Source: Pycnococcus provasolii
Lineage: Eukaryota; Chlorophyta; Pseudoscourfieldiophyceae; Pseudoscourfieldiales; Pycnococcaceae
Length of the DNA: 64,000 bases
Assembly: GCA_938743325.2 (NCBI GenBank)
Contig: OW568901.1
Coordinates: 62,001 to 126,000, forward strand
Direction of reading: 5' to 3'
Notes under the pieces: generated by a model
Told to the model about the DNA's origin: nothing
The model's input: the letters and a program-made list of their open reading frames with translations, nothing else
Database searches by the model: none
Shown here: in pieces, positions 1 to 64,000 of the stretch
How positions within the stretch are numbered: position 1 is the first letter of the stretch
Layout: every line of letters starts with the position of its first letter
Position numbers and translations under genes: made by a program

Positions 1-780
1 GAGCTCCCCCTGGGGAGCTCCCAGGAGCTCCCAGGGGGGTCTCCGGGGGGGTCTCCGGTTGGCTCCACGTCCTACTATGTAGAAACTACTTTGGGCGCCA
101 ACGGTTACCCGCCCCACATTAAGTTTCCCTGATGCGCGGCGAGCTTCGCCGCGTACTTCGCGTCTTCCTCGACCTGCAGCGCAGTTTCAGCGTCCTCCTT
201 AGCATCTTGCACCTCCTGAAGCTGCTTGAGGGTTTCATACAACGACAACTCCCCCGGGTCGCCGTCGCTCTCCTCGCCCTCGCTGCAGTAGTACTTCAAG
301 TACTCCATGGTTTCAAAAGTTGATGGCGGGAACTTCCTCGCTACGACGGTGGGCTACGACCTAGCTACGACAACTTGCAGGGCTTTTTCGGGTTTGTAAC
401 GACCTTCTACCGTGGAGACTGGTAGTTTAAGCGACGATTCCCGCCTTCTCCCGGGACTTACCGGGAGCTCCGGGGGATCGGGGGGGTCTCCCCGGGAGCT
501 CCGGGGTGTCCGGGGGAGCTCCGACCCCTCTCCCGGGAGACCCCCCCCCGGAGACCCCCTGGAGCTCCGCGGAGACCCCCTGGAGACCCCTGGAGAGGGG
601 GTCTCCTGGGAGCTCCAGGCCGGAGAGGGGGTCTCCAGAGGGGTCTCCCGGGAGCTCCAAAGCTCCCGGGGTCTCCCAAACCCCGGTTTTGGGAGCTCCC
701 GGGAGCTCCGACCCCTCTCCCGGGAGCTCCCAGGGGGTCTCCGGCTCCCGGGAGCTCCCGGGAGCTCCCATGCAAAAGTA
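1..780. repeat. GAGCTCC / GGGGTCTCC low-complexity repeat DNA
   Basis: Positions 1-58 and about 455-775 consist of closely packed, irregularly alternating copies of GGGAGCTCC and GGGGTCTCC and their complements, so the DNA is rich in SacI-type GAGCTC palindromes. Open frames across it translate to low-complexity Gly/Pro/Ser/Arg strings on both strands and are not credible genes. The segment 60-450 between the two arrays is ordinary sequence. It holds a 67-codon minus-strand frame (105-308) of mildly acidic, helix-like composition that could be a gene fragment but has no recognisable family. A short relic of the same motif occurs at 44085-44115. Confidence 0.8.
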
Positions 781-825
781 TGACGCGATTCGGAGCCGAA
801 ACAGCGCACCGTTTCTAGTGCCGAC

Positions 826-1365
826 TTGAAATGCCCAGTTTGCGCCCAAGAGTTCACCACTCTTAGCAACCTCAATCGCCACGTGAAGGCGAAGCACGGC
901 GACGGCGCGCGCCACGTCTGCGACGTGGCCGGGTGCGGAAAAGAGTACTCTTCCCACCGTTTCTGCGAAATCGCGACACGGACACCTGGTGGGAGATATC
1001 GACGACTCCGGCATGCACCGCGTGGTTGCGGCAACCGAGGATGCAATCTTCTCGGCGGAATACGAGTCCTTCGTCCACGGGGCTCACGCTTCCAATCGTG
1101 TCCTTAAGCGCAGGCTGGCTAAACACCATGCAGCACGAGTCACGGAGACTCCGCCGGCCGCCGCTCCCTGGTCGTCTTCCGCCAGTTCCGCGAGATCGCA
1201 GCAGGTCACAACTTCGGCTATAAGGCAGCCGTGACAAACTTCTCACGAGTGTCATCCTTCTTGTCACATGTGACGCAGCGAATGCTCCTGCTGCCTAACA
1301 AGAACTACATCGACGACTTTATGCCGCAAATCAGTTGGGATGGCCCGATTTATAAGTTACCGTAA
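826..1365 (+). pseudogene. Decayed mobile-element remnant: C2H2 zinc finger and reverse-transcriptase-like fragment
   Basis: The frame beginning near 826 encodes one good C2H2 zinc finger (CPVCAQEF ... HVKAKH) followed by the first half of a second (HVCDVAGCGKEYSSHRF), then loses similarity and stops at 1107. Further along in the same frame, 1186-1365 reads as a block with FGYKAAVTNFSRV and, about 25 residues later, NYIDDF. This matches the fingers-palm layout of DIRS/tyrosine-recombinase-type reverse transcriptases (a G..AV..F.R helix followed by Y-x-DD-F). The stretch between is open only in other frames, which suggests frameshifts. I read it as a dead retroelement fragment. The zinc finger is clear; the reverse-transcriptase assignment rests on two short motifs and is tentative. 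Confidence 0.45.
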
Positions 1366-1487
1366 CTTTCCGATCCCTGCCGTGCGGGGCATCCATCCCC
1401 CGATCCCCATCCCCGAATTCACCCCGCCGCGCTCGCCAACCGCCATTCGCAGCATTCATTCGCATCCCGCCATTCTGGAATCTTCTC

Positions 1488-2999
1488 ATGCCTCGCCTTC
1501 CGTCTCTGTACATTATGTGTTTCGATCCTCACTTGGCCTGTCCTGAAGGTTGCGAACACTCTCGTATCATCGCATTCTATCCTCATAGTGGTGTCTCGGT
1601 TGACCTGCAGACGAACGCGCTTGGATTTCTCATGGCTATACAAGGTTTTTCCAGGGCAATGGCACTTTCCAGTACATCCTTGTTGGAGGGTTCTTCTTCT
1701 TCGTCGCCGTCGTCGTCGTCGGAGGTGGAGGTGGAGGAGGAATCCGTTCCTTTTGGAATTCAGTCTACGCGTCAATACTCTGTCATACACGGCGCGCGCA
1801 CGAGAACTGTCGTCGTAGAAACGAAAACACACGCGAATCCAGAGAAAACGCTCGTCTTCGCAATGTGCGCGCCGAGATCGCACTGCCCAGAAGGACTCGT
1901 CTCGGACGACACACTGAAGGTGTTCCTCAATAACGTGCAAGAATCCATACAAATTGCAGTCGGAAACATATCTGACGCATCACAGCAAGTGCTTCAGCTC
2001 GCGTTTCACGCAGCCGCGCAAGAAATTCTCGCGGCGAACAAAACAAACTTAACGCAGCCGCTCAGCGTTCTGAACAACACAACCGCAGCACTCAACCCGC
2101 CCGCGACAAAAGACTTGCACGACGCCATGCGACGCATGGCGATCGACGCCGCACTCTCACAAAAAGAAGGCGCGGCGATCTTAATCGTCGTGCCCGGAGG
2201 CGCCGTCTCAACAAACGCAGGAGAAGAACAAACGACAACGAACACGATGCCGCAAACCAACACGGCGGAAGGGTACGTCCTCGCCTATGGATCCCTCAAC
2301 ACGCCAGCCGAAACGCGCGCTGTGCTCGCTCTGCTGAATGCAAGAACGAAAACGAACAAAGCGACGAAAGGAACGGCGTCGATACAGCCGTGTGTAGACA
2401 GCCTCGCGTGCGCACCTGCACCGGCGTGGCGTATCGACAGCGACGGCATCGCCGTCGGCAACACGAGCTCGCCACCTATCGTGCACGTCACGAACACAAG
2501 TGGAGAACTCGAAGCGCACGTTCTTCTCGTCGCACCTCTGCCGCGTCCAGCCCGCGGCGTTCTTCTCGTCGCGCTCGTTCCAGTGGCGTCGGCGCTAGAC
2601 GGCTTACCAACCATACGCAGCGCCGTGGCAGCCTCCGCCACGAGACATGCCGCAGATGTGGGGCGTGCTCTTCGCGAACACCGCACCGGGGGCAAGCAAG
2701 GCGGTCACGTGCCTGGATACCGTTACCTCGTCGTGGACGAGCTCGCGGGCATATCCTACGGTTCGCCCGCCGTGAAGCTCGGAACGCTCGCCACGGACTC
2801 TCTCAGGGCGGTGTCGCGTGTTCGCTCGTACGCACCAGAAGCGCACGAGGTGTGCGCGCGTGCGGGCCACGATTGCTGGGTCGTGAAGCGGAGAAGCCCT
2901 CAGGACTGTCGCGAGGTGACTGTGTGCCTCGAGAAGGCTGGTGACACGCTGCTTGAGGCGCGCGAGGCGGCTGTGCGCCTGGTAGATAATATGCTGTAA
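1488..2999 (+). CDS. CCZ1: Vacuolar fusion protein CCZ1 homologue
   Basis: This 503-residue protein resembles CCZ1, the partner of MON1 in the guanine-nucleotide-exchange complex that activates Rab7 on late endosomes and vacuoles. The N-terminus (residues about 9-55: MCFDP, then an acidic loop and IIAFYPHSG) has the layout of the CCZ1 longin domain. The C-terminus is the strongest match: GYRYLVVDELAGISYGSP, a conserved LATDSL segment, then CWVVKRRS and LEKAGDTLLEAREAAVRL align with the end of plant CCZ1 in order and spacing. Length is close to the plant protein. The middle contains Ser/Glu-rich and Thr/Asn-rich inserts. The frame starts at ATG 1488, is intronless and ends with TAA. Its last ~120 bp are repeated twice downstream as part of a tandem duplication, but only this copy is complete. 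Confidence 0.75.
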   Translation: MPRLPSLYIMCFDPHLACPEGCEHSRIIAFYPHSGVSVDLQTNALGFLMAIQGFSRAMALSSTSLLEGSSSSSPSSSSEVEVEEESVPFGIQSTRQYSVIHGARTRTVVVETKTHANPEKTLVFAMCAPRSHCPEGLVSDDTLKVFLNNVQESIQIAVGNISDASQQVLQLAFHAAAQEILAANKTNLTQPLSVLNNTTAALNPPATKDLHDAMRRMAIDAALSQKEGAAILIVVPGGAVSTNAGEEQTTTNTMPQTNTAEGYVLAYGSLNTPAETRAVLALLNARTKTNKATKGTASIQPCVDSLACAPAPAWRIDSDGIAVGNTSSPPIVHVTNTSGELEAHVLLVAPLPRPARGVLLVALVPVASALDGLPTIRSAVAASATRHAADVGRALREHRTGGKQGGHVPGYRYLVVDELAGISYGSPAVKLGTLATDSLRAVSRVRSYAPEAHEVCARAGHDCWVVKRRSPQDCREVTVCLEKAGDTLLEAREAAVRLVDNML

Positions 3000-3033
3000 T
3001 ACAAGAAGTGTACATTAAAGAAGAAACTGTTAT

Positions 3034-3720
3034 CTATTGTTGTCGTTGTTGTTGTTGCTGTTGCTGCAGCTGCTCATTCTGCATAAGTTTCGATTGTAAG
3101 GCGTCTTTGAGCGCCGCCTCTACCGCCGCACAGCGACCGACGCACTGTGCACCGCCAAGCCGTTCGAGCCAGGCACAAGTGCAGTCACCCGACGCGGCAA
3201 TCGCACGCGCGCCTGAGAGTTGCGGCGATACTGCCGGTGTTGATACGAACTGCTTGGGTCGACCGAGCTGTCCGACGTGTCCTCTTCCCCACGTCCACAC
3301 CTCGCCACTCGCAAGCATTGCGGCGGAGTGATCGTCACCCGCGGCGAGGTCAACAACTTCCTTTCCTTCGAGCGCGGCGACGCGCCTCGGCGCGCGTTGT
3401 GCGGTCGCGCCTGCTTCCCACGTATAGCCTGCAGCCCCACCAACCTTTCCGCCAATACCGAGTTGCTGCCATCGGTCGCACCCACAGCTGTTGACACCGA
3501 ATCGTCCCGTTGTGAAGAGTGTGTGCCCCGATGCGAGCGAGCCTCCCGCGGCGAACGCCGTGACGTCTCGTGCGACCAGGACACGGTTGTGCGTGTGCAC
3601 GTCTCCCTTCTTCGAGTCTGCCGTGCCCGCGCAGATCTGCCCGAACTTGTTGTCCCCCTCGGCGTACAGCGCGCGCGACGCGGAGCGCGTGAGCACGTGC
3701 GTGGCGCTAGCGGACGTCAT
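3034..3720 (-). CDS. RCC1-repeat protein, copy 1
   Basis: The 228-residue product starts at ATG 3720 (MTSASATHVLTR). It contains RCC1-type beta-propeller strands: ALYAEGDNKFGQI near residue 17, VVDLAAGDDHSAAMLASG near 125 and VWTWGRGHVGQLGR just after. A second AIAASGDCTCAWLE strand near residue 180 is followed by a helix and a glutamine-rich tail (Q8). At three to four repeats it is about half the length of a seven-bladed RCC1 protein, so it is either a minimal or truncated family member. Partner and function cannot be deduced. It is divergent from the neighbouring LRR gene, whose ATG lies 255 bp away, and convergent with CCZ1, whose stop codon is 35 bp from its own. Copies 2 and 3 differ by only a few residues. 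Confidence 0.7.
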   Translation of the reverse strand: MTSASATHVLTRSASRALYAEGDNKFGQICAGTADSKKGDVHTHNRVLVARDVTAFAAGGSLASGHTLFTTGRFGVNSCGCDRWQQLGIGGKVGGAAGYTWEAGATAQRAPRRVAALEGKEVVDLAAGDDHSAAMLASGEVWTWGRGHVGQLGRPKQFVSTPAVSPQLSGARAIAASGDCTCAWLERLGGAQCVGRCAAVEAALKDALQSKLMQNEQLQQQQQQQRQQ

Positions 3721-3859
3721 CTTCGTCGTGCGGGGTGGGAGGGGCCACTCACTCGCCTCACTCCCCAGGAAACGGGGTGGAGGCTCTCTCTTGCAAGGGA
3801 TCCACCTGTGGTCGGACAAGAATCCGGACAAGCGAGAGCAGGGAGACTCTGCGCCGGTT

Positions 3860-3974
3860 CACTTCCGCACGGTCCGTCGCATCACAAGGCATCGCAACGC
3901 AATTACGCAACGCATCATTCGGCACTCTTGCACAGGTTCATCGCATCAGCATCGCAACGCAAGTACGCAACGCC
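3860..3974 (+). repeat. Short tandem repeat upstream of LRR gene 1
   Basis: A unit of about 55-60 bp built around CGCAACGCAAGTACGCAACG and TTGCACAGGTTCATCGCATC is repeated immediately upstream of the LRR start codon. Related arrays lie before LRR copy 2 (7680-7783) and copy 3 (10325-10514), where an extra unit is present. The copies vary in number between paralogues and may belong to the 5' untranslated region. Confidence 0.75.
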
Positions 3975-5687
3975 ATGGCCGACGCGCATGCACCACAGAC
4001 TTCGACGACGGCCGTGCAGTACCCATTTTTTTCCCGGAGACATACGCGATGGGATCCTGAAACAGGAACGGATGTAGAAGTGCTCCGCGTAAATCGCCTA
4101 CGCCCGGGTGAACTGCTCGCGCTCGCGGAGGCGCTGACGAGCGACACGTGCACCTTGCACACGCTGCGCCTTTGGAGCAACGGAGTGGGTGCTGACGGCG
4201 CACGCGCGCTCGCGAAGGCGCTAAGGAGCGAGAAGTGCACCTTGCACACGCTGGACCTTCACTACAACGAAGTGGGTGATGACGGCGCACGCGCGCTCGC
4301 GGAGGCGCTGAGGAGCGACACGTGCACCTTGCACACGCTGGACCTTGGCAGGAACGGAGTGGGTGATGACGGCGCACGCGCGCTCGCGGAGGCGCTGAGG
4401 AGCGACAAGTGCACATTGCACACGCTGCGCCTTGGCAGCAACGGAGTGGGTGATGACGGCGCACGCGCGCTCGCGGAGGCGCTAAGGAGCGAGACGTGCA
4501 CCTTGCACGCGCTAAGCCTTGAAGACAACGATGTGGGTGATGACGGCGCACGCGCGCTCGCGGAGGCGCTGACGAGCGAGACGTGCACCTTGCACACGCT
4601 GGGCCTTCTCAGCAACGAAGTGGGTGATGACGGCGCACGCGCGCTCGCCGAGGCCATCAAGAGCGAGAAGTGCACCTTGCACACGCTGGACCTTAATGAC
4701 AACGAAGTGGGTGCCGACGGCGCACGCGCGCTCGCGGAGGCGCTGAGGAGCGACACGTGCACCTTGCACACGCTGCACCTTGGCTGGAACGAAGTGGGTG
4801 CTGAGGGCGCACGCGCGCTCGCGGAGGCGCTGAGGAGCGACACGTGCACCTTGCACACGCTGCACCTTGGCAGGAACGGAGTGGGTGATGACGGCGCACG
4901 CGCGCTCGCGGAGGCGATGAGGAGCAACAAGTGCACCTTGCACGAGCTGTACCTTCGCAGCAACGACGTGGGTGATGACGGCGCACGCGCGCTCGCGGAG
5001 GCCGTCAAGAGCGAGGCATGCACCTTGCACAAGCTGAGCCTTCACAACAACAGAGTGGGTGATGACGGCGCACGCGCGCTCGCGGAGGCGCTGAGGAGCG
5101 ACACGTGCACCTTGCACACGCTGGACCTTTGGCACAGCGGAGTGGGTGCTGACGGCGCACGCGCGCTCGCGGAGGCCCTCAAGAGCGACACGTGCACCTT
5201 GCACGAGTTGCACCTTTCCGGCAACGGAGTGGGTGATGAGGGCGCACGCGCGCTCGCGGAGGCGCTGAGGGGCGACAAGTGCACCTTGCACACGCTGAGC
5301 CTTCGCTGGAACGGAGTGGGTGATGACGGCGCACGCGCGCTCGCGGAGGCGCTGAGGAGCGAGACGTGCACCTTGCACACGCTGGACCTTGGCAGGAACG
5401 GAGTCTACGATGACGGCGCACGCGCGCTCGCGGAGGCGCTGAGGAGCGAGTCGTGCACCTTGCACACCCTCAACCTTCGCTACAACCGAGTGGGTGCTGA
5501 GGGCGCACGAGCTTTTGCAGAAGCACAAGCTCTTTCCCGTACACGTCGTCGCCGTCGTCATCATGGTTTGTTGCGCGCCATCGTGAGGCTCGCCATTTTG
5601 CGTAAGCGTGCCTGTGAAGTTGTGTTCCACCCCAAGCGCCTTCGTCGTGAGGGCGTCTTCGACGCGTGGGCGCACGACTCAGGTTGA
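3975..5687 (+). CDS. Leucine-rich-repeat (ribonuclease-inhibitor type) protein, copy 1, 16 repeats
   Basis: The protein is 570 residues from ATG 3975, chosen because it lies in a GCCATGG context and is conserved in copies 2 and 3, whereas the upstream frame runs through repetitive leader DNA. After a short N-terminal segment (MADAHAPQTSTT ... NRLRPGELLALAEAL) come sixteen 29-residue repeats with consensus ARALAEALRSDTCTLHTL, then a LxLxxNxVGDDG turn. This is the LRR_RI class seen in ribonuclease inhibitor and NLRC-type proteins. A conserved basic C-terminal cap follows (RRRRRHHGLLRAIVRLAIL ... FDAWAHDSG). No nucleotide-binding or membrane segment is present. A role as a protein-binding scaffold is a family-level inference only. 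Individual repeats are about 85-95% alike in DNA, which favours unequal exchange. Confidence 0.88.
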   Translation: MADAHAPQTSTTAVQYPFFSRRHTRWDPETGTDVEVLRVNRLRPGELLALAEALTSDTCTLHTLRLWSNGVGADGARALAKALRSEKCTLHTLDLHYNEVGDDGARALAEALRSDTCTLHTLDLGRNGVGDDGARALAEALRSDKCTLHTLRLGSNGVGDDGARALAEALRSETCTLHALSLEDNDVGDDGARALAEALTSETCTLHTLGLLSNEVGDDGARALAEAIKSEKCTLHTLDLNDNEVGADGARALAEALRSDTCTLHTLHLGWNEVGAEGARALAEALRSDTCTLHTLHLGRNGVGDDGARALAEAMRSNKCTLHELYLRSNDVGDDGARALAEAVKSEACTLHKLSLHNNRVGDDGARALAEALRSDTCTLHTLDLWHSGVGADGARALAEALKSDTCTLHELHLSGNGVGDEGARALAEALRGDKCTLHTLSLRWNGVGDDGARALAEALRSETCTLHTLDLGRNGVYDDGARALAEALRSESCTLHTLNLRYNRVGAEGARAFAEAQALSRTRRRRRHHGLLRAIVRLAILRKRACEVVFHPKRLRREGVFDAWAHDSG

Positions 5688-6053
5688 GTTGGCGTGCAAC
5701 ATCTTGATAATCGTGTGCAGTCGTACGGACAGTCACCGTGGAGGCGCGGAGGGTACTGTAACCACCAATTTGGTTGAAGGAAACACTTTTTACTGTAAGG
5801 TTAGTTACATCCAACAACTGAACTGAACTGACCTGACGCGGATGCTGATGACAAGGGTATCATCACATCACGCGCCAAATGTCTTTCAACGTCAGCTGGG
5901 TCGTGAAGCGGAGAAGCCCTCAGGACTGTCGCGAGGTGACTGTGTGCCTCGAGAAGGCTGGTGACACGCTGCTTGAGGCGCGCGAGGCGGCTGTGCGCCT
6001 GGTAGATAATATGCTGTAATACAAGAAGTGTACATTAAAGAAGAAACTGTTAT
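5688..6053 (+). other. Unit 1/unit 2 junction with partial CCZ1 3' fragment
   Basis: This stretch holds the 3' flank of LRR gene 1 (5688-5894) and the duplicated last ~120 bp of CCZ1 (5895-6020, reading WVVKRRSPQDCREV to the TAA). The CCZ1 fragment has no start and is a duplication scar rather than a gene. The same arrangement recurs at 9149-9517. Confidence 0.88.
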
Positions 6054-6740
6054 CTATTGTTGTCGTTGTTGTTGTTGCTGTTGCTGCAGCTGCTCATTCT
6101 GCATAAGTTTCGATTGTAAGGCGTCTTTGAGCGCCGCCTCTACCGCCGCACAGCGACCGACGCACTGTGCACCGCCACGCCGTTCGAGCCAGGCACAAGT
6201 GCAGTCACCCGACGCGGCAATCGCACGCGCGCCTGAGAGTTGCGGCGATACTGCCGGTGTTGATACGAACTGCTTGGGTCGACCGAGCTGTCCGACGTGT
6301 CCTCTTCCCCACGTCCACACCTCGCCACTCGCAAGCATTGCGGCGGAGTGATCGTCACCCGCGGCGAGGTCAACAACTTCCTTTCCTTCGAGCGCGGCGA
6401 CGCGCCTCGGCGCGCGTTGTGCGGTCGCGCCTGCTTCCCACGTATAGCCTGCAGCCCCACCAACCTTTCCGCCAATACCGAGTTGCTGCCATCGGTCGCA
6501 CCCACAGCTGTTGACACCGAATCGTCCCGTTGTGAAGAGTGTGTGCCCCGATGCGAGCGAGCCTCCCGCGGCGAACGCCGTGACGTCTCGTGCGACCAGG
6601 ACACGGTTGTGCGCGTGCACGTCTCCCTTCTTCGAGTCAGCCGTGCCCGTGCAGATCTGCCCGAACTTGTTGTCCCCCTCGGCGTACAGCGCGCGCGACG
6701 CGGAGCGCGTGAGCACGTGCGTGGCGCTGGCGGACGTCAT
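6054..6740 (-). CDS. RCC1-repeat protein, copy 2
   Basis: This is the unit 2 paralogue of the 3034-3720 gene, 228 residues from ATG 6740. The differences are a few substitutions, for example CTGTADSKKGDVHAHN in place of CAGTADSKKGDVHTHN and ERRGG in place of ERLGG. The RCC1 strands and glutamine tail are unchanged. The frame is intact, so this copy may still be expressed. Its upstream side is separated from the LRR gene by the 794-bp insertion, so any shared divergent promoter would be disturbed here. Confidence 0.7.
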   Translation of the reverse strand: MTSASATHVLTRSASRALYAEGDNKFGQICTGTADSKKGDVHAHNRVLVARDVTAFAAGGSLASGHTLFTTGRFGVNSCGCDRWQQLGIGGKVGGAAGYTWEAGATAQRAPRRVAALEGKEVVDLAAGDDHSAAMLASGEVWTWGRGHVGQLGRPKQFVSTPAVSPQLSGARAIAASGDCTCAWLERRGGAQCVGRCAAVEAALKDALQSKLMQNEQLQQQQQQQRQQ

Positions 6741-6852
6741 CTTCGTCGTGCGGGGTGGGAGGGGCCACTCACTCGCCTCACTCCCCAGGCAACGGGGTGG
6801 AGGCTCTCTCTTGCAAGGGATCCACCTGTGGTCGGACAAGAATCCGGACAAG

Positions 6853-7646
6853 TTCGGGTCTCTTCCGGGGGCGCGCTCCCGGAAAGACACTTCTTGGCGA
6901 AGCCCACAGTCGCAGCCCGAACCACGGCGAGCGCGCACTTGAGACCACCACCCCGGCAGACGGGCGACCCCCAGGGAACCCCTGCCAGCCGGTGGGGGAC
7001 CACGGCAAACCCTAGCGCTGCAAGCGCGTACGGACTGCCCTCATTCTCAAGTCCGCAGCACCGCACGAAGTGTGCGCAACCGAGAATCACATACCGCGGA
7101 ACGCACCGCGGCCACGAACCAGAACACGCTCTTAACGCCGATGATGAACTCTCGCAAGTCGACTCGCTCGAACGCCGGCCGGCGCTCGACCGGACCCGCG
7201 ACGGCCGGGGACACGGACACGGTAGGGTGCGCGACAACCAGAAAAAAAAAAAAAAAAAACCCACCCTCCGTCCCTCATTCTCACGCCCACGCGAGCTGAC
7301 ACACACATTATACACCCACACGCCATCACCACCGCACGTGGCGACCAAGCGCGTCTTCCCACCCCCGCGCACTCGGAACTCCGGTCACAACCTGCTTTCC
7401 GAGTCCGCGGGCTTTATGTCCGAGCCTACGGCCAGCTGAGGGTCACACCCGCCCGCTCGCACGCGATTCCGCGCCGGCTTGCCAGCCGCGGATTCGGTGA
7501 CGACGCGAGGCTTTCGCACTCTGTAATTAATCACCAAACATTCACAACTAACATATGCCCAATTCGAGACACCCAAGTCCCGAAGCAGATGGACCCGCAC
7601 ACTCGGGGAGAGCCACCCAGGGCTACGACCGAGGACTGCACCCAAG
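6853..7646. mobile_element. 794-bp insertion unique to duplication unit 2, probable non-autonomous element
   Basis: Units 1 and 3 read GGACAAGCGAGAGCAGGG without interruption. In unit 2 the same sequence is split after GGACAAG by 794 bp that ends in CCCAAG before CGAGAGCAGGG resumes. The direct repeat CAAG on both sides fits a 4-bp target-site duplication. Near its left end the insert has a short inverted repeat (TCTTCCGGG ... CCCGGAAAGA, 6861-6888), and it contains an 18-A run at about 7241-7258. I see no convincing terminal inverted repeats and no credible coding sequence. The element class is therefore open. Confidence 0.7.
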
Positions 7647-7783
7647 CGAGAGCAGGGAGACTCTGCGCCGGTGCACCTCCGCACGGTCCGTCGCATCAGC
7701 ATCGCAACGCAAGTACGCAACGCATCACTCGGCACTCTTGCACAGGTTCATCGCATCACAACGCAACGCAAGTACGCAACGCC

Positions 7784-9148
7784 ATGGCCGACGCGCACGC
7801 ACCACCGACTTCGACGACGGCCGTGCGCTACCCAGTCAATTCTCGGAGAGAATCGCGATGGGATGACCAAACAGAAACGCACGTAGAAGTGCTCTTAGTA
7901 AATCGCCTACTCCCGGGCGAAATGCTCGCGCTAGCGGAGGCGCTAAGGAGCGACAAGTACACCTTGCACACGCTGGACCTTGGCAGGAACGGAGTGGGTG
8001 ATGACGGCGCACGCGCGCTCGCGGAGGCGCTCAAGAGCGACACGTGCACGTTGCACACGCTGGACCTTAACAACAACGGAGTCGGCGATGACGGCGCACG
8101 CGCCTTCGCGGAGGCGCTCAAGAGCGACACGTGCACCTTGCACACGCTGGAACTTTTCAACAACGGAGTCGGTGATGAGGGCGCACGCGCGCTCGCGGAG
8201 GCGCTGAGGAGCGACACGTGCACCTTGCACTCGCTGCACCTTGGCAGGAACGGAGTGGGTGATGAGGGCGCACGCGCGCTCGCGGAGGCGCTCAAGAGCG
8301 ACACGTGCACCTTGCACACGCTGCGCCTTGGGAACAACGGAGTGGGTGCTGACGGCGCACGCGCGCTCGCCGAGGCCATCAAGAGCGACAAGTGCACCTT
8401 ACACACGCTGCGCCTTGGCGGTAACGACGTGGGTGCTGACGGCGCACGCGCGCTCGCGGAGGCGCTGACGAGCGAATCGTGCACCTTATACACGTTGGAC
8501 CTTCGCATCAACGACGTGGGTGCTGAGGGCGCACGCGCGCTCGCCGAGGCTCTCAAGAGCGACACGTGCACCTTGCACACGCTGAACCTTTGGAACAACA
8601 GAGTGGGTGATGACGGCGCACGCGCGCTCGCCGAGGCCATCAAGAGCGAGAAGTGCACATTGCACACGCTGGACCTTGGCAGCAACGGAGTGGGTGATGA
8701 CGGCGCACGCGCGCTCGCGGAGGCCATCAAGAGCGAGACGTGCACCTTGCACACGCTGGACCTTGAAGACAACGAAGTGGGTGCTGACGGCGCACGCGCG
8801 CTCGCGGAGGCGCTGAGGAGCGACACGTGCACCTTGCACACGCTGGACCTTAGCTACAACGGAGTGGGTGATGACGGCGCACGCGCGCTCGCGGAGGCGC
8901 TGAGGAGCGACAAGTGCACCTTGCACACGTTGAACCTTCGCTACAACGGAGTGAGTGATGACGGAGAACGAGACCTTGACGAAGCACAAGCTCTTTGCCG
9001 TGCACGTCGTCGCCGTCGTCATCATGGTTTGTTGCGCGCTATCGTGAGGCTCGCCATTTTGCGTCAGCGTGCCTGTGAGGTTGTGTTCCACCCCAAGCGC
9101 CTGCGTGGTGAGGGCGTGTTCGACGCGTGGGCGCACGACTCAGGTTGA
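7784..9148 (+). CDS. Leucine-rich-repeat (ribonuclease-inhibitor type) protein, copy 2, 12 repeats
   Basis: The unit 2 paralogue encodes 454 residues from ATG 7784 (MADAHAPPTSTTAV) in the same GCCATGG context as copy 1. Its N-terminal segment reads RRESRWDDQTETHVEVL, followed by twelve 29-residue LRR_RI repeats. The last repeat is altered (VSDDGERDLDEAQ), and the shared basic C-terminal cap ends in FDAWAHDSG. Repeat order does not match copy 1 repeat-for-repeat, so arrays have been rearranged as well as shortened. No catalytic motifs are present. Function beyond a binding scaffold is unknown. Confidence 0.87.
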   Translation: MADAHAPPTSTTAVRYPVNSRRESRWDDQTETHVEVLLVNRLLPGEMLALAEALRSDKYTLHTLDLGRNGVGDDGARALAEALKSDTCTLHTLDLNNNGVGDDGARAFAEALKSDTCTLHTLELFNNGVGDEGARALAEALRSDTCTLHSLHLGRNGVGDEGARALAEALKSDTCTLHTLRLGNNGVGADGARALAEAIKSDKCTLHTLRLGGNDVGADGARALAEALTSESCTLYTLDLRINDVGAEGARALAEALKSDTCTLHTLNLWNNRVGDDGARALAEAIKSEKCTLHTLDLGSNGVGDDGARALAEAIKSETCTLHTLDLEDNEVGADGARALAEALRSDTCTLHTLDLSYNGVGDDGARALAEALRSDKCTLHTLNLRYNGVSDDGERDLDEAQALCRARRRRRHHGLLRAIVRLAILRQRACEVVFHPKRLRGEGVFDAWAHDSG

Positions 9149-9517
9149 GTTGGCGTACAACATTTCGATTCTCGTGCAGTCGTACGGACAGTCACCGTGG
9201 AGGCGCGGAGGGGAGAGTAGTGTAACCACCAATTTGGTTGAAGGGAACACTTTTTACTGTAAGGTTAGTTACATCCAACAACTGAACTGAATTGACCTGA
9301 CGCGGATGCTGATGACAAGGGTGTCATCACATCACGCGCCAAATGTCTTTCAACGTCAGCTGGGTCGTGAAGCGGAGAAGCCCTCAGGACTGTCGCGAGG
9401 TGACTGTGTGCCTCGAGAAGGCTGGTGACACGCTGCTTGAGGCGCGCGAGGCGGCTGTGCGCCTGGTAGATAATATGCTGTAATACAAGAAGTGTACATT
9501 AAAGAAGAAACTGTTAT
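9149..9517 (+). other. Unit 2/unit 3 junction with partial CCZ1 3' fragment
   Basis: This stretch holds the 3' flank of LRR gene 2 followed from 9359 by a second copy of the last ~120 bp of CCZ1, ending in the TAA at about 9481-9483. It is non-coding on its own and marks the second duplication junction. Confidence 0.88.
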
Positions 9518-10201
9518 CTATTGTTGTCGTTGTTGCTGTTGCTGCAGCTGCTGCTCATTCTGCATAAGTTTCGATTGTAACGCGTCTTTGAGCGCCGCCT
9601 CTACCGCCGCACAGCGACCGACGCACTGTGCACCGCCACGCCGTTCGAGCCAGGCACAAGTGCAGTCACCCGACGCGGCAATCGCACGCGCGCCTGAGAG
9701 TTGCGGCGATACTGCCGGTGTTGATACGAACTGCTTGGGTCGACCGAGCTGTCCGACGTGTCCTCTTCCCCACGTCCACACCTCGCCACTCGCAAGCATT
9801 GCGGCGGAGTGATCGTCACCCGCGGCGAGGTCAACAACTTCCTTTCCTTCGAGCGCGGCGACGCGCCTCGGCGCGCGTTGTGCGGTCGCGCCTGCTTCCC
9901 ACGTATAGCCTGCAGCCCCACCAACCTTTCCGCCAATACCGAGTTGCTGCCATCGGTCGCACCCACAGCTGTTGACACCGAATCGTCCCGTTGTGAAGAT
10001 TGTGTGCCCCGATGCGAGCGAGCCTCCCGCGGCGAACGCCGTGACGTCTCGTGCGACCAGGACACGGTTGTGCGTGTGCACGTCTCCCTTCTTCGAGTCA
10101 GCCGTGCCCGTGCAGATCTGCCCGAACTTGTTGTCCCCCTCGGCGTACAGCGCGCGCGACGCGGAGCGCGTGAGCACGTGCGTGGCGCTGGCGGACGTCA
10201 T
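9518..10201 (-). CDS. RCC1-repeat protein, copy 3
   Basis: The unit 3 paralogue encodes 227 residues from ATG 10201. It is nearly identical to copies 1 and 2. The C-terminal glutamine stretch is shortened and rearranged (EQQLQQQQQRQQ), and the segment around residue 60 has TIFTTGRFGVNSC instead of TLFTTGRFGVNSC. The reading frame is intact. Like the other copies it is short for an RCC1-family propeller. Confidence 0.7.
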   Translation of the reverse strand: MTSASATHVLTRSASRALYAEGDNKFGQICTGTADSKKGDVHTHNRVLVARDVTAFAAGGSLASGHTIFTTGRFGVNSCGCDRWQQLGIGGKVGGAAGYTWEAGATAQRAPRRVAALEGKEVVDLAAGDDHSAAMLASGEVWTWGRGHVGQLGRPKQFVSTPAVSPQLSGARAIAASGDCTCAWLERRGGAQCVGRCAAVEAALKDALQSKLMQNEQQLQQQQQRQQ

Positions 10202-10514
10202 CTTCGTCGTGCGGGGTGGGAGGGGCCACTCACTCGCCTCACTCCCCAGGCAACGGGGTGGAGGCTCTCTCTTGCAAGGGATCCACCTGTGGTTGGACAA
10301 GAATCCGGACAAGCGAGAGCAGGGAGACTCTGCGCCGGTGCACCTCCGCACGGTCCATCGCATCAGCATCGCAACGCAAGTACGCAACGCATCATCCGGC
10401 ACTCTTGCACAGGTTCATCGCATCACAACGCATCGCAACGCAAGTACGCAACGCATCATTCGGCACTCTTGCACAGGTTCATCGCATCACAACGCAACGC
10501 AAGTACGCAACGCC

Positions 10515-11615
10515 ATGGCCGACGCGCGTGCACCACCGACTTCGACGACGACCGTGCAGTACCCAGTTGATTCTCGGAGAGAATCGCGTTGGGATGATAT
10601 AACAGAAACGCACGTAGAAGTGCTCACAATAAATAGCCTACGCCCGGGCGAAATGCTCGCGCTCGCGGAGGCGCTAACGAGCGACACGTGCACCTTACAC
10701 ACGCTGAGCCATTTCTACAACGAAGTGGGTGCTGACGGCGCACGCGCGCTCGCGGAGGCGCTGAGGAGCGACACGTGCACCTTGCACACGCTGCGCCTTT
10801 GGAGCAACGGAGTGGGTGCTGACGGCGCACGCGCGCTCGCCGAGGCGCTAAGGAGCGACACGTGCACCTTGCACACGCTGGGCCTTCGCAGCAACGGAGT
10901 GGGTGATGACGGCGCACGCGCGCTCGCGGAGGCGCTGACAGGCGACACGTGCACCTTGCACACGCTAGTACTTGCCGCTAACGGAGTGGGAGCTGACGGC
11001 GCACGCGCCTTCGCGGAGGCCCTCCAGTGCGACACGTGCACATTGCACACGCTGATCCTTTTCAACAACGGAGTGGGTGATGACGGCGCACGCGCGCTCG
11101 CGGAGGCGCTGAGGAGCGACATGTGCACCTTGCACACGCTGTACCTTAACCGCAACGGAGTGGGTGCTGACGGCGCACGCGCGCTCGCGGAGGCGCTGAG
11201 GAGCGACACGTGCACCTTGCACACGCTGGACCTTCGCTACAACGGAGTGGGTGCTGACGGCGCACGCGCGCTCGCGGAGGCGCTGAGGAGCGACACGTGC
11301 ACCTTGCACGAGCTGTACCTTCGCAGCAACGACGTGGGTGATGACGGCGCACGCGCGCTCGCGGAGGCGCTGAGGAGCGACACGTGCACCTTACACACGC
11401 TGGACCTTGACGACAACGGAGTAAGTGATGACGTAGAACGAGACCTTGACGAAGCACAAGCTCATCTCCGTACACGTCGTCGCCCTCGTCATCATGGTTT
11501 GTTGCGCGCCATCGTGAGGCTCGCCATTTTGCGTAAGCGTGCATGTGAGGTTGTGTTCCACCCCAAGCGCCTTCGTCGTGAGGGCGTATTCGACGCGTGG
11601 GCGCACGATGGTTGA
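10515..11615 (+). CDS. Leucine-rich-repeat (ribonuclease-inhibitor type) protein, copy 3, 9 repeats
   Basis: The unit 3 paralogue encodes 366 residues from ATG 10515 (MADARAPPTSTTTV). The N-terminal RRESRWDDITETHVEVL segment is conserved. Nine 29-residue LRR_RI repeats follow; the first is divergent (LSHFYNEVGADG) and the last is the VSDDVERDLDEAQ variant also seen at the end of copy 2. The basic C-terminal cap ends FDAWAHDG. The upstream leader has three copies of the ~60-bp repeat. As with its paralogues, no enzymatic domain accompanies the LRRs. Confidence 0.87.
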   Translation: MADARAPPTSTTTVQYPVDSRRESRWDDITETHVEVLTINSLRPGEMLALAEALTSDTCTLHTLSHFYNEVGADGARALAEALRSDTCTLHTLRLWSNGVGADGARALAEALRSDTCTLHTLGLRSNGVGDDGARALAEALTGDTCTLHTLVLAANGVGADGARAFAEALQCDTCTLHTLILFNNGVGDDGARALAEALRSDMCTLHTLYLNRNGVGADGARALAEALRSDTCTLHTLDLRYNGVGADGARALAEALRSDTCTLHELYLRSNDVGDDGARALAEALRSDTCTLHTLDLDDNGVSDDVERDLDEAQAHLRTRRRPRHHGLLRAIVRLAILRKRACEVVFHPKRLRREGVFDAWAHDG

Positions 11616-12242
11616 GTTGGCGCACAACATCTCGATTCTCGTGCAGTCGTACGGACAGTCACCGTGGAGGCGCGGAGGGGAGAGTACGTACTGTAACCAC
11701 CAATTTGGTTCAAGGGTACATTATGATAGACTATCATCACATCACGCGCCTTGATGTCTTTCGACATTGATGTCAGCTGCACATGTCTTGACGGACATGG
11801 CCATGCTCCTCGAGAAGAAATCTCCTCCTCTGGGGAACAGCAACTTGCACGCACGCGTATGATGGCATACATCCAGTTGGGATTGGGACGGATTGGTTTG
11901 ATGAAGTGGGAATTGTACCGTGGCATGAGCGAAAACTCCGTATGTCCAAAGTGGGAATTGTACCGTGGCATTTGCGAAAACTCTGTATGTCCAAAGTGGG
12001 TCCCAATTGTACCGTGGCATGAGCGAAAACTCCGTATGTCCAAAGTGGGTCCCAATTGTACCGTGGCATGAGCGAAAACTCCTCATAAGAATAACCTGAA
12101 TCTAAGTCGCAAGAAATCCTCAAATGGAGAAGTCTAAAGGGGGGGAACAGGTCCTGGGGGGAGGGGAGGGTTCGCCTTTTTCCCGCCCCCCCCCTTCCCC
12201 CTTCATCCCATTCCCATTCTCGAAAAAGAAACCGAATTCTCC
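11616..12242 (+). other. Intergenic region with a four-copy 45-60 bp tandem repeat
   Basis: Positions 11616-11800 are the LRR 3' flank, which is also found inverted at 19895-20135. Positions about 11905-12085 hold four tandem copies of a unit containing GTACCGTGGCATGAGCGAAA, ACTCCGTATGTCCAAAGTGG and variants. The rest, including a C-rich tract at 12180-12205 just before the thymidylate kinase gene, shows no coding potential. Confidence 0.75.
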
Positions 12243-13013
12243 ATGGCGCCTCCTCCCAGTACGATTCGTCGCGGCGCGTTCATCGTCCTCGAAGGGGTAG
12301 ATCGCAGTGGGAAGTCGACGCAGTGCACGCGTCTGCTCGCGAAGCTGCTTTCATCGGCCTCTGCCTCTGCCTCTGCCTCTCGGTCAGGGGATCCGTCGTC
12401 GTCGTCATCGGCCGTTCCTCTGGGTTCCTCTCCCCCTTCCTCTGCTCCCGCTCCTCCTCTGGCAGTGCTTTGGCGTTTTCCGGACCGCACGACGACAATT
12501 GGGAGGCTGATTGATAGCTACCTGAAGTCATCCGTCGAGTGCGACGATGCAGCGATACACCTGCTCTTCTCTGCTAACAGACACGAAAAGTCGAGGGAAC
12601 TACTCGCGTTGTTGGAACAGGGAACGACCGTCATCGCGGACAGATACGCGTACTCGGGTGTCGCATTCACAGCCGCGAAACAGGTACCAGGACTTGACCT
12701 CGCGTGGTGCAAACAACCTGACGTCGGACTGCCCGAGCCGGACCTCACCGTCTTCCTAAACCTCGACCCGCAAGAAGCCGCGAAACGAGGCGGGTACGGA
12801 GAAGAGAGGTACGAAAACCTCGAAATGCAGGCGCGCGTTGCCGCAAACTTCATGAAGCTTCAAGACAACACGTGGACCGTCCTCGACGCCGCCATGGGCG
12901 ACGTCGACGCCGTATCGGATGCCGTTTACGCAACCGTCACACCCGTCGTCGAGGCGTGCGCCGCGGGAACCGCCGGGCCGATCAAGCAGTTGTGGCTGCC
13001 TGACAAAAAGTAA
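12243..13013 (+). CDS. Thymidylate kinase (dTMP kinase)
   Basis: The 256-residue product phosphorylates dTMP to dTDP with ATP, a step required for dTTP and DNA synthesis. The P-loop is FIVLEGVDRSGKSTQ (residues about 12-26), the dTMP-binding stretch is FPDRTTTIGRLID, the DRY motif is DRYAYSGVAFTAAK (about 138-151), and the lid region follows at RGGYGEERYENLEMQ. A Ser/Ala-rich insert of about 35 residues (residues 35-70, encoded by simple TCxGCC repeats) sits between the P-loop helix and the RFPDR segment and is absent from typical 210-residue enzymes. The start at 12243 lies in a CCATGG context. No targeting peptide is evident. Confidence 0.93.
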   Translation: MAPPPSTIRRGAFIVLEGVDRSGKSTQCTRLLAKLLSSASASASASRSGDPSSSSSAVPLGSSPPSSAPAPPLAVLWRFPDRTTTIGRLIDSYLKSSVECDDAAIHLLFSANRHEKSRELLALLEQGTTVIADRYAYSGVAFTAAKQVPGLDLAWCKQPDVGLPEPDLTVFLNLDPQEAAKRGGYGEERYENLEMQARVAANFMKLQDNTWTVLDAAMGDVDAVSDAVYATVTPVVEACAAGTAGPIKQLWLPDKK

Positions 13014-13143
13014 GAATAAGGAGAGTAGTTTTTTCCTGAGATCCCTCATTCAGTATTGATGTTGCACATTGGTTTGTCCAACGGTCGTCCATTCACATCA
13101 TTCACTTTCACCATTCACCATCATAAAAAAAAAGGCTGGCTTT

Positions 13144-15090
13144 TTACACCTGGTTGTGGTTGATGCTCCCGCGCACAAAACTGTTATTAGTGCTCCTAAC
13201 AACTGTTCTTCCCTCTTGCGAAATTTGCGAAAGCTCATCACCGCCAGACGCTGCTCTTTCCACCACTTTCACGAACTGGGTCGCCTTGACCACCTTTCTC
13301 ACCTTTTCCTCGCCTTTAATCACGCGCTCCGGCAGCATGCCACGATCCACCATTCGCTTGTCCATGCTCTCTATCAAGCGCCACATGCGATCGACGCGAC
13401 GCTCAAGGCGCATCACATCCTGCGCACGAGCGAGGCCGTTGCGACGATCGGCGTTGCCGGCATTCAGCGGGTCGTCGTCATCCTCCACCTCCAACTCTTC
13501 CTTCTTCTCGAAGAAATAGATCGTGTCCGTGCGTATGCGATACCCCAAAGCGTGAGTCGTAATGATCATCACGTACAGCACCACCGCAAAGATGCCGAGA
13601 ATGATGTAAGGGTCGTCGACGGTCGCCGGAACGATGTCGTAGTTCGACGAGCTCCCGCCGCCGCTCCCGAGCGAAGACAGCGACAGGCCGCCAAAGTACT
13701 TCGCCATGAGCTGCGCCTCGTCGTTCGAGCCTTTCATGTACAAAATGCCCAGGTTCAACAGCTCGCGCATGCGGTAGTGCCTGTTGTACACATCCAGCAC
13801 CGTCTGGTTGACGGCGCCGCTCTTTTCCATTGGATGTGCGAGGTGAGGGAATCCCGGCCCGAACGGCCCGTCGATGATTGAGCGCCACGGCATGTGGAAC
13901 TTGCGCTTGTTCTCCTGCGACTCCAGCAGCCACAGCTCCTGCACCGGCCAGTCGGAGAGCCACACGTCCGCGAGGCCATCCATCAGCATTTTCCTCGACT
14001 CCGCGCCTGACGACGTCTTCTTCACCGTCGCGCCCCAGGAGCCGCACATCTCCACCCACGGCGTGCCATCGGAGACAACGCACACGCGGCCGCGCAGAGA
14101 GTCGGGCCCGGTGATGCCGTCGTGCACGCGGTGCGCCGTCAATCTGCTCAGAACGTCCGCGGAGAAAATGCTCATGATGATGAGCCCAACGCCCATCCAG
14201 ACGGTGGCGACGACGCGTCCTTGGCGCGTGAGAGGCACGATGTCGCCGAATCCCGTCGTCGTGACGGTGACGAAGCTGAACCACACGGCGCGCGTGAGCC
14301 CGCCGGCGTAGTCGTCCGAGGTGAAGTCCTCGTTGACTGAGTTGCGCTCGGCAAAGTACACGAGGTTGGCGAACACGAGGCTGAGGAAGGCGAGCATGGC
14401 GAGGTTGCGCGCCGCGCTCTGGCTCGTGAATGTGCTCAGCACCTGGTCCATGTACGGAATTTCCTCAGGCCGCCGCACGACCATGCCCGTTCCCGCGGGA
14501 AAGTGCGCCTCGCCAAAGTCGCTCAGCGTTCTTTCGCGCGTGGGCGTGATTGTGATTCCGCTGATGACGAAGTTGAACGTTCCGTTTTCCATGCTTCGCA
14601 GCGCGCCGTTTCCGCCCCTTACGTTCTGCAGCGTGTACTCCATGTGGAAGGGCACGCCCGTCTGACTTTCAATCAGCTTCTTGACGAAGCTGAGGTAGTC
14701 GATGACGTACCCTCCCGGCGGCGTTGCGTTGATGACGAACGGACTGTACGTCATCATGCCAACTTGCCACGGCCTTTCCTTGCTTCCGTCAGCCTGCGCC
14801 GCTTTTCCCGTCAAGACGACGCGCTCGACGAGCTCCCGCTCTGTACTCTCCGACGTGAGGTGTGCCGCGTGCGCGCCATACTGAGAGAAAAAGAAAGAAG
14901 AGGGTCTTCTTGGCTGAGAGGATCCCTGAGAGGAGGACCCTGAGAAGAAGCCTGGAACAACAATAAAAATGTCGTCAATGATGACACCTGATAGTGATAA
15001 GACCATTAATGTCGTTAACCACCACCACAGTGACAGTGATGAGGCTGAATACAAACCACCATGCGAAAAACCACAACGAGAATAACGCAT
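13144..15090 (-). CDS. Glutamate-receptor-like ion channel with potassium-type selectivity filter
   Basis: The 648-residue protein (ATG 15090, chosen over an upstream in-frame start because a signal-like hydrophobic segment LWWWLTTLMVLSLSGV follows directly) has the plan of ionotropic glutamate receptors. Ligand-binding lobe S1 is at residues about 100-225, with a first membrane helix near 230-255 (LAMLAFLSLVFANLVYF). A pore loop follows with TVTTTGFGDIVPLTRQG (about 272-288), then a third helix (WMGVGLIIMSIFSADVLSRL), lobe S2 at 325-470 and a last helix at about 493-515 (YIILGIFAVVLYVMIITTH). The pore carries the TxGFGD potassium signature, as in bacterial GluR0, not the filter of animal receptors. 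The cytoplasmic tail is charged and probably coiled. A ligand-gated potassium channel is inferred; the ligand is unknown. Confidence 0.82.
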   Translation of the reverse strand: MRYSRCGFSHGGLYSASSLSLWWWLTTLMVLSLSGVIIDDIFIVVPGFFSGSSSQGSSQPRRPSSFFFSQYGAHAAHLTSESTERELVERVVLTGKAAQADGSKERPWQVGMMTYSPFVINATPPGGYVIDYLSFVKKLIESQTGVPFHMEYTLQNVRGGNGALRSMENGTFNFVISGITITPTRERTLSDFGEAHFPAGTGMVVRRPEEIPYMDQVLSTFTSQSAARNLAMLAFLSLVFANLVYFAERNSVNEDFTSDDYAGGLTRAVWFSFVTVTTTGFGDIVPLTRQGRVVATVWMGVGLIIMSIFSADVLSRLTAHRVHDGITGPDSLRGRVCVVSDGTPWVEMCGSWGATVKKTSSGAESRKMLMDGLADVWLSDWPVQELWLLESQENKRKFHMPWRSIIDGPFGPGFPHLAHPMEKSGAVNQTVLDVYNRHYRMRELLNLGILYMKGSNDEAQLMAKYFGGLSLSSLGSGGGSSSNYDIVPATVDDPYIILGIFAVVLYVMIITTHALGYRIRTDTIYFFEKKEELEVEDDDDPLNAGNADRRNGLARAQDVMRLERRVDRMWRLIESMDKRMVDRGMLPERVIKGEEKVRKVVKATQFVKVVERAASGGDELSQISQEGRTVVRSTNNSFVRGSINHNQV

Positions 15091-15216
15091 CCGAGGAGGA
15101 TGTCTAAGACAATAAGAACGTCCTCTCAAAGTTCTCAAAGGGGTGTGATGTGTCCTCCAACAATCACCATCATGGGGAGGTCTCAAGGCCATCATCACAA
15201 GCACAAGCACAAGCAC

Positions 15217-16933
15217 AGACGGAATTCAGTCTTAAGGCGCAGTCTTGCCGTTCTCGCCCTCACCTAATCCAACAAGACTCGCACAAATGGCGACGCCGCT
15301 CTCGCCCTTCGGCCGTTGCGAGCAACGCCGATTCCGAATGATGGAATGACGAACTCTTCCGAACTCAGAGAGAGACGGATGCGGAGAGACGAGCTTCGGA
15401 GGAGTTAGGTTCGAACCCCACCACCTGTTCAAGCCGGTGGCCGGTGCAAGTTTGCTCACTGAAATAAATCATTAGGTGGGTTGTGTGTGCGCGGCCTGGC
15501 CTGGAAAGTGGAACCCAAACCGGCGAAACGCGAGGTCTACGTACATAGTCTAAGAACTACACACTCTTGAATAGACTACGGATAGGCATTAAGCGTTGCC
15601 GTTGAAAGAAAGCTTTCTGCAAGGAAGGACTCCGCTTCGAAATCGAGCCTGTGATATCACGAAGCTTTTGCAGGAGAGAGAGACTTCTTGACTCACACGC
15701 AGTGTATACACTTCACCTCTCTTCTTTCGACTCGTTTTGCCAGGATTAAGCCGTGCCATCTGATCAGGGATCTGCCAAGTGCCAGCCTGATCCTTTGCCG
15801 GACCGGATTGACCCCTGGGGCGGAAGAAAACAAGGAAGATGTGATGGCACGATGCTACGCTATTAGTTCTACAGTGCAACTCAACTCAACTCACCTCAAA
15901 AGCGAGAGAGGAAAAGGCCGAGGAGGAGAGCAAGGCCGCGTCCCAACGAACCTTCCTTCCTCATGCAAGACAAGACAAGACAAGACAAGACGTCCGCCGA
16001 GCCAAAGGACGACAGGCGTGATGATACCACATTACTGTAGTCTATTGTGCCATCACACGCATAGCCTGAATGAAGGCTGCATCCAAGCTCCGCTCTCTCT
16101 TCCCGCAAAATCAGTAAAATTGTAACTCTCATAGTCTATGTAGGTACATCAGAGGAGCGGAACCTACCTGACTACCTCCGCGGCTCGACCAACACGCTCA
16201 CTCTACTACGAGGTAATAAGGCCATAATAATGCCTCAATCCGTCCAGCAGCTCTGATTAAAAAAAGCTCTCGAGCTCAACGGAGAACAACCCCAAAAAAG
16301 GAGAAAACAACACGAGAAAACGGAAACCAAAACAAAACGCACGCAACCCCAAAACGCCCGCCCGACCTGAGGCGGTTCCCGACCGTACCACCACCCTACC
16401 GGCTACCACCACCCTACAGACCATTTTTATTAGTTCCCACTCCCTGGCCGCACCACTGACTACTGAGCCTCCACGACCTGAGGTATGTAGGTGGTTGATG
16501 AGCCTATGCGGTTCCCCACCACTACGTAAAGGTAGTAGTCCACTGCCCAGGAGCATCTAAAAACGCGCGACCTGAGGCAGTTCCCGACCGTAACATGACC
16601 GTACCACTCCCTGCCCAGGAGAACAGCCCAGGAGCATCTCAATCCATGAGCCTCCCTCATCGACCTGACCTGAGGCGGTTCCCCATTCATACTACATGTA
16701 GGAGTGTAGGGTACGGCTAATGCCTTCTTTCTGGAATTCGGCGAACCTTTCGGCGAACCTTTCGTCTTTCCCAAGGGCCAGGCCGCGCGCGCCAAACCTC
16801 CAAGCAAGCTCTCCCGCGCCCACCCCAACTACAACACCGGCCGGGAAACACCCAAAACCAAAACTGAAAAGTGGAAAGTGGGAAAGAAAGTGGGAAAGTG
16901 GTACACGCCGTCTTAAGAAGCTGTTAAGCTACT
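15217..16933. other. Long intergenic region, no gene recognised
   Basis: No reading frame with family resemblance or consistent codon bias is visible here. It contains dispersed GACCTGAGGCGGTTCCC-type repeats between 16360 and 16690 (at least three copies near 16367, 16570 and 16670) and short AAGACAAGACAAG runs at 15965-15990. The last 100 bp precede the CEP104 start and may hold its promoter, but no motif is convincing. Confidence 0.5.
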
Positions 16934-19474
16934 ATGTCGTCTCAGCCGCAGAAGACGCCGCTAAGTAAGCTTGCGTTTCGCATACACGCGACTAGCGGCG
17001 AAGACCCGGACTACCCCGCACGCGAACTCCTGAGTCACAGCCCGCACACACGTGGGTGGCAAAGTGCGCGATTCTGTCAATATCCACAGGAAGTCATCTT
17101 AAGACTCGAACGGTCCAGCCACTTGAGACAAGTGCAAATACTCACGCACGAATACAAAATTGCGACGCGCGCTGAACTTAGCGTTGCCATGGCGGACGAC
17201 GGTGCGGCGTTCAAGAGACTCGGACACCTCAGCTTCGACTCGAACGAAAAAAGTGGACACCAGGCGAGGGAACTCAAAAGCGTGCACGTAAGCACGGACG
17301 CGCTCCTGCTCAAAATCACGCTGCACAGGTGCCACGTAAACAGACTCAACATATACAACCAGGTGGGACTAGTCGCCATCAACCTGCTCGGCGAACCGGG
17401 AACGCAAGGGGCAGGAGTTGGAGGAGCGTACAGCGTAGGCGCAAGCGACGTGCCCGCGCCGAACTTTGCCGTCCCATCCAAGGGAAACGCGGGGGTCAGC
17501 GACCTCGTGCTTGACGTGAACGTAGACGCGGGAACGCTCGCGCTGCTGCGCGACATCAACGCGCAGAAGGAGGCGGCGGTCGCGAGCGAGGCGTACGAAG
17601 AGGCGAAGCGACTCAAGGCGGTCATGGAACGACTCAAGGTGCTCGGACACCGCATCGCAAGACTCGAGGCGCAGAAGGCGGCGGCTGTGCAGGCGGAGGA
17701 CTACGACGCCGCGAAACTTGTCAAGGTGGACGTAGACAAGCTGCGCGCGGCGTGCGCGCAGGCCCTTCACGCCAAGCCGGGAGACGCGGCGGGGGGCGCG
17801 ATGGCCAAAACGACGGGGTGGGCGGACGTCGCCGTGCCCGACGGACCCATGGGTGGCGCCGGAGGTGGCGCGCAGCAGGGACAGGCAAGACCACGCGCCG
17901 CACTCTCGAAGGATCCGGAGGAGATCTTCAACCGCGTGCTTGCGCCGAAGAAGGGCGCGGCTGGGTCGGCGCCCCCGCAGCCGGCGCAGGACGAGGAGGT
18001 GGACCACGACGAAGTGCCCGTCACCGCCGCCGCGGCGGCGGCGGACGGAGAGGGGTACGATCCAGGCGAGTACGCCGAAGGCGGCGACGGCGAACCCGCC
18101 GACGGCGCCGCGGACGGTGCAGAGCAGGGCCCGAACGGCCTGCCCGCACCCGAGCCGCTCGCCAGCAGCGACGCCAAGGAGGCTGAGGGCATCGTCACCG
18201 TGGCTGGCGAGGAGGTGGCACGATGCCTGTACTCGCGCAACTGGCAGCTGCGTGAGCACAGCCACGCAACGCTCGAGGCGATGGCGTCGGGCTCAGAGCA
18301 GTTCGCCAACGGCACGGCACCCGACGACGCGTTCCGGCACCTCGTGCGCGTCGCATGCGCACGTGGGCTGAATGACAAGGTGTCGAACGTGTTCCACGCG
18401 TCGACGAAGCTGCTCACCGCCTGCGTCACGCAGCTCGCGGCGAGCGGTGGCCTTGGCAAGAGCGATATCAGGCATGCGCTGCACGACGTCGTTCCGCTGC
18501 TCGCCGGGCGGTGCGGAGATGCGCACGCGCGAACACGCGAGTGTGCAACGGACTGCCTCGCAACGATCGCGCTTGCGGAGAATGCGGGATTCCAGTGCGT
18601 GAGTGAGGCGCTGCTCAAGTCTCCCAAGAGTCAGGGCAACTGGCGGCCTGTGCTAAGCCGTCTCGCCGTGCTCGAGCGCGTCGCGCCTCAGTGCGGCTTC
18701 CACGAAGGCCTCGAGAGATCGGGCGAGATTGGTCTGGAACGCTACATGGCATTTGTCGGCGAGGCGCTCAGTCACGCGAATGGCGATGTTCGACAGGCGG
18801 CGATGCGGTGTGCACGCCTCGCGCGATCCGCGTGCGGCACTCGTGCGGTGGAGCGCCTTCTTCCGCCAGGATTGAAGCCGAGCCAGAAAGATGCCCTGCT
18901 CGGGACTGGCGACGGCGGCGAGGTGGACGCTGAGAACGAGTCGGGGCGTGCAAATGACACGGAGACATCCGTTGCACCTTCAGCCGCACCTAAGCCAAAG
19001 CCAAAGCCTAAGCCTAAGCCGAAACCAGCGCCTAAGCCCGCACCTGCTGAGCCCGTCGCGGCGTCCGCGGGTGGCGGAGCAGGTGACATTTCCGCGGCAC
19101 GTGCGGAGCTTCGTCGTGCGGAGGAGGCCCATGGCAAGGATGATCCGGAGGTTGCCCAGTGCCTCGTCGACCTTGCGGTGCTTGTGACAGAGTCCGGCGA
19201 TCCGACGGAGGCGTCATCGTTGTACGAGCGTGCCCTACCGATTCTTGAGCAGGAGTCTGATTCTAAGCCTGAGGGCAGCGAAGCAAGCCTGGTATCGCGA
19301 GATCAGCTTGCTCAGGTGTTGACAGATCTCGCGGTTCTTCACATCGAGTCTGGCGCGGATGACCAAGGCCGTCCCCTGCTCGAGCGCGCGTTACAGGTCC
19401 GCCAGCGCGACCTCGGACCTGAGCACGAGGATGCCAAGGCGATCGAGGACGTTCTCGCGAACCTGAATTCTTAA
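16934..19474 (+). CDS. CEP104: CEP104-like ciliary tip protein
   Basis: This 846-residue protein matches the N-terminal half of centrosomal protein of 104 kDa, which tracks microtubule plus ends and works at the tip of the cilium. Residues 1-160 form the diagnostic jelly-roll region: ARELLSHSPHTRGWQSARFC, YPQEVILRLE, FKRLGHLSFDSNEKSG, ARELKSVHV and NRLNIYNQVGLVAINLLGE. Residues about 195-285 form a coiled coil with LKAVMERL. A disordered Ala/Gly/Pro segment (290-410) precedes a TOG-like helical repeat region (about 420-650). A KPKPKPKP linker (around 690) follows, then two TPR-like helical pairs at 725-840 (LYERALPILEQES, LLERALQVRQRDLG). The zinc fingers at the end of animal CEP104 are not present. 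The frame is intronless. Confidence 0.88.
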   Translation: MSSQPQKTPLSKLAFRIHATSGEDPDYPARELLSHSPHTRGWQSARFCQYPQEVILRLERSSHLRQVQILTHEYKIATRAELSVAMADDGAAFKRLGHLSFDSNEKSGHQARELKSVHVSTDALLLKITLHRCHVNRLNIYNQVGLVAINLLGEPGTQGAGVGGAYSVGASDVPAPNFAVPSKGNAGVSDLVLDVNVDAGTLALLRDINAQKEAAVASEAYEEAKRLKAVMERLKVLGHRIARLEAQKAAAVQAEDYDAAKLVKVDVDKLRAACAQALHAKPGDAAGGAMAKTTGWADVAVPDGPMGGAGGGAQQGQARPRAALSKDPEEIFNRVLAPKKGAAGSAPPQPAQDEEVDHDEVPVTAAAAAADGEGYDPGEYAEGGDGEPADGAADGAEQGPNGLPAPEPLASSDAKEAEGIVTVAGEEVARCLYSRNWQLREHSHATLEAMASGSEQFANGTAPDDAFRHLVRVACARGLNDKVSNVFHASTKLLTACVTQLAASGGLGKSDIRHALHDVVPLLAGRCGDAHARTRECATDCLATIALAENAGFQCVSEALLKSPKSQGNWRPVLSRLAVLERVAPQCGFHEGLERSGEIGLERYMAFVGEALSHANGDVRQAAMRCARLARSACGTRAVERLLPPGLKPSQKDALLGTGDGGEVDAENESGRANDTETSVAPSAAPKPKPKPKPKPKPAPKPAPAEPVAASAGGGAGDISAARAELRRAEEAHGKDDPEVAQCLVDLAVLVTESGDPTEASSLYERALPILEQESDSKPEGSEASLVSRDQLAQVLTDLAVLHIESGADDQGRPLLERALQVRQRDLGPEHEDAKAIEDVLANLNS

Positions 19475-20135
19475 CTTGATGTTTTCTTCTGTGGAGGCTA
19501 TTATCCATACATGCCATCTGCCGTGGCGTGGAAAAATTAAAACAACACAAAAGTAAAAGAAAAAAACATTATTTATTACATTTGGCTGGGTGTTCCGCGC
19601 TTGGGCGAGAAAGTAATTCGGGTAGGGGCACCTGACGTGCAAACGAAGAGAATTCAGAGTGTGAGAATTCAGCCCGAGTCTTGAGTGAGACATTATTAGG
19701 AATTTTCGTCGTGCAGACCACAACAAAGACATTAAGGTAGTTGAGTCGTCGTCCGTCCGTCCACGGGTTCTTGATGGAAGGATGGAACGCTCAAGTGGTG
19801 GTGCCGACTGCCGTGGTGGTGGTATAAATTCCGAATGTGCAGTTATTGTAATAAAATCACTCAAATCAAATGCTGAACATTCCAGGAGCTTTCGAGCAGA
19901 GCATATCCGTCAAGACATGTGCAGCTGACGTTGATGTTGAAAGACATTTGGCGCGTGATGTGATGATACCCTTGTCATCAGCATCCGCGTCAGTTCAGTT
20001 CAGTTCAGTTGTTGGATGTAACTACAGTAAAAAGTGTTCCCTTGAACCAAATTGGTGGTTACAGTACTCTCCCCTTCGCGCCTCCACGGTGGCAATCCGT
20101 ACGACTGCACGAGAATCGAAATGTTGTACGCCAAC
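19475..20135 (-). other. Intergenic segment carrying the inverted LRR 3' flank
   Basis: Positions 19475-19870 contain no gene that I can support. From about 19895 to 20135 the minus strand repeats the 3' flank of the tandem LRR genes: CACCAATTTGGTTCAAGGG, CATCACATCACGCGCC, then GTCAGCTGCACATGTCTTGA. It has the GCTGCACATG boundary seen after unit 3, not the CCZ1 joint seen after units 1 and 2. Confidence 0.8.
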
Positions 20136-20819
20136 TCAACCATCGTGCGCCCACGCGTCGAATACGCCCTCACGACGAAGGCGCTTGGGGTGGAACACAA
20201 CCTCACAGGCACGCTTATGCAAAATGGCGAGCCTCACGATAGCGCGCAACAAACCACGATGACGACAACGACGACGTTCACGGGAAATACCTTGCGCTTC
20301 TGCAAGAGCTCGTTCTCCGTCAGCACCCACATTGTTGCTGCCAAGGTGCAGCGTGTGCAAATAGCACGTCTCGCTCCTCAGCGCCTCCGCGAGCGCGCGT
20401 GCGCCTTCAGCACCCACTTCGTTGCTCCAAAGGCGCAGCGCGTGCAATGTGCACTTGTCGCTCCTCAGCGCCTCCGCGAGCGCGCGTGCGCCGTCGGCAC
20501 CGACTCCGTTGTTGAAAAGGTCCAGCGTGTGCAAGGTGCACTTGTCGCTCTTGAGGGCCTCCGCGAGCGCGCGTGCGCCGTCAGCACCCACTCCGTTGTT
20601 CCAAAGGCGCAGCGTGTGCAAGGTGCACGTCTCGCTCGTCAGAGCCTCCGCTAGCGCGAGCATTTCGCCCGGGAGTAGGCGATTTACTGTGAGCATATCT
20701 ACGTGCGTTTCTGTTATATCATCCCATCGCGATTCTCTCTGAGAATCCTCTGGGTAGCGCACGGTCGTCGTCAAATTAACGTCGATGTCTTGTGCGTGCT
20801 CGTCGTCAGCCACCACCAT
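20136..20819 (-). CDS. Leucine-rich-repeat (ribonuclease-inhibitor type) protein, dispersed fourth copy, 4 repeats
   Basis: A fourth LRR paralogue lies on the opposite strand 8.5 kb from the tandem cluster and encodes 227 residues from ATG 20819. It shares QRESRWDDITETHVDML, NRLLPGEMLALAEAL and the basic C-terminal cap (RGLLRAIVRLAILHKRACEV, FDAWAHDG) with the others but has only four 29-residue repeats. The N-terminus is different (MVVADDEHAQDIDVNLTT). No RCC1 gene accompanies it. It may be close to the ancestral locus, because its 3' flank has the undisturbed GCTGCACATG boundary. The frame is intact. Confidence 0.82.
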   Translation of the reverse strand: MVVADDEHAQDIDVNLTTTVRYPEDSQRESRWDDITETHVDMLTVNRLLPGEMLALAEALTSETCTLHTLRLWNNGVGADGARALAEALKSDKCTLHTLDLFNNGVGADGARALAEALRSDKCTLHALRLWSNEVGAEGARALAEALRSETCYLHTLHLGSNNVGADGERALAEAQGISRERRRCRHRGLLRAIVRLAILHKRACEVVFHPKRLRREGVFDAWAHDG

Positions 20820-21505
20820 TGCTTGATTGTTCGTTCGTTCGCTCAGACGCAGGTGTGGCAATGAATGTAACTAACTCACGTGCAGAATTGCCGAAGAAGA
20901 AGGAACCGACCGATCGCGTCTTGCGTCGTTGAGGGAGAATACCGGGCGGGGGTGAAAGAATCAATCAATCTGTCGCCCGGCAGGACGGGGGGGAACCGGG
21001 GAATTTGCGGAAATAGACCTCGGGAATTCGGGAAGCACGGCAGCACGCAAAGCACGCGAAATCGCAATTCGCGTCAGCATTATTACACGCGCATTCCACC
21101 TATCTGCGTCGGCTGCTGCACCTATCTCGTCTCCTTTGGACTTTGCTTACTATAGTTAGTAGTAGTAGGTTGCACTTGCGCTTGCTTGGTGGTATCAACA
21201 TCACACTACTCCTACATTGCTTTGCTCGAGACTCGTCACTCGAGTCACTGCTTCTTCTTCCTTGTTGTCTCATTCGTGGCTGGCGTTATTCTTCTTAGAA
21301 TAATAATCAAAACGTCTTGTTGTTGCTTGGATAACGCCATTGACTGATCGACTGAATTGGAGTCATCATCAGGTCCAAACCATCACTAAACTAACTGAAT
21401 AACGATCGCTCCTGACACTTCATCAATCAATAATACGCCGTTCACAACAACAACAACTGCGAGCAGCAGCGGATCAATTAATCTCGTAGTAGTAATCATT
21501 CATTC
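20820..21505. other. Intergenic region, no gene recognised
   Basis: No coding sequence is supported. Short CAACAACAACAAC and TTGTTGTTG runs appear near 21300-21460, just before the SUMO-like/SAM gene. Confidence 0.5.
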
Positions 21506-23008
21506 ATGAGCTCGGATTCCGAGTGGGAGAAGGAGCTGCGCCGGCGCAGGTGCAACTACGCGTACGCGCTCGCCGAACCACCACCACCACCCACCACTGC
21601 TGCATCTACGAATGCTGACGACGATAGCAACAACAACAACAACGAGTCCAAAACCGCCGGCGGTGGTAGTAGCAGCAGCAACGCTACTGCGAAGGCTATC
21701 GTAACGACCGACGTCACTTCCCTGAAGGAGAAACAGCAGGCGCTCGCGAAAGTCTCCAAGATGTCCTCGAAAGTGCGTGGCGTCATGAATCGTGCGTCGA
21801 ACATCACGACGGAGGCGGCGAAATCGAAGGCGAAAGCGGCGTCCGGCGTCGCGTCGAAGGCGATCGCGACGCTGCAGCAGGCGGCAGCGAGCGTGGGCGA
21901 GCACATCATCAATAATACCGGCGGTGGTGGTGAAGAGGAGAGCGGCAACAGCAGCAGCAACAAGGAGAACCAACAGCAACGACAAGAGCAAAACGACAAG
22001 GCGCAGGAGGAGGACGACACGCGCGTTCACATTCGCGTGAAGTCTGCGAGTCACACCGACGTGCTTTTCAGGGCGCCGCCGCCCGTGCCGTTCGGGTACA
22101 TCCGTCGTCTCTACTGCGAACGACGCGGCTTGGAGCTCGAGCACACCGCCTTCGCCTTCTTGGTTGACGGCGAACGGCGTGATGCTGTGATCGACACGAA
22201 GACGCCTGAGATGATGTACGCGACCGACGAGCTCGAGAAGGGCCGTGAGGTGGAGATTGTCGCGTACGCGATTGACAAACGCAGCAAGGAGAATGCGTCG
22301 TCGTCGTCGAGTACAAGCTCTGCTGCTTTGCCATGCACACTCGTCGCGCCAAGCAGCAGTACGCTGAAGAAGGAGGAGGGCAGCAGCAGCAGCAACGCCA
22401 ACGCGAAGGGCGGCAGCGTAACGTTTGCGGCGCATTCGAGTCGCATCGTTCCGAACGACGACCTCGATACGTGGCTTGAGGTGGAGTGCAAGTTGTCGCA
22501 CCTCGCGGCGAAGCTACGCGAGTACGGCGTTCGTAACGTCGACGAGCTTCACGACCTCGATTCGGCCGACCTCGCTGAGCTGGGCATGAAGAACATCGAG
22601 AAGAACCGTCTCGCTCGTGCGCTGGGTCGTCGCGGCGACCCTCGACCAGAGGAGCGCGCCGTCGTCGACCGCGCGCAGTCGATTCGCAGGCGCAAGTCGA
22701 CGAAGTGGGGCGAGAATCTCCCTCTGCTTGAGCCTGACGAGCTGTTCGAGCTGTCGAGCAAGACGGAGTGGTCGAGCGTGCTCACGGACGTCCCACCGTT
22801 CCCTGAAGTCGTGCACAAGCCGAGCGCGAACCTGCTTCAGAAGCAGCCCGAAGAAGAAGTTAATGGCCAAGAGCGGAGGAGTGAACATGAAGCAGGCACA
22901 GCAACATCACAAGGAGTGGTGAAGCGACGAAGCACACTAGGCAAGTCGCCAACACCACGCGGATACCACGACGACGAACACAAACCATCCGCGCCGCCGA
23001 TGGTGTGA
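21506..23008 (+). CDS. SUMO-like domain plus SAM domain protein
   Basis: The 500-residue product starts at ATG 21506. Residues 1-170 are low in complexity (Pro, Asn, Ser runs) with a helical Ala/Lys segment. Residues about 172-255 resemble a SUMO/Rad60-like ubiquitin fold: VHIRVKSASHTDVLFR, FGYIRRLYCERRGLELEH, AFLVDGER and KGREVEIVAY, in the order of SUMO strands and helix. There is no terminal di-glycine, so it is an embedded ubiquitin-like domain and not a conjugated modifier. Residues about 320-375 look like a SAM domain: LDTWLEVECKLSHLAAKLRE, VDELHDLDSADLAELGM and KNRLARAL. The tail is basic then disordered. The pairing suggests a scaffold or adaptor; no pathway can be named. Confidence 0.6.
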   Translation: MSSDSEWEKELRRRRCNYAYALAEPPPPPTTAASTNADDDSNNNNNESKTAGGGSSSSNATAKAIVTTDVTSLKEKQQALAKVSKMSSKVRGVMNRASNITTEAAKSKAKAASGVASKAIATLQQAAASVGEHIINNTGGGGEEESGNSSSNKENQQQRQEQNDKAQEEDDTRVHIRVKSASHTDVLFRAPPPVPFGYIRRLYCERRGLELEHTAFAFLVDGERRDAVIDTKTPEMMYATDELEKGREVEIVAYAIDKRSKENASSSSSTSSAALPCTLVAPSSSTLKKEEGSSSSNANAKGGSVTFAAHSSRIVPNDDLDTWLEVECKLSHLAAKLREYGVRNVDELHDLDSADLAELGMKNIEKNRLARALGRRGDPRPEERAVVDRAQSIRRRKSTKWGENLPLLEPDELFELSSKTEWSSVLTDVPPFPEVVHKPSANLLQKQPEEEVNGQERRSEHEAGTATSQGVVKRRSTLGKSPTPRGYHDDEHKPSAPPMV

Positions 23009-23848
23009 GCGGTACATACTTGTTCGTGAGAATTCGCTGAAAGAGAGATGTTTTCGTTGCGATGGAGTTGTTGTTGGCGTTTGTTGTTTGTTGTTTGTTG
23101 TGTAACGCAAGTTGGGCTGCTGCTGGTGAACAACGGTGGTGGTGGTGGTGGTGAACAACGTCGTGGTCAAAACTGCTGCTAAAAACTGCTCGTGAACCAC
23201 GCGTGCGCGTACAACAACGTCGTGAACAACGTCAAGTTATTCTTGACCAACCTCCTCCACCAAGAAGAACGACCGCCAAGCGTCGTCGCACGCCAAGCGT
23301 CGAAGAAGAAGGCGTCGTGACTGACCATCGTGCAACACACTCAACACTCAACAGCAGTCGTCAACACTCAACAGTACGCAACATGCATCGCGTGTACAAT
23401 ACGCCGCTACGGTAGCGAATTAGCGAGCGAGAGCACAGCTGCAGCAGAGGTGGTATGTACAACACTGCCAACAGCGTCGCGTATCGTTCAGCTGTTGTGC
23501 CATTCCTGTTGTTGCTTTCACGGTTCGGCACGGTACGGGTAAACTTCACACGCGCGGTGAACACCTCGGTGAACAACAACAACAACACGCGAGTGTATCG
23601 AGGCAACAACCTGTGCCTGTTGTCGTCACTCGTCAAGAACGCTCGGCAAGAGGCGTCAACGCACCACGGCACCAGCAGCCGTGCGTCGCAGCAGGCCTCC
23701 CATTCCCATTCACGCACACACTCGAAAAGAAACTTCACTGTTGGCTGTGCATCTTTCTGTATAGCTACATCTTGTTTTTCTCAAAGCTGTACTTGTACTA
23801 CTTGAGTAGCATCTTCAAATTAGAAGTTTTACTTCTTGGTAAGCAGGC
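23009..23848. other. Intergenic region with CAACAACGTCGTGAAC-type repeats
   Basis: Positions about 23120-23260 contain several imperfect copies of GAACAACGTCGTG and GGTGGTGGT runs, and 23575-23590 a CAACAACAA run. Frames across it translate to simple-sequence peptides. Nothing gene-like is supported. Confidence 0.55.
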
Positions 23849-24444
23849 ATGGCGGACACGGAGCAGGCACCTGATGCACCTGCTGCACCTACGGATGCGG
23901 AAGAAGAACCTGAAGTTCATCCTCCTCCTGCTCCTGATGACGACGACAATGCTGCTGGGCCAGAAGCACCACCACCAGCAGAAGAAGCAGAAGAGCCTGA
24001 GTCAGCTCCACAGGAGCAGGAGCAAGAGCAGGATGAGCCTGCTCCTGCGCCAGAAGAGCCGCCGCCGCCGCCGACGACGACGACAGAACCAGAACCAGAA
24101 GCAGATGCAGAAGCTGCTGAAGCAGAACCTCTTGCTGAAGTCGACGAACAGCCACCATCACCACCACCCGCCGCCGCAGAAGAACCGGCCGTCGTTGAAG
24201 AACAAAGTGAGGCTGGTGCACCACCACCACCACCACCGCCGCCGCCAAACGACGACGAACCCAACGAACCAGCTGCCGCAGAACCAGAACCAACGCCTGC
24301 GCCTGCGGCCGAAGAGGATGAACAGCAATTACCACCACCGCCACCACCACCACCACCACCAGAACAACAACAAGAAGAAGACGCGCCTGCTGCAGCTGCG
24401 CCGACATCAGAACACGTTGGCAGCAACGAAGATGATGGACCGAC

Positions 24445-24476
<32 letters not shown>

Positions 24477-25561
24477 ACGAAGCCGAGCTGCTGCGCAAAC
24501 AGCTCGAGGCGGAGGCGGCGGCACGCGCAGACCTCGAGGATATGCTCGTGCGCATTGAAAAGCATTTCAAGGATGAACGACAGGCGCGAAAACAAGCGGA
24601 GTCCGAGGCGGAGGCGCTGCGCGTCGCCGCGGATAGCGCCGTCGCAAATGGCGAAGCCGCGGCATCCGGCGTTGCCGCCGCCGCCGCCGCGAACGACGAC
24701 GCGCGCATGCAGATGGAAGAGGAACGCGCCGCCATGGATGCCGAACTTCACGCGCTGCGCGTCGAGGCGAAGCGCGCGCACGCGGCACTCGCGCGCGTCG
24801 AGGAGCACGTTCGCGCGCAGGAGTCGGCGGAGCGAATGAAACTCGAGGCGCAGCACAAGGAGCAAATCAAACACCTCGAGTACGAACTCCGGCGCGCGCG
24901 CGCGGAGATGGACGCGCGCTCGGACGCGATGGCGGCGGAGATGCAGGCGTGGCGCCAGCGCGCCGAACTCGCGATGCAGGCGTCGGACCTCGCGAACGCA
25001 GAGCTGCAGGATCGACGGAAGGAACTCCTGCTAGGCGCGGAGGGGCTGGATAAGCTCGCGCGGCGGCTGCACATGGGCAAGGAGGCTGGCGTCGAGCTGC
25101 GTGGCGCGATCGAGTTCCGGCTTGCAGAGGCTGCTCGCCAGCGCGAGATGGACCGGCGCCACTGGCAGAGTCTTGGCATGGATCGCGGCATGACACCCGG
25201 CGCGGCGGAGGCGGCCGCTGCCGCGGCGGTTGGCAAACGCGTGGAGAAGGCTGCGAAAGGCCGGCCTGGCAAGGCGGCCGCATCGAAGCCGTCGCGCGTC
25301 GCCGCCGGCCCGTCTGCTGCGGCGGCACCTCTCCCTCCGATTGTCGCGGAGGCACCGCCCGCGGGTGCTCCCGTCGGCCGCGAGGGTGCCGTGAAGCAGA
25401 GAGGCGGCGCGTTCGGCGCTGGCGGTAATAAGGCTGCCGGCGGCGCCCCGAAATCCCGCAAGCCGAGGGAGGTTCCGAAGAAGGAACGCGGCGGCGGTCG
25501 CGCAGCGGTCGACGTCGCCGAGGCGAACCGGCTCGCGTACGCCGCACGCCTGTTCGGGTAA
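23849..25561 (+). CDS. Acidic proline-rich, coiled-coil protein of unknown function
   Basis: The 570-residue protein begins at ATG 23849 (GGCATGG context). Residues 1-205 are a disordered acidic, Pro/Glu/Ala-rich region with PPPPP runs encoded by simple CCA and GAA repeats. Residues about 210-440 form a long coiled coil: ELLRKQLEAEAAARADLEDM, KHFKDERQARKQAESEAEAL, and heptad-rich ARVEEHV and LEYELRRARAEM stretches. A disordered basic Ala/Gly/Lys segment follows, then a short terminal motif ANRLAYAARLFG. It has no enzymatic motif and I cannot assign it to a family. A cytoskeletal or flagellar role would fit the architecture but is a guess. Confidence 0.65.
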
Positions 25562-26255
25562 ACTACTTACCTCTAGAGCTCTTGAGTAAAGAAAAAGTAT
25601 CTTCAGATATTCTTTAGACATGAACGAACGCAGAGCCTCGATAATACTGTAGTGAGCCTCTCATCTCAAGCTGACGTTGCGTCACTTCCGGAACGTCGCG
25701 CTTACGTAACTTAATTACATAATGTTGACCAGCTGTCAGTCAGTCAGTCGACTAGTCAGTCAGGGTACCCTACCCGTAATATATATACCTTTACCTGGTA
25801 CGCGTAACCCTAACCCTAACCCTAACCCTAATCTTCATATTGTAAACCCTAACCTTATATTGTCCCTGCCCTTATTACCTTATTCTTATTGTATTGGGTC
25901 GTCTCGCAGTCAACTTATTCTTAACTGCCTCCATCCAGGCCAGTGTAGGCGTATTGGTTTCATTTCGATTTCAGAATACTGTAGTAGATAAGGCGGCGTG
26001 CTTTGCTTTGGTGTGCTTTGCGTGCTTTGCTTTGCTTTGCTTCACGCTTTGCTTTGCACTGGCTCATTGTTATTCTTATTCTATTCTTGTTGTTTTCTCT
26101 AGGGTAGACTTGTTTGCTGGGTCCCAGGTTGCGTTAAGTTAAGGTAAGGTAAGGGACTTCTTAGGTTAGGTGCTGTTTCTTGCTCTGCTCTGGCACTCGC
26201 GCGTGATCGAAACGAACGAACGGGAACGCTTACGCTTTTCGTTCCGACGAAATAT
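25562..26255. other. Intergenic region with interstitial telomere-like repeat
   Basis: At 25805-25857 the plus strand reads TAACCCTAACCCTAACCC and continues for four to five CCCTAA units, with a diverged extension reading TAAACCCTAACC. It lies in otherwise simple, AT-richer DNA that includes GCTTTGCTTTGCTTTGC runs at 25995-26060. No gene is supported. Confidence 0.85.
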
Positions 26256-26936
26256 ATGCAGCGCATACCGAGCGAACCGCCGGCGGCGTCGCTTCGAAGT
26301 GACCAGACCTTAGAAACCTCGAAGTTTCAGAGGGAAGTGCTTGCAGCACATCCGAGCAACCTGCAAACGGCGAATCACAACCTGAGCATGACGGCAATGA
26401 CAACAATACGGACGGAGATCGACACAGAGGGTGAGTACGACACTCACGACGGAAGCAAACGACTGCAGACGTTAAGCCTGCGCAGCATTGGTGCGTTGCA
26501 GGGTGAGGGCACGTTGTCTTCTCTGGAGTCGTCGTCGTTGGCGTACACCCCCGTAACGCCGCTGACGATGAGCAAGGACGGCGACAGAAGCAGCGTGGAC
26601 GGCATGTACACGTTGTTCGTGAAGGCGGTTGAGCGTGACTGCGTGCATATGCGAGAGCAGGAGGAGATGCTTCAGCGGAAGCAGCAGGAGCAGGGTGCTG
26701 CGCGAGAAGTTCCGGCGAACGCAGCGCCCGCGGCGCCGGAGGATGCGCTAAGCTACTCGGAGGCGTGGAGACGCGCGGTGGGCGCAGACGCATCTCCGGC
26801 ATCTGCTGCGTGTGCATCGCAGCCAGCATTACCTGCTTCCATCGTCGTCGCGTCTCAAGCTTCTGACAAGGAGAGCGTCGACGTCGCTATGCTCACGTCT
26901 GCGTTACCCGCGTCGCGCTTCTTCAGGCGAGCGTGA
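26256..26936 (+). CDS. Hypothetical protein
   Basis: A 226-residue open frame starts at ATG 26256 and ends TGA. Composition is Ser/Thr/Ala-rich and probably disordered, with one likely helix (SSVDGMYTLFVKAVERDCVH then MREQEEMLQRKQQEQ, residues about 110-150) and a second short one (YSEAWRRAVG). No domain is recognised. Codon use resembles neighbouring genes, which favours a real gene, but the lack of homology leaves this uncertain. Confidence 0.45.
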   Translation: MQRIPSEPPAASLRSDQTLETSKFQREVLAAHPSNLQTANHNLSMTAMTTIRTEIDTEGEYDTHDGSKRLQTLSLRSIGALQGEGTLSSLESSSLAYTPVTPLTMSKDGDRSSVDGMYTLFVKAVERDCVHMREQEEMLQRKQQEQGAAREVPANAAPAAPEDALSYSEAWRRAVGADASPASAACASQPALPASIVVASQASDKESVDVAMLTSALPASRFFRRA

Positions 26937-27224
26937 GTTCGCACGAGTCGCTAAGAGGACTGTACACGCGCGCGCGCCACTTGTCGAACAACTTGTACCA
27001 TTAAATTACTATTATTAGCATTGACACCTGCTTACTCGTTTTGGTAGATAAACAAGAAGTGCATAGACTATTGGCGCGCGCACACACACACGCATACACA
27101 CGCATACACACACACGTGTTGTCAGATCCTGTGTACCACTACATGCAGACTCCGAGGTCACGAAACGCGAACGATTATCGGATTATGTGAGGCCGCGACT
27201 GAATTGTTGGTTTGCGCCTTAAGG

Positions 27225-27510
27225 GGTGGTACAGCATTGCCACCTGGTACTGGACTAATCATCAGGTTGTATGGGATGGTCATTGCAAGCTGGTACTGGA
27301 CGAATCATCAGGTTGTAAGAGATGGTCATTGCAAGCTGGGACTGGACTAATCATCAGGTTGTAAGAGATGGTCATTGCCACCTGGTACTGGACTAATCAT
27401 CAGGTTTTAAGAGATGGTCATTGCAAGCTGGTACTGGACTAATCATCAGGTTGTAAGAGATGGTCATTGCAAGCTGGTACTGGACGAATCATCAGGTTGT
27501 AAGAAGTGGT
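27225..27510 (+). repeat. 46-47 bp minisatellite, about six copies
   Basis: The unit contains GGTACTGGACTAATCATCAG followed by GTTGTAAGAGATGGTCATTG, then CAAGCT or CCACCT. It repeats about six times with alternating CAAGCT and CCACCT variants. No reading frame of note. The flanking stretches 26937-27224 and 27511-27644 also show no gene, apart from a (CA)n run at 27080-27115. Confidence 0.88.
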
Positions 27511-27644
27511 ATAATAAATTTTACGAATATTCGGCGTTTTCCTTGGGGGAGTGAGTGAGTTTGGCACACACACCACTCCACCCGTTAATCTCGCCGACAC
27601 CCATTGAATGTTTTGAATGCCTCTTGCTCCATAGAGGTAATCTT

Positions 27645-28718
27645 ATGAGGTACGTGCTCCTTCCTCTCGCGTCCACCTCCAATGCCGCCGGACTCCTCGA
27701 CGCGGAAATGAACGAGCGACTTTGGCGTGTCGCACAGAGATACCTGCAAATACGGTCGTCAAGTTCAGATTCAGATTCAGATTCACACGCCAACTTGCAG
27801 GTGGTTCGTGTTGTCACGTCAGGATCGTGCGTTACATCGTCGCTCGACTCATTCAACCCGCACGATACGCCGCAACACGAAATCACGAAAAGAAGACTCG
27901 TGCAGCTCGGCGTCGACGAAAACGATATCACGCACGCACTGCCCGCAATGCATACCGTCGACGAGGCGATCATGGCCGCGGAGACCATTGCGAACATGGA
28001 CGACCGAGACGAAGAGACCGTGCTTGAGGTGGTCGTCTCGGCGTTCCACAGGCCAAGGGCGGCGCACCTCTTCGGCGTTGCGTTCGAGGGTGCCGCTGGC
28101 GTCACGCTGCGAGTGACGAGCGACGGCCTTGTGCCTCGGTGGACTGGCGACGTGCTTGCGGCGAGACTAAGGCACGAACGCAGAAGCTTGAACGCGCTCA
28201 GAACGAAACCGTTTGGCGCATGGGCAGACTTCCTGCAAGCACGCGGCGTGCTCGCTTCGCACAAGCCTATCGTTGACGGCGTAGGACCGGACGAAGTTCA
28301 GGATCCCGCAAGTGATGGCACTACGGCGCTCGTCGTTCTTAGCGCGCGTGCATCTGCCGACGCGTCGATCTGGCAAACTCGCGTCACCGCCCGCTGGTGC
28401 CGTCTCCGCGCGATGTGCGGCAAGCCTCCCCCAACGCTTCTTCTTGGCGCTGTTGATGTGTACATGAATCCTGACGTGACGGTTGGGCCGGACGAGCTGA
28501 CAAGCGGCGAATCATTCGTCGACGCCATTCACTCGTTTATCTCGCAGCTGGGTACAGACGCGGTGCACGTCGTCGTCGCGCCGTGTTCCCCCGACGAGCC
28601 TCACTTGGACGCTTGCATGCATGCGCTGAAGACGCACGCGCGCGTGCGCTCGTCAGCTTTGGACACAGTCACATCGGCGTACGACTGGGGCGCGGACTTG
28701 CAGGAGGTTGTTGTATGA
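27645..28718 (+). CDS. DUF218 (YdcF/ElyC-like) domain protein
   Basis: From ATG 27645 the protein has 357 residues; an in-frame upstream codon at 27555 is possible. The start MRYVLLPLASTSNAAGLLDA then EMNERLWRVAQRYL matches the opening strand and helix of DUF218 domains. It is followed by a ...TSGSCV strand, EITKRRLVQLGVDENDI, a TVDEAIMAAETIANM helix and LEVVVSAFHRPRAAHLFGVA. These are the family's E-helix, the T-x-x-E/A-A segment and the T/S-x-x-H-x-x-R-A motif in order. DUF218 proteins are poorly characterised; bacterial members act in envelope-related processes. The second half (residues about 190-357) is unassigned. No signal peptide or membrane segment is visible, so a cytosolic location is likely. 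Confidence 0.55.
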   Translation: MRYVLLPLASTSNAAGLLDAEMNERLWRVAQRYLQIRSSSSDSDSDSHANLQVVRVVTSGSCVTSSLDSFNPHDTPQHEITKRRLVQLGVDENDITHALPAMHTVDEAIMAAETIANMDDRDEETVLEVVVSAFHRPRAAHLFGVAFEGAAGVTLRVTSDGLVPRWTGDVLAARLRHERRSLNALRTKPFGAWADFLQARGVLASHKPIVDGVGPDEVQDPASDGTTALVVLSARASADASIWQTRVTARWCRLRAMCGKPPPTLLLGAVDVYMNPDVTVGPDELTSGESFVDAIHSFISQLGTDAVHVVVAPCSPDEPHLDACMHALKTHARVRSSALDTVTSAYDWGADLQEVVV

Positions 28719-29459
28719 TTGATTAGTACTATTATGTGTATGTATTCTCTACTTAAAAAATGTGCTTTACTACGTTGAACGTCAACTGCTTCTTCTCTCT
28801 CTCACTTATTATCCCATGCCCATGTCGTCGTTCGCGTGAATAGACTCACTACTGTATGTCACCATAGATAGGGCATAGGGAGAGGAGTCATATCTCGTGC
28901 CCCTACTGACTGAAAGACGACGGGCCGACAGCCTGCGATACCCTTAGTACTGGTAGGGTTGGCGCATCATGTGGTGTCACGTCCCTGGAGCTGTTCGTCC
29001 CCGTTCGAAATCTACATACCTTGAGCGTCTTATGTAAGTACTACTTTCTAGGAGGATCGTTCAAGAATGCGAGGACGAGGAGGACTGGAGAGAGGCAACG
29101 AAGACCAATAAAGAGCATCACGGAACCAAGTCCGTCTTTCACCGATTAATCGTCCTCAATCAAGAAGAACGTCAGGACTCGACAAGTCGAGCCAAGCTTG
29201 ACAGACACAACAACAACAAACAGCTCTCCCCTCGAGTTGTTTTCCCTTGACGGACAGCACTTGACAGCACTGACGGTACGGGTAGTCGAAAGATTCCCAC
29301 AGACGTAGATTTCTTCTCAGACGGAGAAAATCTCGGGTCGGTGGAGAGGTCGGTGGTGCAATTACAGTATGTCGAGGGTTTGATATGTACTGTAGCATTT
29401 GATGTGAAAAATGTAGTACTACAGTACAGCAGAAAATCAAGGCGGTGCCATTTCAATTA
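28719..29459. other. Intergenic region, no gene recognised
   Basis: This stretch contains no supported coding sequence. It grades into the GTCGAGG/GTCGGTG repeat array that follows. Confidence 0.5.
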
Positions 29460-30040
29460 ATTAGGTCGGAGAACAATCAGTTTGGTCGGTGCAATTTGGT
29501 CGAGGAAGATCTATGTATAGACTATGGTCGGTGAAATTAGGCCGAGGGTGTGATGTGAAAAATACTGTACCCGGTACAGGCGGTGAAATTACAATGTGGT
29601 CGGTGAACTTTGGTCGGAGAAATTCAGTTTGGTCGTACAATTAAGTCGAGGAAGATCAGTTTGGTCGGTGAACTTTGGTCGAGGAAATTCAGTTTGGTCG
29701 GTACAATTAAGTCGAGGGTTGGATGCAATTTGGTCGAGGAAATTACAGTTTTGGTAGGTGCAATTAGGTCGAGGGTTGGATGCAATTAAGTCGAGGAAAT
29801 TCAGTTTTGGTCGGTACAATTAAGTCGAGGGTTGGATGCAATTTGGTCGAGGAAATTCAGTTGGGTCGGTGCAATTAAGTCGAGGGCTTGATGTGAAAAT
29901 ACACTAGAAAATCAAGGGTGAAATTTGATCGAGGAAATTCAGTCTGATTGGGTCGGTACAATTAAGTCGGAGAAAATTCAGTTTTGGTTGGTGCAATTTC
30001 AATGTGGTCGGTACAATTAAGTCGAGGGCTTGATGTGATT
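29460..30040 (+). repeat. Irregular repeat array of GGTCGGTGCAATTAAGTCGAGG units
   Basis: About 580 bp consist of interspersed short units: GGTCGGTGCAATT or GGTCGGTACAATT, AAGTCGAGGGTTGGATGCAA, GGTCGAGGAAATTCAGTTT and variants, with each motif present at least five times. The array is AT-richer than the neighbouring genes and its open frames are simple-sequence products. Downstream DNA up to 30332 holds TTTATTTATTTA runs and nothing gene-like. Confidence 0.85.
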
Positions 30041-30332
30041 GTGATATATTTGAGTGAGTGGGAACAAGTCACTTCCTCTTCAATGCGTGCTTCAATTCAT
30101 CAAAGTTCCAGCACACAACAACACAACAACAACAACGCAACACAAGCGAACTACTTCGAAGTCTTCATAAAGTGTGTGTTGGGGTTGCCTCCCTCCCCTC
30201 CTTGGCTTTGGTGAGTAGTGCCCTTGCTGCAGTGATCGTTCCCTTGAACGTTTCGTTTGTTTATTATCAAGTGTGTGTGTGATTTATTTATTTATTTACA
30301 GAGATTTATTTACTGTACAGAGATTATTTAGT

Positions 30333-32150
30333 ATGCGTCTCTCACGGCGTGTTAACAATAATAATGATGGTGTTTGTGATCATGGTCTCTTGGACGCTTC
30401 TCACGTCATGATGGGGATCGCAACTCCACCTTCTCATGTGATTTCGTTCGGAGGGTCGCGCAAACATGCCGCGGTCATCAACACGAACGTGCCGCCGCCG
30501 CCGCTCGCGTCGATCGCGCAACAGCACGCCAACGTGCACCAGCTCTGGGGATCGACGTGCGAAAACGTCGCGCAGACGATCGTGCACAGGATGCGACGAT
30601 TCGCGAAAACGAGCCAGAAGGCGGCACGAGCGGTCGTGCACGCGCACACACCAACAGCACAAGGAAACGCACCTCTCTTCTTCGCGTCAATCACGTCGTC
30701 CGTCGCAGCCAACAACCCAATCGCTGGCGACCTCGCGGTCACCACAACCATGAAGAAAAAGGGTCGCGCGAGCGGAATCACGCCCGCGAGCGAAATCAAA
30801 ACGCAGTTTGAGCACTTCGACGCCAACGGCGACGGAACGCTCGACTTTGAGGAGGTGCAAAAGGCGTGCGCGCGCCTTCGCCTGCCGTCGTCCGACGAGT
30901 ACGTCGCCGAACTCTTCGAAGAGGCTGACGACGACAAGGATGGCAAGATCAACTTCGGAGAGTTCAAAAAGTATGTTCACAAACGCGAGAAACTCATGAG
31001 CGCGGCGTTCAACAAAATCGACGTCGACGCGGACGGAACGCTCACGCTCAAGGAGGCGCTCAAGGCGGTGAAAAATATTGGCCTGCCAGCTAACGAGGCG
31101 GATGCTCGTCACATGATTGAAATTCTTGACCGAAACAACGACGGCGAGGTGACGTACGAGGAATTCCGCGACTACCTTTGCCTGCTCCCGCGCGCTCAGC
31201 TGCGCTCCAACGCCACGTGGAACTGGCTGTCCATCTCCAGCGACAAGGTGTGCAGCGCGCCGCGATCACAACCGTTCAAGAGCCTGGTGTGCGGTGGTTT
31301 CGCTGGAATGTGCAGCCGCATCATATCCGCACCGCTCGAGCGCGCGCGCCTCATCATCCAGAGCCGACCGGCGGGAACCACGTCCATCGGCGGCGCGCTT
31401 GTGAGCATCGTGAATACGGAGGGTCCAGCCGGGCTGTTCCGAGGCTGCGGTGTCGCGTGCATGAAGGTGGTGCCGTCCACCGCGCTGCAGTTTGCTATTT
31501 TCGAAAACACCAAGGACTTTTTCGTTCTGCGCCGCCAGGAGAAGCACATGACCGCGGATCTCAGCGTGCCCGAGCGCCTGCTCGCAGGTGGATTGGCGGG
31601 TGTCGTCGCCACAGCGATTTGCGCTCCGCTCGACACCGTGCGCACGCAGATGAGCGTACCAGGCTCTGGTCTCAAGCCAGGCGCGGGAGTTGTTGATGCG
31701 TTCAAGTACGTCAACAAGACGTTCGGCTGGCGCGGCTTCTACAAGGGCCTCGGACCGACGCTCGGCTCGGACTTGGTTGGCAATGCTATTGGTTTCTTTC
31801 TGTACGACACATTCTCTGATATGTTCCGCAACGCGACTGGGCGCAAGCCGTCGCCGTCCGAGAAGGGTCTGCTGGGTGGCATGAGCGCGTGCGTTTGCAT
31901 GACGCTGACGATGCCGCTCGAGATTTGCATGACGCGCATGCGCATTCAGGGCTGCGGTGACAATCCGATCTTGTACAAAAACACGGTGGACTGCCTGCAG
32001 CAGATTGTGCGCAAGGAGGGCGCGAAGGCGCTCTTCTCGGGCGCGGGTGCATCGTATCTCAAGGTGTACCCGCAGATTGCGTGCGTGTATGCCGTGTACG
32101 AGGTGCTCGCGCGCGTGATGGCGATCAAGGGACTCAACGCGTACGCGTGA
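30333..32150 (+). CDS. Calcium-regulated mitochondrial carrier (SCaMC / ATP-Mg phosphate carrier type)
   Basis: The 605-residue protein (ATG 30333) has a long N-terminal extension of about 145 residues, then four EF-hands: DANGDGTLDFEE near 164, DDDKDGKINFGE near 197, DVDADGTLTLKE near 229 and DRNNDGEVTYEE near 266. These are followed by three mitochondrial-carrier repeats from about 310 to 600. Carrier signatures are APLERAR and APLDTVR in repeats 1 and 2; repeat 3 reads MPLEICM, lacking the usual basic residue at its last position. This is the layout of short calcium-binding carriers (SLC25A23/24/25 type), which exchange ATP-Mg for phosphate across the inner mitochondrial membrane under cytosolic calcium control. 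Family is certain; substrate is by homology. Confidence 0.92.
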   Translation: MRLSRRVNNNNDGVCDHGLLDASHVMMGIATPPSHVISFGGSRKHAAVINTNVPPPPLASIAQQHANVHQLWGSTCENVAQTIVHRMRRFAKTSQKAARAVVHAHTPTAQGNAPLFFASITSSVAANNPIAGDLAVTTTMKKKGRASGITPASEIKTQFEHFDANGDGTLDFEEVQKACARLRLPSSDEYVAELFEEADDDKDGKINFGEFKKYVHKREKLMSAAFNKIDVDADGTLTLKEALKAVKNIGLPANEADARHMIEILDRNNDGEVTYEEFRDYLCLLPRAQLRSNATWNWLSISSDKVCSAPRSQPFKSLVCGGFAGMCSRIISAPLERARLIIQSRPAGTTSIGGALVSIVNTEGPAGLFRGCGVACMKVVPSTALQFAIFENTKDFFVLRRQEKHMTADLSVPERLLAGGLAGVVATAICAPLDTVRTQMSVPGSGLKPGAGVVDAFKYVNKTFGWRGFYKGLGPTLGSDLVGNAIGFFLYDTFSDMFRNATGRKPSPSEKGLLGGMSACVCMTLTMPLEICMTRMRIQGCGDNPILYKNTVDCLQQIVRKEGAKALFSGAGASYLKVYPQIACVYAVYEVLARVMAIKGLNAYA

Positions 32151-32322
32151 GAAAATCATGTCCCACACACATCATAGACTAGGGGATGGAAACTCTCTTC
32201 TTGTTCTTCTTCATTTTTTTTACCAATAACATCTTTCTTTCTTATTCGAGCGCTTTTTCGTTCATCAAAATAAAACAAGTTTACAAAAGAGCAATATGTC
32301 GCTCCCTGGATTACATCGTGCT

Positions 32323-32549
32323 TCATACATCCCAGACGCGAACGGTCTTGTCCGCGCTCGCGGAGACGATGCGCGTACCATCCGCGGAATACGATGCGGA
32401 ATACACATAATCAGAATGGCCTTCCAGCACAGATACACACGCGCCGGTCGTCGCGTCCCAGATGCGAACGGTCTTGTCCCTGCTCGCGGAGACAATGCGC
32501 GTACCATCCGCCGAATACGAGGCGGATAACACCCTACCAGAATGGCCTT
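32323..32549 (-). pseudogene. Truncated WD40-repeat gene fragment
   Basis: The minus strand encodes two adjacent WD40 repeats (GHSGRVLSASYSADGTRIVS, DKTVRIWDATTG and a second GHSDYVYSASYSADG ... KTVRVWDV) ending in a stop. No ATG lies upstream in frame. The reading frame enters the retroelement-associated sequence beginning at about 32550, where a 40-bp direct repeat starts. WD40 propellers need about seven repeats, so this is the 3' end of a gene cut off by insertion or rearrangement. The two repeats are nearly identical, as in the NACHT-WD40 or WD40-array class. Confidence 0.65.
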
Positions 32550-32589
32550 TGTCACGACGCACTACCGCGTCACAGCGTCACCTTCGACC
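32550..32589 (+). repeat. 40-bp direct repeat, left copy
   Basis: The sequence starting TGTCACGACGCACTACCGCG and ending TCACCTTCGACC occurs here and again, identical, at 33244-33283. The pair brackets a 654-bp interval holding the left LTR-like repeat and two perfect palindromes. It could be a long target-site or recombination duplication. Confidence 0.85.
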
Positions 32590-32799
32590 AAAAGAAATGT
32601 AACTAACTCACGTCACACACTACTCACAATCTCCCTCCACACCACCAGCGCCACCACCACCACCCCAGGCGAGCCCACGAGGCTCGACCAGGCGACAACG
32701 GACAACCCTAGTTGTTTTACCACCCTAACTCCACAAGGCCGGAGCCAAGTTACACTTAAAACTCTCTCTCTCTCTCTCTCTTCACCGGTCAACAAGCGT
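32590..32799 (-). repeat. LTR-like direct repeat, left (3') copy of the large retrotransposon
   Basis: A 210-bp sequence is repeated, apparently without differences, at 43508-43717. Within it, 197 bp (32598-32794) run from TGTAACTAACTCACG to ACCGGTCAACA on the plus strand, so the element's strand begins TGT and ends ACA, as LTRs do. Its inner part contains a purine-rich GAGAGAGA tract on the element strand. I could not find a matching short target-site duplication outside the two copies. Identity of the copies points to recent insertion. Confidence 0.7.
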
Positions 32800-32995
32800 A
32801 CGCCACTCGTGCGTACACAAAAACGCGTTGACAATGGCAGCAGGGAAACCCATACAACCACAGCCCACCACACACAACCGTGGGGCCACCTTGCAATAGG
32901 CAACCTCCACACGGGGCCGCCTTGCAACGGGCAACCTCCACTCGGGGCACCTCACCTGTCCACATCACGTGACCTTGCAAGTCCTCATGAACAGC

Positions 32996-33074
32996 GGACA
33001 AAAATGACATTAATGTCATTTTTGTCCGCACTTCACGGGGACCAAGAAAATCCACATTAATGTGGATTTTCTTG
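32996..33074. repeat. Pair of perfect palindromes with a shared ATTAAT centre
   Basis: Positions 32996-33031 form a perfect 36-bp palindrome (half-site GCGGACAAAAATGACATT). Positions 33043-33074 form a perfect 32-bp palindrome (half-site CAAGAAAATCCACATT). Only 11 bp separate them. Both can form uninterrupted hairpins or a pair of cruciforms. They lie in the 3' region of the large retrotransposon, between the end of Pol and the 3' LTR-like repeat. A terminator, RNA-stability or packaging structure would fit, but none is shown. Confidence 0.95.
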
Positions 33075-33243
33075 CTGATACGTCATCCTGATAACGTATC
33101 CCCGAATCATCCACACTCACCCATATTTATCTTGAGGGGGCCCAAACCCTCACCAACTCTAGAAGGTTGGAGGCACTTATTCCACACACACACCACTCAC
33201 CACCGCACCACTGCGCCACCACACCGCCATGCCGCGCGACAGC

Positions 33244-33283
33244 TGTCACGACGCACTACCGCGTCACAGCGTCACCTTCGACC
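33244..33283 (+). repeat. 40-bp direct repeat, right copy
   Basis: Identical to 32550-32589; see that entry. The surrounding DNA 33075-33388 is Cys/His-codon-free, C-rich sequence without coding signal and is probably the retrotransposon 3' untranslated region. Confidence 0.85.
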
Positions 33284-33388
33284 CCACCGCCTCGGTTGTG
33301 ATATCGCTGGAAATGTCACACCGTATCAGCGCACAACCGAAACCAACTCAGGGTATGGCCACGGTACGCATTCACCACACACATTTGT

Positions 33389-36300
33389 TCAAATCACTAA
33401 CGCCAATGGCGCTTCTGGGTCGGCCACGAACAGCCACCCCACTTCACTAGACTCTCGTCTCACCAATTGTTTGCGTATAGCCACGGAGGCAAATATACAC
33501 AACCACGCACATTGCCGCTGACGGCCAACTCTAGGCAAGTTGCTAATCACTGCAACCCTGCCTTCGTCCATCCATTGTTTCAGCATACTTGCTCGAGCAC
33601 GGGGCATCGTAGCATAATAGCTGTACGACACGTGCACACACACCACCTTGGCAGTTGCCTTCACCATGAGTGGCACCACCAAATCTAAGCAGTCGAACCA
33701 AGGGCTACATACTACTGCCTCGACACCTTGTTTCGCCATGCGTTGCCAAAATACCGGCTGACACGCATTCATGCACAACTCTGCGCCATGCCCAGGGTTC
33801 AGGTCATTGCTAACTACGCGTACTTCTTGCCCGCTGAGGTATGAAGCCACCGCTTTGGTACCCGCGAACGGATCCAACACCCACTCAAATTTATCAAGAG
33901 CCACATGCTCCCACAGCTGTTCGAGTGCACCGGGCACTGTCGTGACGCAAGGCAACGCTCGTGGCGTCTGCATAAGCGCCACCGCCCTCGCCATATTGCT
34001 TACCGTGCGCGCTGAGCATCCGGGCTGGAGCTCTTGCATCAGTTTCGCCAACACCACATTGTCCATCAAAGGTAAGACCTCTTTGGACTTGCACAACATT
34101 GTCTCGTTCTTCCAAGCCAATGCAGCTGCCACGTGACTACCACGCGTGGACCTGAGTCTTGTCACACGAGTATCTTGTTTCACATTATCACTTTTATCTT
34201 TGTTCACTTCACCACTCGATGGAAGCAAGTACTTGCGTACTTCTGCCTCGTACATCGTTTCTTCATCGCCATCGTCGTACCTGATCCGGAATCGGTACGG
34301 CGGGTGCGCAGTAGCCTCGAAGAGCACCGTGCCTTCATGTTGCTCCTTCACACCAGGTCCCACGTCAAACTCCTTCATTACGCGTCGCCCATGCAGCGCC
34401 AAACCTCGTTCGTCTCGCAACCTCGCGGTCACAGTTGGAGGTGGACGATACGCCCCGTCACCAAACGTGCTTGGGGATGGTTGATACCCCAGCATTGAGC
34501 ATGCCTCGCACACCCACGTGGTCTGTGGTACGACCTTAAGTGGTGGCGTTACACACCAGATGTGCCACGCCTTCCCACACCCGTCACACACAATCATCTT
34601 GCTGTGTTCTCGGTCACCATTGCACCCTTGGCACCGCCACGCAGCCTTGAGTAGCGTGCCGTCAACGGTCCCGTCCAGGTCAGGCAAATGGCACGGCGCC
34701 ATGTTTACCGCCTGCTCCACGATGGTTGCGCCATCGCGACCCTCCAACACAAACACATCTTCACTGCGTGCCTCCTTGACTCGGAGCACCGTCCTCATTA
34801 CCTTCGCTTCCAAACCTTTCGCATGAGCTCGCGCCACATAAACGAAATCACCCACCTCAAACTTCCTGAGCTTACGCCAGTACGTACCGTCGCGTAGCTG
34901 AGCGTATCGTAACGAATCTCGGTGTTGCGCCACCTTCAAATTCGAATCGATGGTAGCCACCATCTTCTTCATGGCCACCGCACGTTTGAGCAAGCTGACG
35001 GCCGTCGCCTCAGTCGCTCGTCTCGCGTCATCTTCCTCCACTCCTTCATAGACTAACTCGTCAGCGAAGGCACCGCCGTGACCAATGGCCAACTGAGGCT
35101 CCGTGCCGTACACCACTTCGAACGGGCTCATACCCGATGACGCTTGCTTACTGCAGCGGTATCCGAGTACCACCCACATCAACAAGACGTCCCAGTCGCG
35201 GTGTTCCTCCGCGTCTACAGTAAGACGTTTCAAAGACTCCTTAACCGTCTGTACCACACGCTCCACTTGGCCATTGGCCTGAGGATGGTTGCGTGACGTT
35301 GTCCGGTGGTCGATGCACGCCTCCCTTAACAATTCCGCAAACTCTCCTCCCACGAACTCTTGTCCGTTGTCCGACGTCACTACGGCTGGAGCACCGTATC
35401 GACTCAAGACATGTTGCAAGAACGCATACGCAACATTAGAGGACGTCCTGTCGGGAGTGGGGACCGCGACAAGTTCTTTGCTGAATGCATCAATGAAGAT
35501 TAAGATGTATTTGTTACCGCGTTCAGTCTCATTGAACGGGCCAGCAAAATCAACATGCCACCTGAAGAACAATCCTTGAATTGGCAAGGATTGTAACTCC
35601 GTTCCACCTGCCTTGCGGTTCGGCCGTGCTTTCGCCAAATCGCAAGCCGCACACTTCCCAACCACTGTAGCCACTTGGCGATACATGCCGGGCCACCAAT
35701 AATGTAGCTTGACCAGTTCGTACGTACGCCGTACTCCGAAGTGGCCTGTCTTACGGTGGTACAAGTCAATGACTTCTTCACGCTTGCCTGGCGGAGGCAC
35801 TTCTCTTGGTCTCCGGCCGTCAGGCACAAACAAGAGCACCATCTCGCCGTCTCGTTGTTTAGTGGCATACGACCTCATGCGCCTTGCCACTCGGCTGCGC
35901 TTTGCGACGTCGGTAACCGCTCCAGCGCCACCTTCACGCATGGCTAGCATGAGTTCCTCATCCTCCCACGGGTCTGCGCTTGCAGCCGTGGAGGTGACTT
36001 CACTTGCTATTGCCGCCGCAACCTCAGCGTTGTTTTCTTCACGCCTTGGCACGAAGACACGGTACTCCGTGCCCGTCTCATATTGTTGCACCAAGAGTTC
36101 TGAGCCACCATCTATGGCATGGACGAACCTATCCCTCAACTCTTTGGGCCAACCTGGTAACCTTGTTTTGGTTACAGGTTGTTGACTCGAATTGCGCTTC
36201 TCGTGCTGGCATACGGCCGCAATAGCCTTGCCTTCCTCATCTTGCACTCGACAGCGCGCCCATCGAGCCATGCACTTTCGAGCTGCGGAAACCTCCGGGT

Positions 36301-39300
36301 TGGCGTCCACGTAGCCCAATCCCTTCTTATCCAGCCGCTCCTTAACTCCTTCTTGGCCGCTAGGCATTGGGTTCCTCAGACACCAATCCCAATTGCAGAC
36401 TAAAGACGCCACCGCCGCTCCATTGGGACGATTGCCTTGCCACGGCATGACGTTGCGTGACCACAGTTTTGCGGCCAACCCCACTTGCTGTGCTTCGGTG
36501 CCGGTGCTCCTCTCCCATTCATCTCTCGCTTCGCTGACTTCTCGGGCGAGCTGCAACATGTCTCGCATGCTAATCCCGTCAGCCACGTTGCGCGCAACCG
36601 CAGCCATCTGCCTGGCCGTTGCGTCACCTTTCCTCATGGAGGGTTCTTTGTTTTCTTGGTGTGCGGACGTGCCTCGCTCTGCCACGCTTGTCGTCGCGTC
36701 ACCTTCGTCGGCTAAGACAGCCGCAAGGAGGTCCATGCGTTCAACGTTGGTGATTACAGGGCGCCGGTTACAGCTCTCAATCCAACCATCCCACCAATTC
36801 CCTCTCGCATGTCGGGCATGCGTCTCGATTACCACTGCGGCGTTGGCGCTCGCTATTCGCTTCCACCACCGAGTGTCTGCGTCGAGCTCCGCCTCGTCCG
36901 CCATCAAACCAGCCACCACCACTTCGGCGCCACAGGCCACCGCCCGTGTGCGCTCAACGAGTTCCGTGACGTTGGCGTTATTGTCTTGCCACGCTTGGCA
37001 CCACAGTTGCTCGACGCCCGAATCAGTGCGTTGCGCCACCCATCCAGGTGGAAGCCTTGCGCGCACGTACTCGTCACGCATCTGCTCTCTCAGCTGGTAC
37101 GTCTCCACAGAAACGCACATGTTCACTTGTAGTCCTGACTGCCACGCGGCGTGAACGCCTCGTCCGCACACGCCCGGTCCTTCAACCACCACTACAGGAG
37201 AACTCCATATTGCGTTGCCAACATGATCCGTTGACGGCAACAATTCGCCTCGCACGACATGTTTCAGCCGGCGCCTCCACTCCGTCAGCGGCGTTTCCAC
37301 CGTCTCATCTTCTGCGGCGTCATTGACCATAGCACACACTTCGTGGCTAACCTTGTCAGCGGGGCTCACGCACACGCTCGCGCGCATGGTGACCCTGAGC
37401 GGTGCTACTGCACCATAAGGTTCGCCCTTAATTAACGCGCCTGCCACTGCGCGCCCCACCTCTTCACCCTTTCCGTTCCCTACCGTACTCGCCATGTCCG
37501 GACTGGGATTGGGAATTGTGACGGGGACTCCGTCAAGATTGAGGTCACTTTGAGTTGCCTTGTTACCTGGGTTACGAGCAACTGCTGTGTACCACTCGGC
37601 ATACTCTTCAGGCGTCGCAAGCCTCACTTGTCCGCCCAGGTTGCGTTCCTCCCCGTCATCCAACCTTGCTCCAGAGTTATCTTCCTCCGTTGCCAAGGGG
37701 AATCGCGAGGGCACGTCGGCATTAGCATGCGACGCTCCAGCCCTGTGAATGACCACCAAGTCATATTGTTCCACCATTAATGCCCACCTCGTGTGGTGTG
37801 CATTTTTCTTCTGAGAGGAGTCCATCAACCAAACTAAAGGTTGGTGGTCCGTGATCAACTTGATATGCCTTCCCCAGATGTAGGGGTGAAACGTACGTAA
37901 CGCCCACGTCACAGCGAGCAATTCGCCATAATACGATGGATACTTAGCTTCATGTACGTTTAGGCTACGCGAGATACACGCGCACAGCCTCTCCTTCCCG
38001 TCTGGTCCCACTTGAGCTAGCACGGCAGCTATGCCGTACGAACTAAAGTCGGTATAGACGTGCGTCTCCAGCTCATCGTCGAAGTGGAACAACCCTACGC
38101 CGGGCGTTGCCAACTTCTCTTTCAACTCATCCAACTGGGCTTGGTGCTCGTCGGTCCACGCACCCTTCACCCATACTGCACCTTTCTTGAGCAATGGTCT
38201 CATTCCTTCAATCATTGCTGACGCATTAGGGATGAAAGACCGGTAGTAGGAGATTAGGCCGAGCTGTGACCTTAAGTCACTGGCACTCTCTGGCCTCCCC
38301 ATACCTATAATCGCCTTGACCTTGGCCTCATCTGGTGTAACGCCGTTCCCACCCACCTTGTGTCCTAGGAACTCCACAGTCGCCAACCCGAACTTGCTCT
38401 TGTCTGGGTGTAACCTCAAACCTGTGGTGTTACACATGGCGAACATACGCTCAAGTGCCTTCAAATGGTCACTCCACTCATCGTGGTGTACACACAGGTC
38501 ATCTATGTAGCAGGTGGTTTCGTTGTCCAATCCCGCCACCGCCAGTTCTCGGTCCATTACCGTTTGGAACTTGGCAGCCGCGTTGACGTAACCGAACGTC
38601 ATCCGCTCCCATACATAGATTTTGCCCTTCCACCAAAACTGGGTAAGGTGTATGCTACCGGGGTCCATGGGAACCTGGTTGAAACCCTTCCGCAGGTCCA
38701 CCGCGGTGATGTACTTCGCCGCTGAAAGGCGCGCGATCTGGTCATCGGCACGGTGCATACCCCGCCTGTCCCGTATGGTAATGGCGTTCACACTCCTCGA
38801 GTCCGCACACACCCTACAATCCGTCCACTCTCCGGTCTTCGCATCTTTCTTAGCTGCGACCGTGGTGTTCATTGCGTGGAGCCCGTACTGGTGCTCTCCC
38901 AACTTATATTCCCGAATGTACCCCGCGTCCTGAAACGCTTGGTACCATTCATCCACCTTCTCTTGTTCCGCCTTGTTCAACCTCCTCTGGCGTTGGCGGG
39001 TTTCAACTGACTTGTCCGTTACATCTATCTTGAACGGTCCGTCAACCCCACTGTATCCCGGAATGTCGTCATTGCTCCACGCAAACGCTCCTTTATTCCT
39101 GTTCAACAGTTCCAACAATTCCACCTTTTGCTCCTCAGTCAATCGTGACGCAACCATCCATCCGTCTCGTGTCTCCACGCTCTCTTCCAGCCCGACGTCA
39201 CCGTATGGCGTCATTGCGTCTATGAGCCGTGCTGGGCGCCTTGGCGCGACTTTTGTCTCGCTCGTCACCGTGCAAACTGCCCACACTTGGCGCTTGACGT

Positions 39301-39814
39301 GAGCTCCTCCAACTAGCGTCAGCGCTACCACGGTTGCCAGCCACATCTTGACTTCAAACAACACGAGCCACGCGAGCAGTACGGTTAGCACCGCGCCCGC
39401 CATCCACCCTCGCCGTGCCGGGTGCTTGGTATCCACCATTTTCTTCATCCTCCTGGCTTGGGACTTGTTCCACTTGATGCGCCGCGGTGGATGCGTCCAG
39501 CCATTCCTTCTCGCCTCGTCTTCGAACGTGCCTCCACCTGTACTCTCGGCCCACGTGGTCGCGTCTTCGTTGACGTTACTTGCGGACGTGCCCGTGCTGG
39601 GTGTGGACATTGCCACCGCCAGTACCCACAGCACTCCGAGCCACATTATCCATCTCTTCAAACCATAAACCCTTCGTGTTTTCCCCCCTTCCCTACTTCC
39701 CTCAGCCGATGGCGAGGTCTTTACGCTCGCAGCGCATCCACCAGTAGGCGCGCGAGCTCCTCGTTTCCCGAGCCATCCTGTGAGTTGTGTTCCGGCTCGT
39801 CGACTGCCGTGCAA
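33389..39814 (-). CDS. pol: Retrotransposon Pol: reverse transcriptase, RNase H, integrase, PHD finger, Tudor-like, methyltransferase-like
   Basis: The open frame has no early ATG and overlaps the end of gag-pro, so it is expected to be translated by -1 frameshifting. In order (residues counted from 39814): two hydrophobic, possibly membrane-spanning stretches (about 53-70 and 135-170). Reverse transcriptase follows, with YIDDL near 435, then RNase H (TDFSSYGIAAVL near 590, then YYGELLAV and TDHQPL). A spacer of about 600 residues is followed by an integrase HHCC finger (HRKTGHFG ... CAACDLAK, about 1350-1395) and a DDE core (HVDFAGPF, TSDNGQEF near 1479, GQVERV). A PHD finger (C-x2-C ... VCDGCGKAWH, about 1723-1770) and a Tudor/agenet-like strand set (about 1815-1852) come next. 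The C-terminal domain (about 1975-2125) has DPFAGTKAVASYL, SNDLNP and VVCSPWF, resembling amino-methyltransferases. Catalytic motifs of the first enzymes are intact. Confidence 0.9.
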   Translation of the reverse strand: MHGSRRAGTQLTGWLGKRGARAPTGGCAASVKTSPSAEGSREGGKTRRVYGLKRWIMWLGVLWVLAVAMSTPSTGTSASNVNEDATTWAESTGGGTFEDEARRNGWTHPPRRIKWNKSQARRMKKMVDTKHPARRGWMAGAVLTVLLAWLVLFEVKMWLATVVALTLVGGAHVKRQVWAVCTVTSETKVAPRRPARLIDAMTPYGDVGLEESVETRDGWMVASRLTEEQKVELLELLNRNKGAFAWSNDDIPGYSGVDGPFKIDVTDKSVETRQRQRRLNKAEQEKVDEWYQAFQDAGYIREYKLGEHQYGLHAMNTTVAAKKDAKTGEWTDCRVCADSRSVNAITIRDRRGMHRADDQIARLSAAKYITAVDLRKGFNQVPMDPGSIHLTQFWWKGKIYVWERMTFGYVNAAAKFQTVMDRELAVAGLDNETTCYIDDLCVHHDEWSDHLKALERMFAMCNTTGLRLHPDKSKFGLATVEFLGHKVGGNGVTPDEAKVKAIIGMGRPESASDLRSQLGLISYYRSFIPNASAMIEGMRPLLKKGAVWVKGAWTDEHQAQLDELKEKLATPGVGLFHFDDELETHVYTDFSSYGIAAVLAQVGPDGKERLCACISRSLNVHEAKYPSYYGELLAVTWALRTFHPYIWGRHIKLITDHQPLVWLMDSSQKKNAHHTRWALMVEQYDLVVIHRAGASHANADVPSRFPLATEEDNSGARLDDGEERNLGGQVRLATPEEYAEWYTAVARNPGNKATQSDLNLDGVPVTIPNPSPDMASTVGNGKGEEVGRAVAGALIKGEPYGAVAPLRVTMRASVCVSPADKVSHEVCAMVNDAAEDETVETPLTEWRRRLKHVVRGELLPSTDHVGNAIWSSPVVVVEGPGVCGRGVHAAWQSGLQVNMCVSVETYQLREQMRDEYVRARLPPGWVAQRTDSGVEQLWCQAWQDNNANVTELVERTRAVACGAEVVVAGLMADEAELDADTRWWKRIASANAAVVIETHARHARGNWWDGWIESCNRRPVITNVERMDLLAAVLADEGDATTSVAERGTSAHQENKEPSMRKGDATARQMAAVARNVADGISMRDMLQLAREVSEARDEWERSTGTEAQQVGLAAKLWSRNVMPWQGNRPNGAAVASLVCNWDWCLRNPMPSGQEGVKERLDKKGLGYVDANPEVSAARKCMARWARCRVQDEEGKAIAAVCQHEKRNSSQQPVTKTRLPGWPKELRDRFVHAIDGGSELLVQQYETGTEYRVFVPRREENNAEVAAAIASEVTSTAASADPWEDEELMLAMREGGAGAVTDVAKRSRVARRMRSYATKQRDGEMVLLFVPDGRRPREVPPPGKREEVIDLYHRKTGHFGVRRTYELVKLHYWWPGMYRQVATVVGKCAACDLAKARPNRKAGGTELQSLPIQGLFFRWHVDFAGPFNETERGNKYILIFIDAFSKELVAVPTPDRTSSNVAYAFLQHVLSRYGAPAVVTSDNGQEFVGGEFAELLREACIDHRTTSRNHPQANGQVERVVQTVKESLKRLTVDAEEHRDWDVLLMWVVLGYRCSKQASSGMSPFEVVYGTEPQLAIGHGGAFADELVYEGVEEDDARRATEATAVSLLKRAVAMKKMVATIDSNLKVAQHRDSLRYAQLRDGTYWRKLRKFEVGDFVYVARAHAKGLEAKVMRTVLRVKEARSEDVFVLEGRDGATIVEQAVNMAPCHLPDLDGTVDGTLLKAAWRCQGCNGDREHSKMIVCDGCGKAWHIWCVTPPLKVVPQTTWVCEACSMLGYQPSPSTFGDGAYRPPPTVTARLRDERGLALHGRRVMKEFDVGPGVKEQHEGTVLFEATAHPPYRFRIRYDDGDEETMYEAEVRKYLLPSSGEVNKDKSDNVKQDTRVTRLRSTRGSHVAAALAWKNETMLCKSKEVLPLMDNVVLAKLMQELQPGCSARTVSNMARAVALMQTPRALPCVTTVPGALEQLWEHVALDKFEWVLDPFAGTKAVASYLSGQEVRVVSNDLNPGHGAELCMNACQPVFWQRMAKQGVEAVVCSPWFDCLDLVVPLMVKATAKVVCVHVSYSYYATMPRARASMLKQWMDEGRVAVISNLPRVGRQRQCAWLCIFASVAIRKQLVRRESSEVGWLFVADPEAPLALVI

Positions 39815-42231
39815 GTTGCGTGGCTGCTGATTCGCACCGGCAACGTCGCCACCCTCGTCGTGCCCAAACCGTCAGGGTTCCAATACATGACCCCTTTCGC
39901 AGGTACCACGTACGCATTATAGGCGTAGTGGAACAACGTGGGTATGAGGCAATCAAATACCGCATTGTCCTCCGCCACCACCACTGAACATGGCATCCAG
40001 GTTTCGTTCTCCGTCCCGGGCGCCACTGCACACGTCATGCCCGCCTCGAGTGGTACTTCTTCGCCCTTCCCCTCTCCCATCGCTGTGGTGAGATCGTGGG
40101 ACAGAGTGGGTACACCCCGTGGAAGTGCGCCTTCAAGTTTCTTCCACAAACTTGCGGTAATAACCCACACGTTACACCCGGTATCGGACAGCGGACGTCG
40201 CGCCCGTACCGCCGCCTTCCCTAGGCGGAACTCAACCGTGCCCTCAGGGAGACGGTGTGGAGGCACCTTAATTTCGCCCTTGACAATTTGGCGCACCAAT
40301 TCTGCAGCCGCCATTACCTTGGCATTCGTCTCCGGCGCCTCCGGTGTCTCTGTGGGTAACTCTTTCGTTGCGAGTGCACCCACTGACGCCTCATCTACGC
40401 CCACCACCTCGCTGTGGAGTTGTAAGCTCACCACTGCACGTACGCCATGCGCACGCACCGCTGCCAATTCCTTCACTATTGGTTGGCTCTGCGCTGGCTT
40501 CTCTCCTCGCGTGAGGAATGATTCAGGTAACGGCTGCGCGTTGACTCGGGAGTCCGCTGCGGCCGCCGTGCTGATCATAGGCTCGTCGTGCCCACCTGAC
40601 ACGCACACGCTAGCCGTCTTCCTACCTTGCGTGCCACCCTGGTGACCTTGCAAGTCGGCGTCAGCTAACGCCGCGGCAACGGCTGCCGCCACCGCCGCTT
40701 CTTCGTCCCTCTCAGCCAATGCGGCTGCCACCGCCGCATCGATACGTTGCTTGCGTCCCTCTTCCGCAGACGCCGTGGCGGCAATGCCAGGCTTGCTTCC
40801 GACCGGGACAACCTTGCCCTCAGTGTCGAGCATGAGCCCTCCTGACATAGCTTTGTCCTTGGGAGTGTTACACATGTAACATTGAGTCTTTGACGCGAAA
40901 TTCGCTCGGTTGCCTTTGGCTCGGCACCCTATGACTCCACATTCCCAATCACCTGGTCTTGGCACTTGACCTGTGGGCTGAGCACCTCCCCCTACGCGCC
41001 CCGTGGCTGCGTTCGGGTTCCACCTCCCACCTCCGACTGGCGCGGCCACCGCCGCCGTGTCAATTTCTGCCACCGCCGCTACCCTGTTCCGCCGCGTAGT
41101 CTGTGACATGGCGTGCACTTGCTTGTGGACGGAACAATTACCATTGGTGTGCTTGCCCTCTGGATGTAGTTCGCACGTTGCGTTTTCCCACGCCGTGTCG
41201 CCAAACTTTGGTTTCACGAGCGACTGGAGTTGTTTCACCAATTGGTATGGCGTGATGTTCACCTCCTCGCGACGAGCGCCACCTACGGCAGCTTCACTTC
41301 GGTTGAGCCTGTTCCACTTGATCTGGGCCTGCTTGGAGATGGCCCTTATTAACCCAATGGCTATGCCCTGTCGCGTTGTGAGCCGGCGCGTACGTGTCGC
41401 CATGGCAAACAGCTCAGGGTGTTCACCTTCCGCCTTAACTCGCCGCGCATTCTCTGTGAGCAAGTCCTGCACCTCCTCTGGTTGGAGTGTTACGTCGGAC
41501 ATGTCTGAATGCGCCTCGTCGTGTGTCGAGACGGCCTCCATCCCTTCGGAGCTCTTCACCCACTCCCGGAGGTACTGGTGAAGCTCTGAATGCTTAGTGT
41601 ACGCGTCTACCACGACACGCTGGAGTTGCTCCATGTTGTACTCCGGCGCGACGCGTTCGACCTCCTGCTCCATCAACTTGGCCATGTGTTCAGGGCGGTC
41701 CTTCTTCCCACTCACCTTAATCGTGTGAAGTTGGGAACTCTCTAACTTGTTACGCTTAGTAACAAATTCTTTACGTACGGCGCCGTCCCATTTAGTGAAC
41801 AGCTCCGCCGCCGCTTTCGCCACTGCCTGTCTCTCGCTTCCCGTCTCGGCATCCTTGCTGGCGGCAAGCGCTTTCTTGAGCCAATCGGCGTCGTGCTGCG
41901 TGTCCTGCAGTAGTGTCCACGCCGGCGTGCCTTGAGCCGTGTTCGCCACCAAGAACGTCAACACCGTTTGGTAATTGGCGTTATGCAACTTCGGTTGATA
42001 CAACTGTTGGAAGTTGGCCAACCACCTCGCCGCCTCCTCCGATGTCTCGGATCCCGTGAGCGGACTCAGGTGCGACGACCTGCTACCGCTCGCGTTTGCA
42101 TCTCCACCGTCGCTCATCGCTGTCGGCTCTTCGGTACCCTCGCCGTCTACGCTTGGTGCCTCGTCAGTGACGTCGCGTCCCTCTTGCTCGTTGGAGATCT
42201 GTCTTTGACGACGTTGTGATCTCGTGAGCAT
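39721..42231 (-). CDS. gag-pro: Retrotransposon Gag-protease polyprotein
   Basis: The 836-residue frame starts at ATG 42231 (MLTRSQRRQRQ). The first ~400 residues are helical and charged, as in Gag capsid regions. A Cys/His cluster (CELHPEGKHTNGNCSVHK) lies near residue 350. Near residue 430 is GDWECGVIGC ... NFASKTQCYMCNTPKD, whose W-x-C-x4-C and C-x2-C spacing resembles a RanBP2-type zinc finger in place of the usual CCHC knuckle. An Ala-rich coiled segment follows. The end of the frame (residues about 660-800) is a retropepsin-like aspartic protease with LSDTGCNVWVI as the D-T-G active site and FDCLIPT as a later core strand. Translation normally stops at 39721; a fraction should shift into pol. 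Confidence 0.87.
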   Translation of the reverse strand: MLTRSQRRQRQISNEQEGRDVTDEAPSVDGEGTEEPTAMSDGGDANASGSRSSHLSPLTGSETSEEAARWLANFQQLYQPKLHNANYQTVLTFLVANTAQGTPAWTLLQDTQHDADWLKKALAASKDAETGSERQAVAKAAAELFTKWDGAVRKEFVTKRNKLESSQLHTIKVSGKKDRPEHMAKLMEQEVERVAPEYNMEQLQRVVVDAYTKHSELHQYLREWVKSSEGMEAVSTHDEAHSDMSDVTLQPEEVQDLLTENARRVKAEGEHPELFAMATRTRRLTTRQGIAIGLIRAISKQAQIKWNRLNRSEAAVGGARREEVNITPYQLVKQLQSLVKPKFGDTAWENATCELHPEGKHTNGNCSVHKQVHAMSQTTRRNRVAAVAEIDTAAVAAPVGGGRWNPNAATGRVGGGAQPTGQVPRPGDWECGVIGCRAKGNRANFASKTQCYMCNTPKDKAMSGGLMLDTEGKVVPVGSKPGIAATASAEEGRKQRIDAAVAAALAERDEEAAVAAAVAAALADADLQGHQGGTQGRKTASVCVSGGHDEPMISTAAAADSRVNAQPLPESFLTRGEKPAQSQPIVKELAAVRAHGVRAVVSLQLHSEVVGVDEASVGALATKELPTETPEAPETNAKVMAAAELVRQIVKGEIKVPPHRLPEGTVEFRLGKAAVRARRPLSDTGCNVWVITASLWKKLEGALPRGVPTLSHDLTTAMGEGKGEEVPLEAGMTCAVAPGTENETWMPCSVVVAEDNAVFDCLIPTLFHYAYNAYVVPAKGVMYWNPDGLGTTRVATLPVRISSHATCTAVDEPEHNSQDGSGNEELARLLVDALRA
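39726..39769 (-). promoter_or_regulatory. Programmed -1 ribosomal frameshift signal (gag-pro to pol)
   Basis: On the minus strand the heptamer GGGAAAC (39769-39763) sits with GGA AAC in the gag-pro reading frame, a canonical X XXY YYZ slippery site. After a 6-nt spacer (39762-39757) a hairpin can form between CTCGCGCGC (39756-39748) and GCGCTGCGAG (39735-39726): nine G/C-rich pairs with one bulged U and a 12-nt loop. The gag-pro stop codon TAA follows at 39723-39721. Slipping back one base enters the pol frame directly (GGG AAA CGA GGA), which is open and has no ATG of its own there. Confidence 0.85.
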
Positions 42232-42414
42232 GCACTGGGATCCTCCGAGTGTGGGCCGTGATCCTCGCCTGGCGCTGACCTACTATGCGTAAGCCGCAGC
42301 CTTAGGCCGTGGGGAACCTACTTTCTGCCTCCCCAACTGGTGATCTCACACGTGGATCTGAGGATCCCGGGGCCACCTGTCAGTTCCTTTTTGGAAACCA
42401 ACTCGGCCCGCTCC

Positions 42415-42530
42415 CTGTCAGGTTTAGGGTTAGGGTTGCGTTCGTAACCCTAACAGAAACCCTAATCAGAGACCCTAACGGTAACCCTAGTAGCAACCCT
42501 AGTCAGAAACCCTGGTCAGAACCTTACTCA
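42415..42530 (+). repeat. Degenerate telomere-like repeats
   Basis: The plus strand reads GTTTAGGGTTAGGGTTGCG, then a series of about seven imperfect units such as AACCCTAACAGAAACCCTAA and GGTAACCCTAGTAGCAACCC. The motif switches strand within the array (TTAGGG first, then CCCTAA). It lies inside the retrotransposon leader, between the gag start and the CTG satellite. The stretch 42232-42414 shows nothing recognisable. Confidence 0.75.
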
Positions 42531-42891
42531 GTTGTCGGGACCTTGTCCCCCTTGTGTAGGTCTTAGGTGTACCCCCTTCCCTGTAGGTCTTATGCTCAGG
42601 ACCAACTGTGGATCCCCTCGTTACAAGCAAACGACAAAGGGTTTTCCACCCTTTTCTCAGTTCGGGTTTTGGAACGAGACAAGTGTCTTCAAGTTCGGGT
42701 TTTGGATTTATTCTAACGAGTTGCCTTCTCGGGTTTTATAGTGGAGGAGGCTTTGATAAAAGCCCCCGAGCCCGTTTTTTTTTAACGAGGTTGGTTCGCC
42801 CACTTCCTCAGGGACCCCAACTAATTTATACACTAATTTATACGCGCGTGCGCGCCAACTGCTGACTGCTGTCGTTGTGGTCGTGTGGGAT

Positions 42892-42892
<1 letters not shown>

Positions 42893-42944
<52 letters not shown>

Positions 42945-43019
42945 GATCGTTGTCCCTTTGGGATTCCTCTCCTGCTGCTGCTGCTGCTGCTGCTGCGATC
43001 GTGGTCCCTTTGGGATTCC

Positions 43020-43072
<53 letters not shown>

Positions 43073-43095
43073 GATCGTGGTCCCTTTGGGATTCC

Positions 43096-43127
<32 letters not shown>

Positions 43128-43151
43128 GATCGTGGTCCCTTTGGGATCCTC

Positions 43152-43182
<31 letters not shown>

Positions 43183-43251
43183 GATCGTTGTCCCTTTGGG
43201 ATCCTCCTCCTGCTGCTGCTGCTGCTGCGATCGTTGTCCCTTTGGGATTCC

Positions 43252-43286
<35 letters not shown>

Positions 43287-43310
43287 GATCGTGGTCCCTT
43301 TGGGATCCTC

Positions 43311-43341
<31 letters not shown>

Positions 43342-43490
43342 GATCGTTGTCCCTTTGGGATTCCTCTCCTGCTGCTGCTGCTGCTGCTGCGATCGTTGTC
43401 CCTTTGGGATTCCTCTCCTGCTGCTGCTGCTGCGGTCGTGGTCCGGTCCCTTTGGGATCCTCCTCCTCTCCTGCTGCTGCTGCGGTCGTT
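42893..43490. repeat. Composite CTG/CAG satellite, about eleven units
   Basis: Each unit is a run of 5 to 16 CTG triplets followed by CGATCGTTGTCCCTTTGGGA (or GATCGTGGTCCC...) and TTCCTCTC or TCCTCCTC. About eleven units occur, differing mainly in triplet number. It is open in several frames on both strands, giving poly-Gln, poly-Ala or poly-Ser on the minus strand and poly-Leu or poly-Cys on the plus strand, so these frames are not evidence of genes. It lies between the 5' LTR-like repeat and gag. Confidence 0.95.
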
Positions 43491-43507
43491 GTCCACGTTT
43501 TTGTGTA

Positions 43508-43717
43508 AAAAGAAATGTAACTAACTCACGTCACACACTACTCACAATCTCCCTCCACACCACCAGCGCCACCACCACCACCCCAGGCGAGCCCACGAGG
43601 CTCGACCAGGCGACAACGGACAACCCTAGTTGTTTTACCACCCTAACTCCACAAGGCCGGAGCCAAGTTACACTTAAAACTCTCTCTCTCTCTCTCTCTT
43701 CACCGGTCAACAAGCGG
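43508..43717 (-). repeat. LTR-like direct repeat, right (5') copy of the large retrotransposon
   Basis: The copy is identical to 32590-32799, with the 197-bp TGT...ACA core at 43516-43712. Just inside (on the element strand, towards gag) I do not see a clear tRNA primer-binding site starting TGG, which leaves the precise LTR border open. Confidence 0.7.
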
Positions 43718-43995
43718 GCCACCTGGTCAAAACACTTAAATGGGCGAGGCCACAGGTCGAGGCCACCTGGTCGAAAACTTCAAATGGGCGAGGCCACAGG
43801 GCGAGCGAGGCCACCTGGTCGAAAACTTCAAATGGGCGAGGCCACAGGGCGAGGCCACCTGGTCGAAAACTTCAAATGGGCGAGGCCACAGGGCGAGGCC
43901 ACCTGGTCGAAAACATCAAATGGTCGAGGCCACCTGGTCAAGGCCTTGAATAAATGGGCGAGGCCTTCCAATGGGCGAGGCCAAGGACCAAAGGG
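43718..43995 (+). repeat. About 44-bp minisatellite (GGCGAGGCCACCTGGTCGAAAAC)
   Basis: About six imperfect tandem units share GGCGAGGCCACAGGGCGAGG, CCACCTGGTCGAAAAC and TTCAAATG. They start immediately outside the right LTR-like repeat. Short open frames across it are repeat-derived. The stretch 43996-44405 holds no supported gene; 44085-44115 carries GAGCTCTCCTGGGAGCTC, a relic of the motif at the left end of the window. Confidence 0.88.
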
Positions 43996-44405
43996 TATAT
44001 TAATTGCGTTCAAGTGTGGTGTCCCATGCATGCGCACCTAAGCCTTAAGTTAAGGCGCATTCCACTGCCAGCCTGCGCCTGCTTCGAGCTCTCCTGGGAG
44101 CTCTCCCAAAGCCGGCTGGCCTGAGGCTGAGAGGGCGCGGCCGACTATCGTATTTAGAAGGCGCCGTCTAAGATCGGCCGAATCTTCAAATCCATTTCTG
44201 CCGCGATCCACCTGAGGCTCAGAGACTTCAACGTGTGTTACGTGTGTTAGGCGGCCACGCACGAGGTGTATCCTCAGTGTATCAGGCTCAGTGTATCCTC
44301 AAGGGCACTGATATGTGGTGGTGGTGGCCGTGCTCTTGGCTCTTCACACGCACACGCACAGAGGTGGTGGTGGAGGAGTGTCGTCCTACCTACCTTTATA
44401 GGAGG

Positions 44406-46424
44406 ATGCAGTCACGCTCGTCTCGTGGTCTTGGGAGGTCTCACGCTCTCGGCCTGTGCGTTGGTCCTCGCACGCGAAGTTGGCTCTCTGCCTCGTTCGT
44501 CGGTCTTTTGGTCATAGCTGCACTAACAGCCGCTCCGAAATGTGTTCAAGCTCGTAAGTTTGGACCGCAGGCAGCAAAAACAGAAGGGTCGCAGAGAGCG
44601 GCGTACGAGGCGATGTTTGCCGCTTCGTCGTCAGCACCGCAGCTGGATCAGCAGAACCAAGCCGCCACCTCGTCGCCAGAAACGCAACAACAGGCGGCCA
44701 AACAGCTGTACCTGCTCCTGTACTACGTCGACACAGGCGCGACGGGAATACACGCCGCAGTCAGCACGGACGGCATGCACTTCCACGCCGTCGGGCCGAA
44801 CGAAGCGAGAAGTCCCGTGCTCATGCCAACCGTCGGATCGCCGCGCGTCGCACGCGACCCGTCCATCGCGCAGAACCCGAAAGACGGGAGATTTCACCTC
44901 GTCTGGAGAGCAGGCTGGGACGACACCATGGGATATGCCACCAGCCTCGACCTGGTCACGTGGTCGGCACCCAAGCTTCTGCGCGTCCCAGGAGAAAGAC
45001 GGGCTCAGCCAGCCAAGCCGCGCCGAGCCGCCACCGCGCCTGTGCAAGGCGCGGACGACGACACGCAGAAAAGCAACTGGAGGCCTAGCGTGCACTACGA
45101 CGCCGTCACCGACCGCGTGTGGGTCATCTGGGCGAGCCGCGCAAACGCGCAGGACACCACGACCAAGTCGTACGGACGCAAGCGCGCGAGGAGGCGAATC
45201 ATGCGCGTAACCACCAACGACTTCCAGGATTTTGGACCTGTTGGTGTGCTCTACGAAGGCGGTCGCGACGCCGAAGAAAGCCGCGAGAATCAGCGCGCTT
45301 GGAACGTCGACGTGAAGCCGACGGAGGCTGGAACGAGAGGAGAGCGGCACGCGTCGCTGGACGACGACGAGCTCGGCGCGGAGGACCTCGACTACGCAGC
45401 GCTCGTTGAGCTGCAAGCTTGCGCCGATCGCAACGCGCCGCAGTGTCCGCGCAATCAGCTCCTGCACGCGCTCGTGCTTCGCGACTCGCACCACACCGGT
45501 GACGACGAAGATAGGGGAGGTGTCACGGGAGGTGGTGCGCCAACATCGGCACCTATGCCCTCGGCAACGCAGGAGCTGTCGCCTGAGACGGCAAGCGAGA
45601 GGAAGTGGATTCGCGTCGCCATCGGACGAAGTGCCGACGGGCCATTCGGCAAACCGAGTGCACCGCTCAATCCGCCTGACGAGTTGCCAGATGCCGTGAG
45701 CATGTGCCGTGTCAATGGCACGTACGTCGTGTATTACGGCGTTGAGAATGCCGCGCCTGGAACGGTGAAAGCGATGGCAACGCGCGATCTGCGCACGTAC
45801 GCGGACATTTCTTCACACCTGCGCGTTCCTGACGGCGCGCGCGGTGCGATTGTCGCCGCGGTGGATGCACGCAAGTTACATGTCTCGCTTCTCCGTCAAG
45901 CGGCAGCGGCGCTCGACGGCGCAGACGCTACAAAGAGTGGCATCTCTTCGGCATCCAATCCGTCGTCGTCGTCGTCGTCGTCGTATTCTCACTCGTCGAG
46001 GGTGTTTCCTGGAGTAGCGGCTGGTGCACGGCCGTTTGGCGCCGACCGCGCACATGGCACGGGTGTCGTGGAGCCGGCCACGCATCACTCGCGATCGCGC
46101 GTCGAAGATGCATGGGGCGACCTTCTGGGCGACGCATACTCTTCCGGCCAAGAGAGCCATACACCCGATCACGTGCGTGACTTCGTTGCCGCGAAGCATC
46201 AGAGGGCGGCGGAAACGCTTGAGGCTCTTCTTGGTCGCGCGGGACTAAGCGCCGGTGGTGGTAATGGTGCGAGATCGGCATCTCCGGGAACCGCCGCATG
46301 GATTCATTCGCACAACGCGGATGCTCCTGTGCATCATGGCAACGATGCGAGTGCTGACGACGAAGGCGACGGCTTCGATGCGACGGCGTGGCTTCACGGC
46401 AACGAAGAGCACGACGAGGTTTGA
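44406..46424 (+). CDS. Secreted or anchored GH43-like five-bladed beta-propeller protein
   Basis: From ATG 44406 the protein has 672 residues; an in-frame ATG at 44313 is also possible. The N-terminus has a basic stretch and a hydrophobic core (SASFVGLLVIAALTAA, residues about 28-43) ending CVQA, typical of a signal peptide. The body resembles family 43 glycoside hydrolases and related propellers: GIHAAVSTDGMHFHAVG, VARDPSIAQNPKDGRFHLVW then GYATSLDLVTWSAPKLL, later WRPSVHYDAVTDRVWVIWAS, and MATRDLRTYADIS. The RDPSI strand holds the usual acidic residue of this fold, but the full catalytic triad is not certain. Acidic insertions and a Ser-rich run (SSSSSSSYSHSS) interrupt the propeller. Plausible substrate is a plant- or algal-type polysaccharide; this is inferred from fold only. 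Confidence 0.62.
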   Translation: MQSRSSRGLGRSHALGLCVGPRTRSWLSASFVGLLVIAALTAAPKCVQARKFGPQAAKTEGSQRAAYEAMFAASSSAPQLDQQNQAATSSPETQQQAAKQLYLLLYYVDTGATGIHAAVSTDGMHFHAVGPNEARSPVLMPTVGSPRVARDPSIAQNPKDGRFHLVWRAGWDDTMGYATSLDLVTWSAPKLLRVPGERRAQPAKPRRAATAPVQGADDDTQKSNWRPSVHYDAVTDRVWVIWASRANAQDTTTKSYGRKRARRRIMRVTTNDFQDFGPVGVLYEGGRDAEESRENQRAWNVDVKPTEAGTRGERHASLDDDELGAEDLDYAALVELQACADRNAPQCPRNQLLHALVLRDSHHTGDDEDRGGVTGGGAPTSAPMPSATQELSPETASERKWIRVAIGRSADGPFGKPSAPLNPPDELPDAVSMCRVNGTYVVYYGVENAAPGTVKAMATRDLRTYADISSHLRVPDGARGAIVAAVDARKLHVSLLRQAAAALDGADATKSGISSASNPSSSSSSSYSHSSRVFPGVAAGARPFGADRAHGTGVVEPATHHSRSRVEDAWGDLLGDAYSSGQESHTPDHVRDFVAAKHQRAAETLEALLGRAGLSAGGGNGARSASPGTAAWIHSHNADAPVHHGNDASADDEGDGFDATAWLHGNEEHDEV

Positions 46425-46696
46425 AATCGAAATTCAAACGAACCGTGCCTTGTAAAGACTTACTTTGTAAAAATGCATTGTCTGTAAACATATTCTTGTA
46501 TTTTCTTCTTTTCAATGAACGAGTCGTCGTCGTCGTCGTCGTTCAGTTACAACAGCTTTCGAACAAACCATTGTCCGTCTTCTTGAGACAAAAACAAAAC
46601 AAAACAAAAACACAACAGCGGGTGCGCGTCGCGCGCGCAATGCAACACATACATGATCATCGCCGTCATCATCCAACACTGGTCACTTCTCCCTAC

Positions 46697-48160
46697 CTAC
46701 CACGTCGCAACATCGCTGACATCCAACGCAACCGTGAGCGTCGCCTTTCGCTCACCCTCCACGCCACCTCGCTTCGGCGCACTCGACATATTGAGCGTGA
46801 GATCAGCCTTGCCCTTGCCAGATTTGGGGAAGGGAACTGTCACCGGAACGAGCCACTCGCGTACCCCCTCTCGCTTCAGTTCGCGCTCGTCGCGCACAGT
46901 CCCGAGACAGTCCTTTTCAGCACTCTCGCGGCGATTCTGCGGATATTTAGCAGGCTTGTCGAGCGGTGCACGTATCATCACGCCGTACGTATCCTTCGCG
47001 ACGTCGTAGCTGAGGCGCAGCGTGGGCGGTCGCTTGAAGGCACGGCGCACAAATTTGCCCGTTCCAAACGTGGGGAAGGGCAGGTCGTCGTCAGGGTACG
47101 AGGAGAGTGCCATTTCCGCACCCAGGCGCAGCGTCGATGGCGCCGTAGCGTTGGATGGGAACGCGAGCGCGGCATCGACGGTAAATGGCGAGACATGAAG
47201 CTTCGCACTTGTTTCGAGCAGGCTTGCTTGCCTGAGCAGCGGTACACTGCGCACGATTGGAAGTTCGTAGCGTCGTTGGCTTGGGGTGGTATCCGCGGCG
47301 GCAGCAGCAGCAGCAGCAGCAGGAGGAGTCGATGATGACGACGGTGGGGCGCTGCTGACAACATTGCCAACCACGACGTCGCTGACGATCGTGTGCCGAC
47401 ATCCCAGCCGCGCGTGCATCTTCTTCCCCTTCTTCTTCTTGCCGCAATCGTCGTCGTTGCCGTCCTTTTCTTTCGATGGAAGCCACGTATTGATGATTCC
47501 ACTGATGTCGGGCACATCCCATCCAGATCGCGGCGAATGTACCTCCAGCGTGAGCTCGTGTGCGTTCGCGCTCGAATTGGCAGGAACGCGGTACGTGTAC
47601 GACCAGTCGATTTCGGGCATTGACTTGTTCGCCTTCCGAAAGGCGGCATTGCGTCGGCTGACTGTCATGCTTGGGTAGAACCTCCCACGTTTGAAGTCTC
47701 CATGTAGTCGCAGCTTCGCGCGTTCACCCGACGGCGGTCCTCTCTTCGGCAGAAGCGGTGGTGTGGCGAACAGCGGCTGCTCGAGGTCGACATCCACGCC
47801 ATCAATTTTCACCTCCTTTGATGATCCCGTGGCGAAGTTGCGTACCATGTTCACGCCCGCCGAGACCACCGACGCGAGTCCGGCGGGTGACGTGCGCACG
47901 AAAAGTTTCTGCTGTTCGCGATTTGGCAGATCCCACTCGAATCCTGCATTTCCACGAATGGAGGTGCCCGTGAATTTGCACGCCGTTATGTCCGTCAGCT
48001 TCTTGGTGGGGAGACCAATTCCAAAAAGGCTCCAACTACCCGTCGTGGATGGCGACGAGATGGTTTCCACGCCAGTCGTCGCGCGCGTGCTCAGACGCAT
48101 CAGGTACGCCGGAGGCGACGACGAGGAGGAGGATGCTGATGATTTCTTCTCTTCTGACAT
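46697..48160 (-). CDS. Hypothetical protein, possible beta-rich membrane-associated protein
   Basis: From ATG 48160 (MSEEKKSSASSSSSS) the protein has 487 residues. The open frame extends further upstream but without an earlier ATG. After a Ser-rich leader it has many alternating hydrophobic/polar strands: WSLFGIGLPTKKLTDITACK, KLRLHGDFKRGRFYPSMTVS, HELTLEVHSPRSGWDV, AKLHVSPFTVDAALAF, TLRLGAEMALSS, PTLRLSYDVAKDTYGVMIRA, and the final KATLTVALDVSDVATW. This strand pattern would suit a beta-barrel or outer-envelope protein, but I recognise no family. An Ala run and a KKKKGKK stretch interrupt the middle. The 46425-46696 gap before it contains only simple sequence. Confidence 0.55.
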   Translation of the reverse strand: MSEEKKSSASSSSSSPPAYLMRLSTRATTGVETISSPSTTGSWSLFGIGLPTKKLTDITACKFTGTSIRGNAGFEWDLPNREQQKLFVRTSPAGLASVVSAGVNMVRNFATGSSKEVKIDGVDVDLEQPLFATPPLLPKRGPPSGERAKLRLHGDFKRGRFYPSMTVSRRNAAFRKANKSMPEIDWSYTYRVPANSSANAHELTLEVHSPRSGWDVPDISGIINTWLPSKEKDGNDDDCGKKKKGKKMHARLGCRHTIVSDVVVGNVVSSAPPSSSSTPPAAAAAAAAADTTPSQRRYELPIVRSVPLLRQASLLETSAKLHVSPFTVDAALAFPSNATAPSTLRLGAEMALSSYPDDDLPFPTFGTGKFVRRAFKRPPTLRLSYDVAKDTYGVMIRAPLDKPAKYPQNRRESAEKDCLGTVRDERELKREGVREWLVPVTVPFPKSGKGKADLTLNMSSAPKRGGVEGERKATLTVALDVSDVATW

Positions 48161-49839
48161 GATGACGGCGTTCGTCTTCGATGACGATGACGACGACGAC
48201 GGAGGTGGTGGATCGCGCCAGAAAATCAAAGAATGAAGCAGCGAGACTAAAAGGGTATCAACAGCCACGAGAGAAACGCGCGCGGATGCCTCGGATTGGT
48301 TTTCTTCTCTCTTCAGCTTCTGATCAAGAAGAATCTTAGACTGCCGAGAACGAGCACCAGCTTCCTCCCGAGATGGTGACGACGACGGCGGCGGAATTGG
48401 CAGCGACGACAAATTGGCAGCGGCGACGGCAATGGCGGTCCAATTTCACGAAAAATCGCCGAGGAACCGTTACTTATTACTTATCCGTCGATCTTATTAT
48501 TATTATGATCGAGTTTTAGTACCCCGGGTAGGGAAGAGGGAAGAGGGCGTGATGCCACGGAGGACTGGGGAAGGGGGGAGATTTCAGGGGAGCATTTAGT
48601 TATCCCCCCCCCCCCCCCGGGGAGGGATTTGCAGAAAATGTTTGTCGTTATCCAAAACGACAGAACCAAATTTGAGAGGTTTCGAGGAGCGCCTCCGGCC
48701 GGGGATCCCGGTCCGGTCGGACACAGTGGAAGATCATTCCCCCCCGAGCGTTGCGCGGGCCCTAACCACGCCCAGGTCTCTTGATTAAGAAAGCAAAATT
48801 TTTACAAAGTTTTACTTGCTTAAGGACCATTGGCGCGTCCGGCTCCTCACGGCGGAGAGAGCGCGGTGCACTCAAGCGTCCGCTCGCCGCGTATCTGCAG
48901 ACTGATCGACTTGAGAAGCACAACGTGCTTTTCATTGGCTTTCCGCACGCGTGAAAAGCGCGATTTGCTGCGATCAAACACTCGTTCTCTCAGATTGACT
49001 ACATGCCCGAGTTCTTACTGGCACGGGCAGCTTGGAAACTTGGTATCCGCAACTCCTGCGCAGACGGTCACTCGTTACAATCGACCCGACGTGACCCAGC
49101 GACCCAACGAGCTCACTTCGCACGTGGAAGATCATTGCGTCGGAATTCTTGACGCAGTACATCGCCATCTCACCACCACTCATGATGCGACGTGCATCGC
49201 CGCTCCGCAACTATCGCCGATCCGCACGTCACCTCACCTCTTCTTGGCGAGCGCGTCCGCACGCTCGCTGTCCGGATTCGCCGCTCGTCGCATCCCGTCT
49301 TTTACTCTGGCGCCATCGGCTGAGGCATCGCCCCTTTGGCATTCCTTCCGGCATTCCTCTGTTGCCTTGCCTTGGTTGGTGGGTCTCACGCCTGACTGGC
49401 CTGAGACTTGCTTTCTCCTCTTCGGCACGCTGCCGATGAGCCTCCACCTGTAAACGCAAAATCATCTCTTTCTTCTTGACGTCACACCTGCAGTTGTCGA
49501 TCCCCGTCTCACTCAAGAAGAAATCGTCTACCTGCTCATCCGCCTGTCGGGGTGGCACAGGGACAGGAGGGAGGTTTGCAACCCACGTGCCGTGAACGGC
49601 CACCAAGCCCATGACGTCACAATGTGGTGCACGCGCCCCTGTAACGATCCTTCTCGAGTAAACATTACACACCCTCTATCAGGGGGGATGATAAAATATC
49701 TTTGTTTTCTCGAAACCCTAGCTTGCTATCATAGGGGGGGTTGCCACGCAAGGGAACAATAAGGTGGCACCCCACCGTCCGGCCGCACCGCACCGGTTAA
49801 CCGGGTTGTCGCCGCCCCCTTTCCTGACGCTCCCCCATT
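48161..49839. other. Intergenic region, no confident gene
   Basis: The segment has a C run at 48606-48619 and several medium open frames on both strands (for example 48830-49453 plus and 49229-49672 minus). None has a recognisable domain or convincing start. Part may be old mobile-element DNA, but I cannot show that. Confidence 0.45.
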
Positions 49840-50804
49840 ATGGGCAACTCTTCCAGTAAGTTCCCGATGTCCACCGTCGGCAAGGCTCCCGCTGTCTCCG
49901 TCGGCGATACGCTCCCCTCATCCTGCGCTTTGGACGACTCCTTCAAGGGCCTCAACGCCGATGCTACGAAAAACGTGCTTGAATATGTTAAGGTAACGTG
50001 GTTTGTCATTTTTTGTTTTTGTGCTTTTGTTTGGTGGTGATGTGAACCCTGTTGGTGGTTTTGGTGGTTCTGGTGGTTCTGGTGATGGTGGTTGTGTTTT
50101 GTCGTTGTGGCTTTTGTGTGCGTTGTGGTGCAGTTTTGTTGTGTGTTTTGTGCTGCTTGTCTCATCTCACGGAGATATTATCTTCAACAGAAGCACGTAC
50201 TGACGTGACCACATGTGTCCCACGCATCACAAAACAAAAACAAAATCCAAAACAACAAACACAAACATCCTTTCACAACAGGGACGCAAGGTGATCCTCG
50301 TTGGTCTTCCCGGCGCCTTCACGCCAACCTGATCGTACGTCACCTTTCTCATCTGTCCTCAGTCTTCGTGAAAACCAAAATAGAACACTCACATGACTGA
50401 ATCACAACCACCTACACTACACATGCAGCACGTGCCAGGTCCCAGGCTATGTCAAGGGAGAGCAGAAGCTTGACAAGGCTGGGATCGACGAGGTGCTCGT
50501 CTTCTGCGTGAACGACGGCGCCGTCATGACCGCGTGGGGAAAGGAGATGATGATTGAGGACACCAAAGTGACGTTCATGGCGGACACGCGCATGGAAACC
50601 ACCAAGGCGCTCGGACTCGAGCTCGCTCACCCAGGACCCATGGGATTGCTCGGAAACACGCGGTGCAAGCGCTTCGCCATGTACCTCGACGACGGCGTCA
50701 TCAAGGTGATCAACGTCAGTGAGGCGGAGGATGACCCGGCGGGCGACGACAAGCCTGAGACGAGCTGCATCGAAAACATGCTCAAGGAGATTGCCGCGCT
50801 CTAA
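49840..50804 (+). CDS. Peroxiredoxin (PRX5/type II) with in-frame TGA at the peroxidatic position, probable selenoprotein
   Basis: Three exons join cleanly: 49840-49992, 50282-50334 and 50429-50804, with GT-AG introns of 289 and 94 bp. The product is 193 residues if TGA 50330-50332 is read through. Exon 2 gives GRKVILVGLPGAFTPT, then TGA; exon 3 continues STCQVPGYVKGEQKL, then VLVFCVNDGAVMTAWGKEM, LGNTRCKRFAMYLDDGVIK and ETSCIENMLKEI. In type II peroxiredoxins the residue after FTPT is the cysteine that attacks hydroperoxides, so the TGA replaces exactly that codon. Frame is kept on both sides, and TGA is a normal stop in neighbouring genes, so selenocysteine is the best reading. The late TSC matches the resolving cysteine. 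The N-terminus MGNSSSKF could be myristoylated. A SECIS element was not found with confidence. Confidence 0.82.
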
Positions 50805-51314
50805 ACGAGTGCACAGGCAGCGGTGAGATAAAGCAACGCGTGGCAGAGCAAGCCCTTCTTCTGAAACACGGCGAACATGACGCCCGCCGGTGAGAAAGTT
50901 CCTTCTACGGATTTCCGCGCGACTCGAGAGTTGCGTGGACTCATCGCGATTCGTGGCTGACGACACGGAGCACACAATTCTGCAGTGTTCAAGCTACCGT
51001 GGCCGTGACAAAAATAAGAACGTGCGTGTAACAAATGCCGCATTTCTTTGCGTTGCTTTTTATAAAAACAACTGCTGCACTTACTTCTCGTGAGCCTCTT
51101 TCTATCATATCCTAAGCGTGCTTTGCGTGCTGCTTTGCTTGTGCTAGTGCCACTCGTAGTGTGCTGCCGACTTGCCCAGTGCGTGCTCACATACATATAC
51201 ATGGAGCGGGAGGGACCACCGGTAAAAACACCCCCCCTCTGAGATCCAAAACATTTTTTTTCCTATTCACATTTTTTATTTTTGCTTGTGAGCTCGCCTG
51301 CATGCGTGCGTGAG
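50805..51314 (+). other. Peroxiredoxin 3' region, searched for SECIS
   Basis: The 3' flank should hold a SECIS hairpin if the peroxiredoxin is a selenoprotein. A weak candidate is 50951-51012: TGAC at 50958-50961, a stem CACGGAGC/GCTACCGTG with one bulge, an upper ACAC/GTGT stem, a terminal loop beginning AA (50976-50977) and GTGAC at 51005-51009. The lower helix is poor, so I do not call it. No other gene is seen in this stretch. Confidence 0.4.
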
Positions 51315-52023
51315 ATGGCGTACGTGTACGTGTGCTGTGCGTTTTTCCTGCTTCTCTCAACGCAGTTGGGAAACCTCAGAAGTCAAGTTCTCGCCGGCGA
51401 CGCGTCGACCATCACGAACGTCGAGCACATCACGACAGTCGAGTACGACGCGGAGGCGGAAGGTGCGGCGGGGAAGACGTGCACAGTCGGCCCGCTCGGG
51501 TGGACGTGCAACCCGAACGACACGCCTATTGTGGAAACGACGGACAAGTCGTACCCGACGGAGACGAACTTCGTGTACGAGCTGCAAGAGGAGTGCTGCA
51601 CGGAGGAGTGCGTGACGGAGAAGTTTGAGGCGGCGCGAGCGACCATCATACGCATGCAAAACCCAAGTCACGAGATTTACGTCGACCGCAAACTTGGCGT
51701 CGACACGTACGGCGTGAACCGAGAAGGTACCCGCAACAAGCCGTTCAAGACGTTGAGTCGCGCGTACTACTTCATCGATATGCTCAGATACGAGGTTCGT
51801 CTTTGCTCTGCGAACTTTGCATCGAGTCTTGACTTAGTCTCGCCTTTACTCACCTTCCTCGCGCGACAAACACACACGAACCAAAACGCCAACGACGCAA
51901 CGGCAGCTTGACAGCAACAACCGTGGTGACTACAAGTTGCCTCGTCCCGTTCAGCTGTGGATCAAGGACGACAACCCGCTCAGCTCGAAAGACGCGTATC
52001 ACGGACGCCTCATCTTGGACTGA
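51315..52023 (+). CDS. Secreted protein with DUF1565-like motif, two exons
   Basis: Exon 1 is 51315-51794 and exon 2 51907-52023, separated by a 112-bp GT-AG intron in phase 0; the joined product has 198 residues. The start MAYVYVCCAFFLLLSTQLGN is a signal peptide. The mature part has a Cys-rich segment (KTCTVGPLGWTCNPND, EECCTEECVTEKF). A stretch HEIYVDRKLGVDTYGVNREG followed by NKPFKTLSRA resembles the entry motif of DUF1565/pectate-lyase-like beta-helix proteins (Y-V-D ... G-x-D ... KPFKTL). The product stops after LWIKDDNPLSSKDAYHGRL, far shorter than a full beta-helix. Further 3' exons would be needed for a complete domain and are not seen before the convergent gene. Function unknown. 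Confidence 0.6.
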
Positions 52024-52135
52024 GCGAGAGCGCGTTCCTCGTCCTTCCTTCCCATTTGTTCATTGTACTGTAAGTGTATTTTGTTACAACAACCTCAACA
52101 AGTGTTTGTGTTTGTGTGTGTCTTGAAAAGCAACT

Positions 52136-52732
52136 TCACCACGCTCTAGGTATTTCAACCCACAGGTCGTGGACGGCACTGCTGACCGCCTTTTCCAGGA
52201 TGTCGAGAGAAATCCCCGCCAAGGGAACACCGCCAGGAAGCTCTTTTGCTGCGTTCCCTGAGGATGTTTGTTTCCCTCCTGAAGAAAGTGACGCAGCTTC
52301 GACAAGCATGGCGTTCGCGACATCTTCAAGCAAGTTTTCGTCGAGGTACGTGCCCGCCATTTGACGCAGAACGTGGATGATGTCAGAAACACCAATGACG
52401 CCATCCCCGTCAATATCGAGGAACTGCAGTAGGAACATGTACCTCCTTTGAGGCGACGCCGCGGGTGAGAAAGACGCCACGAGGTCACAGAACTCCTTGA
52501 AGTTGCTCCCATCTAAAATCACACAAAGTCTGTGCGACAGCGGGTTCAGCGCAACTTCAGGAATACGAACGAGTTCCTCCGCACCGAGGAAACCTTTGTG
52601 CGACTTATCGAGGGACCGGAAACGCCTATACAGACTCTCAATCTCACCCGCTGTCAAGATTGAGTCGCAGTACTTGTGCACCTCATCCACCTCGCTCTGC
52701 GTCAAATTCAACGTGCTCTGACTTATGCCCAT
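52136..52732 (-). CDS. Calcineurin B / CHP-like EF-hand protein
   Basis: The 198-residue protein from ATG 52732 begins MGISQSTLNLT, a good N-myristoylation signal as in calcineurin B and CHP proteins. The order EIESLYRRFRSLDKSHKGFL, RIPEVALNPLSHRLCVIL (the calcineurin-B RIPEL-x-x-NPL segment), FKEFCDLVASFSP, then RRYMFLLQFLDIDGDGVIGV is typical of the family. Only the EF-hand with DIDGDGVIGVSD (near residue 105) has a complete set of calcium ligands; the first (DKSHKGFLGAEE) is partial and the last pair is degenerate with a Ser/Gly insert. It should act as a regulatory subunit or adaptor that binds a partner helix. Calcineurin B itself usually has four good EF-hands, so a CHP-like role fits better. 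Confidence 0.75.
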   Translation of the reverse strand: MGISQSTLNLTQSEVDEVHKYCDSILTAGEIESLYRRFRSLDKSHKGFLGAEELVRIPEVALNPLSHRLCVILDGSNFKEFCDLVASFSPAASPQRRYMFLLQFLDIDGDGVIGVSDIIHVLRQMAGTYLDENLLEDVANAMLVEAASLSSGGKQTSSGNAAKELPGGVPLAGISLDILEKAVSSAVHDLWVEIPRAW

Positions 52733-53047
52733 ACTATCCTAGAAGAAACTATGGCGTTTTCGTGATTTCGTGGCGTTTTCGTGGTTTCGTGGCGTTTTTG
52801 GAGAAATTGGCGTTGGCAATGAGGAGGGAGGAGGAGGGCTGAGGAGATCAGGGGGAGGAGAGGGTTAGGGTTAGGGTTACTGGTTAGGGTTACTGGGTTA
52901 GGGTATGGGCTCCTTCTTCTCCGTCTTCTGAATTCTTCTTCTTCGAGTGGGTAAGTTTGAATGACACCTTGAATAGTCTATGAATAGATCCTATGCATTC
53001 CATTCAGAAGAGTACACGTGTTACAAGTTGAGTCAACAAAATTCATT
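52733..53047 (+). repeat. Intergenic region with telomere-like TTAGGG repeats
   Basis: Positions 52861-52907 read GGGTTAGGGTTAGGGTTACT, then GGTTAGGGTTACTGGGTTAG, so about five TTAGGG units with interruptions lie between the EF-hand gene and the RCC1 gene. At 52745-52800 a short GGCGTTTTCGTGRTTTCGT unit repeats about three times. No coding sequence. Confidence 0.8.
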
Positions 53048-54034
53048 TTACAAATCCGCACGCGTAACCCTGAATGGACCAGAGACGCCAGCGGGAGGGG
53101 CTTGGCCGTTCTCGTTTAGTCCCCAACACGCGATGCTGCCGTCGACTCGTAGCGCCAAAGAGTGGAGGTCACCCGCAGCGATTGCGACGAAGTTGCCCGG
53201 AACGCCAGCGGGAGGCGCCTGGCTGTCGCCGTTGCTTCCCCAGCACGCGATACTGCCATCGTCTCGTAGCGCCAAAGAGTGCTCATCACCCGCAGCGATT
53301 GCGACGAAGTTGCCCGGAACGCCAGCGGGAGGGGCTTGGCCGTGGTTGTTATCGCCCCAGCATGCAACACTCCCGTCGCGCCGAAGCGCCAAAGAGTGCT
53401 CACCACATGCGGCGATTGCGACGAAGTCACCCGGAACGCCGTCGGGAGGGGCTTGGTCGTCCTCGTTGCTTCCCCAGCACGCGATACTGCCGTCGACTCG
53501 TAGCGCCAAAGAGTGCGCATCACCCGCAGCGATTGCGACGAAGTTGCCCGGAACGCCAGCGGGAGGGGCTTGGCCGTTGCCGTTCAGTCCCCAACACGCG
53601 ATGCTGCCGTCGACTCGTAGCGCCAAAGAGTGAACACCACCCGCATCGATTGCGACGAAGTTGCCCGGAATGCCGTCGGGAGGCGCCCTGCCGCGATCGT
53701 TGACGCCCCAGCACGCGATAGTGCCGTCGACTCGTAGCGCCAAAGAGTGCGCAAAACCCGCAGCGATTGCGACGAAGTTGCCCGGAACGCCGTCGGGAGG
53801 CGCTTGGCCGTTGCCGTTGCTTCCCCAGCACGCGATGCTGCCGTCGACTCGTATCGCTGACGAGGTACCTCCTACGTCAAAATAGCCGCCACCTGCTGCG
53901 AGCAATCCATTTGCCTTTCGCGCGGCTTGTTTCCGCTCCCGCACCTTGTGTAATCTACGTTCACGCTGGTAGTTGACGAAGACACGCAGGGCATCGTACG
54001 CGAGAGACACCAATGACTCGGAGCCTGGTGTCAT
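53048..54034 (-). CDS. Seven-repeat RCC1-like beta-propeller protein
   Basis: The 328-residue product (ATG 54034) has an N-terminal helical segment (residues 1-48, basic, VNYQRERRLHKVRERKQAAR) and then seven 39-residue repeats with consensus VPGNFVAIAAGDEHSLALR followed by VDGSIACWGSNGNGQAPP. This is the RCC1/ATS1 repeat, and seven copies would close a complete propeller. Repeats are nearly identical in DNA (117-bp period), unlike classical RCC1. That argues for recent array expansion and against a conserved Ran exchange role. It is a different subfamily from the short RCC1 genes at 3-10 kb. Binding function is unknown. Confidence 0.85.
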   Translation of the reverse strand: MTPGSESLVSLAYDALRVFVNYQRERRLHKVRERKQAARKANGLLAAGGGYFDVGGTSSAIRVDGSIACWGSNGNGQAPPDGVPGNFVAIAAGFAHSLALRVDGTIACWGVNDRGRAPPDGIPGNFVAIDAGGVHSLALRVDGSIACWGLNGNGQAPPAGVPGNFVAIAAGDAHSLALRVDGSIACWGSNEDDQAPPDGVPGDFVAIAACGEHSLALRRDGSVACWGDNNHGQAPPAGVPGNFVAIAAGDEHSLALRDDGSIACWGSNGDSQAPPAGVPGNFVAIAAGDLHSLALRVDGSIACWGLNENGQAPPAGVSGPFRVTRADL

Positions 54035-54429
54035 TTTGACGAGTGAGCCTGACGCCGTGAGAATGACGCGTGAGAAATGAGAAGAAACAGGCGCGAGGAA
54101 ACAAGAGTGGGCGCGAGGGTAGGATTAGGGCATTAGGGTGTTAGGGTTAGGGTTAAAATTAGGGTTACCCCTCTCCTCTCCGGTTTCGTGTTCTCCGCCG
54201 CTTTCGCCATCCGGCGATCGCACCCATTGAGGCATTGTTGTGATTGGCCTCGGTGTCCTCTCTTTTTTAAAAGAGGTCAGCTTATTAATAAGCTTGCTCT
54301 CCTCTCCTCGAAGGTACCTCTCGTTAAGTTTTAAAAGTGCTCTTTCATTTCTTTTCATTTCTTGGCCATCTATCTTTTCTTTTCTTGGCCATCTTATCTT
54401 TCAGGTGCAAGCAGTATCATCTCGGGAAG
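54035..54429 (+). other. Intergenic region with telomere-like repeats
   Basis: Positions 54122-54170 contain TTAGGGCATTAGGGTGTTAG then GGTTAGGGTTAAAATTAGGG, about six degenerate TTAGGG units. The remaining sequence has short TTTCTTTTC runs near 54345-54400 just before the glycosyltransferase start and no gene. Confidence 0.75.
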
Positions 54430-55911
54430 ATGGCCTCATCTTACACCGTGGTGTTTGGCTCCACAGTATTCAAGAAGAAGAAGAAGAAGTCTCTGAAGTC
54501 TCTGAACAGTCTTTCTTTGTTTTTCGTCGTGTGTGGTTTTGCGTCTCTGCTTTCATGCCCACGGGCTGCATACGGCTTTGACCAAGACCAGGTCCATTTA
54601 AGGTTAAGACCTTCCTTCAGACGCCTCTTGAAAGAAGTCGTTCCATCCATGGATGTCGCTCCCATGATGACGAGATGGTCGGCGCAGAGTACACAGCAGC
54701 AGCAGCAGCGGCCTTCTTGGCAGCAGAGAAGGTCAACGCTCGCTCTTCTCGGGTCGTTGTTACCGAGCAAGTCGTCAGTCACCAAGCCCGTCGGACACGC
54801 CAAGTACGCCGTCGGATTCTTCCACAAATTCCGACCGCCGCCGTGGGGAGGGGGAAACCAGTTCCTGCTCGCACTCAGACAACAGCTCGTGGACCTCGAC
54901 ATCGCCGTGTTCGAGGCGGCCAACTTCACGTTTCGACCACCCGCCAGCACCAAGGAGTCGTACAACCTGAGCCCGCCACGATCCAACGCGAAAGCAACCA
55001 TGGACGTCGTCTACCTCGCAAACGCAATCACGTTCGACAAAAAACTGCGCGCGGAAATGCTTGGATCATCCGCCTCCAAGCTCTTCAAAGTCATACCGCC
55101 GCTCGTGCACAGACTTGACGGGCCGTACTACGCCGCACGCTTCGAGCGCGATCCGCGCGTCGAAGGAAGCAAACCATGGCGCGCCAAGGAGGATGACGAC
55201 GTGTACCGCATCAACAGGAAATTCGCGTGCGCAACCGTGTACCAGAGCAAGTGGAGCATGGACATGAACAAGATGCTTGGATACACGCCAGTGGAACCCG
55301 TGCGCATCATACCGAACGCCGCCGATCCGTCCATCTTTCACAGCAACGGGCGAACGCACTGGGAAGACACGCCGCACATGGCGGCATCGTCCAGCAGCAG
55401 TAGCGACACGCGCGTGCGCGTCGTGACGTCCGCGTGGAGCGACGGAAAACGCAAGGGGTACGACACGCTACAGTGGCTGGACAGCAACCTCGACTTCACC
55501 AAGTACAAGCTTGAGCTGTACGGCCGGCCGAGCATGGGAAGCCGCTTCAAGAATGTCATCGTGCGCAAACCCGTCACGTCCGAGGAGCTTGCCGTCGAGC
55601 TGCGCGAGTCGTTCGACATCTTCCTGACGCCGAGCCGCCTCGAACCGTGCAGCAATAGCGTCGTGGAGGCGCTTGCGAGCGGCTTGCCCGTCGTGTACCA
55701 GCGTGGCAGCGGGCACGACGAGCTCGTCATGAATGGAGGACTTGGCTTCGACGTTAAGGAGGAACTTCCCGACATTCTCGATCGCATCGTCGACTCGTAC
55801 ACGAGCTTTCAGGGCAACATCTCGGTGACGACCATCGAGAAGGTGGCGGAGGCTTACAGCGAGGTGTTCGGCTACTGCTACAGAGAGTACCTGAAGCGAA
55901 AGCCGCACTGA
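54430..55911 (+). CDS. Glycosyltransferase, GT4/group 1 type, membrane anchored
   Basis: From ATG 54430 the protein has 493 residues. A lysine-rich start (KKKKKK) followed by a hydrophobic stretch (SLSLFFVVCGFASLLSC, residues about 27-43) suggests a type II signal anchor facing the Golgi or ER lumen. The C-terminal half is a GT-B domain: VRIIPNAADPSIFHSNG near 296, then RVVTSAWSDGKRKGYDTLQW, YKLELYGRP, NVIVRKPVTSEELAVEL, and FDIFLTPSRLEPCSNSVVEA with ALASGLPVVYQRGSGHDELV. The EPCSNSVVE stretch is the E-x7-E nucleotide-sugar motif of this family. The first domain (residues about 115-290) has GGGNQFLLALRQQL as the loop near the acceptor site. Donor and acceptor are not identifiable. Confidence 0.85.
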   Translation: MASSYTVVFGSTVFKKKKKKSLKSLNSLSLFFVVCGFASLLSCPRAAYGFDQDQVHLRLRPSFRRLLKEVVPSMDVAPMMTRWSAQSTQQQQQRPSWQQRRSTLALLGSLLPSKSSVTKPVGHAKYAVGFFHKFRPPPWGGGNQFLLALRQQLVDLDIAVFEAANFTFRPPASTKESYNLSPPRSNAKATMDVVYLANAITFDKKLRAEMLGSSASKLFKVIPPLVHRLDGPYYAARFERDPRVEGSKPWRAKEDDDVYRINRKFACATVYQSKWSMDMNKMLGYTPVEPVRIIPNAADPSIFHSNGRTHWEDTPHMAASSSSSSDTRVRVVTSAWSDGKRKGYDTLQWLDSNLDFTKYKLELYGRPSMGSRFKNVIVRKPVTSEELAVELRESFDIFLTPSRLEPCSNSVVEALASGLPVVYQRGSGHDELVMNGGLGFDVKEELPDILDRIVDSYTSFQGNISVTTIEKVAEAYSEVFGYCYREYLKRKPH

Positions 55912-56007
55912 TTCTAAGTATATTTCGTTTAAAACACGCTTTTGATCAAATTTGTCACAATAAAAGAGAACAAGAATTATTATCACGAACGAAAAACAAG
56001 GTTGTAT

Positions 56008-57042
56008 TCACCGACCACGTCCTCTCGAGCCACCATGGCTTCGTCCACGTCCCGTCTCGTCGACCCTTCCACCGCGCCTCGCATCGCGCGTCTCCTTAGC
56101 GAACGAAAGTTTCAAGTTGTACCGATCTGGTTGGTCCGTGTCGACAGGGTAGCCCTGAAGTGTGAGCAGGCAGTGGAATGCCGTCATTGGATTTGCAAAC
56201 TCAATGAATGTAAGCGTGACGGTGTCGTTCTGAATGATCTTGCTGTCTTTGACAACCACGCGAACGCCCTGAAAGCCCGCGAACGGCCGGAAGATGTGTC
56301 TCGTCTCACGCAGAGAGCAGTCGGGCGGCAGACCGTCGACGAACAGCGTCGGCGATGCGTCGGGCGGCAGCGGCGGCATGTTGTGCGGCGGCGGCGGTCC
56401 TGGGTGGCCGTGCGGGTGATTTCCCGGCGGCGGTCCTCCGTGCATATGCGGCGGCGGCGGTCCGTGCGCGTGGTGTTCGCCTCCTCCGTACGGCGGCGGC
56501 GGCCCTCCTCCGTAGTGCGTCGGCGGCGGGCCGTCGTATCCGTCGTATGGGGCACCACCTGCTCTCGGGTCTGCGGGTGGCGGCGCGCTCAACCCGTACC
56601 CTCCTCCTCCTCCTCCTCCCCCCGCTGCGCCGCCCCCAGCTGCGGAAAGCCCGTATCCGCCTTCTCCTCCACTCGGCGGTGCTGCGGCTGACAGTCCATA
56701 TCCTGCACCACTTCCGTACGGCGCGTCCGGCCCTGTGTCTGTGCGTGGTCGTTTCCTCGGATCCGCCGGTCCTCCTAGGGCTAGTCCCTCCGACGCGGGC
56801 ATGATGGCGATATTCAGACCTGGCGATCCCCATCCGTTCCATGCGTTGTACATGGATAACGCCATAGAGGCAAGTTCGTACGACGCGAAGTCCACAATCC
56901 CTGAAGATGCGCCCGATCCCTGGGAATCCGCATAGTGCGTGAGTCTACAGTCGAGACATCCTTCGAGTTGACTGAACAGCCTTCTGAATTCCTCTTCAGA
57001 GACCATGTGAGGAATATTTGACACCAGCAAACGCGTTGACAT
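56008..57042 (-). CDS. Two-RRM RNA-binding protein, NSR/RBPMS-like
   Basis: The 344-residue protein starts at ATG 57042. RRM1 (residues 1-80) begins MSTRLLVSNIPHMVSEEEFR and carries SSGIVDFASYELASMAL as its RNP1-side strand. A long Gly/Pro/Tyr/His-rich linker (about 95-230) holds repeats of YGLSAA and PPPPHMHGGPP. RRM2 (about 232-315) reads PTLFVDGLPPDCSLRETRHI, FRPFAGFQGVRVVVKDSK, LTFIEFANPMTAFHCLLTLQ and GYPVDTDQPDRYNLKLSFAK. This closely follows plant nuclear-speckle RNA-binding proteins and animal RBPMS. The tail is RG-rich (RGRSHGGSRGRGR). Expected roles are nuclear RNA binding and splicing modulation; the target is unknown. It is convergent with the glycosyltransferase gene. Confidence 0.88.
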   Translation of the reverse strand: MSTRLLVSNIPHMVSEEEFRRLFSQLEGCLDCRLTHYADSQGSGASSGIVDFASYELASMALSMYNAWNGWGSPGLNIAIMPASEGLALGGPADPRKRPRTDTGPDAPYGSGAGYGLSAAAPPSGGEGGYGLSAAGGGAAGGGGGGGGYGLSAPPPADPRAGGAPYDGYDGPPPTHYGGGPPPPYGGGEHHAHGPPPPHMHGGPPPGNHPHGHPGPPPPHNMPPLPPDASPTLFVDGLPPDCSLRETRHIFRPFAGFQGVRVVVKDSKIIQNDTVTLTFIEFANPMTAFHCLLTLQGYPVDTDQPDRYNLKLSFAKETRDARRGGRVDETGRGRSHGGSRGRGR

Positions 57043-57679
57043 ATTCAATAAACGAAATAAATGATCGAAATCGATCGAAATGGAGTAAGAAAGACTTCAG
57101 GCAGGAGTGAGAGGAGACACGGTGGATCCACACACGCCGGAGCCTCCCCCGATTCTTCGGAGAATGAAGAGACGGCAATATTCTGGCGCCCTTTGGAAGG
57201 AAGAAATGACGGGGACCCGAAATGCGCGCATAGAGAAAAAAAGAAAAAAAACACAATTACAACACAACAGGGGGTTGGAACCCGAATTCGGGTCCCTTAA
57301 GAAAACCTTAGTTTAGGTTTGGGGGTTGGGTTTTTCAGGGTAACCCTAAGTCCCCAGGGTTTGATTAGGGGTTGGCCTGGGAGGATTTCGCTTCTTCGCT
57401 TCTTCGCTTCTTCCCGTCTGATATTTCTTTCCATGGCCGGCCTTACCACCTCACCTGGAGGGAGGTTGGACTGGTCAAGCAAGCTCTTGCGCACTAGTGA
57501 GCTCATGGCCGACCCCCCGGGCGGCGTTCCCACACGGTCATCGATGGAGGTGGTCAATGAAGAAACTTACTTCTAACAGCCGGACGGAGGAACCTCCCAG
57601 ACGCAACGTATTTCTGCTTGCCCTTTTTACTTCCGATTACGAATACTTGCACACACCAATCAACCAGCCAGTCATCAGA
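57043..57679. other. Intergenic region with a degenerate telomere-like stretch
   Basis: Positions 57296-57375 read TTAGTTTAGGTTTGGGGGTT, then GGGTAACCCTAAGTCCCCAG with TTGATTAGGGGTTGG, a strongly diverged TTAGGG/CCCTAA patch. CTTCTTCG repeats occur at 57391-57415. The open frame of the next gene extends back to 57497 but lacks an ATG there. Confidence 0.6.
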
Positions 57680-59905
57680 ATGGGATGTGGCACGTCCATG
57701 CCGGCATCCACCATGCCTACGCAGCAGCCTCTTGTGTACTACAACACCCAGACGCAGACGCAGACGCAGCAAGCGGCGATGCAACCTGTTATGTATTACT
57801 ACGTGCCGCAACAGCCGCAACAACAATATGTGCCGCAACAGCCACAGCAATCTGTGCCTTTGGTGGTGCCTGCTGGAAACCAAGGCATCATCCGCGCGGA
57901 CCAGCGAGTGACCGCGCAGCACGCGGAAGCGACGCCTCCCTTCCCGCGAAACGGCGTGCGGCTGGCGTGGCTGAGACGATTCGCGGACAAGTGCAAGGCG
58001 AAGACGTACACGTGGACTGCGAAGAACTTTCTCAAGGCGGAGCATAGAGGAGGGGGAGATGCTGTCGTGCACGTGTCGATTGACAACTTGCAAGAGCACC
58101 GCGCGCGAATGAACGCTGCAGGCAAAGACGGCGACGGTAAGCCAACCAATGTACAGTACGTGGATATTCCGTTCGAGCTCATGACAACGAACGACGTGTG
58201 CTTTGGTATCGTCAAGCCTGCAACAGAACAAGTCAAAACGTCGTACGCAGATATGCTCGCCAGCACGGAACCTCGTGAGGTGAAAGCTGCGACAGTGTTT
58301 GTGTCGCACGCGTGGAAGTACACATTCGTGAATGTCGTTGACGCGCTCAGCAGTCTCTCCGATAATGCATACGTGTGGTTCGACGTCTTCACCGTCAACC
58401 AGCACGCGAGCTTGCAAGTGCCACCCGACTGGTGGTTCACGACATTCAAGGAGGCTGTCGCGAGTATCGGACACACCGTGCTGGTATTGATGCCTTGGGA
58501 CGATCCAATCCCGCTGACGCGCGCGTGGTGCATCTGGGAGATTCTCAGTACGATTGATGACGGCAAGGCGAAACTCGATATTTGCTTACCGGCGGTGGAG
58601 CAGAAGGCGTTCGTCGACTTCTTGGTGGAGAAGGGACAAGACAAGGTGATTGTGAAGATGATTGGCATGGACGTGCAGCGTGCCGAGGCGTGGAAGAAGG
58701 AGGATCGTGACGCCATTCTCAATGCGGTGAAAGTGTACCCAGGTGGCGCGTCGAAGGTGAACAAGCGCATCAAAGATCAGATGCGAAGCTGGGTCGTTGA
58801 GAGTGCGATTCGTGCGTTAGGTACGCTAGATAAGGAGACGAGAGCGACATCTAAGCTGCTGTGGGACGTAGCGAGCTTGCTCCGTGACCAAGGCAAATAC
58901 GCCGACGCCGAGCCGCTGTTCCGCGAGGCGCTCGACGGTTTTCGTCGCAAGCTCGGCGAGGCGCATCCAGACACGCTCGCCTCCATCAACAGCCTCGCGA
59001 TCTTGCTCATGCGACAAGGCAAGTACGCCGACGCCGAGCCGCTGTACCGCGAAGCGCTCGACGGGTATCGTCGCGAGCTCGGCGATGCGCATCCAGACAC
59101 GCTCGCCTCCATCAACAACCTCGCGAACTTGCTCCAGAATCAAGGCAAGTACGCCGACGCCGAGCCGCTGTACCGCGAGGCGCTCGACGGTCGTCGTCGC
59201 GAGCTCGGCGATGCGCATCCAGACACGCTTGGCTCCATCAACAACCTCTCGAACTTGCTCAAGAATCAAGGCAAGTACGACGACGCCGAGCCGCTGTTAC
59301 GCGAGGCGCTCGACGGTCGTCGTCGTGGGCTCGGCGATGCGCATCCAGACACGCTTGGCTCCATCAACAACCTCGCGAACTTGCTCAATAAGCAAGACAA
59401 GTACGCCGACGCCGAGCCGCTGTACCGCGAGGCGCTCGACGGATATCGTCGCGAGCTCGGCGATGCGCATCCAGACACGCTTGGCTCCATCAACAACCTC
59501 GCGAACTTGCTCAATAAGCAAGACAAGTACGCCGACGCCGAGCCGCTGTACCGCGAGGCGCTCGACGGCTTTCGTCGCGAGCTCGGCGATGCGCATCCGT
59601 CCACGCTAGCCTCCATCAACAACCTCTCGAACTTGCTCAAGAATCAAGGCAAGTACGACGACGCCGAGCCGCTGTATCGTGAGGTGCTCGACGGTCGTCG
59701 TCGCGAGTTTGGCGATGCCCATCCAAAGTACGGCGATTCGTGCTACAAGTTCGCGAAAAATCTTTTGAAGCAAGAGAAGTTCGATGAGGCTGCTTTCTAT
59801 TTCGACCAAGCGGCGCATGCATACGAGCAAAGCTACGGCGCAGACCACGAGGAGACGCGTGGTGCACGTAAAGCAGCTGATGCATGCCGCGAGCAGGCTA
59901 TGTAA
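57680..59905 (+). CDS. TIR-like domain plus kinesin-light-chain-type TPR protein, probably myristoylated
   Basis: From ATG 57680 the protein has 741 residues. MGCGTSMPAST is a consensus N-myristoylation and palmitoylation start, which also supports this ATG. A Gln/Pro/Tyr-rich stretch (residues 20-60) follows. Residues about 203-305 form a TIR-like fold: ATVFVSHAWKYTFVNVVDAL, YVWFDVFTVNQH, WWFTTFKEAVASIGHTVLVL and PLTRAWCIWEI. The W-C-x-W-E motif carries the glutamate in the place of the NADase catalytic residue. From about 403 to 695 there are seven 42-residue TPRs of the kinesin-light-chain type (DQGKYADAEPLFREALDG, AHPDTLASINNLANLL). No nucleotide-binding domain separates the modules. Such proteins are common in algae, and a signalling or defence role is inferred. 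Confidence 0.82.
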   Translation: MGCGTSMPASTMPTQQPLVYYNTQTQTQTQQAAMQPVMYYYVPQQPQQQYVPQQPQQSVPLVVPAGNQGIIRADQRVTAQHAEATPPFPRNGVRLAWLRRFADKCKAKTYTWTAKNFLKAEHRGGGDAVVHVSIDNLQEHRARMNAAGKDGDGKPTNVQYVDIPFELMTTNDVCFGIVKPATEQVKTSYADMLASTEPREVKAATVFVSHAWKYTFVNVVDALSSLSDNAYVWFDVFTVNQHASLQVPPDWWFTTFKEAVASIGHTVLVLMPWDDPIPLTRAWCIWEILSTIDDGKAKLDICLPAVEQKAFVDFLVEKGQDKVIVKMIGMDVQRAEAWKKEDRDAILNAVKVYPGGASKVNKRIKDQMRSWVVESAIRALGTLDKETRATSKLLWDVASLLRDQGKYADAEPLFREALDGFRRKLGEAHPDTLASINSLAILLMRQGKYADAEPLYREALDGYRRELGDAHPDTLASINNLANLLQNQGKYADAEPLYREALDGRRRELGDAHPDTLGSINNLSNLLKNQGKYDDAEPLLREALDGRRRGLGDAHPDTLGSINNLANLLNKQDKYADAEPLYREALDGYRRELGDAHPDTLGSINNLANLLNKQDKYADAEPLYREALDGFRRELGDAHPSTLASINNLSNLLKNQGKYDDAEPLYREVLDGRRREFGDAHPKYGDSCYKFAKNLLKQEKFDEAAFYFDQAAHAYEQSYGADHEETRGARKAADACREQAM

Positions 59906-60110
59906 TACTATGTCACGCAATATTTAGAGCTACCCAGTACTTAGTAATCCCCCCACCTGACCGGGGGAAATTCGGGGATTTCGGCCGTCAGGGGGAAATT
60001 GCGAGGGATGCTGCTTGTGATGGATGGCACCGCTGAATGGGCTGAATGGTGACAGTGAACGGACAACCGATGGACAGAGTAAAGTACACTTCATGAATAA
60101 CTGAATGAGC
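59906..60110. other. Short intergenic region between convergent genes
   Basis: No feature beyond a GGGGGAAATT / AATTTCCCCC-like imperfect repeat (59965-60005). The two flanking genes converge here. Confidence 0.4.
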
Positions 60111-61118
60111 TCACTGCGTTCTCAGCGCTAGGCTTAGCGCGCCGTGAAGGCCGGCGTCGTCGCCCTGCTCAGATGCGACGATGTAAGTGTCCAACTTCGC
60201 GCGATCCGACAACGGGTACACGTACCCGTCCAGCATCGCGTGAACCTTGTCGCGAATCATAACGTACAAACACCGACGACGCAGTATGCCGCCACCGATC
60301 ACGATGCGCTCGGGAGAAACCATGAGCGTGAGCGTGGCGCAGCAGCTCGCGAGCGCGTGCGCGGCGCACTCCCACACGGGGTGGCTGTCGTCCAAGGTGG
60401 GCAAATCGCTCGGCTTCACGTTCGCCAACTCGGCAAGCGCGTGCGAACCAGCGACGCCTTCAATGCTCATGCCGTGCTTCTCGTCAACACCCGTGAAATT
60501 CCTGTCTTGCATGGCTTCCACAAGCAGAGGTGGCGTGGGAACGTTCTTGAAGGCGCCAGCGAGCGCGCACGGAATCTTGCCGCCTTCCGGGTGCATGAGT
60601 CCACGCACAGCTTGCCCGTTGACGACAAGTCCGACACCCACACCGGTGCCACACGTGATGTACGCGCACGATGAAGCTTGCGCGTTCGTCCGTTTGAGAA
60701 TCTCGTACTCCGCGACAGCTGGCGCGTTCACGTCGGTATCAATGACGACGTCGTAAGTGTGTCCTGCAATCCCCGAGAGCGCCTCTAGAACGTTGACTGA
60801 TCTCCACGCAGGTTTCGGCGAAGACTCGTGTATGCAGTTTCGTGTGAAGTCGTACGGTCCAAACGTCGCAATGCCAAGCGCTGTGAGCGTCTTGGAGGCG
60901 GCGAACGGCTCGAGGAATGCCACGACGGACGCCAGCGCATCGGCGGGGGAAGACGACGGGACGGAGTGGCGCGCCACTGAGGATGACAGGGAGGGGCGGG
61001 CAGAGGGTACGACAATACACTCGATCGACGTACCTCCAAGCTCCACCGCCGCGACAACACCTTCCAGGCCACCGACGGCGCTGCCACTGCCGAGAGCACT
61101 GGACGGCTGCTGCGCCAT
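60111..61118 (-). CDS. ROK-family sugar kinase (fructokinase-like)
   Basis: The 335-residue protein starts at ATG 61118 (MAQQPSSALG). The phosphate-binding start is VVAAVELGGTSIECIVV (residues about 21-37). GIATFGPYD, VIDTDVNAPAVAEYE with the catalytic-type aspartate region, CGTGVGVGLVVNGQAVRGLM and a HPEGGKIP segment follow. VSPERIVIGGGILRR then closes the ASKHA ATPase fold. It most resembles bacterial-type ROK fructokinases, which phosphorylate fructose at C6. The usual zinc site (G-H ... C-P-x-H ... C) is degenerate: GGKIP replaces G-H-I and the later stretch reads DEKHGMSIEG with both cysteines lost. Activity on fructose is plausible, but metal dependence should differ. Confidence 0.82.
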   Translation of the reverse strand: MAQQPSSALGSGSAVGGLEGVVAAVELGGTSIECIVVPSARPSLSSSVARHSVPSSSPADALASVVAFLEPFAASKTLTALGIATFGPYDFTRNCIHESSPKPAWRSVNVLEALSGIAGHTYDVVIDTDVNAPAVAEYEILKRTNAQASSCAYITCGTGVGVGLVVNGQAVRGLMHPEGGKIPCALAGAFKNVPTPPLLVEAMQDRNFTGVDEKHGMSIEGVAGSHALAELANVKPSDLPTLDDSHPVWECAAHALASCCATLTLMVSPERIVIGGGILRRRCLYVMIRDKVHAMLDGYVYPLSDRAKLDTYIVASEQGDDAGLHGALSLALRTQ

Positions 61119-61597
61119 GACGGAGCTTTGCCGCCGACACACACACACACACAGAGTAAAAAGAGTGAGGCGGAAAAAAAGGCCCCCCCCACCTTTCTCA
61201 CCTTTCTTCGGGGATCCGTCGTAGGATTGGAAATACAGCCCAGGCTCTCCTCAACAACTTGGTCTCTTGGGAATTGGGATCCCGCTCCGTCCGGCCTATT
61301 TAGTCTAGTACTATTATTTATTAGGTTGACATGTCGCGGAAACCTTCCTCCACGGGCAAGGTGGACCGTCATCTAACCTTACAGTTAATAATAGTTCTCT
61401 AGTGTTGGAGACCGGAACTTCTGACGGTCGTGAGATGTTCAGATGGAGTTTAGGGTTTATGGTTGGATGGGGACTCACTCAACAATGGGTCCCAGATGGT
61501 AGGAATAATGTATTGGAAGATGGACGACTCTCGTTCCACACTGGCTCTGGTGTTAGTTGGAATATAGATGGAGGGCTGTGGGTAGTTTGGAATCCCA
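61119..61597. other. Intergenic region, no gene recognised
   Basis: Short simple-sequence stretches (an ACACAC run near 61140-61152 and a C run near 61185) and no coding sequence that I can support. Confidence 0.5.
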
Positions 61598-61815
61598 TAT
61601 GACAGATTGTCATATGGAATAGGTCGAGGTGCCTCCTTGACATTGGACTTTTAACCAGGATATAGGTCGGAGTTTTCTCTCGACCTATTCTCCCCTTGGA
61701 AGGGTCTGGCGCGCCGAGACGCACTCGGGCACGCCCTTCACTTTTACCCCATAGTAACCTTCACTCTTCTCTTTTATTTATTTTCCCCCGCGGCGCCATA
61801 CTTCTTTAACACTTA
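61598..61815 (+). repeat. LTR of the small Copia-derived element, left copy
   Basis: This 218-bp direct repeat matches 62894-63111. It contains TTTTATTTATTTTCCCCCGC near its right end and a GGCGCGCC site in the middle. The left copy is followed by CTTATGGAACTGGG, which could include a primer-binding site starting TGG, but no tRNA match can be asserted. Confidence 0.88.
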
Positions 61816-61909
61816 TGGAACTGGGCCTCACCCGCGTTTAAGAAGACTAACGCCCACGAAACTTGGAGAAACTAATATTCATACTACTGCCGTCACAACG
61901 AGCCCAGCT

Positions 61910-62950
61910 ATGCTCAAGACGGACGAGAAACACACCCTCACTGAGCTGACACGCAACGAGAAGGAAGCACGTGCAGCGCGAATAACAGCCGCGGAACTGC
62001 TGCGAGACGACGCTTTAGCGCGACGCGACGAAGTGCAGCGCGCGTCTCTCACGGACGAAGGAGTACCACGGACACCGACGCACAAAATACTCGTCGAAAC
62101 AGCCGAGAAGCAGCTTGAAAGTGCGCAGAAACTGCTCACTGCTCTTGTTGACAAAGCGGAGTCACCGGACTCTGACCAGACGCTAGTCCTCGATAAGGAG
62201 AGCGACGTCACCGCTGAAGAGCCCACCACAACAACCACAAGGTACGTTGAACAACTGCAAACTTTTAACGCTGACGGAGGTGAGGAAGGGAACGAAAACC
62301 CGTGGCACGAGGTGCTGAAATACAACAGGTACAGGGTACTTGACGAAGAACAACAAGCTGGAGAACAGCAGGAACAACAACATGAGCCTCAACAAGAAAC
62401 ACCGGTATTCATAACGCCACTCAAGCCGTCGAATATCGTACTTGAAGGCGCTGTCCCTGGAGTATACAGCGAGACAATGTGTGGAGATGCGCTCGTCAGA
62501 TTTCATCAACATGACGGAAGCTTTGGGCCATGGGTACTCATACCTGACATGCTCTACGTACCGCACCTTAAGGTTAATATTCTTTCTAAGAACCTAATCC
62601 TTCGCCGCTTATGCACGCCAGAACAGCGTCTCCGACTTGAACGCAAAGGAGAATCTTACGTCATGCCACAAGGTTGGGAAATTAACGTCCGCGAACATCA
62701 GCTACTTGATACCGTGATACTGCAGACCTCAACTACCGTTGCAGAATCCTATCCGGTTCTGGGGGGGCAAACGCAAATGATACCCAACGCCAAGCTTGCC
62801 AAGCAATCTCCGCTTGATTATATCGGCGCCAGATATCGCAAAATGCATTCCGATGGATCGTACAATGACGGTACAATCATTGCATATGAATCCTATGACA
62901 GATTGTCATATGGAATAGGTCGAGGTGCCTCCTTGACATTGGACTTTTAA
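61910..62950 (+). CDS. Gag-protease remnant protein of the small Copia-derived element
   Basis: The 346-residue frame starts at ATG 61910, shortly after the left LTR, and its last ~18 codons run into the right LTR. Residues 1-100 are a charged helical region (LTELTRNEKEARAARITAAE), and 140-165 are glutamine-rich. The segment WVLIPDMLYVPHLKVNILSK followed by NLILRRL (residues about 205-232) is the conserved strand of Copia-type proteases (LYVPxLxxNLLS). No protease D-S/T-G motif and no downstream polymerase remain. It looks like an internal deletion product that kept an open frame. Confidence 0.72.
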   Translation: MLKTDEKHTLTELTRNEKEARAARITAAELLRDDALARRDEVQRASLTDEGVPRTPTHKILVETAEKQLESAQKLLTALVDKAESPDSDQTLVLDKESDVTAEEPTTTTTRYVEQLQTFNADGGEEGNENPWHEVLKYNRYRVLDEEQQAGEQQEQQHEPQQETPVFITPLKPSNIVLEGAVPGVYSETMCGDALVRFHQHDGSFGPWVLIPDMLYVPHLKVNILSKNLILRRLCTPEQRLRLERKGESYVMPQGWEINVREHQLLDTVILQTSTTVAESYPVLGGQTQMIPNAKLAKQSPLDYIGARYRKMHSDGSYNDGTIIAYESYDRLSYGIGRGASLTLDF

Positions 62951-63111
62951 CCAGGATATAGGTCGGAGTTTTCTCTCGACCTATTCTCCCCTTGGAAGGG
63001 TCTGGCGCGCCGAGACGCACTCGGGCACGCCCTTCACTTTTACCCCATAGTAACCTTCACTCTTCTCTTTTATTTATTTTCCCCCGCGGCGCCATACTTC
63101 TTTAACACTTA
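62894..63111 (+). repeat. LTR of the small Copia-derived element, right copy
   Basis: This 218-bp repeat matches the left copy at 61598-61815. The sequence immediately after it (63112-63278) is open on the plus strand with coding-like composition (KAVARFVHEKPILYRICVEV ... LLLNPM) and may be an interrupted fragment of a gene, but no family is recognised. Confidence 0.88.
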
Positions 63112-63317
63112 ACTTCGGACTCGAGAAGACGACGGTACTGGACCGAGGGAGGACGTGCGCACGAAGGCGGTGGCGCGCTTCGTGCACGAGAAGCCGATCC
63201 TCTACCGCATTTGCGTGGAAGTTGACCTTACGAAGAACCCCTACCTGGACCAAGCCCTTCTTCTCAATCCGATGTGACGGTGGCGGCGGCGGTGGTGGCG
63301 ACGGTCTTTTAGGCATC

Positions 63318-63382
63318 TTGTGGACACGACACTATTCAACGAATGTGAGGTGAGCCGGGAATAGTGGGTGTCGTGTCCACAA
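63318..63382. repeat. Near-perfect inverted repeat (hairpin)
   Basis: TTGTGGACACGACACTATTC (63318-63337) pairs with GAATAGTGGGTGTCGTGTCC and following ACAA (63359-63382), with only a two-base bulge and a 21-nt loop. The DNA between here and 63685 has overlapping open frames on the plus strand (about 63396-63674) without a recognisable product. Confidence 0.85.
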
Positions 63383-63685
63383 AAACTTTTTAGATGTGAT
63401 CCGAACAGACATATCATTAGCTGCCTCACTCAAGGGGTATTCAACTGGTTTCAGTGGGATCTTTTGTGCTTACGCGTTGGATGCAATACTCGAGGCCGAG
63501 ATCGGGACCAAATCCGTCTCCTTGGAAAGCTGTTCGAAGGTGCAAACACCCAAAGAAAGAGCTTGGAAGTTGGAATTATGGCAAAAGAACTTTCACCCAA
63601 ACTACTCCGGCATTTTTTTCAATACTACTTCCTGTATGTTACACGGTAGGTGTATGGTTGTTGTAGCAACATGATTACTAAATGT

Positions 63686-64000
63686 TCAGGCAAATAGCGC
63701 GTCGTGCATTGCCTCCATCAACGCGTCGTCATCGTACACACGCGACAACGACGATGCCGCGCCGGCGACGTTGCCGCCGACGAAAGTCTCGCGAACCTCA
63801 CGGCTCAAACCGCGATAACAACCGTCCGCAAGACGTGGCCAGCCAGGCGATCTCTCCACCGTCACGAGAACGATTTCAGCGTCGAGCTTCGGCGGGTCGT
63901 ACGCCACCGCACGAACTTGAGCGTCGGAGTAGCTGCGTGCCGCAGCTCGCACATCCTTCACCTCCACGCCGTCCGTTGCGTAGCTCTTGCAAACGAAGTC
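63686..64000 (-). CDS. Partial gene at window edge, unknown product
   Basis: The minus-strand frame is open from the right edge of the window (DFVCKSYATDGVEVKDVRAA) to a stop at 63686, giving at least 104 C-terminal residues. It has strand-like (VRAVAYDPPKLDAEIVLVTV) and helix-like (ALMEAMHDALFA) segments and codon use like neighbouring genes. I recognise no family. The start lies outside the window. Confidence 0.55.
   Translation of the reverse strand, partial: DFVCKSYATDGVEVKDVRAAARSYSDAQVRAVAYDPPKLDAEIVLVTVERSPGWPRLADGCYRGLSREVRETFVGGNVAGAASSLSRVYDDDALMEAMHDALFA

Follow-up and report, generated by a model that had tools for sequence, protein, structure and literature searches.

The window analysed here, a stretch of 64,000 nucleotides from Pycnococcus provasolii, carries on its plus strand a peroxiredoxin gene of three exons. 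Exon 1 (49840-49992, codons 1-51) begins with an ATG and is followed by a GT donor at 49993, exon 2 (50282-50334) is preceded by AG, bears GRKVILVGLPGAFTPT-TGA plus two bases of the following codon and ends before a GTACGT donor at 50335, and exon 3 (50429-50804) encodes the remaining thioredoxin-fold domain and the stop. Joining these exons gives 582 nt in frame, corresponding to 193 codons and a TAA at 50802-50804, and the lone internal stop is codon 68, a TGA at 50330-50332 within FTPT-TGA-STCQVPGY. The proposal of the first-pass annotation, that the three exons restore a type II peroxiredoxin whose sole in-frame stop is this TGA, is thus borne out, and so is its claim of GT-AG introns, as both introns are of the GT...AG type (splice sites AAG/GTAACG, CAG/GGA, ATC/GTACGT and GCAG/CAC). 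Its statement that the TGA directly precedes an intron was wrong, since the TC of the next codon (50333-50334) intervenes. Intron 1 (49993-50281) is GT-rich and then AC-rich, able to fold back on itself, and resembles MIR2630 weakly (22.5 bits, where the gathering score is 144).

The Pfam Redoxin domain (PF08534) matches at C41:112424-112729, corresponding to 50424-50729 of the window, in exon 3. Among 1954 candidates, 1875 homologs of the spliced protein were found at E ≤ 0.001 (best 8e-67), and 27 distinct PDB sequences match it, most of them named peroxiredoxins, including poplar 1tp9 and human PRDX5 1oc3; with homolog and PDB matches this strong, the similarity is not a matter of chance. 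Judged from its sequence, the protein is a member of the Prx5/type II (PrxII) peroxiredoxin family, from which it has both the Redoxin domain and the T-x-x-C(U) loop, and it shares the PGAFTPT-C/U-S loop with the plant type II enzyme 1tp9 and with human PRDX5 1oc3, members of the same family. In contrast to Prx5 and plant type II proteins, the gene described here would have Sec in place of the peroxidatic Cys. Query position 93, which aligns with the second Cys of 1tp9 (LCISVND), is a Val, whereas Cys95 stands two residues past that Cys in the same stretch; Cys148 and Cys182 are also present.

All residue counts given below rest on 120 listed homologs out of the 1875. At the site of codon 68 these have W (52), C (33), R (3) or D (2), and in the other 30 the residue is absent: 27 begin past the site, P0009 reaches it through 12 residues of unrelated sequence, and the site is skipped in P0005 and P0070. 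The TGA had been placed at the catalytic cysteine position of the family, with conserved flanks, and both points hold, given the 33 of 120 listed homologs with C there in an aligned Prx5-type loop, and F64, T65, P66 and P74 in all 85 listed rows whose residue at the site is W or C. Taking the frame and the 120 listed homologs together, codon 68 (plus strand) corresponds to the peroxidatic cysteine and would encode selenocysteine. Within the 120 listed homologs, jgi, lgn and ena are the only sources of the 52 W rows, and the 12 listed rows with a eukprot, mmetsp or ncbi source include no W, seven C, four that are broken at the site and one that starts past it. These four gene models from named sources miss the codon in two ways, with P0005 and P0070 (Pavlovales sp. 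CCMP2436) skipping the loop and P0036 (Eucampia) and P0083 ('Coret...') showing altered residues across the site, which we read as probable frame shifts. P0005 carries the tag PRCOL, which we take to be Prasinoderma coloniale; in the genome with this tag the peroxiredoxin P0005 (00002341) and the selenophosphate synthetase P0124 (00002340) are consecutively numbered and may be neighbours.

We take the W in the relatives to be a TGA translated with code 4, although a W encoded by TGG is possible; their DNA was sought in the viral contig and genome contig collections, and none was found there. The best match, P0001, is 89% identical over 63% of the query and begins just past the site. Compared with 50429-50804, P0001 is near-identical from FCVNDG on, with one difference by eye, and clearly divergent over the approximately 23 residues before it, a pattern that resembles a mosaic or a conversion tract.

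The assembly that holds the window (32.3 Mb, 46 contigs) was searched for the Sec machinery, the absence of which had been named in the first-pass annotation as a ground for rejecting its reading, and for selenoprotein families. The genome has a tRNA-Sec (69.5 bits, anticodon TCA), SepSecS (445.6 bits, cut-off 224.85), the selenophosphate synthetase SelD (265.2 bits), EFSec domain III (119.7 bits) and an SBP2-like protein (match to PDB 7zjw, E 7e-20), and only PSTK is weakly represented, by a candidate of 42.4 bits against a cut-off of 382.35. On contig C23 the PSTK candidate has as its neighbour a PsaL gene whose N-terminal extension is long; a PsaL encoded in the nucleus is a sign of the green lineage. 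The selenophosphate synthetase (L014, 1372-3663) carries a pyridine-nucleotide oxidoreductase as an N-terminal fusion partner, and an ENA contig protein is 100% identical to it. It has Cys, not Sec, in the motif CGGCGAK, at the position where Sec can occur in this enzyme.

TGA codons were also found inside four of five GPx matches in the genome, two of three Rdx matches, both Sep15/SelM matches (one of which is below the Pfam cut-off) and two of six MsrA matches (one of which also has two TAA). From their motifs, the two TGA-bearing Rdx proteins are probably SelW and SelT. In each of these ten matches the TGA falls, by eye, on the Sec site that the surrounding motifs lead one to expect. The first-pass annotation had also maintained that TGA ends other genes of the window; six Pfam-matching ORFs of the window were checked, and this holds for three of them, the other three ending in TAA, with the caveat that an ORF end in a spliced genome may differ from the true stop. 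The GPx L021 has both an in-frame TGA at the Sec site and a TGA as terminator. Behind the GPx matches L018 and L021, CCCTAA/TTAGGG telomere-like repeats lie within 1 kb in the 3' flanks, in the interior of the contigs.

A candidate SECIS element is located at 50877-50961 on the plus strand, 73 nt past the stop codon, in what we assume to be the 3' UTR. It was identified as a match to a descriptor that in its final form comprises a helix of 7 or more pairs closed by TGA...GA cores and an unpaired AA 8-16 nt past the quartet. The descriptor had been widened after inspection of six selenoprotein flanks of the genome, a narrower first scan having missed 50877-50961. The candidate has ATGAC as 5' core and TGAC as 3' core, 13 pairs, bulges on the 3' side, a long mini-stem and an energy of -30.5 kcal/mol, and AAA occurs 13 nt past the quartet. 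It superseded a poor match at 50862 from the narrow scan, and a hairpin starting near 50958 was dropped by eye, its AA sitting within a mini-loop.

Of the ten other selenoprotein matches, eight are followed by a descriptor hit whose core lies 44-101 nt past the stop, stops being taken as the first in-frame stop past each match, so that introns may mislead either way. In the six flanks that shaped it, the core lies 71 (L018), 101 (L020), 80 (L021), 54 (L022), 70 (L023) and 83 nt (L024) past the stop; among the four flanks that had no role in shaping it, two matched, at 58 (L036) and 44 nt (L039), and L037 and L041 had no match. A hit of at least -15 kcal/mol and 10 pairs lies behind seven of the ten; L036 has 9 pairs. 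As a group, the elements of this genome seemed too diverse for an alignment. The SECIS regions in the 3' flanks of the GPx L021 (1972-2371, C26) and the MsrA L039 (1927-2326, C3) are near-identical (54 of 61 nt, E 1e-18), which gives the impression that a single element was copied from one selenoprotein gene to another, unrelated one.

The level of -15 kcal/mol and 10 pairs is reached at 14 places in the window on both strands, including 50877-50961, and by a hand calculation the chance expectation at that level within a 58-nt zone is about 0.006. In the minus-strand scan, a match at 60116-60213 equals the candidate in energy and pairs. Dinucleotide shuffling of the 509-nt flank, repeated 1000 times, gave any match in 296 cases, -15 kcal/mol with 10 pairs in 54, -20 with 12 pairs in seven and the equal of the real element in none. 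Of the flanks of nine genes that lack an in-frame TGA, four contained a match, none with both -15 and 10 pairs. Two folding results speak against the element: with no constraints, 50870-50968 prefers a different stem base and puts the 5' core in a small hairpin of its own (z -2.24, equalled or bettered in 6 of 200 shuffles), and folded in isolation the element exceeds base shuffles in stability by only 1.3 sd (-32.3 vs -27.9, sd 3.3). The covariance-model search of the 3' flank that had been recommended at the outset, run on the window as well, gave no match of the Rfam SECIS families to the peroxiredoxin gene or its flank, which also counts against the element. At E ≤ 10, SECIS_1 (RF00031) listed just two sites across the genome, neither at the peroxiredoxin, and for this reason its miss weighs little here; one of the two, C3:589446-589507, overlaps the descriptor match behind the Sep15/SelM L036. 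Selenoproteins lacking a predicted SECIS also occur according to the available part of a study of Archaeplastida, especially in Mamiellophyceae (PMC6627142).

The SECIS elements of Ostreococcus, as described in the accessible part of the 2007 report, have a G before the core in nearly all cases and a long mini-stem (PMC2375036). By that description, the genome studied here resembles Ostreococcus in the G before the core of seven of its eight other elements, and the peroxiredoxin candidate resembles it in its long mini-stem (PMC2375036). Unlike the Ostreococcus elements so described, the peroxiredoxin candidate and one GPx element of the genome have an A before the core (ATGA type; PMC2375036).

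Three other explanations of the TGA were weighed. The first, which we consider very unlikely, is that the TGA reflects faulty sequencing or a nonsense change of recent date, with the codon really TGC or TGT, or the gene a dying pseudogene. A single base change does turn a Cys codon into TGA, and Cys is the residue at the site in 33 of the 120 listed homologs. However, the frame is otherwise uninterrupted and both introns are clean, the relatives are broken at the same codon, and the 89% identical P0001 begins just after the site. The ten other matches with TGA at a Sec site, from four Pfam families of the genome, and the presence of a SECIS-like element also argue against it.

A second explanation, that splicing removes the TGA and yields a protein free of Sec, strikes us as extremely improbable. 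On paper, 80 in-frame GT-AG alternatives would do so (51 donors at 49860-50330 and 12 acceptors at 50332-50519, with introns of at least 40 nt), but every one of the 80 loses the LPGAFTPT of the catalytic loop. By hand, a GC donor at 50323 was also found to be in frame with the acceptor at 50428, deleting four residues including the TGA; this donor, GCCAAC, is poor, lies 12 bases upstream of the good GTACGT donor, and its use would cost the protein PT-U-S. The gene models P0005 and P0070 contain comparable skips, but these are probably annotation artefacts. The third explanation, that UGA codes for a standard residue, Trp or Cys, in this nucleus, would account for the W in 52 of the 120 listed homologs, but has a practically negligible chance of being right, given that the GPx L021 terminates in TGA with a SECIS-like element behind that stop, that single in-frame TGAs in the searched families sit at Sec sites, that the Sec machinery is present, and that an enzyme with Trp as its peroxidatic residue should have no activity.

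We return to selenocysteine as the preferred reading: UGA codon 68 of this Prx5/type II peroxiredoxin is very probably decoded as Sec, a confidence that derives from the machinery, the sister selenoprotein genes and the relatives more than from the SECIS candidate. The designation of the gene as a probable selenoprotein in the first-pass annotation was right, considering the presence of the machinery and of a SECIS-like hairpin placed as in the other selenoprotein genes of the genome. In the mechanism we propose, SBP2 would bind the hairpin in the mRNA and bring EFSec and Sec-tRNA, so that UGA would specify Sec. Residue 68, as a selenolate, would then attack H2O2 or alkyl peroxides, giving a selenenic acid to be resolved by a thiol, for which the likeliest protein partner would be Cys95, as it is almost always present where the site is of the Sec type. 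The enzyme might subsequently be reduced by thioredoxin, glutaredoxin or glutathione.

Resolving cysteines have roles in both PrxII and PRDX5. With W taken as Sec, Cys95 is found in 52 of 53 Sec-type rows (including the window gene), in 9 of 34 Cys-type rows (including L001, the genome's own Cys-peroxiredoxin) and in all 35 rows with neither W nor C at the site. In L001 itself, positions 93 and 95 are Cys and Ser. A quick tree was built from the 87 rows with W or C, leaving out columns 68 and 95, and it requires no fewer than 10 changes of the Sec label; among six independent pairs on the starred branches, Cys95 and Sec agree in 2.9 on average and disagree in none, a result short of significance. 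The Sec-Cys95 link is thus suggestive only. A second candidate for the resolving Cys is Cys182, which is present in 34 of the 120 listed homologs and which, by eye, aligns with what we take to be the resolving Cys of human PRDX5. The pair formed by Sec68 and Cys71 was set aside as a UxxC redox pair, C71 occurring in only four of the 120 listed homologs. We put forward as a tentative idea, on balance rather doubtful, that the algal Sec-type PrxII proteins may form a mechanistically distinct subfamily, in which the Sec is paired with a resolving Cys shifted by two residues on the same strand (Cys95, not the plant-type position 93) and Sec and Cys95 were gained and lost together. The Sec-Cys95 link was not found in the available portions of the literature searched, which include PMC7539508, PMC2375036, PMC6627142, PMC3095285 and PMC3838956, subscription journals being mostly outside the search.

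Sec-containing peroxiredoxins of algae have been in print since 2007 and 2020 (PMC2375036, PMC7539508, as far as the accessible text of each goes). The accessible text of the earlier paper gives one for Ostreococcus tauri, three for O. lucimarinus and two for Thalassiosira pseudonana (PMC2375036), and that of The algal selenoproteomes describes a PRX selenoprotein family in which Cys forms occur too (PMC7539508). The present gene is likened by description, rather than by comparison of sequences, to the proteins of Ostreococcus and Thalassiosira, a green alga and a diatom (PMC2375036), and to the PRX family, which may belong to the same Prx5/type II subfamily (PMC7539508). In the literature passages retrieved for selenocysteine and type II peroxiredoxin in algae, those on selenocysteine concern GPx, and a search on prasinophytes returned none.

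In all likelihood, then, the gene encodes a selenoprotein of a kind already known from algae. Its recovery indicates that a reading of the raw sequence can restore a selenoprotein gene that annotation breaks, as seen in the 120 listed homologs, where four models from named sources skip the codon or shift frame over it and many environmental entries have W or start past it. For the family, the suggested link between Sec and Cys95 offers a clear enzymological test.
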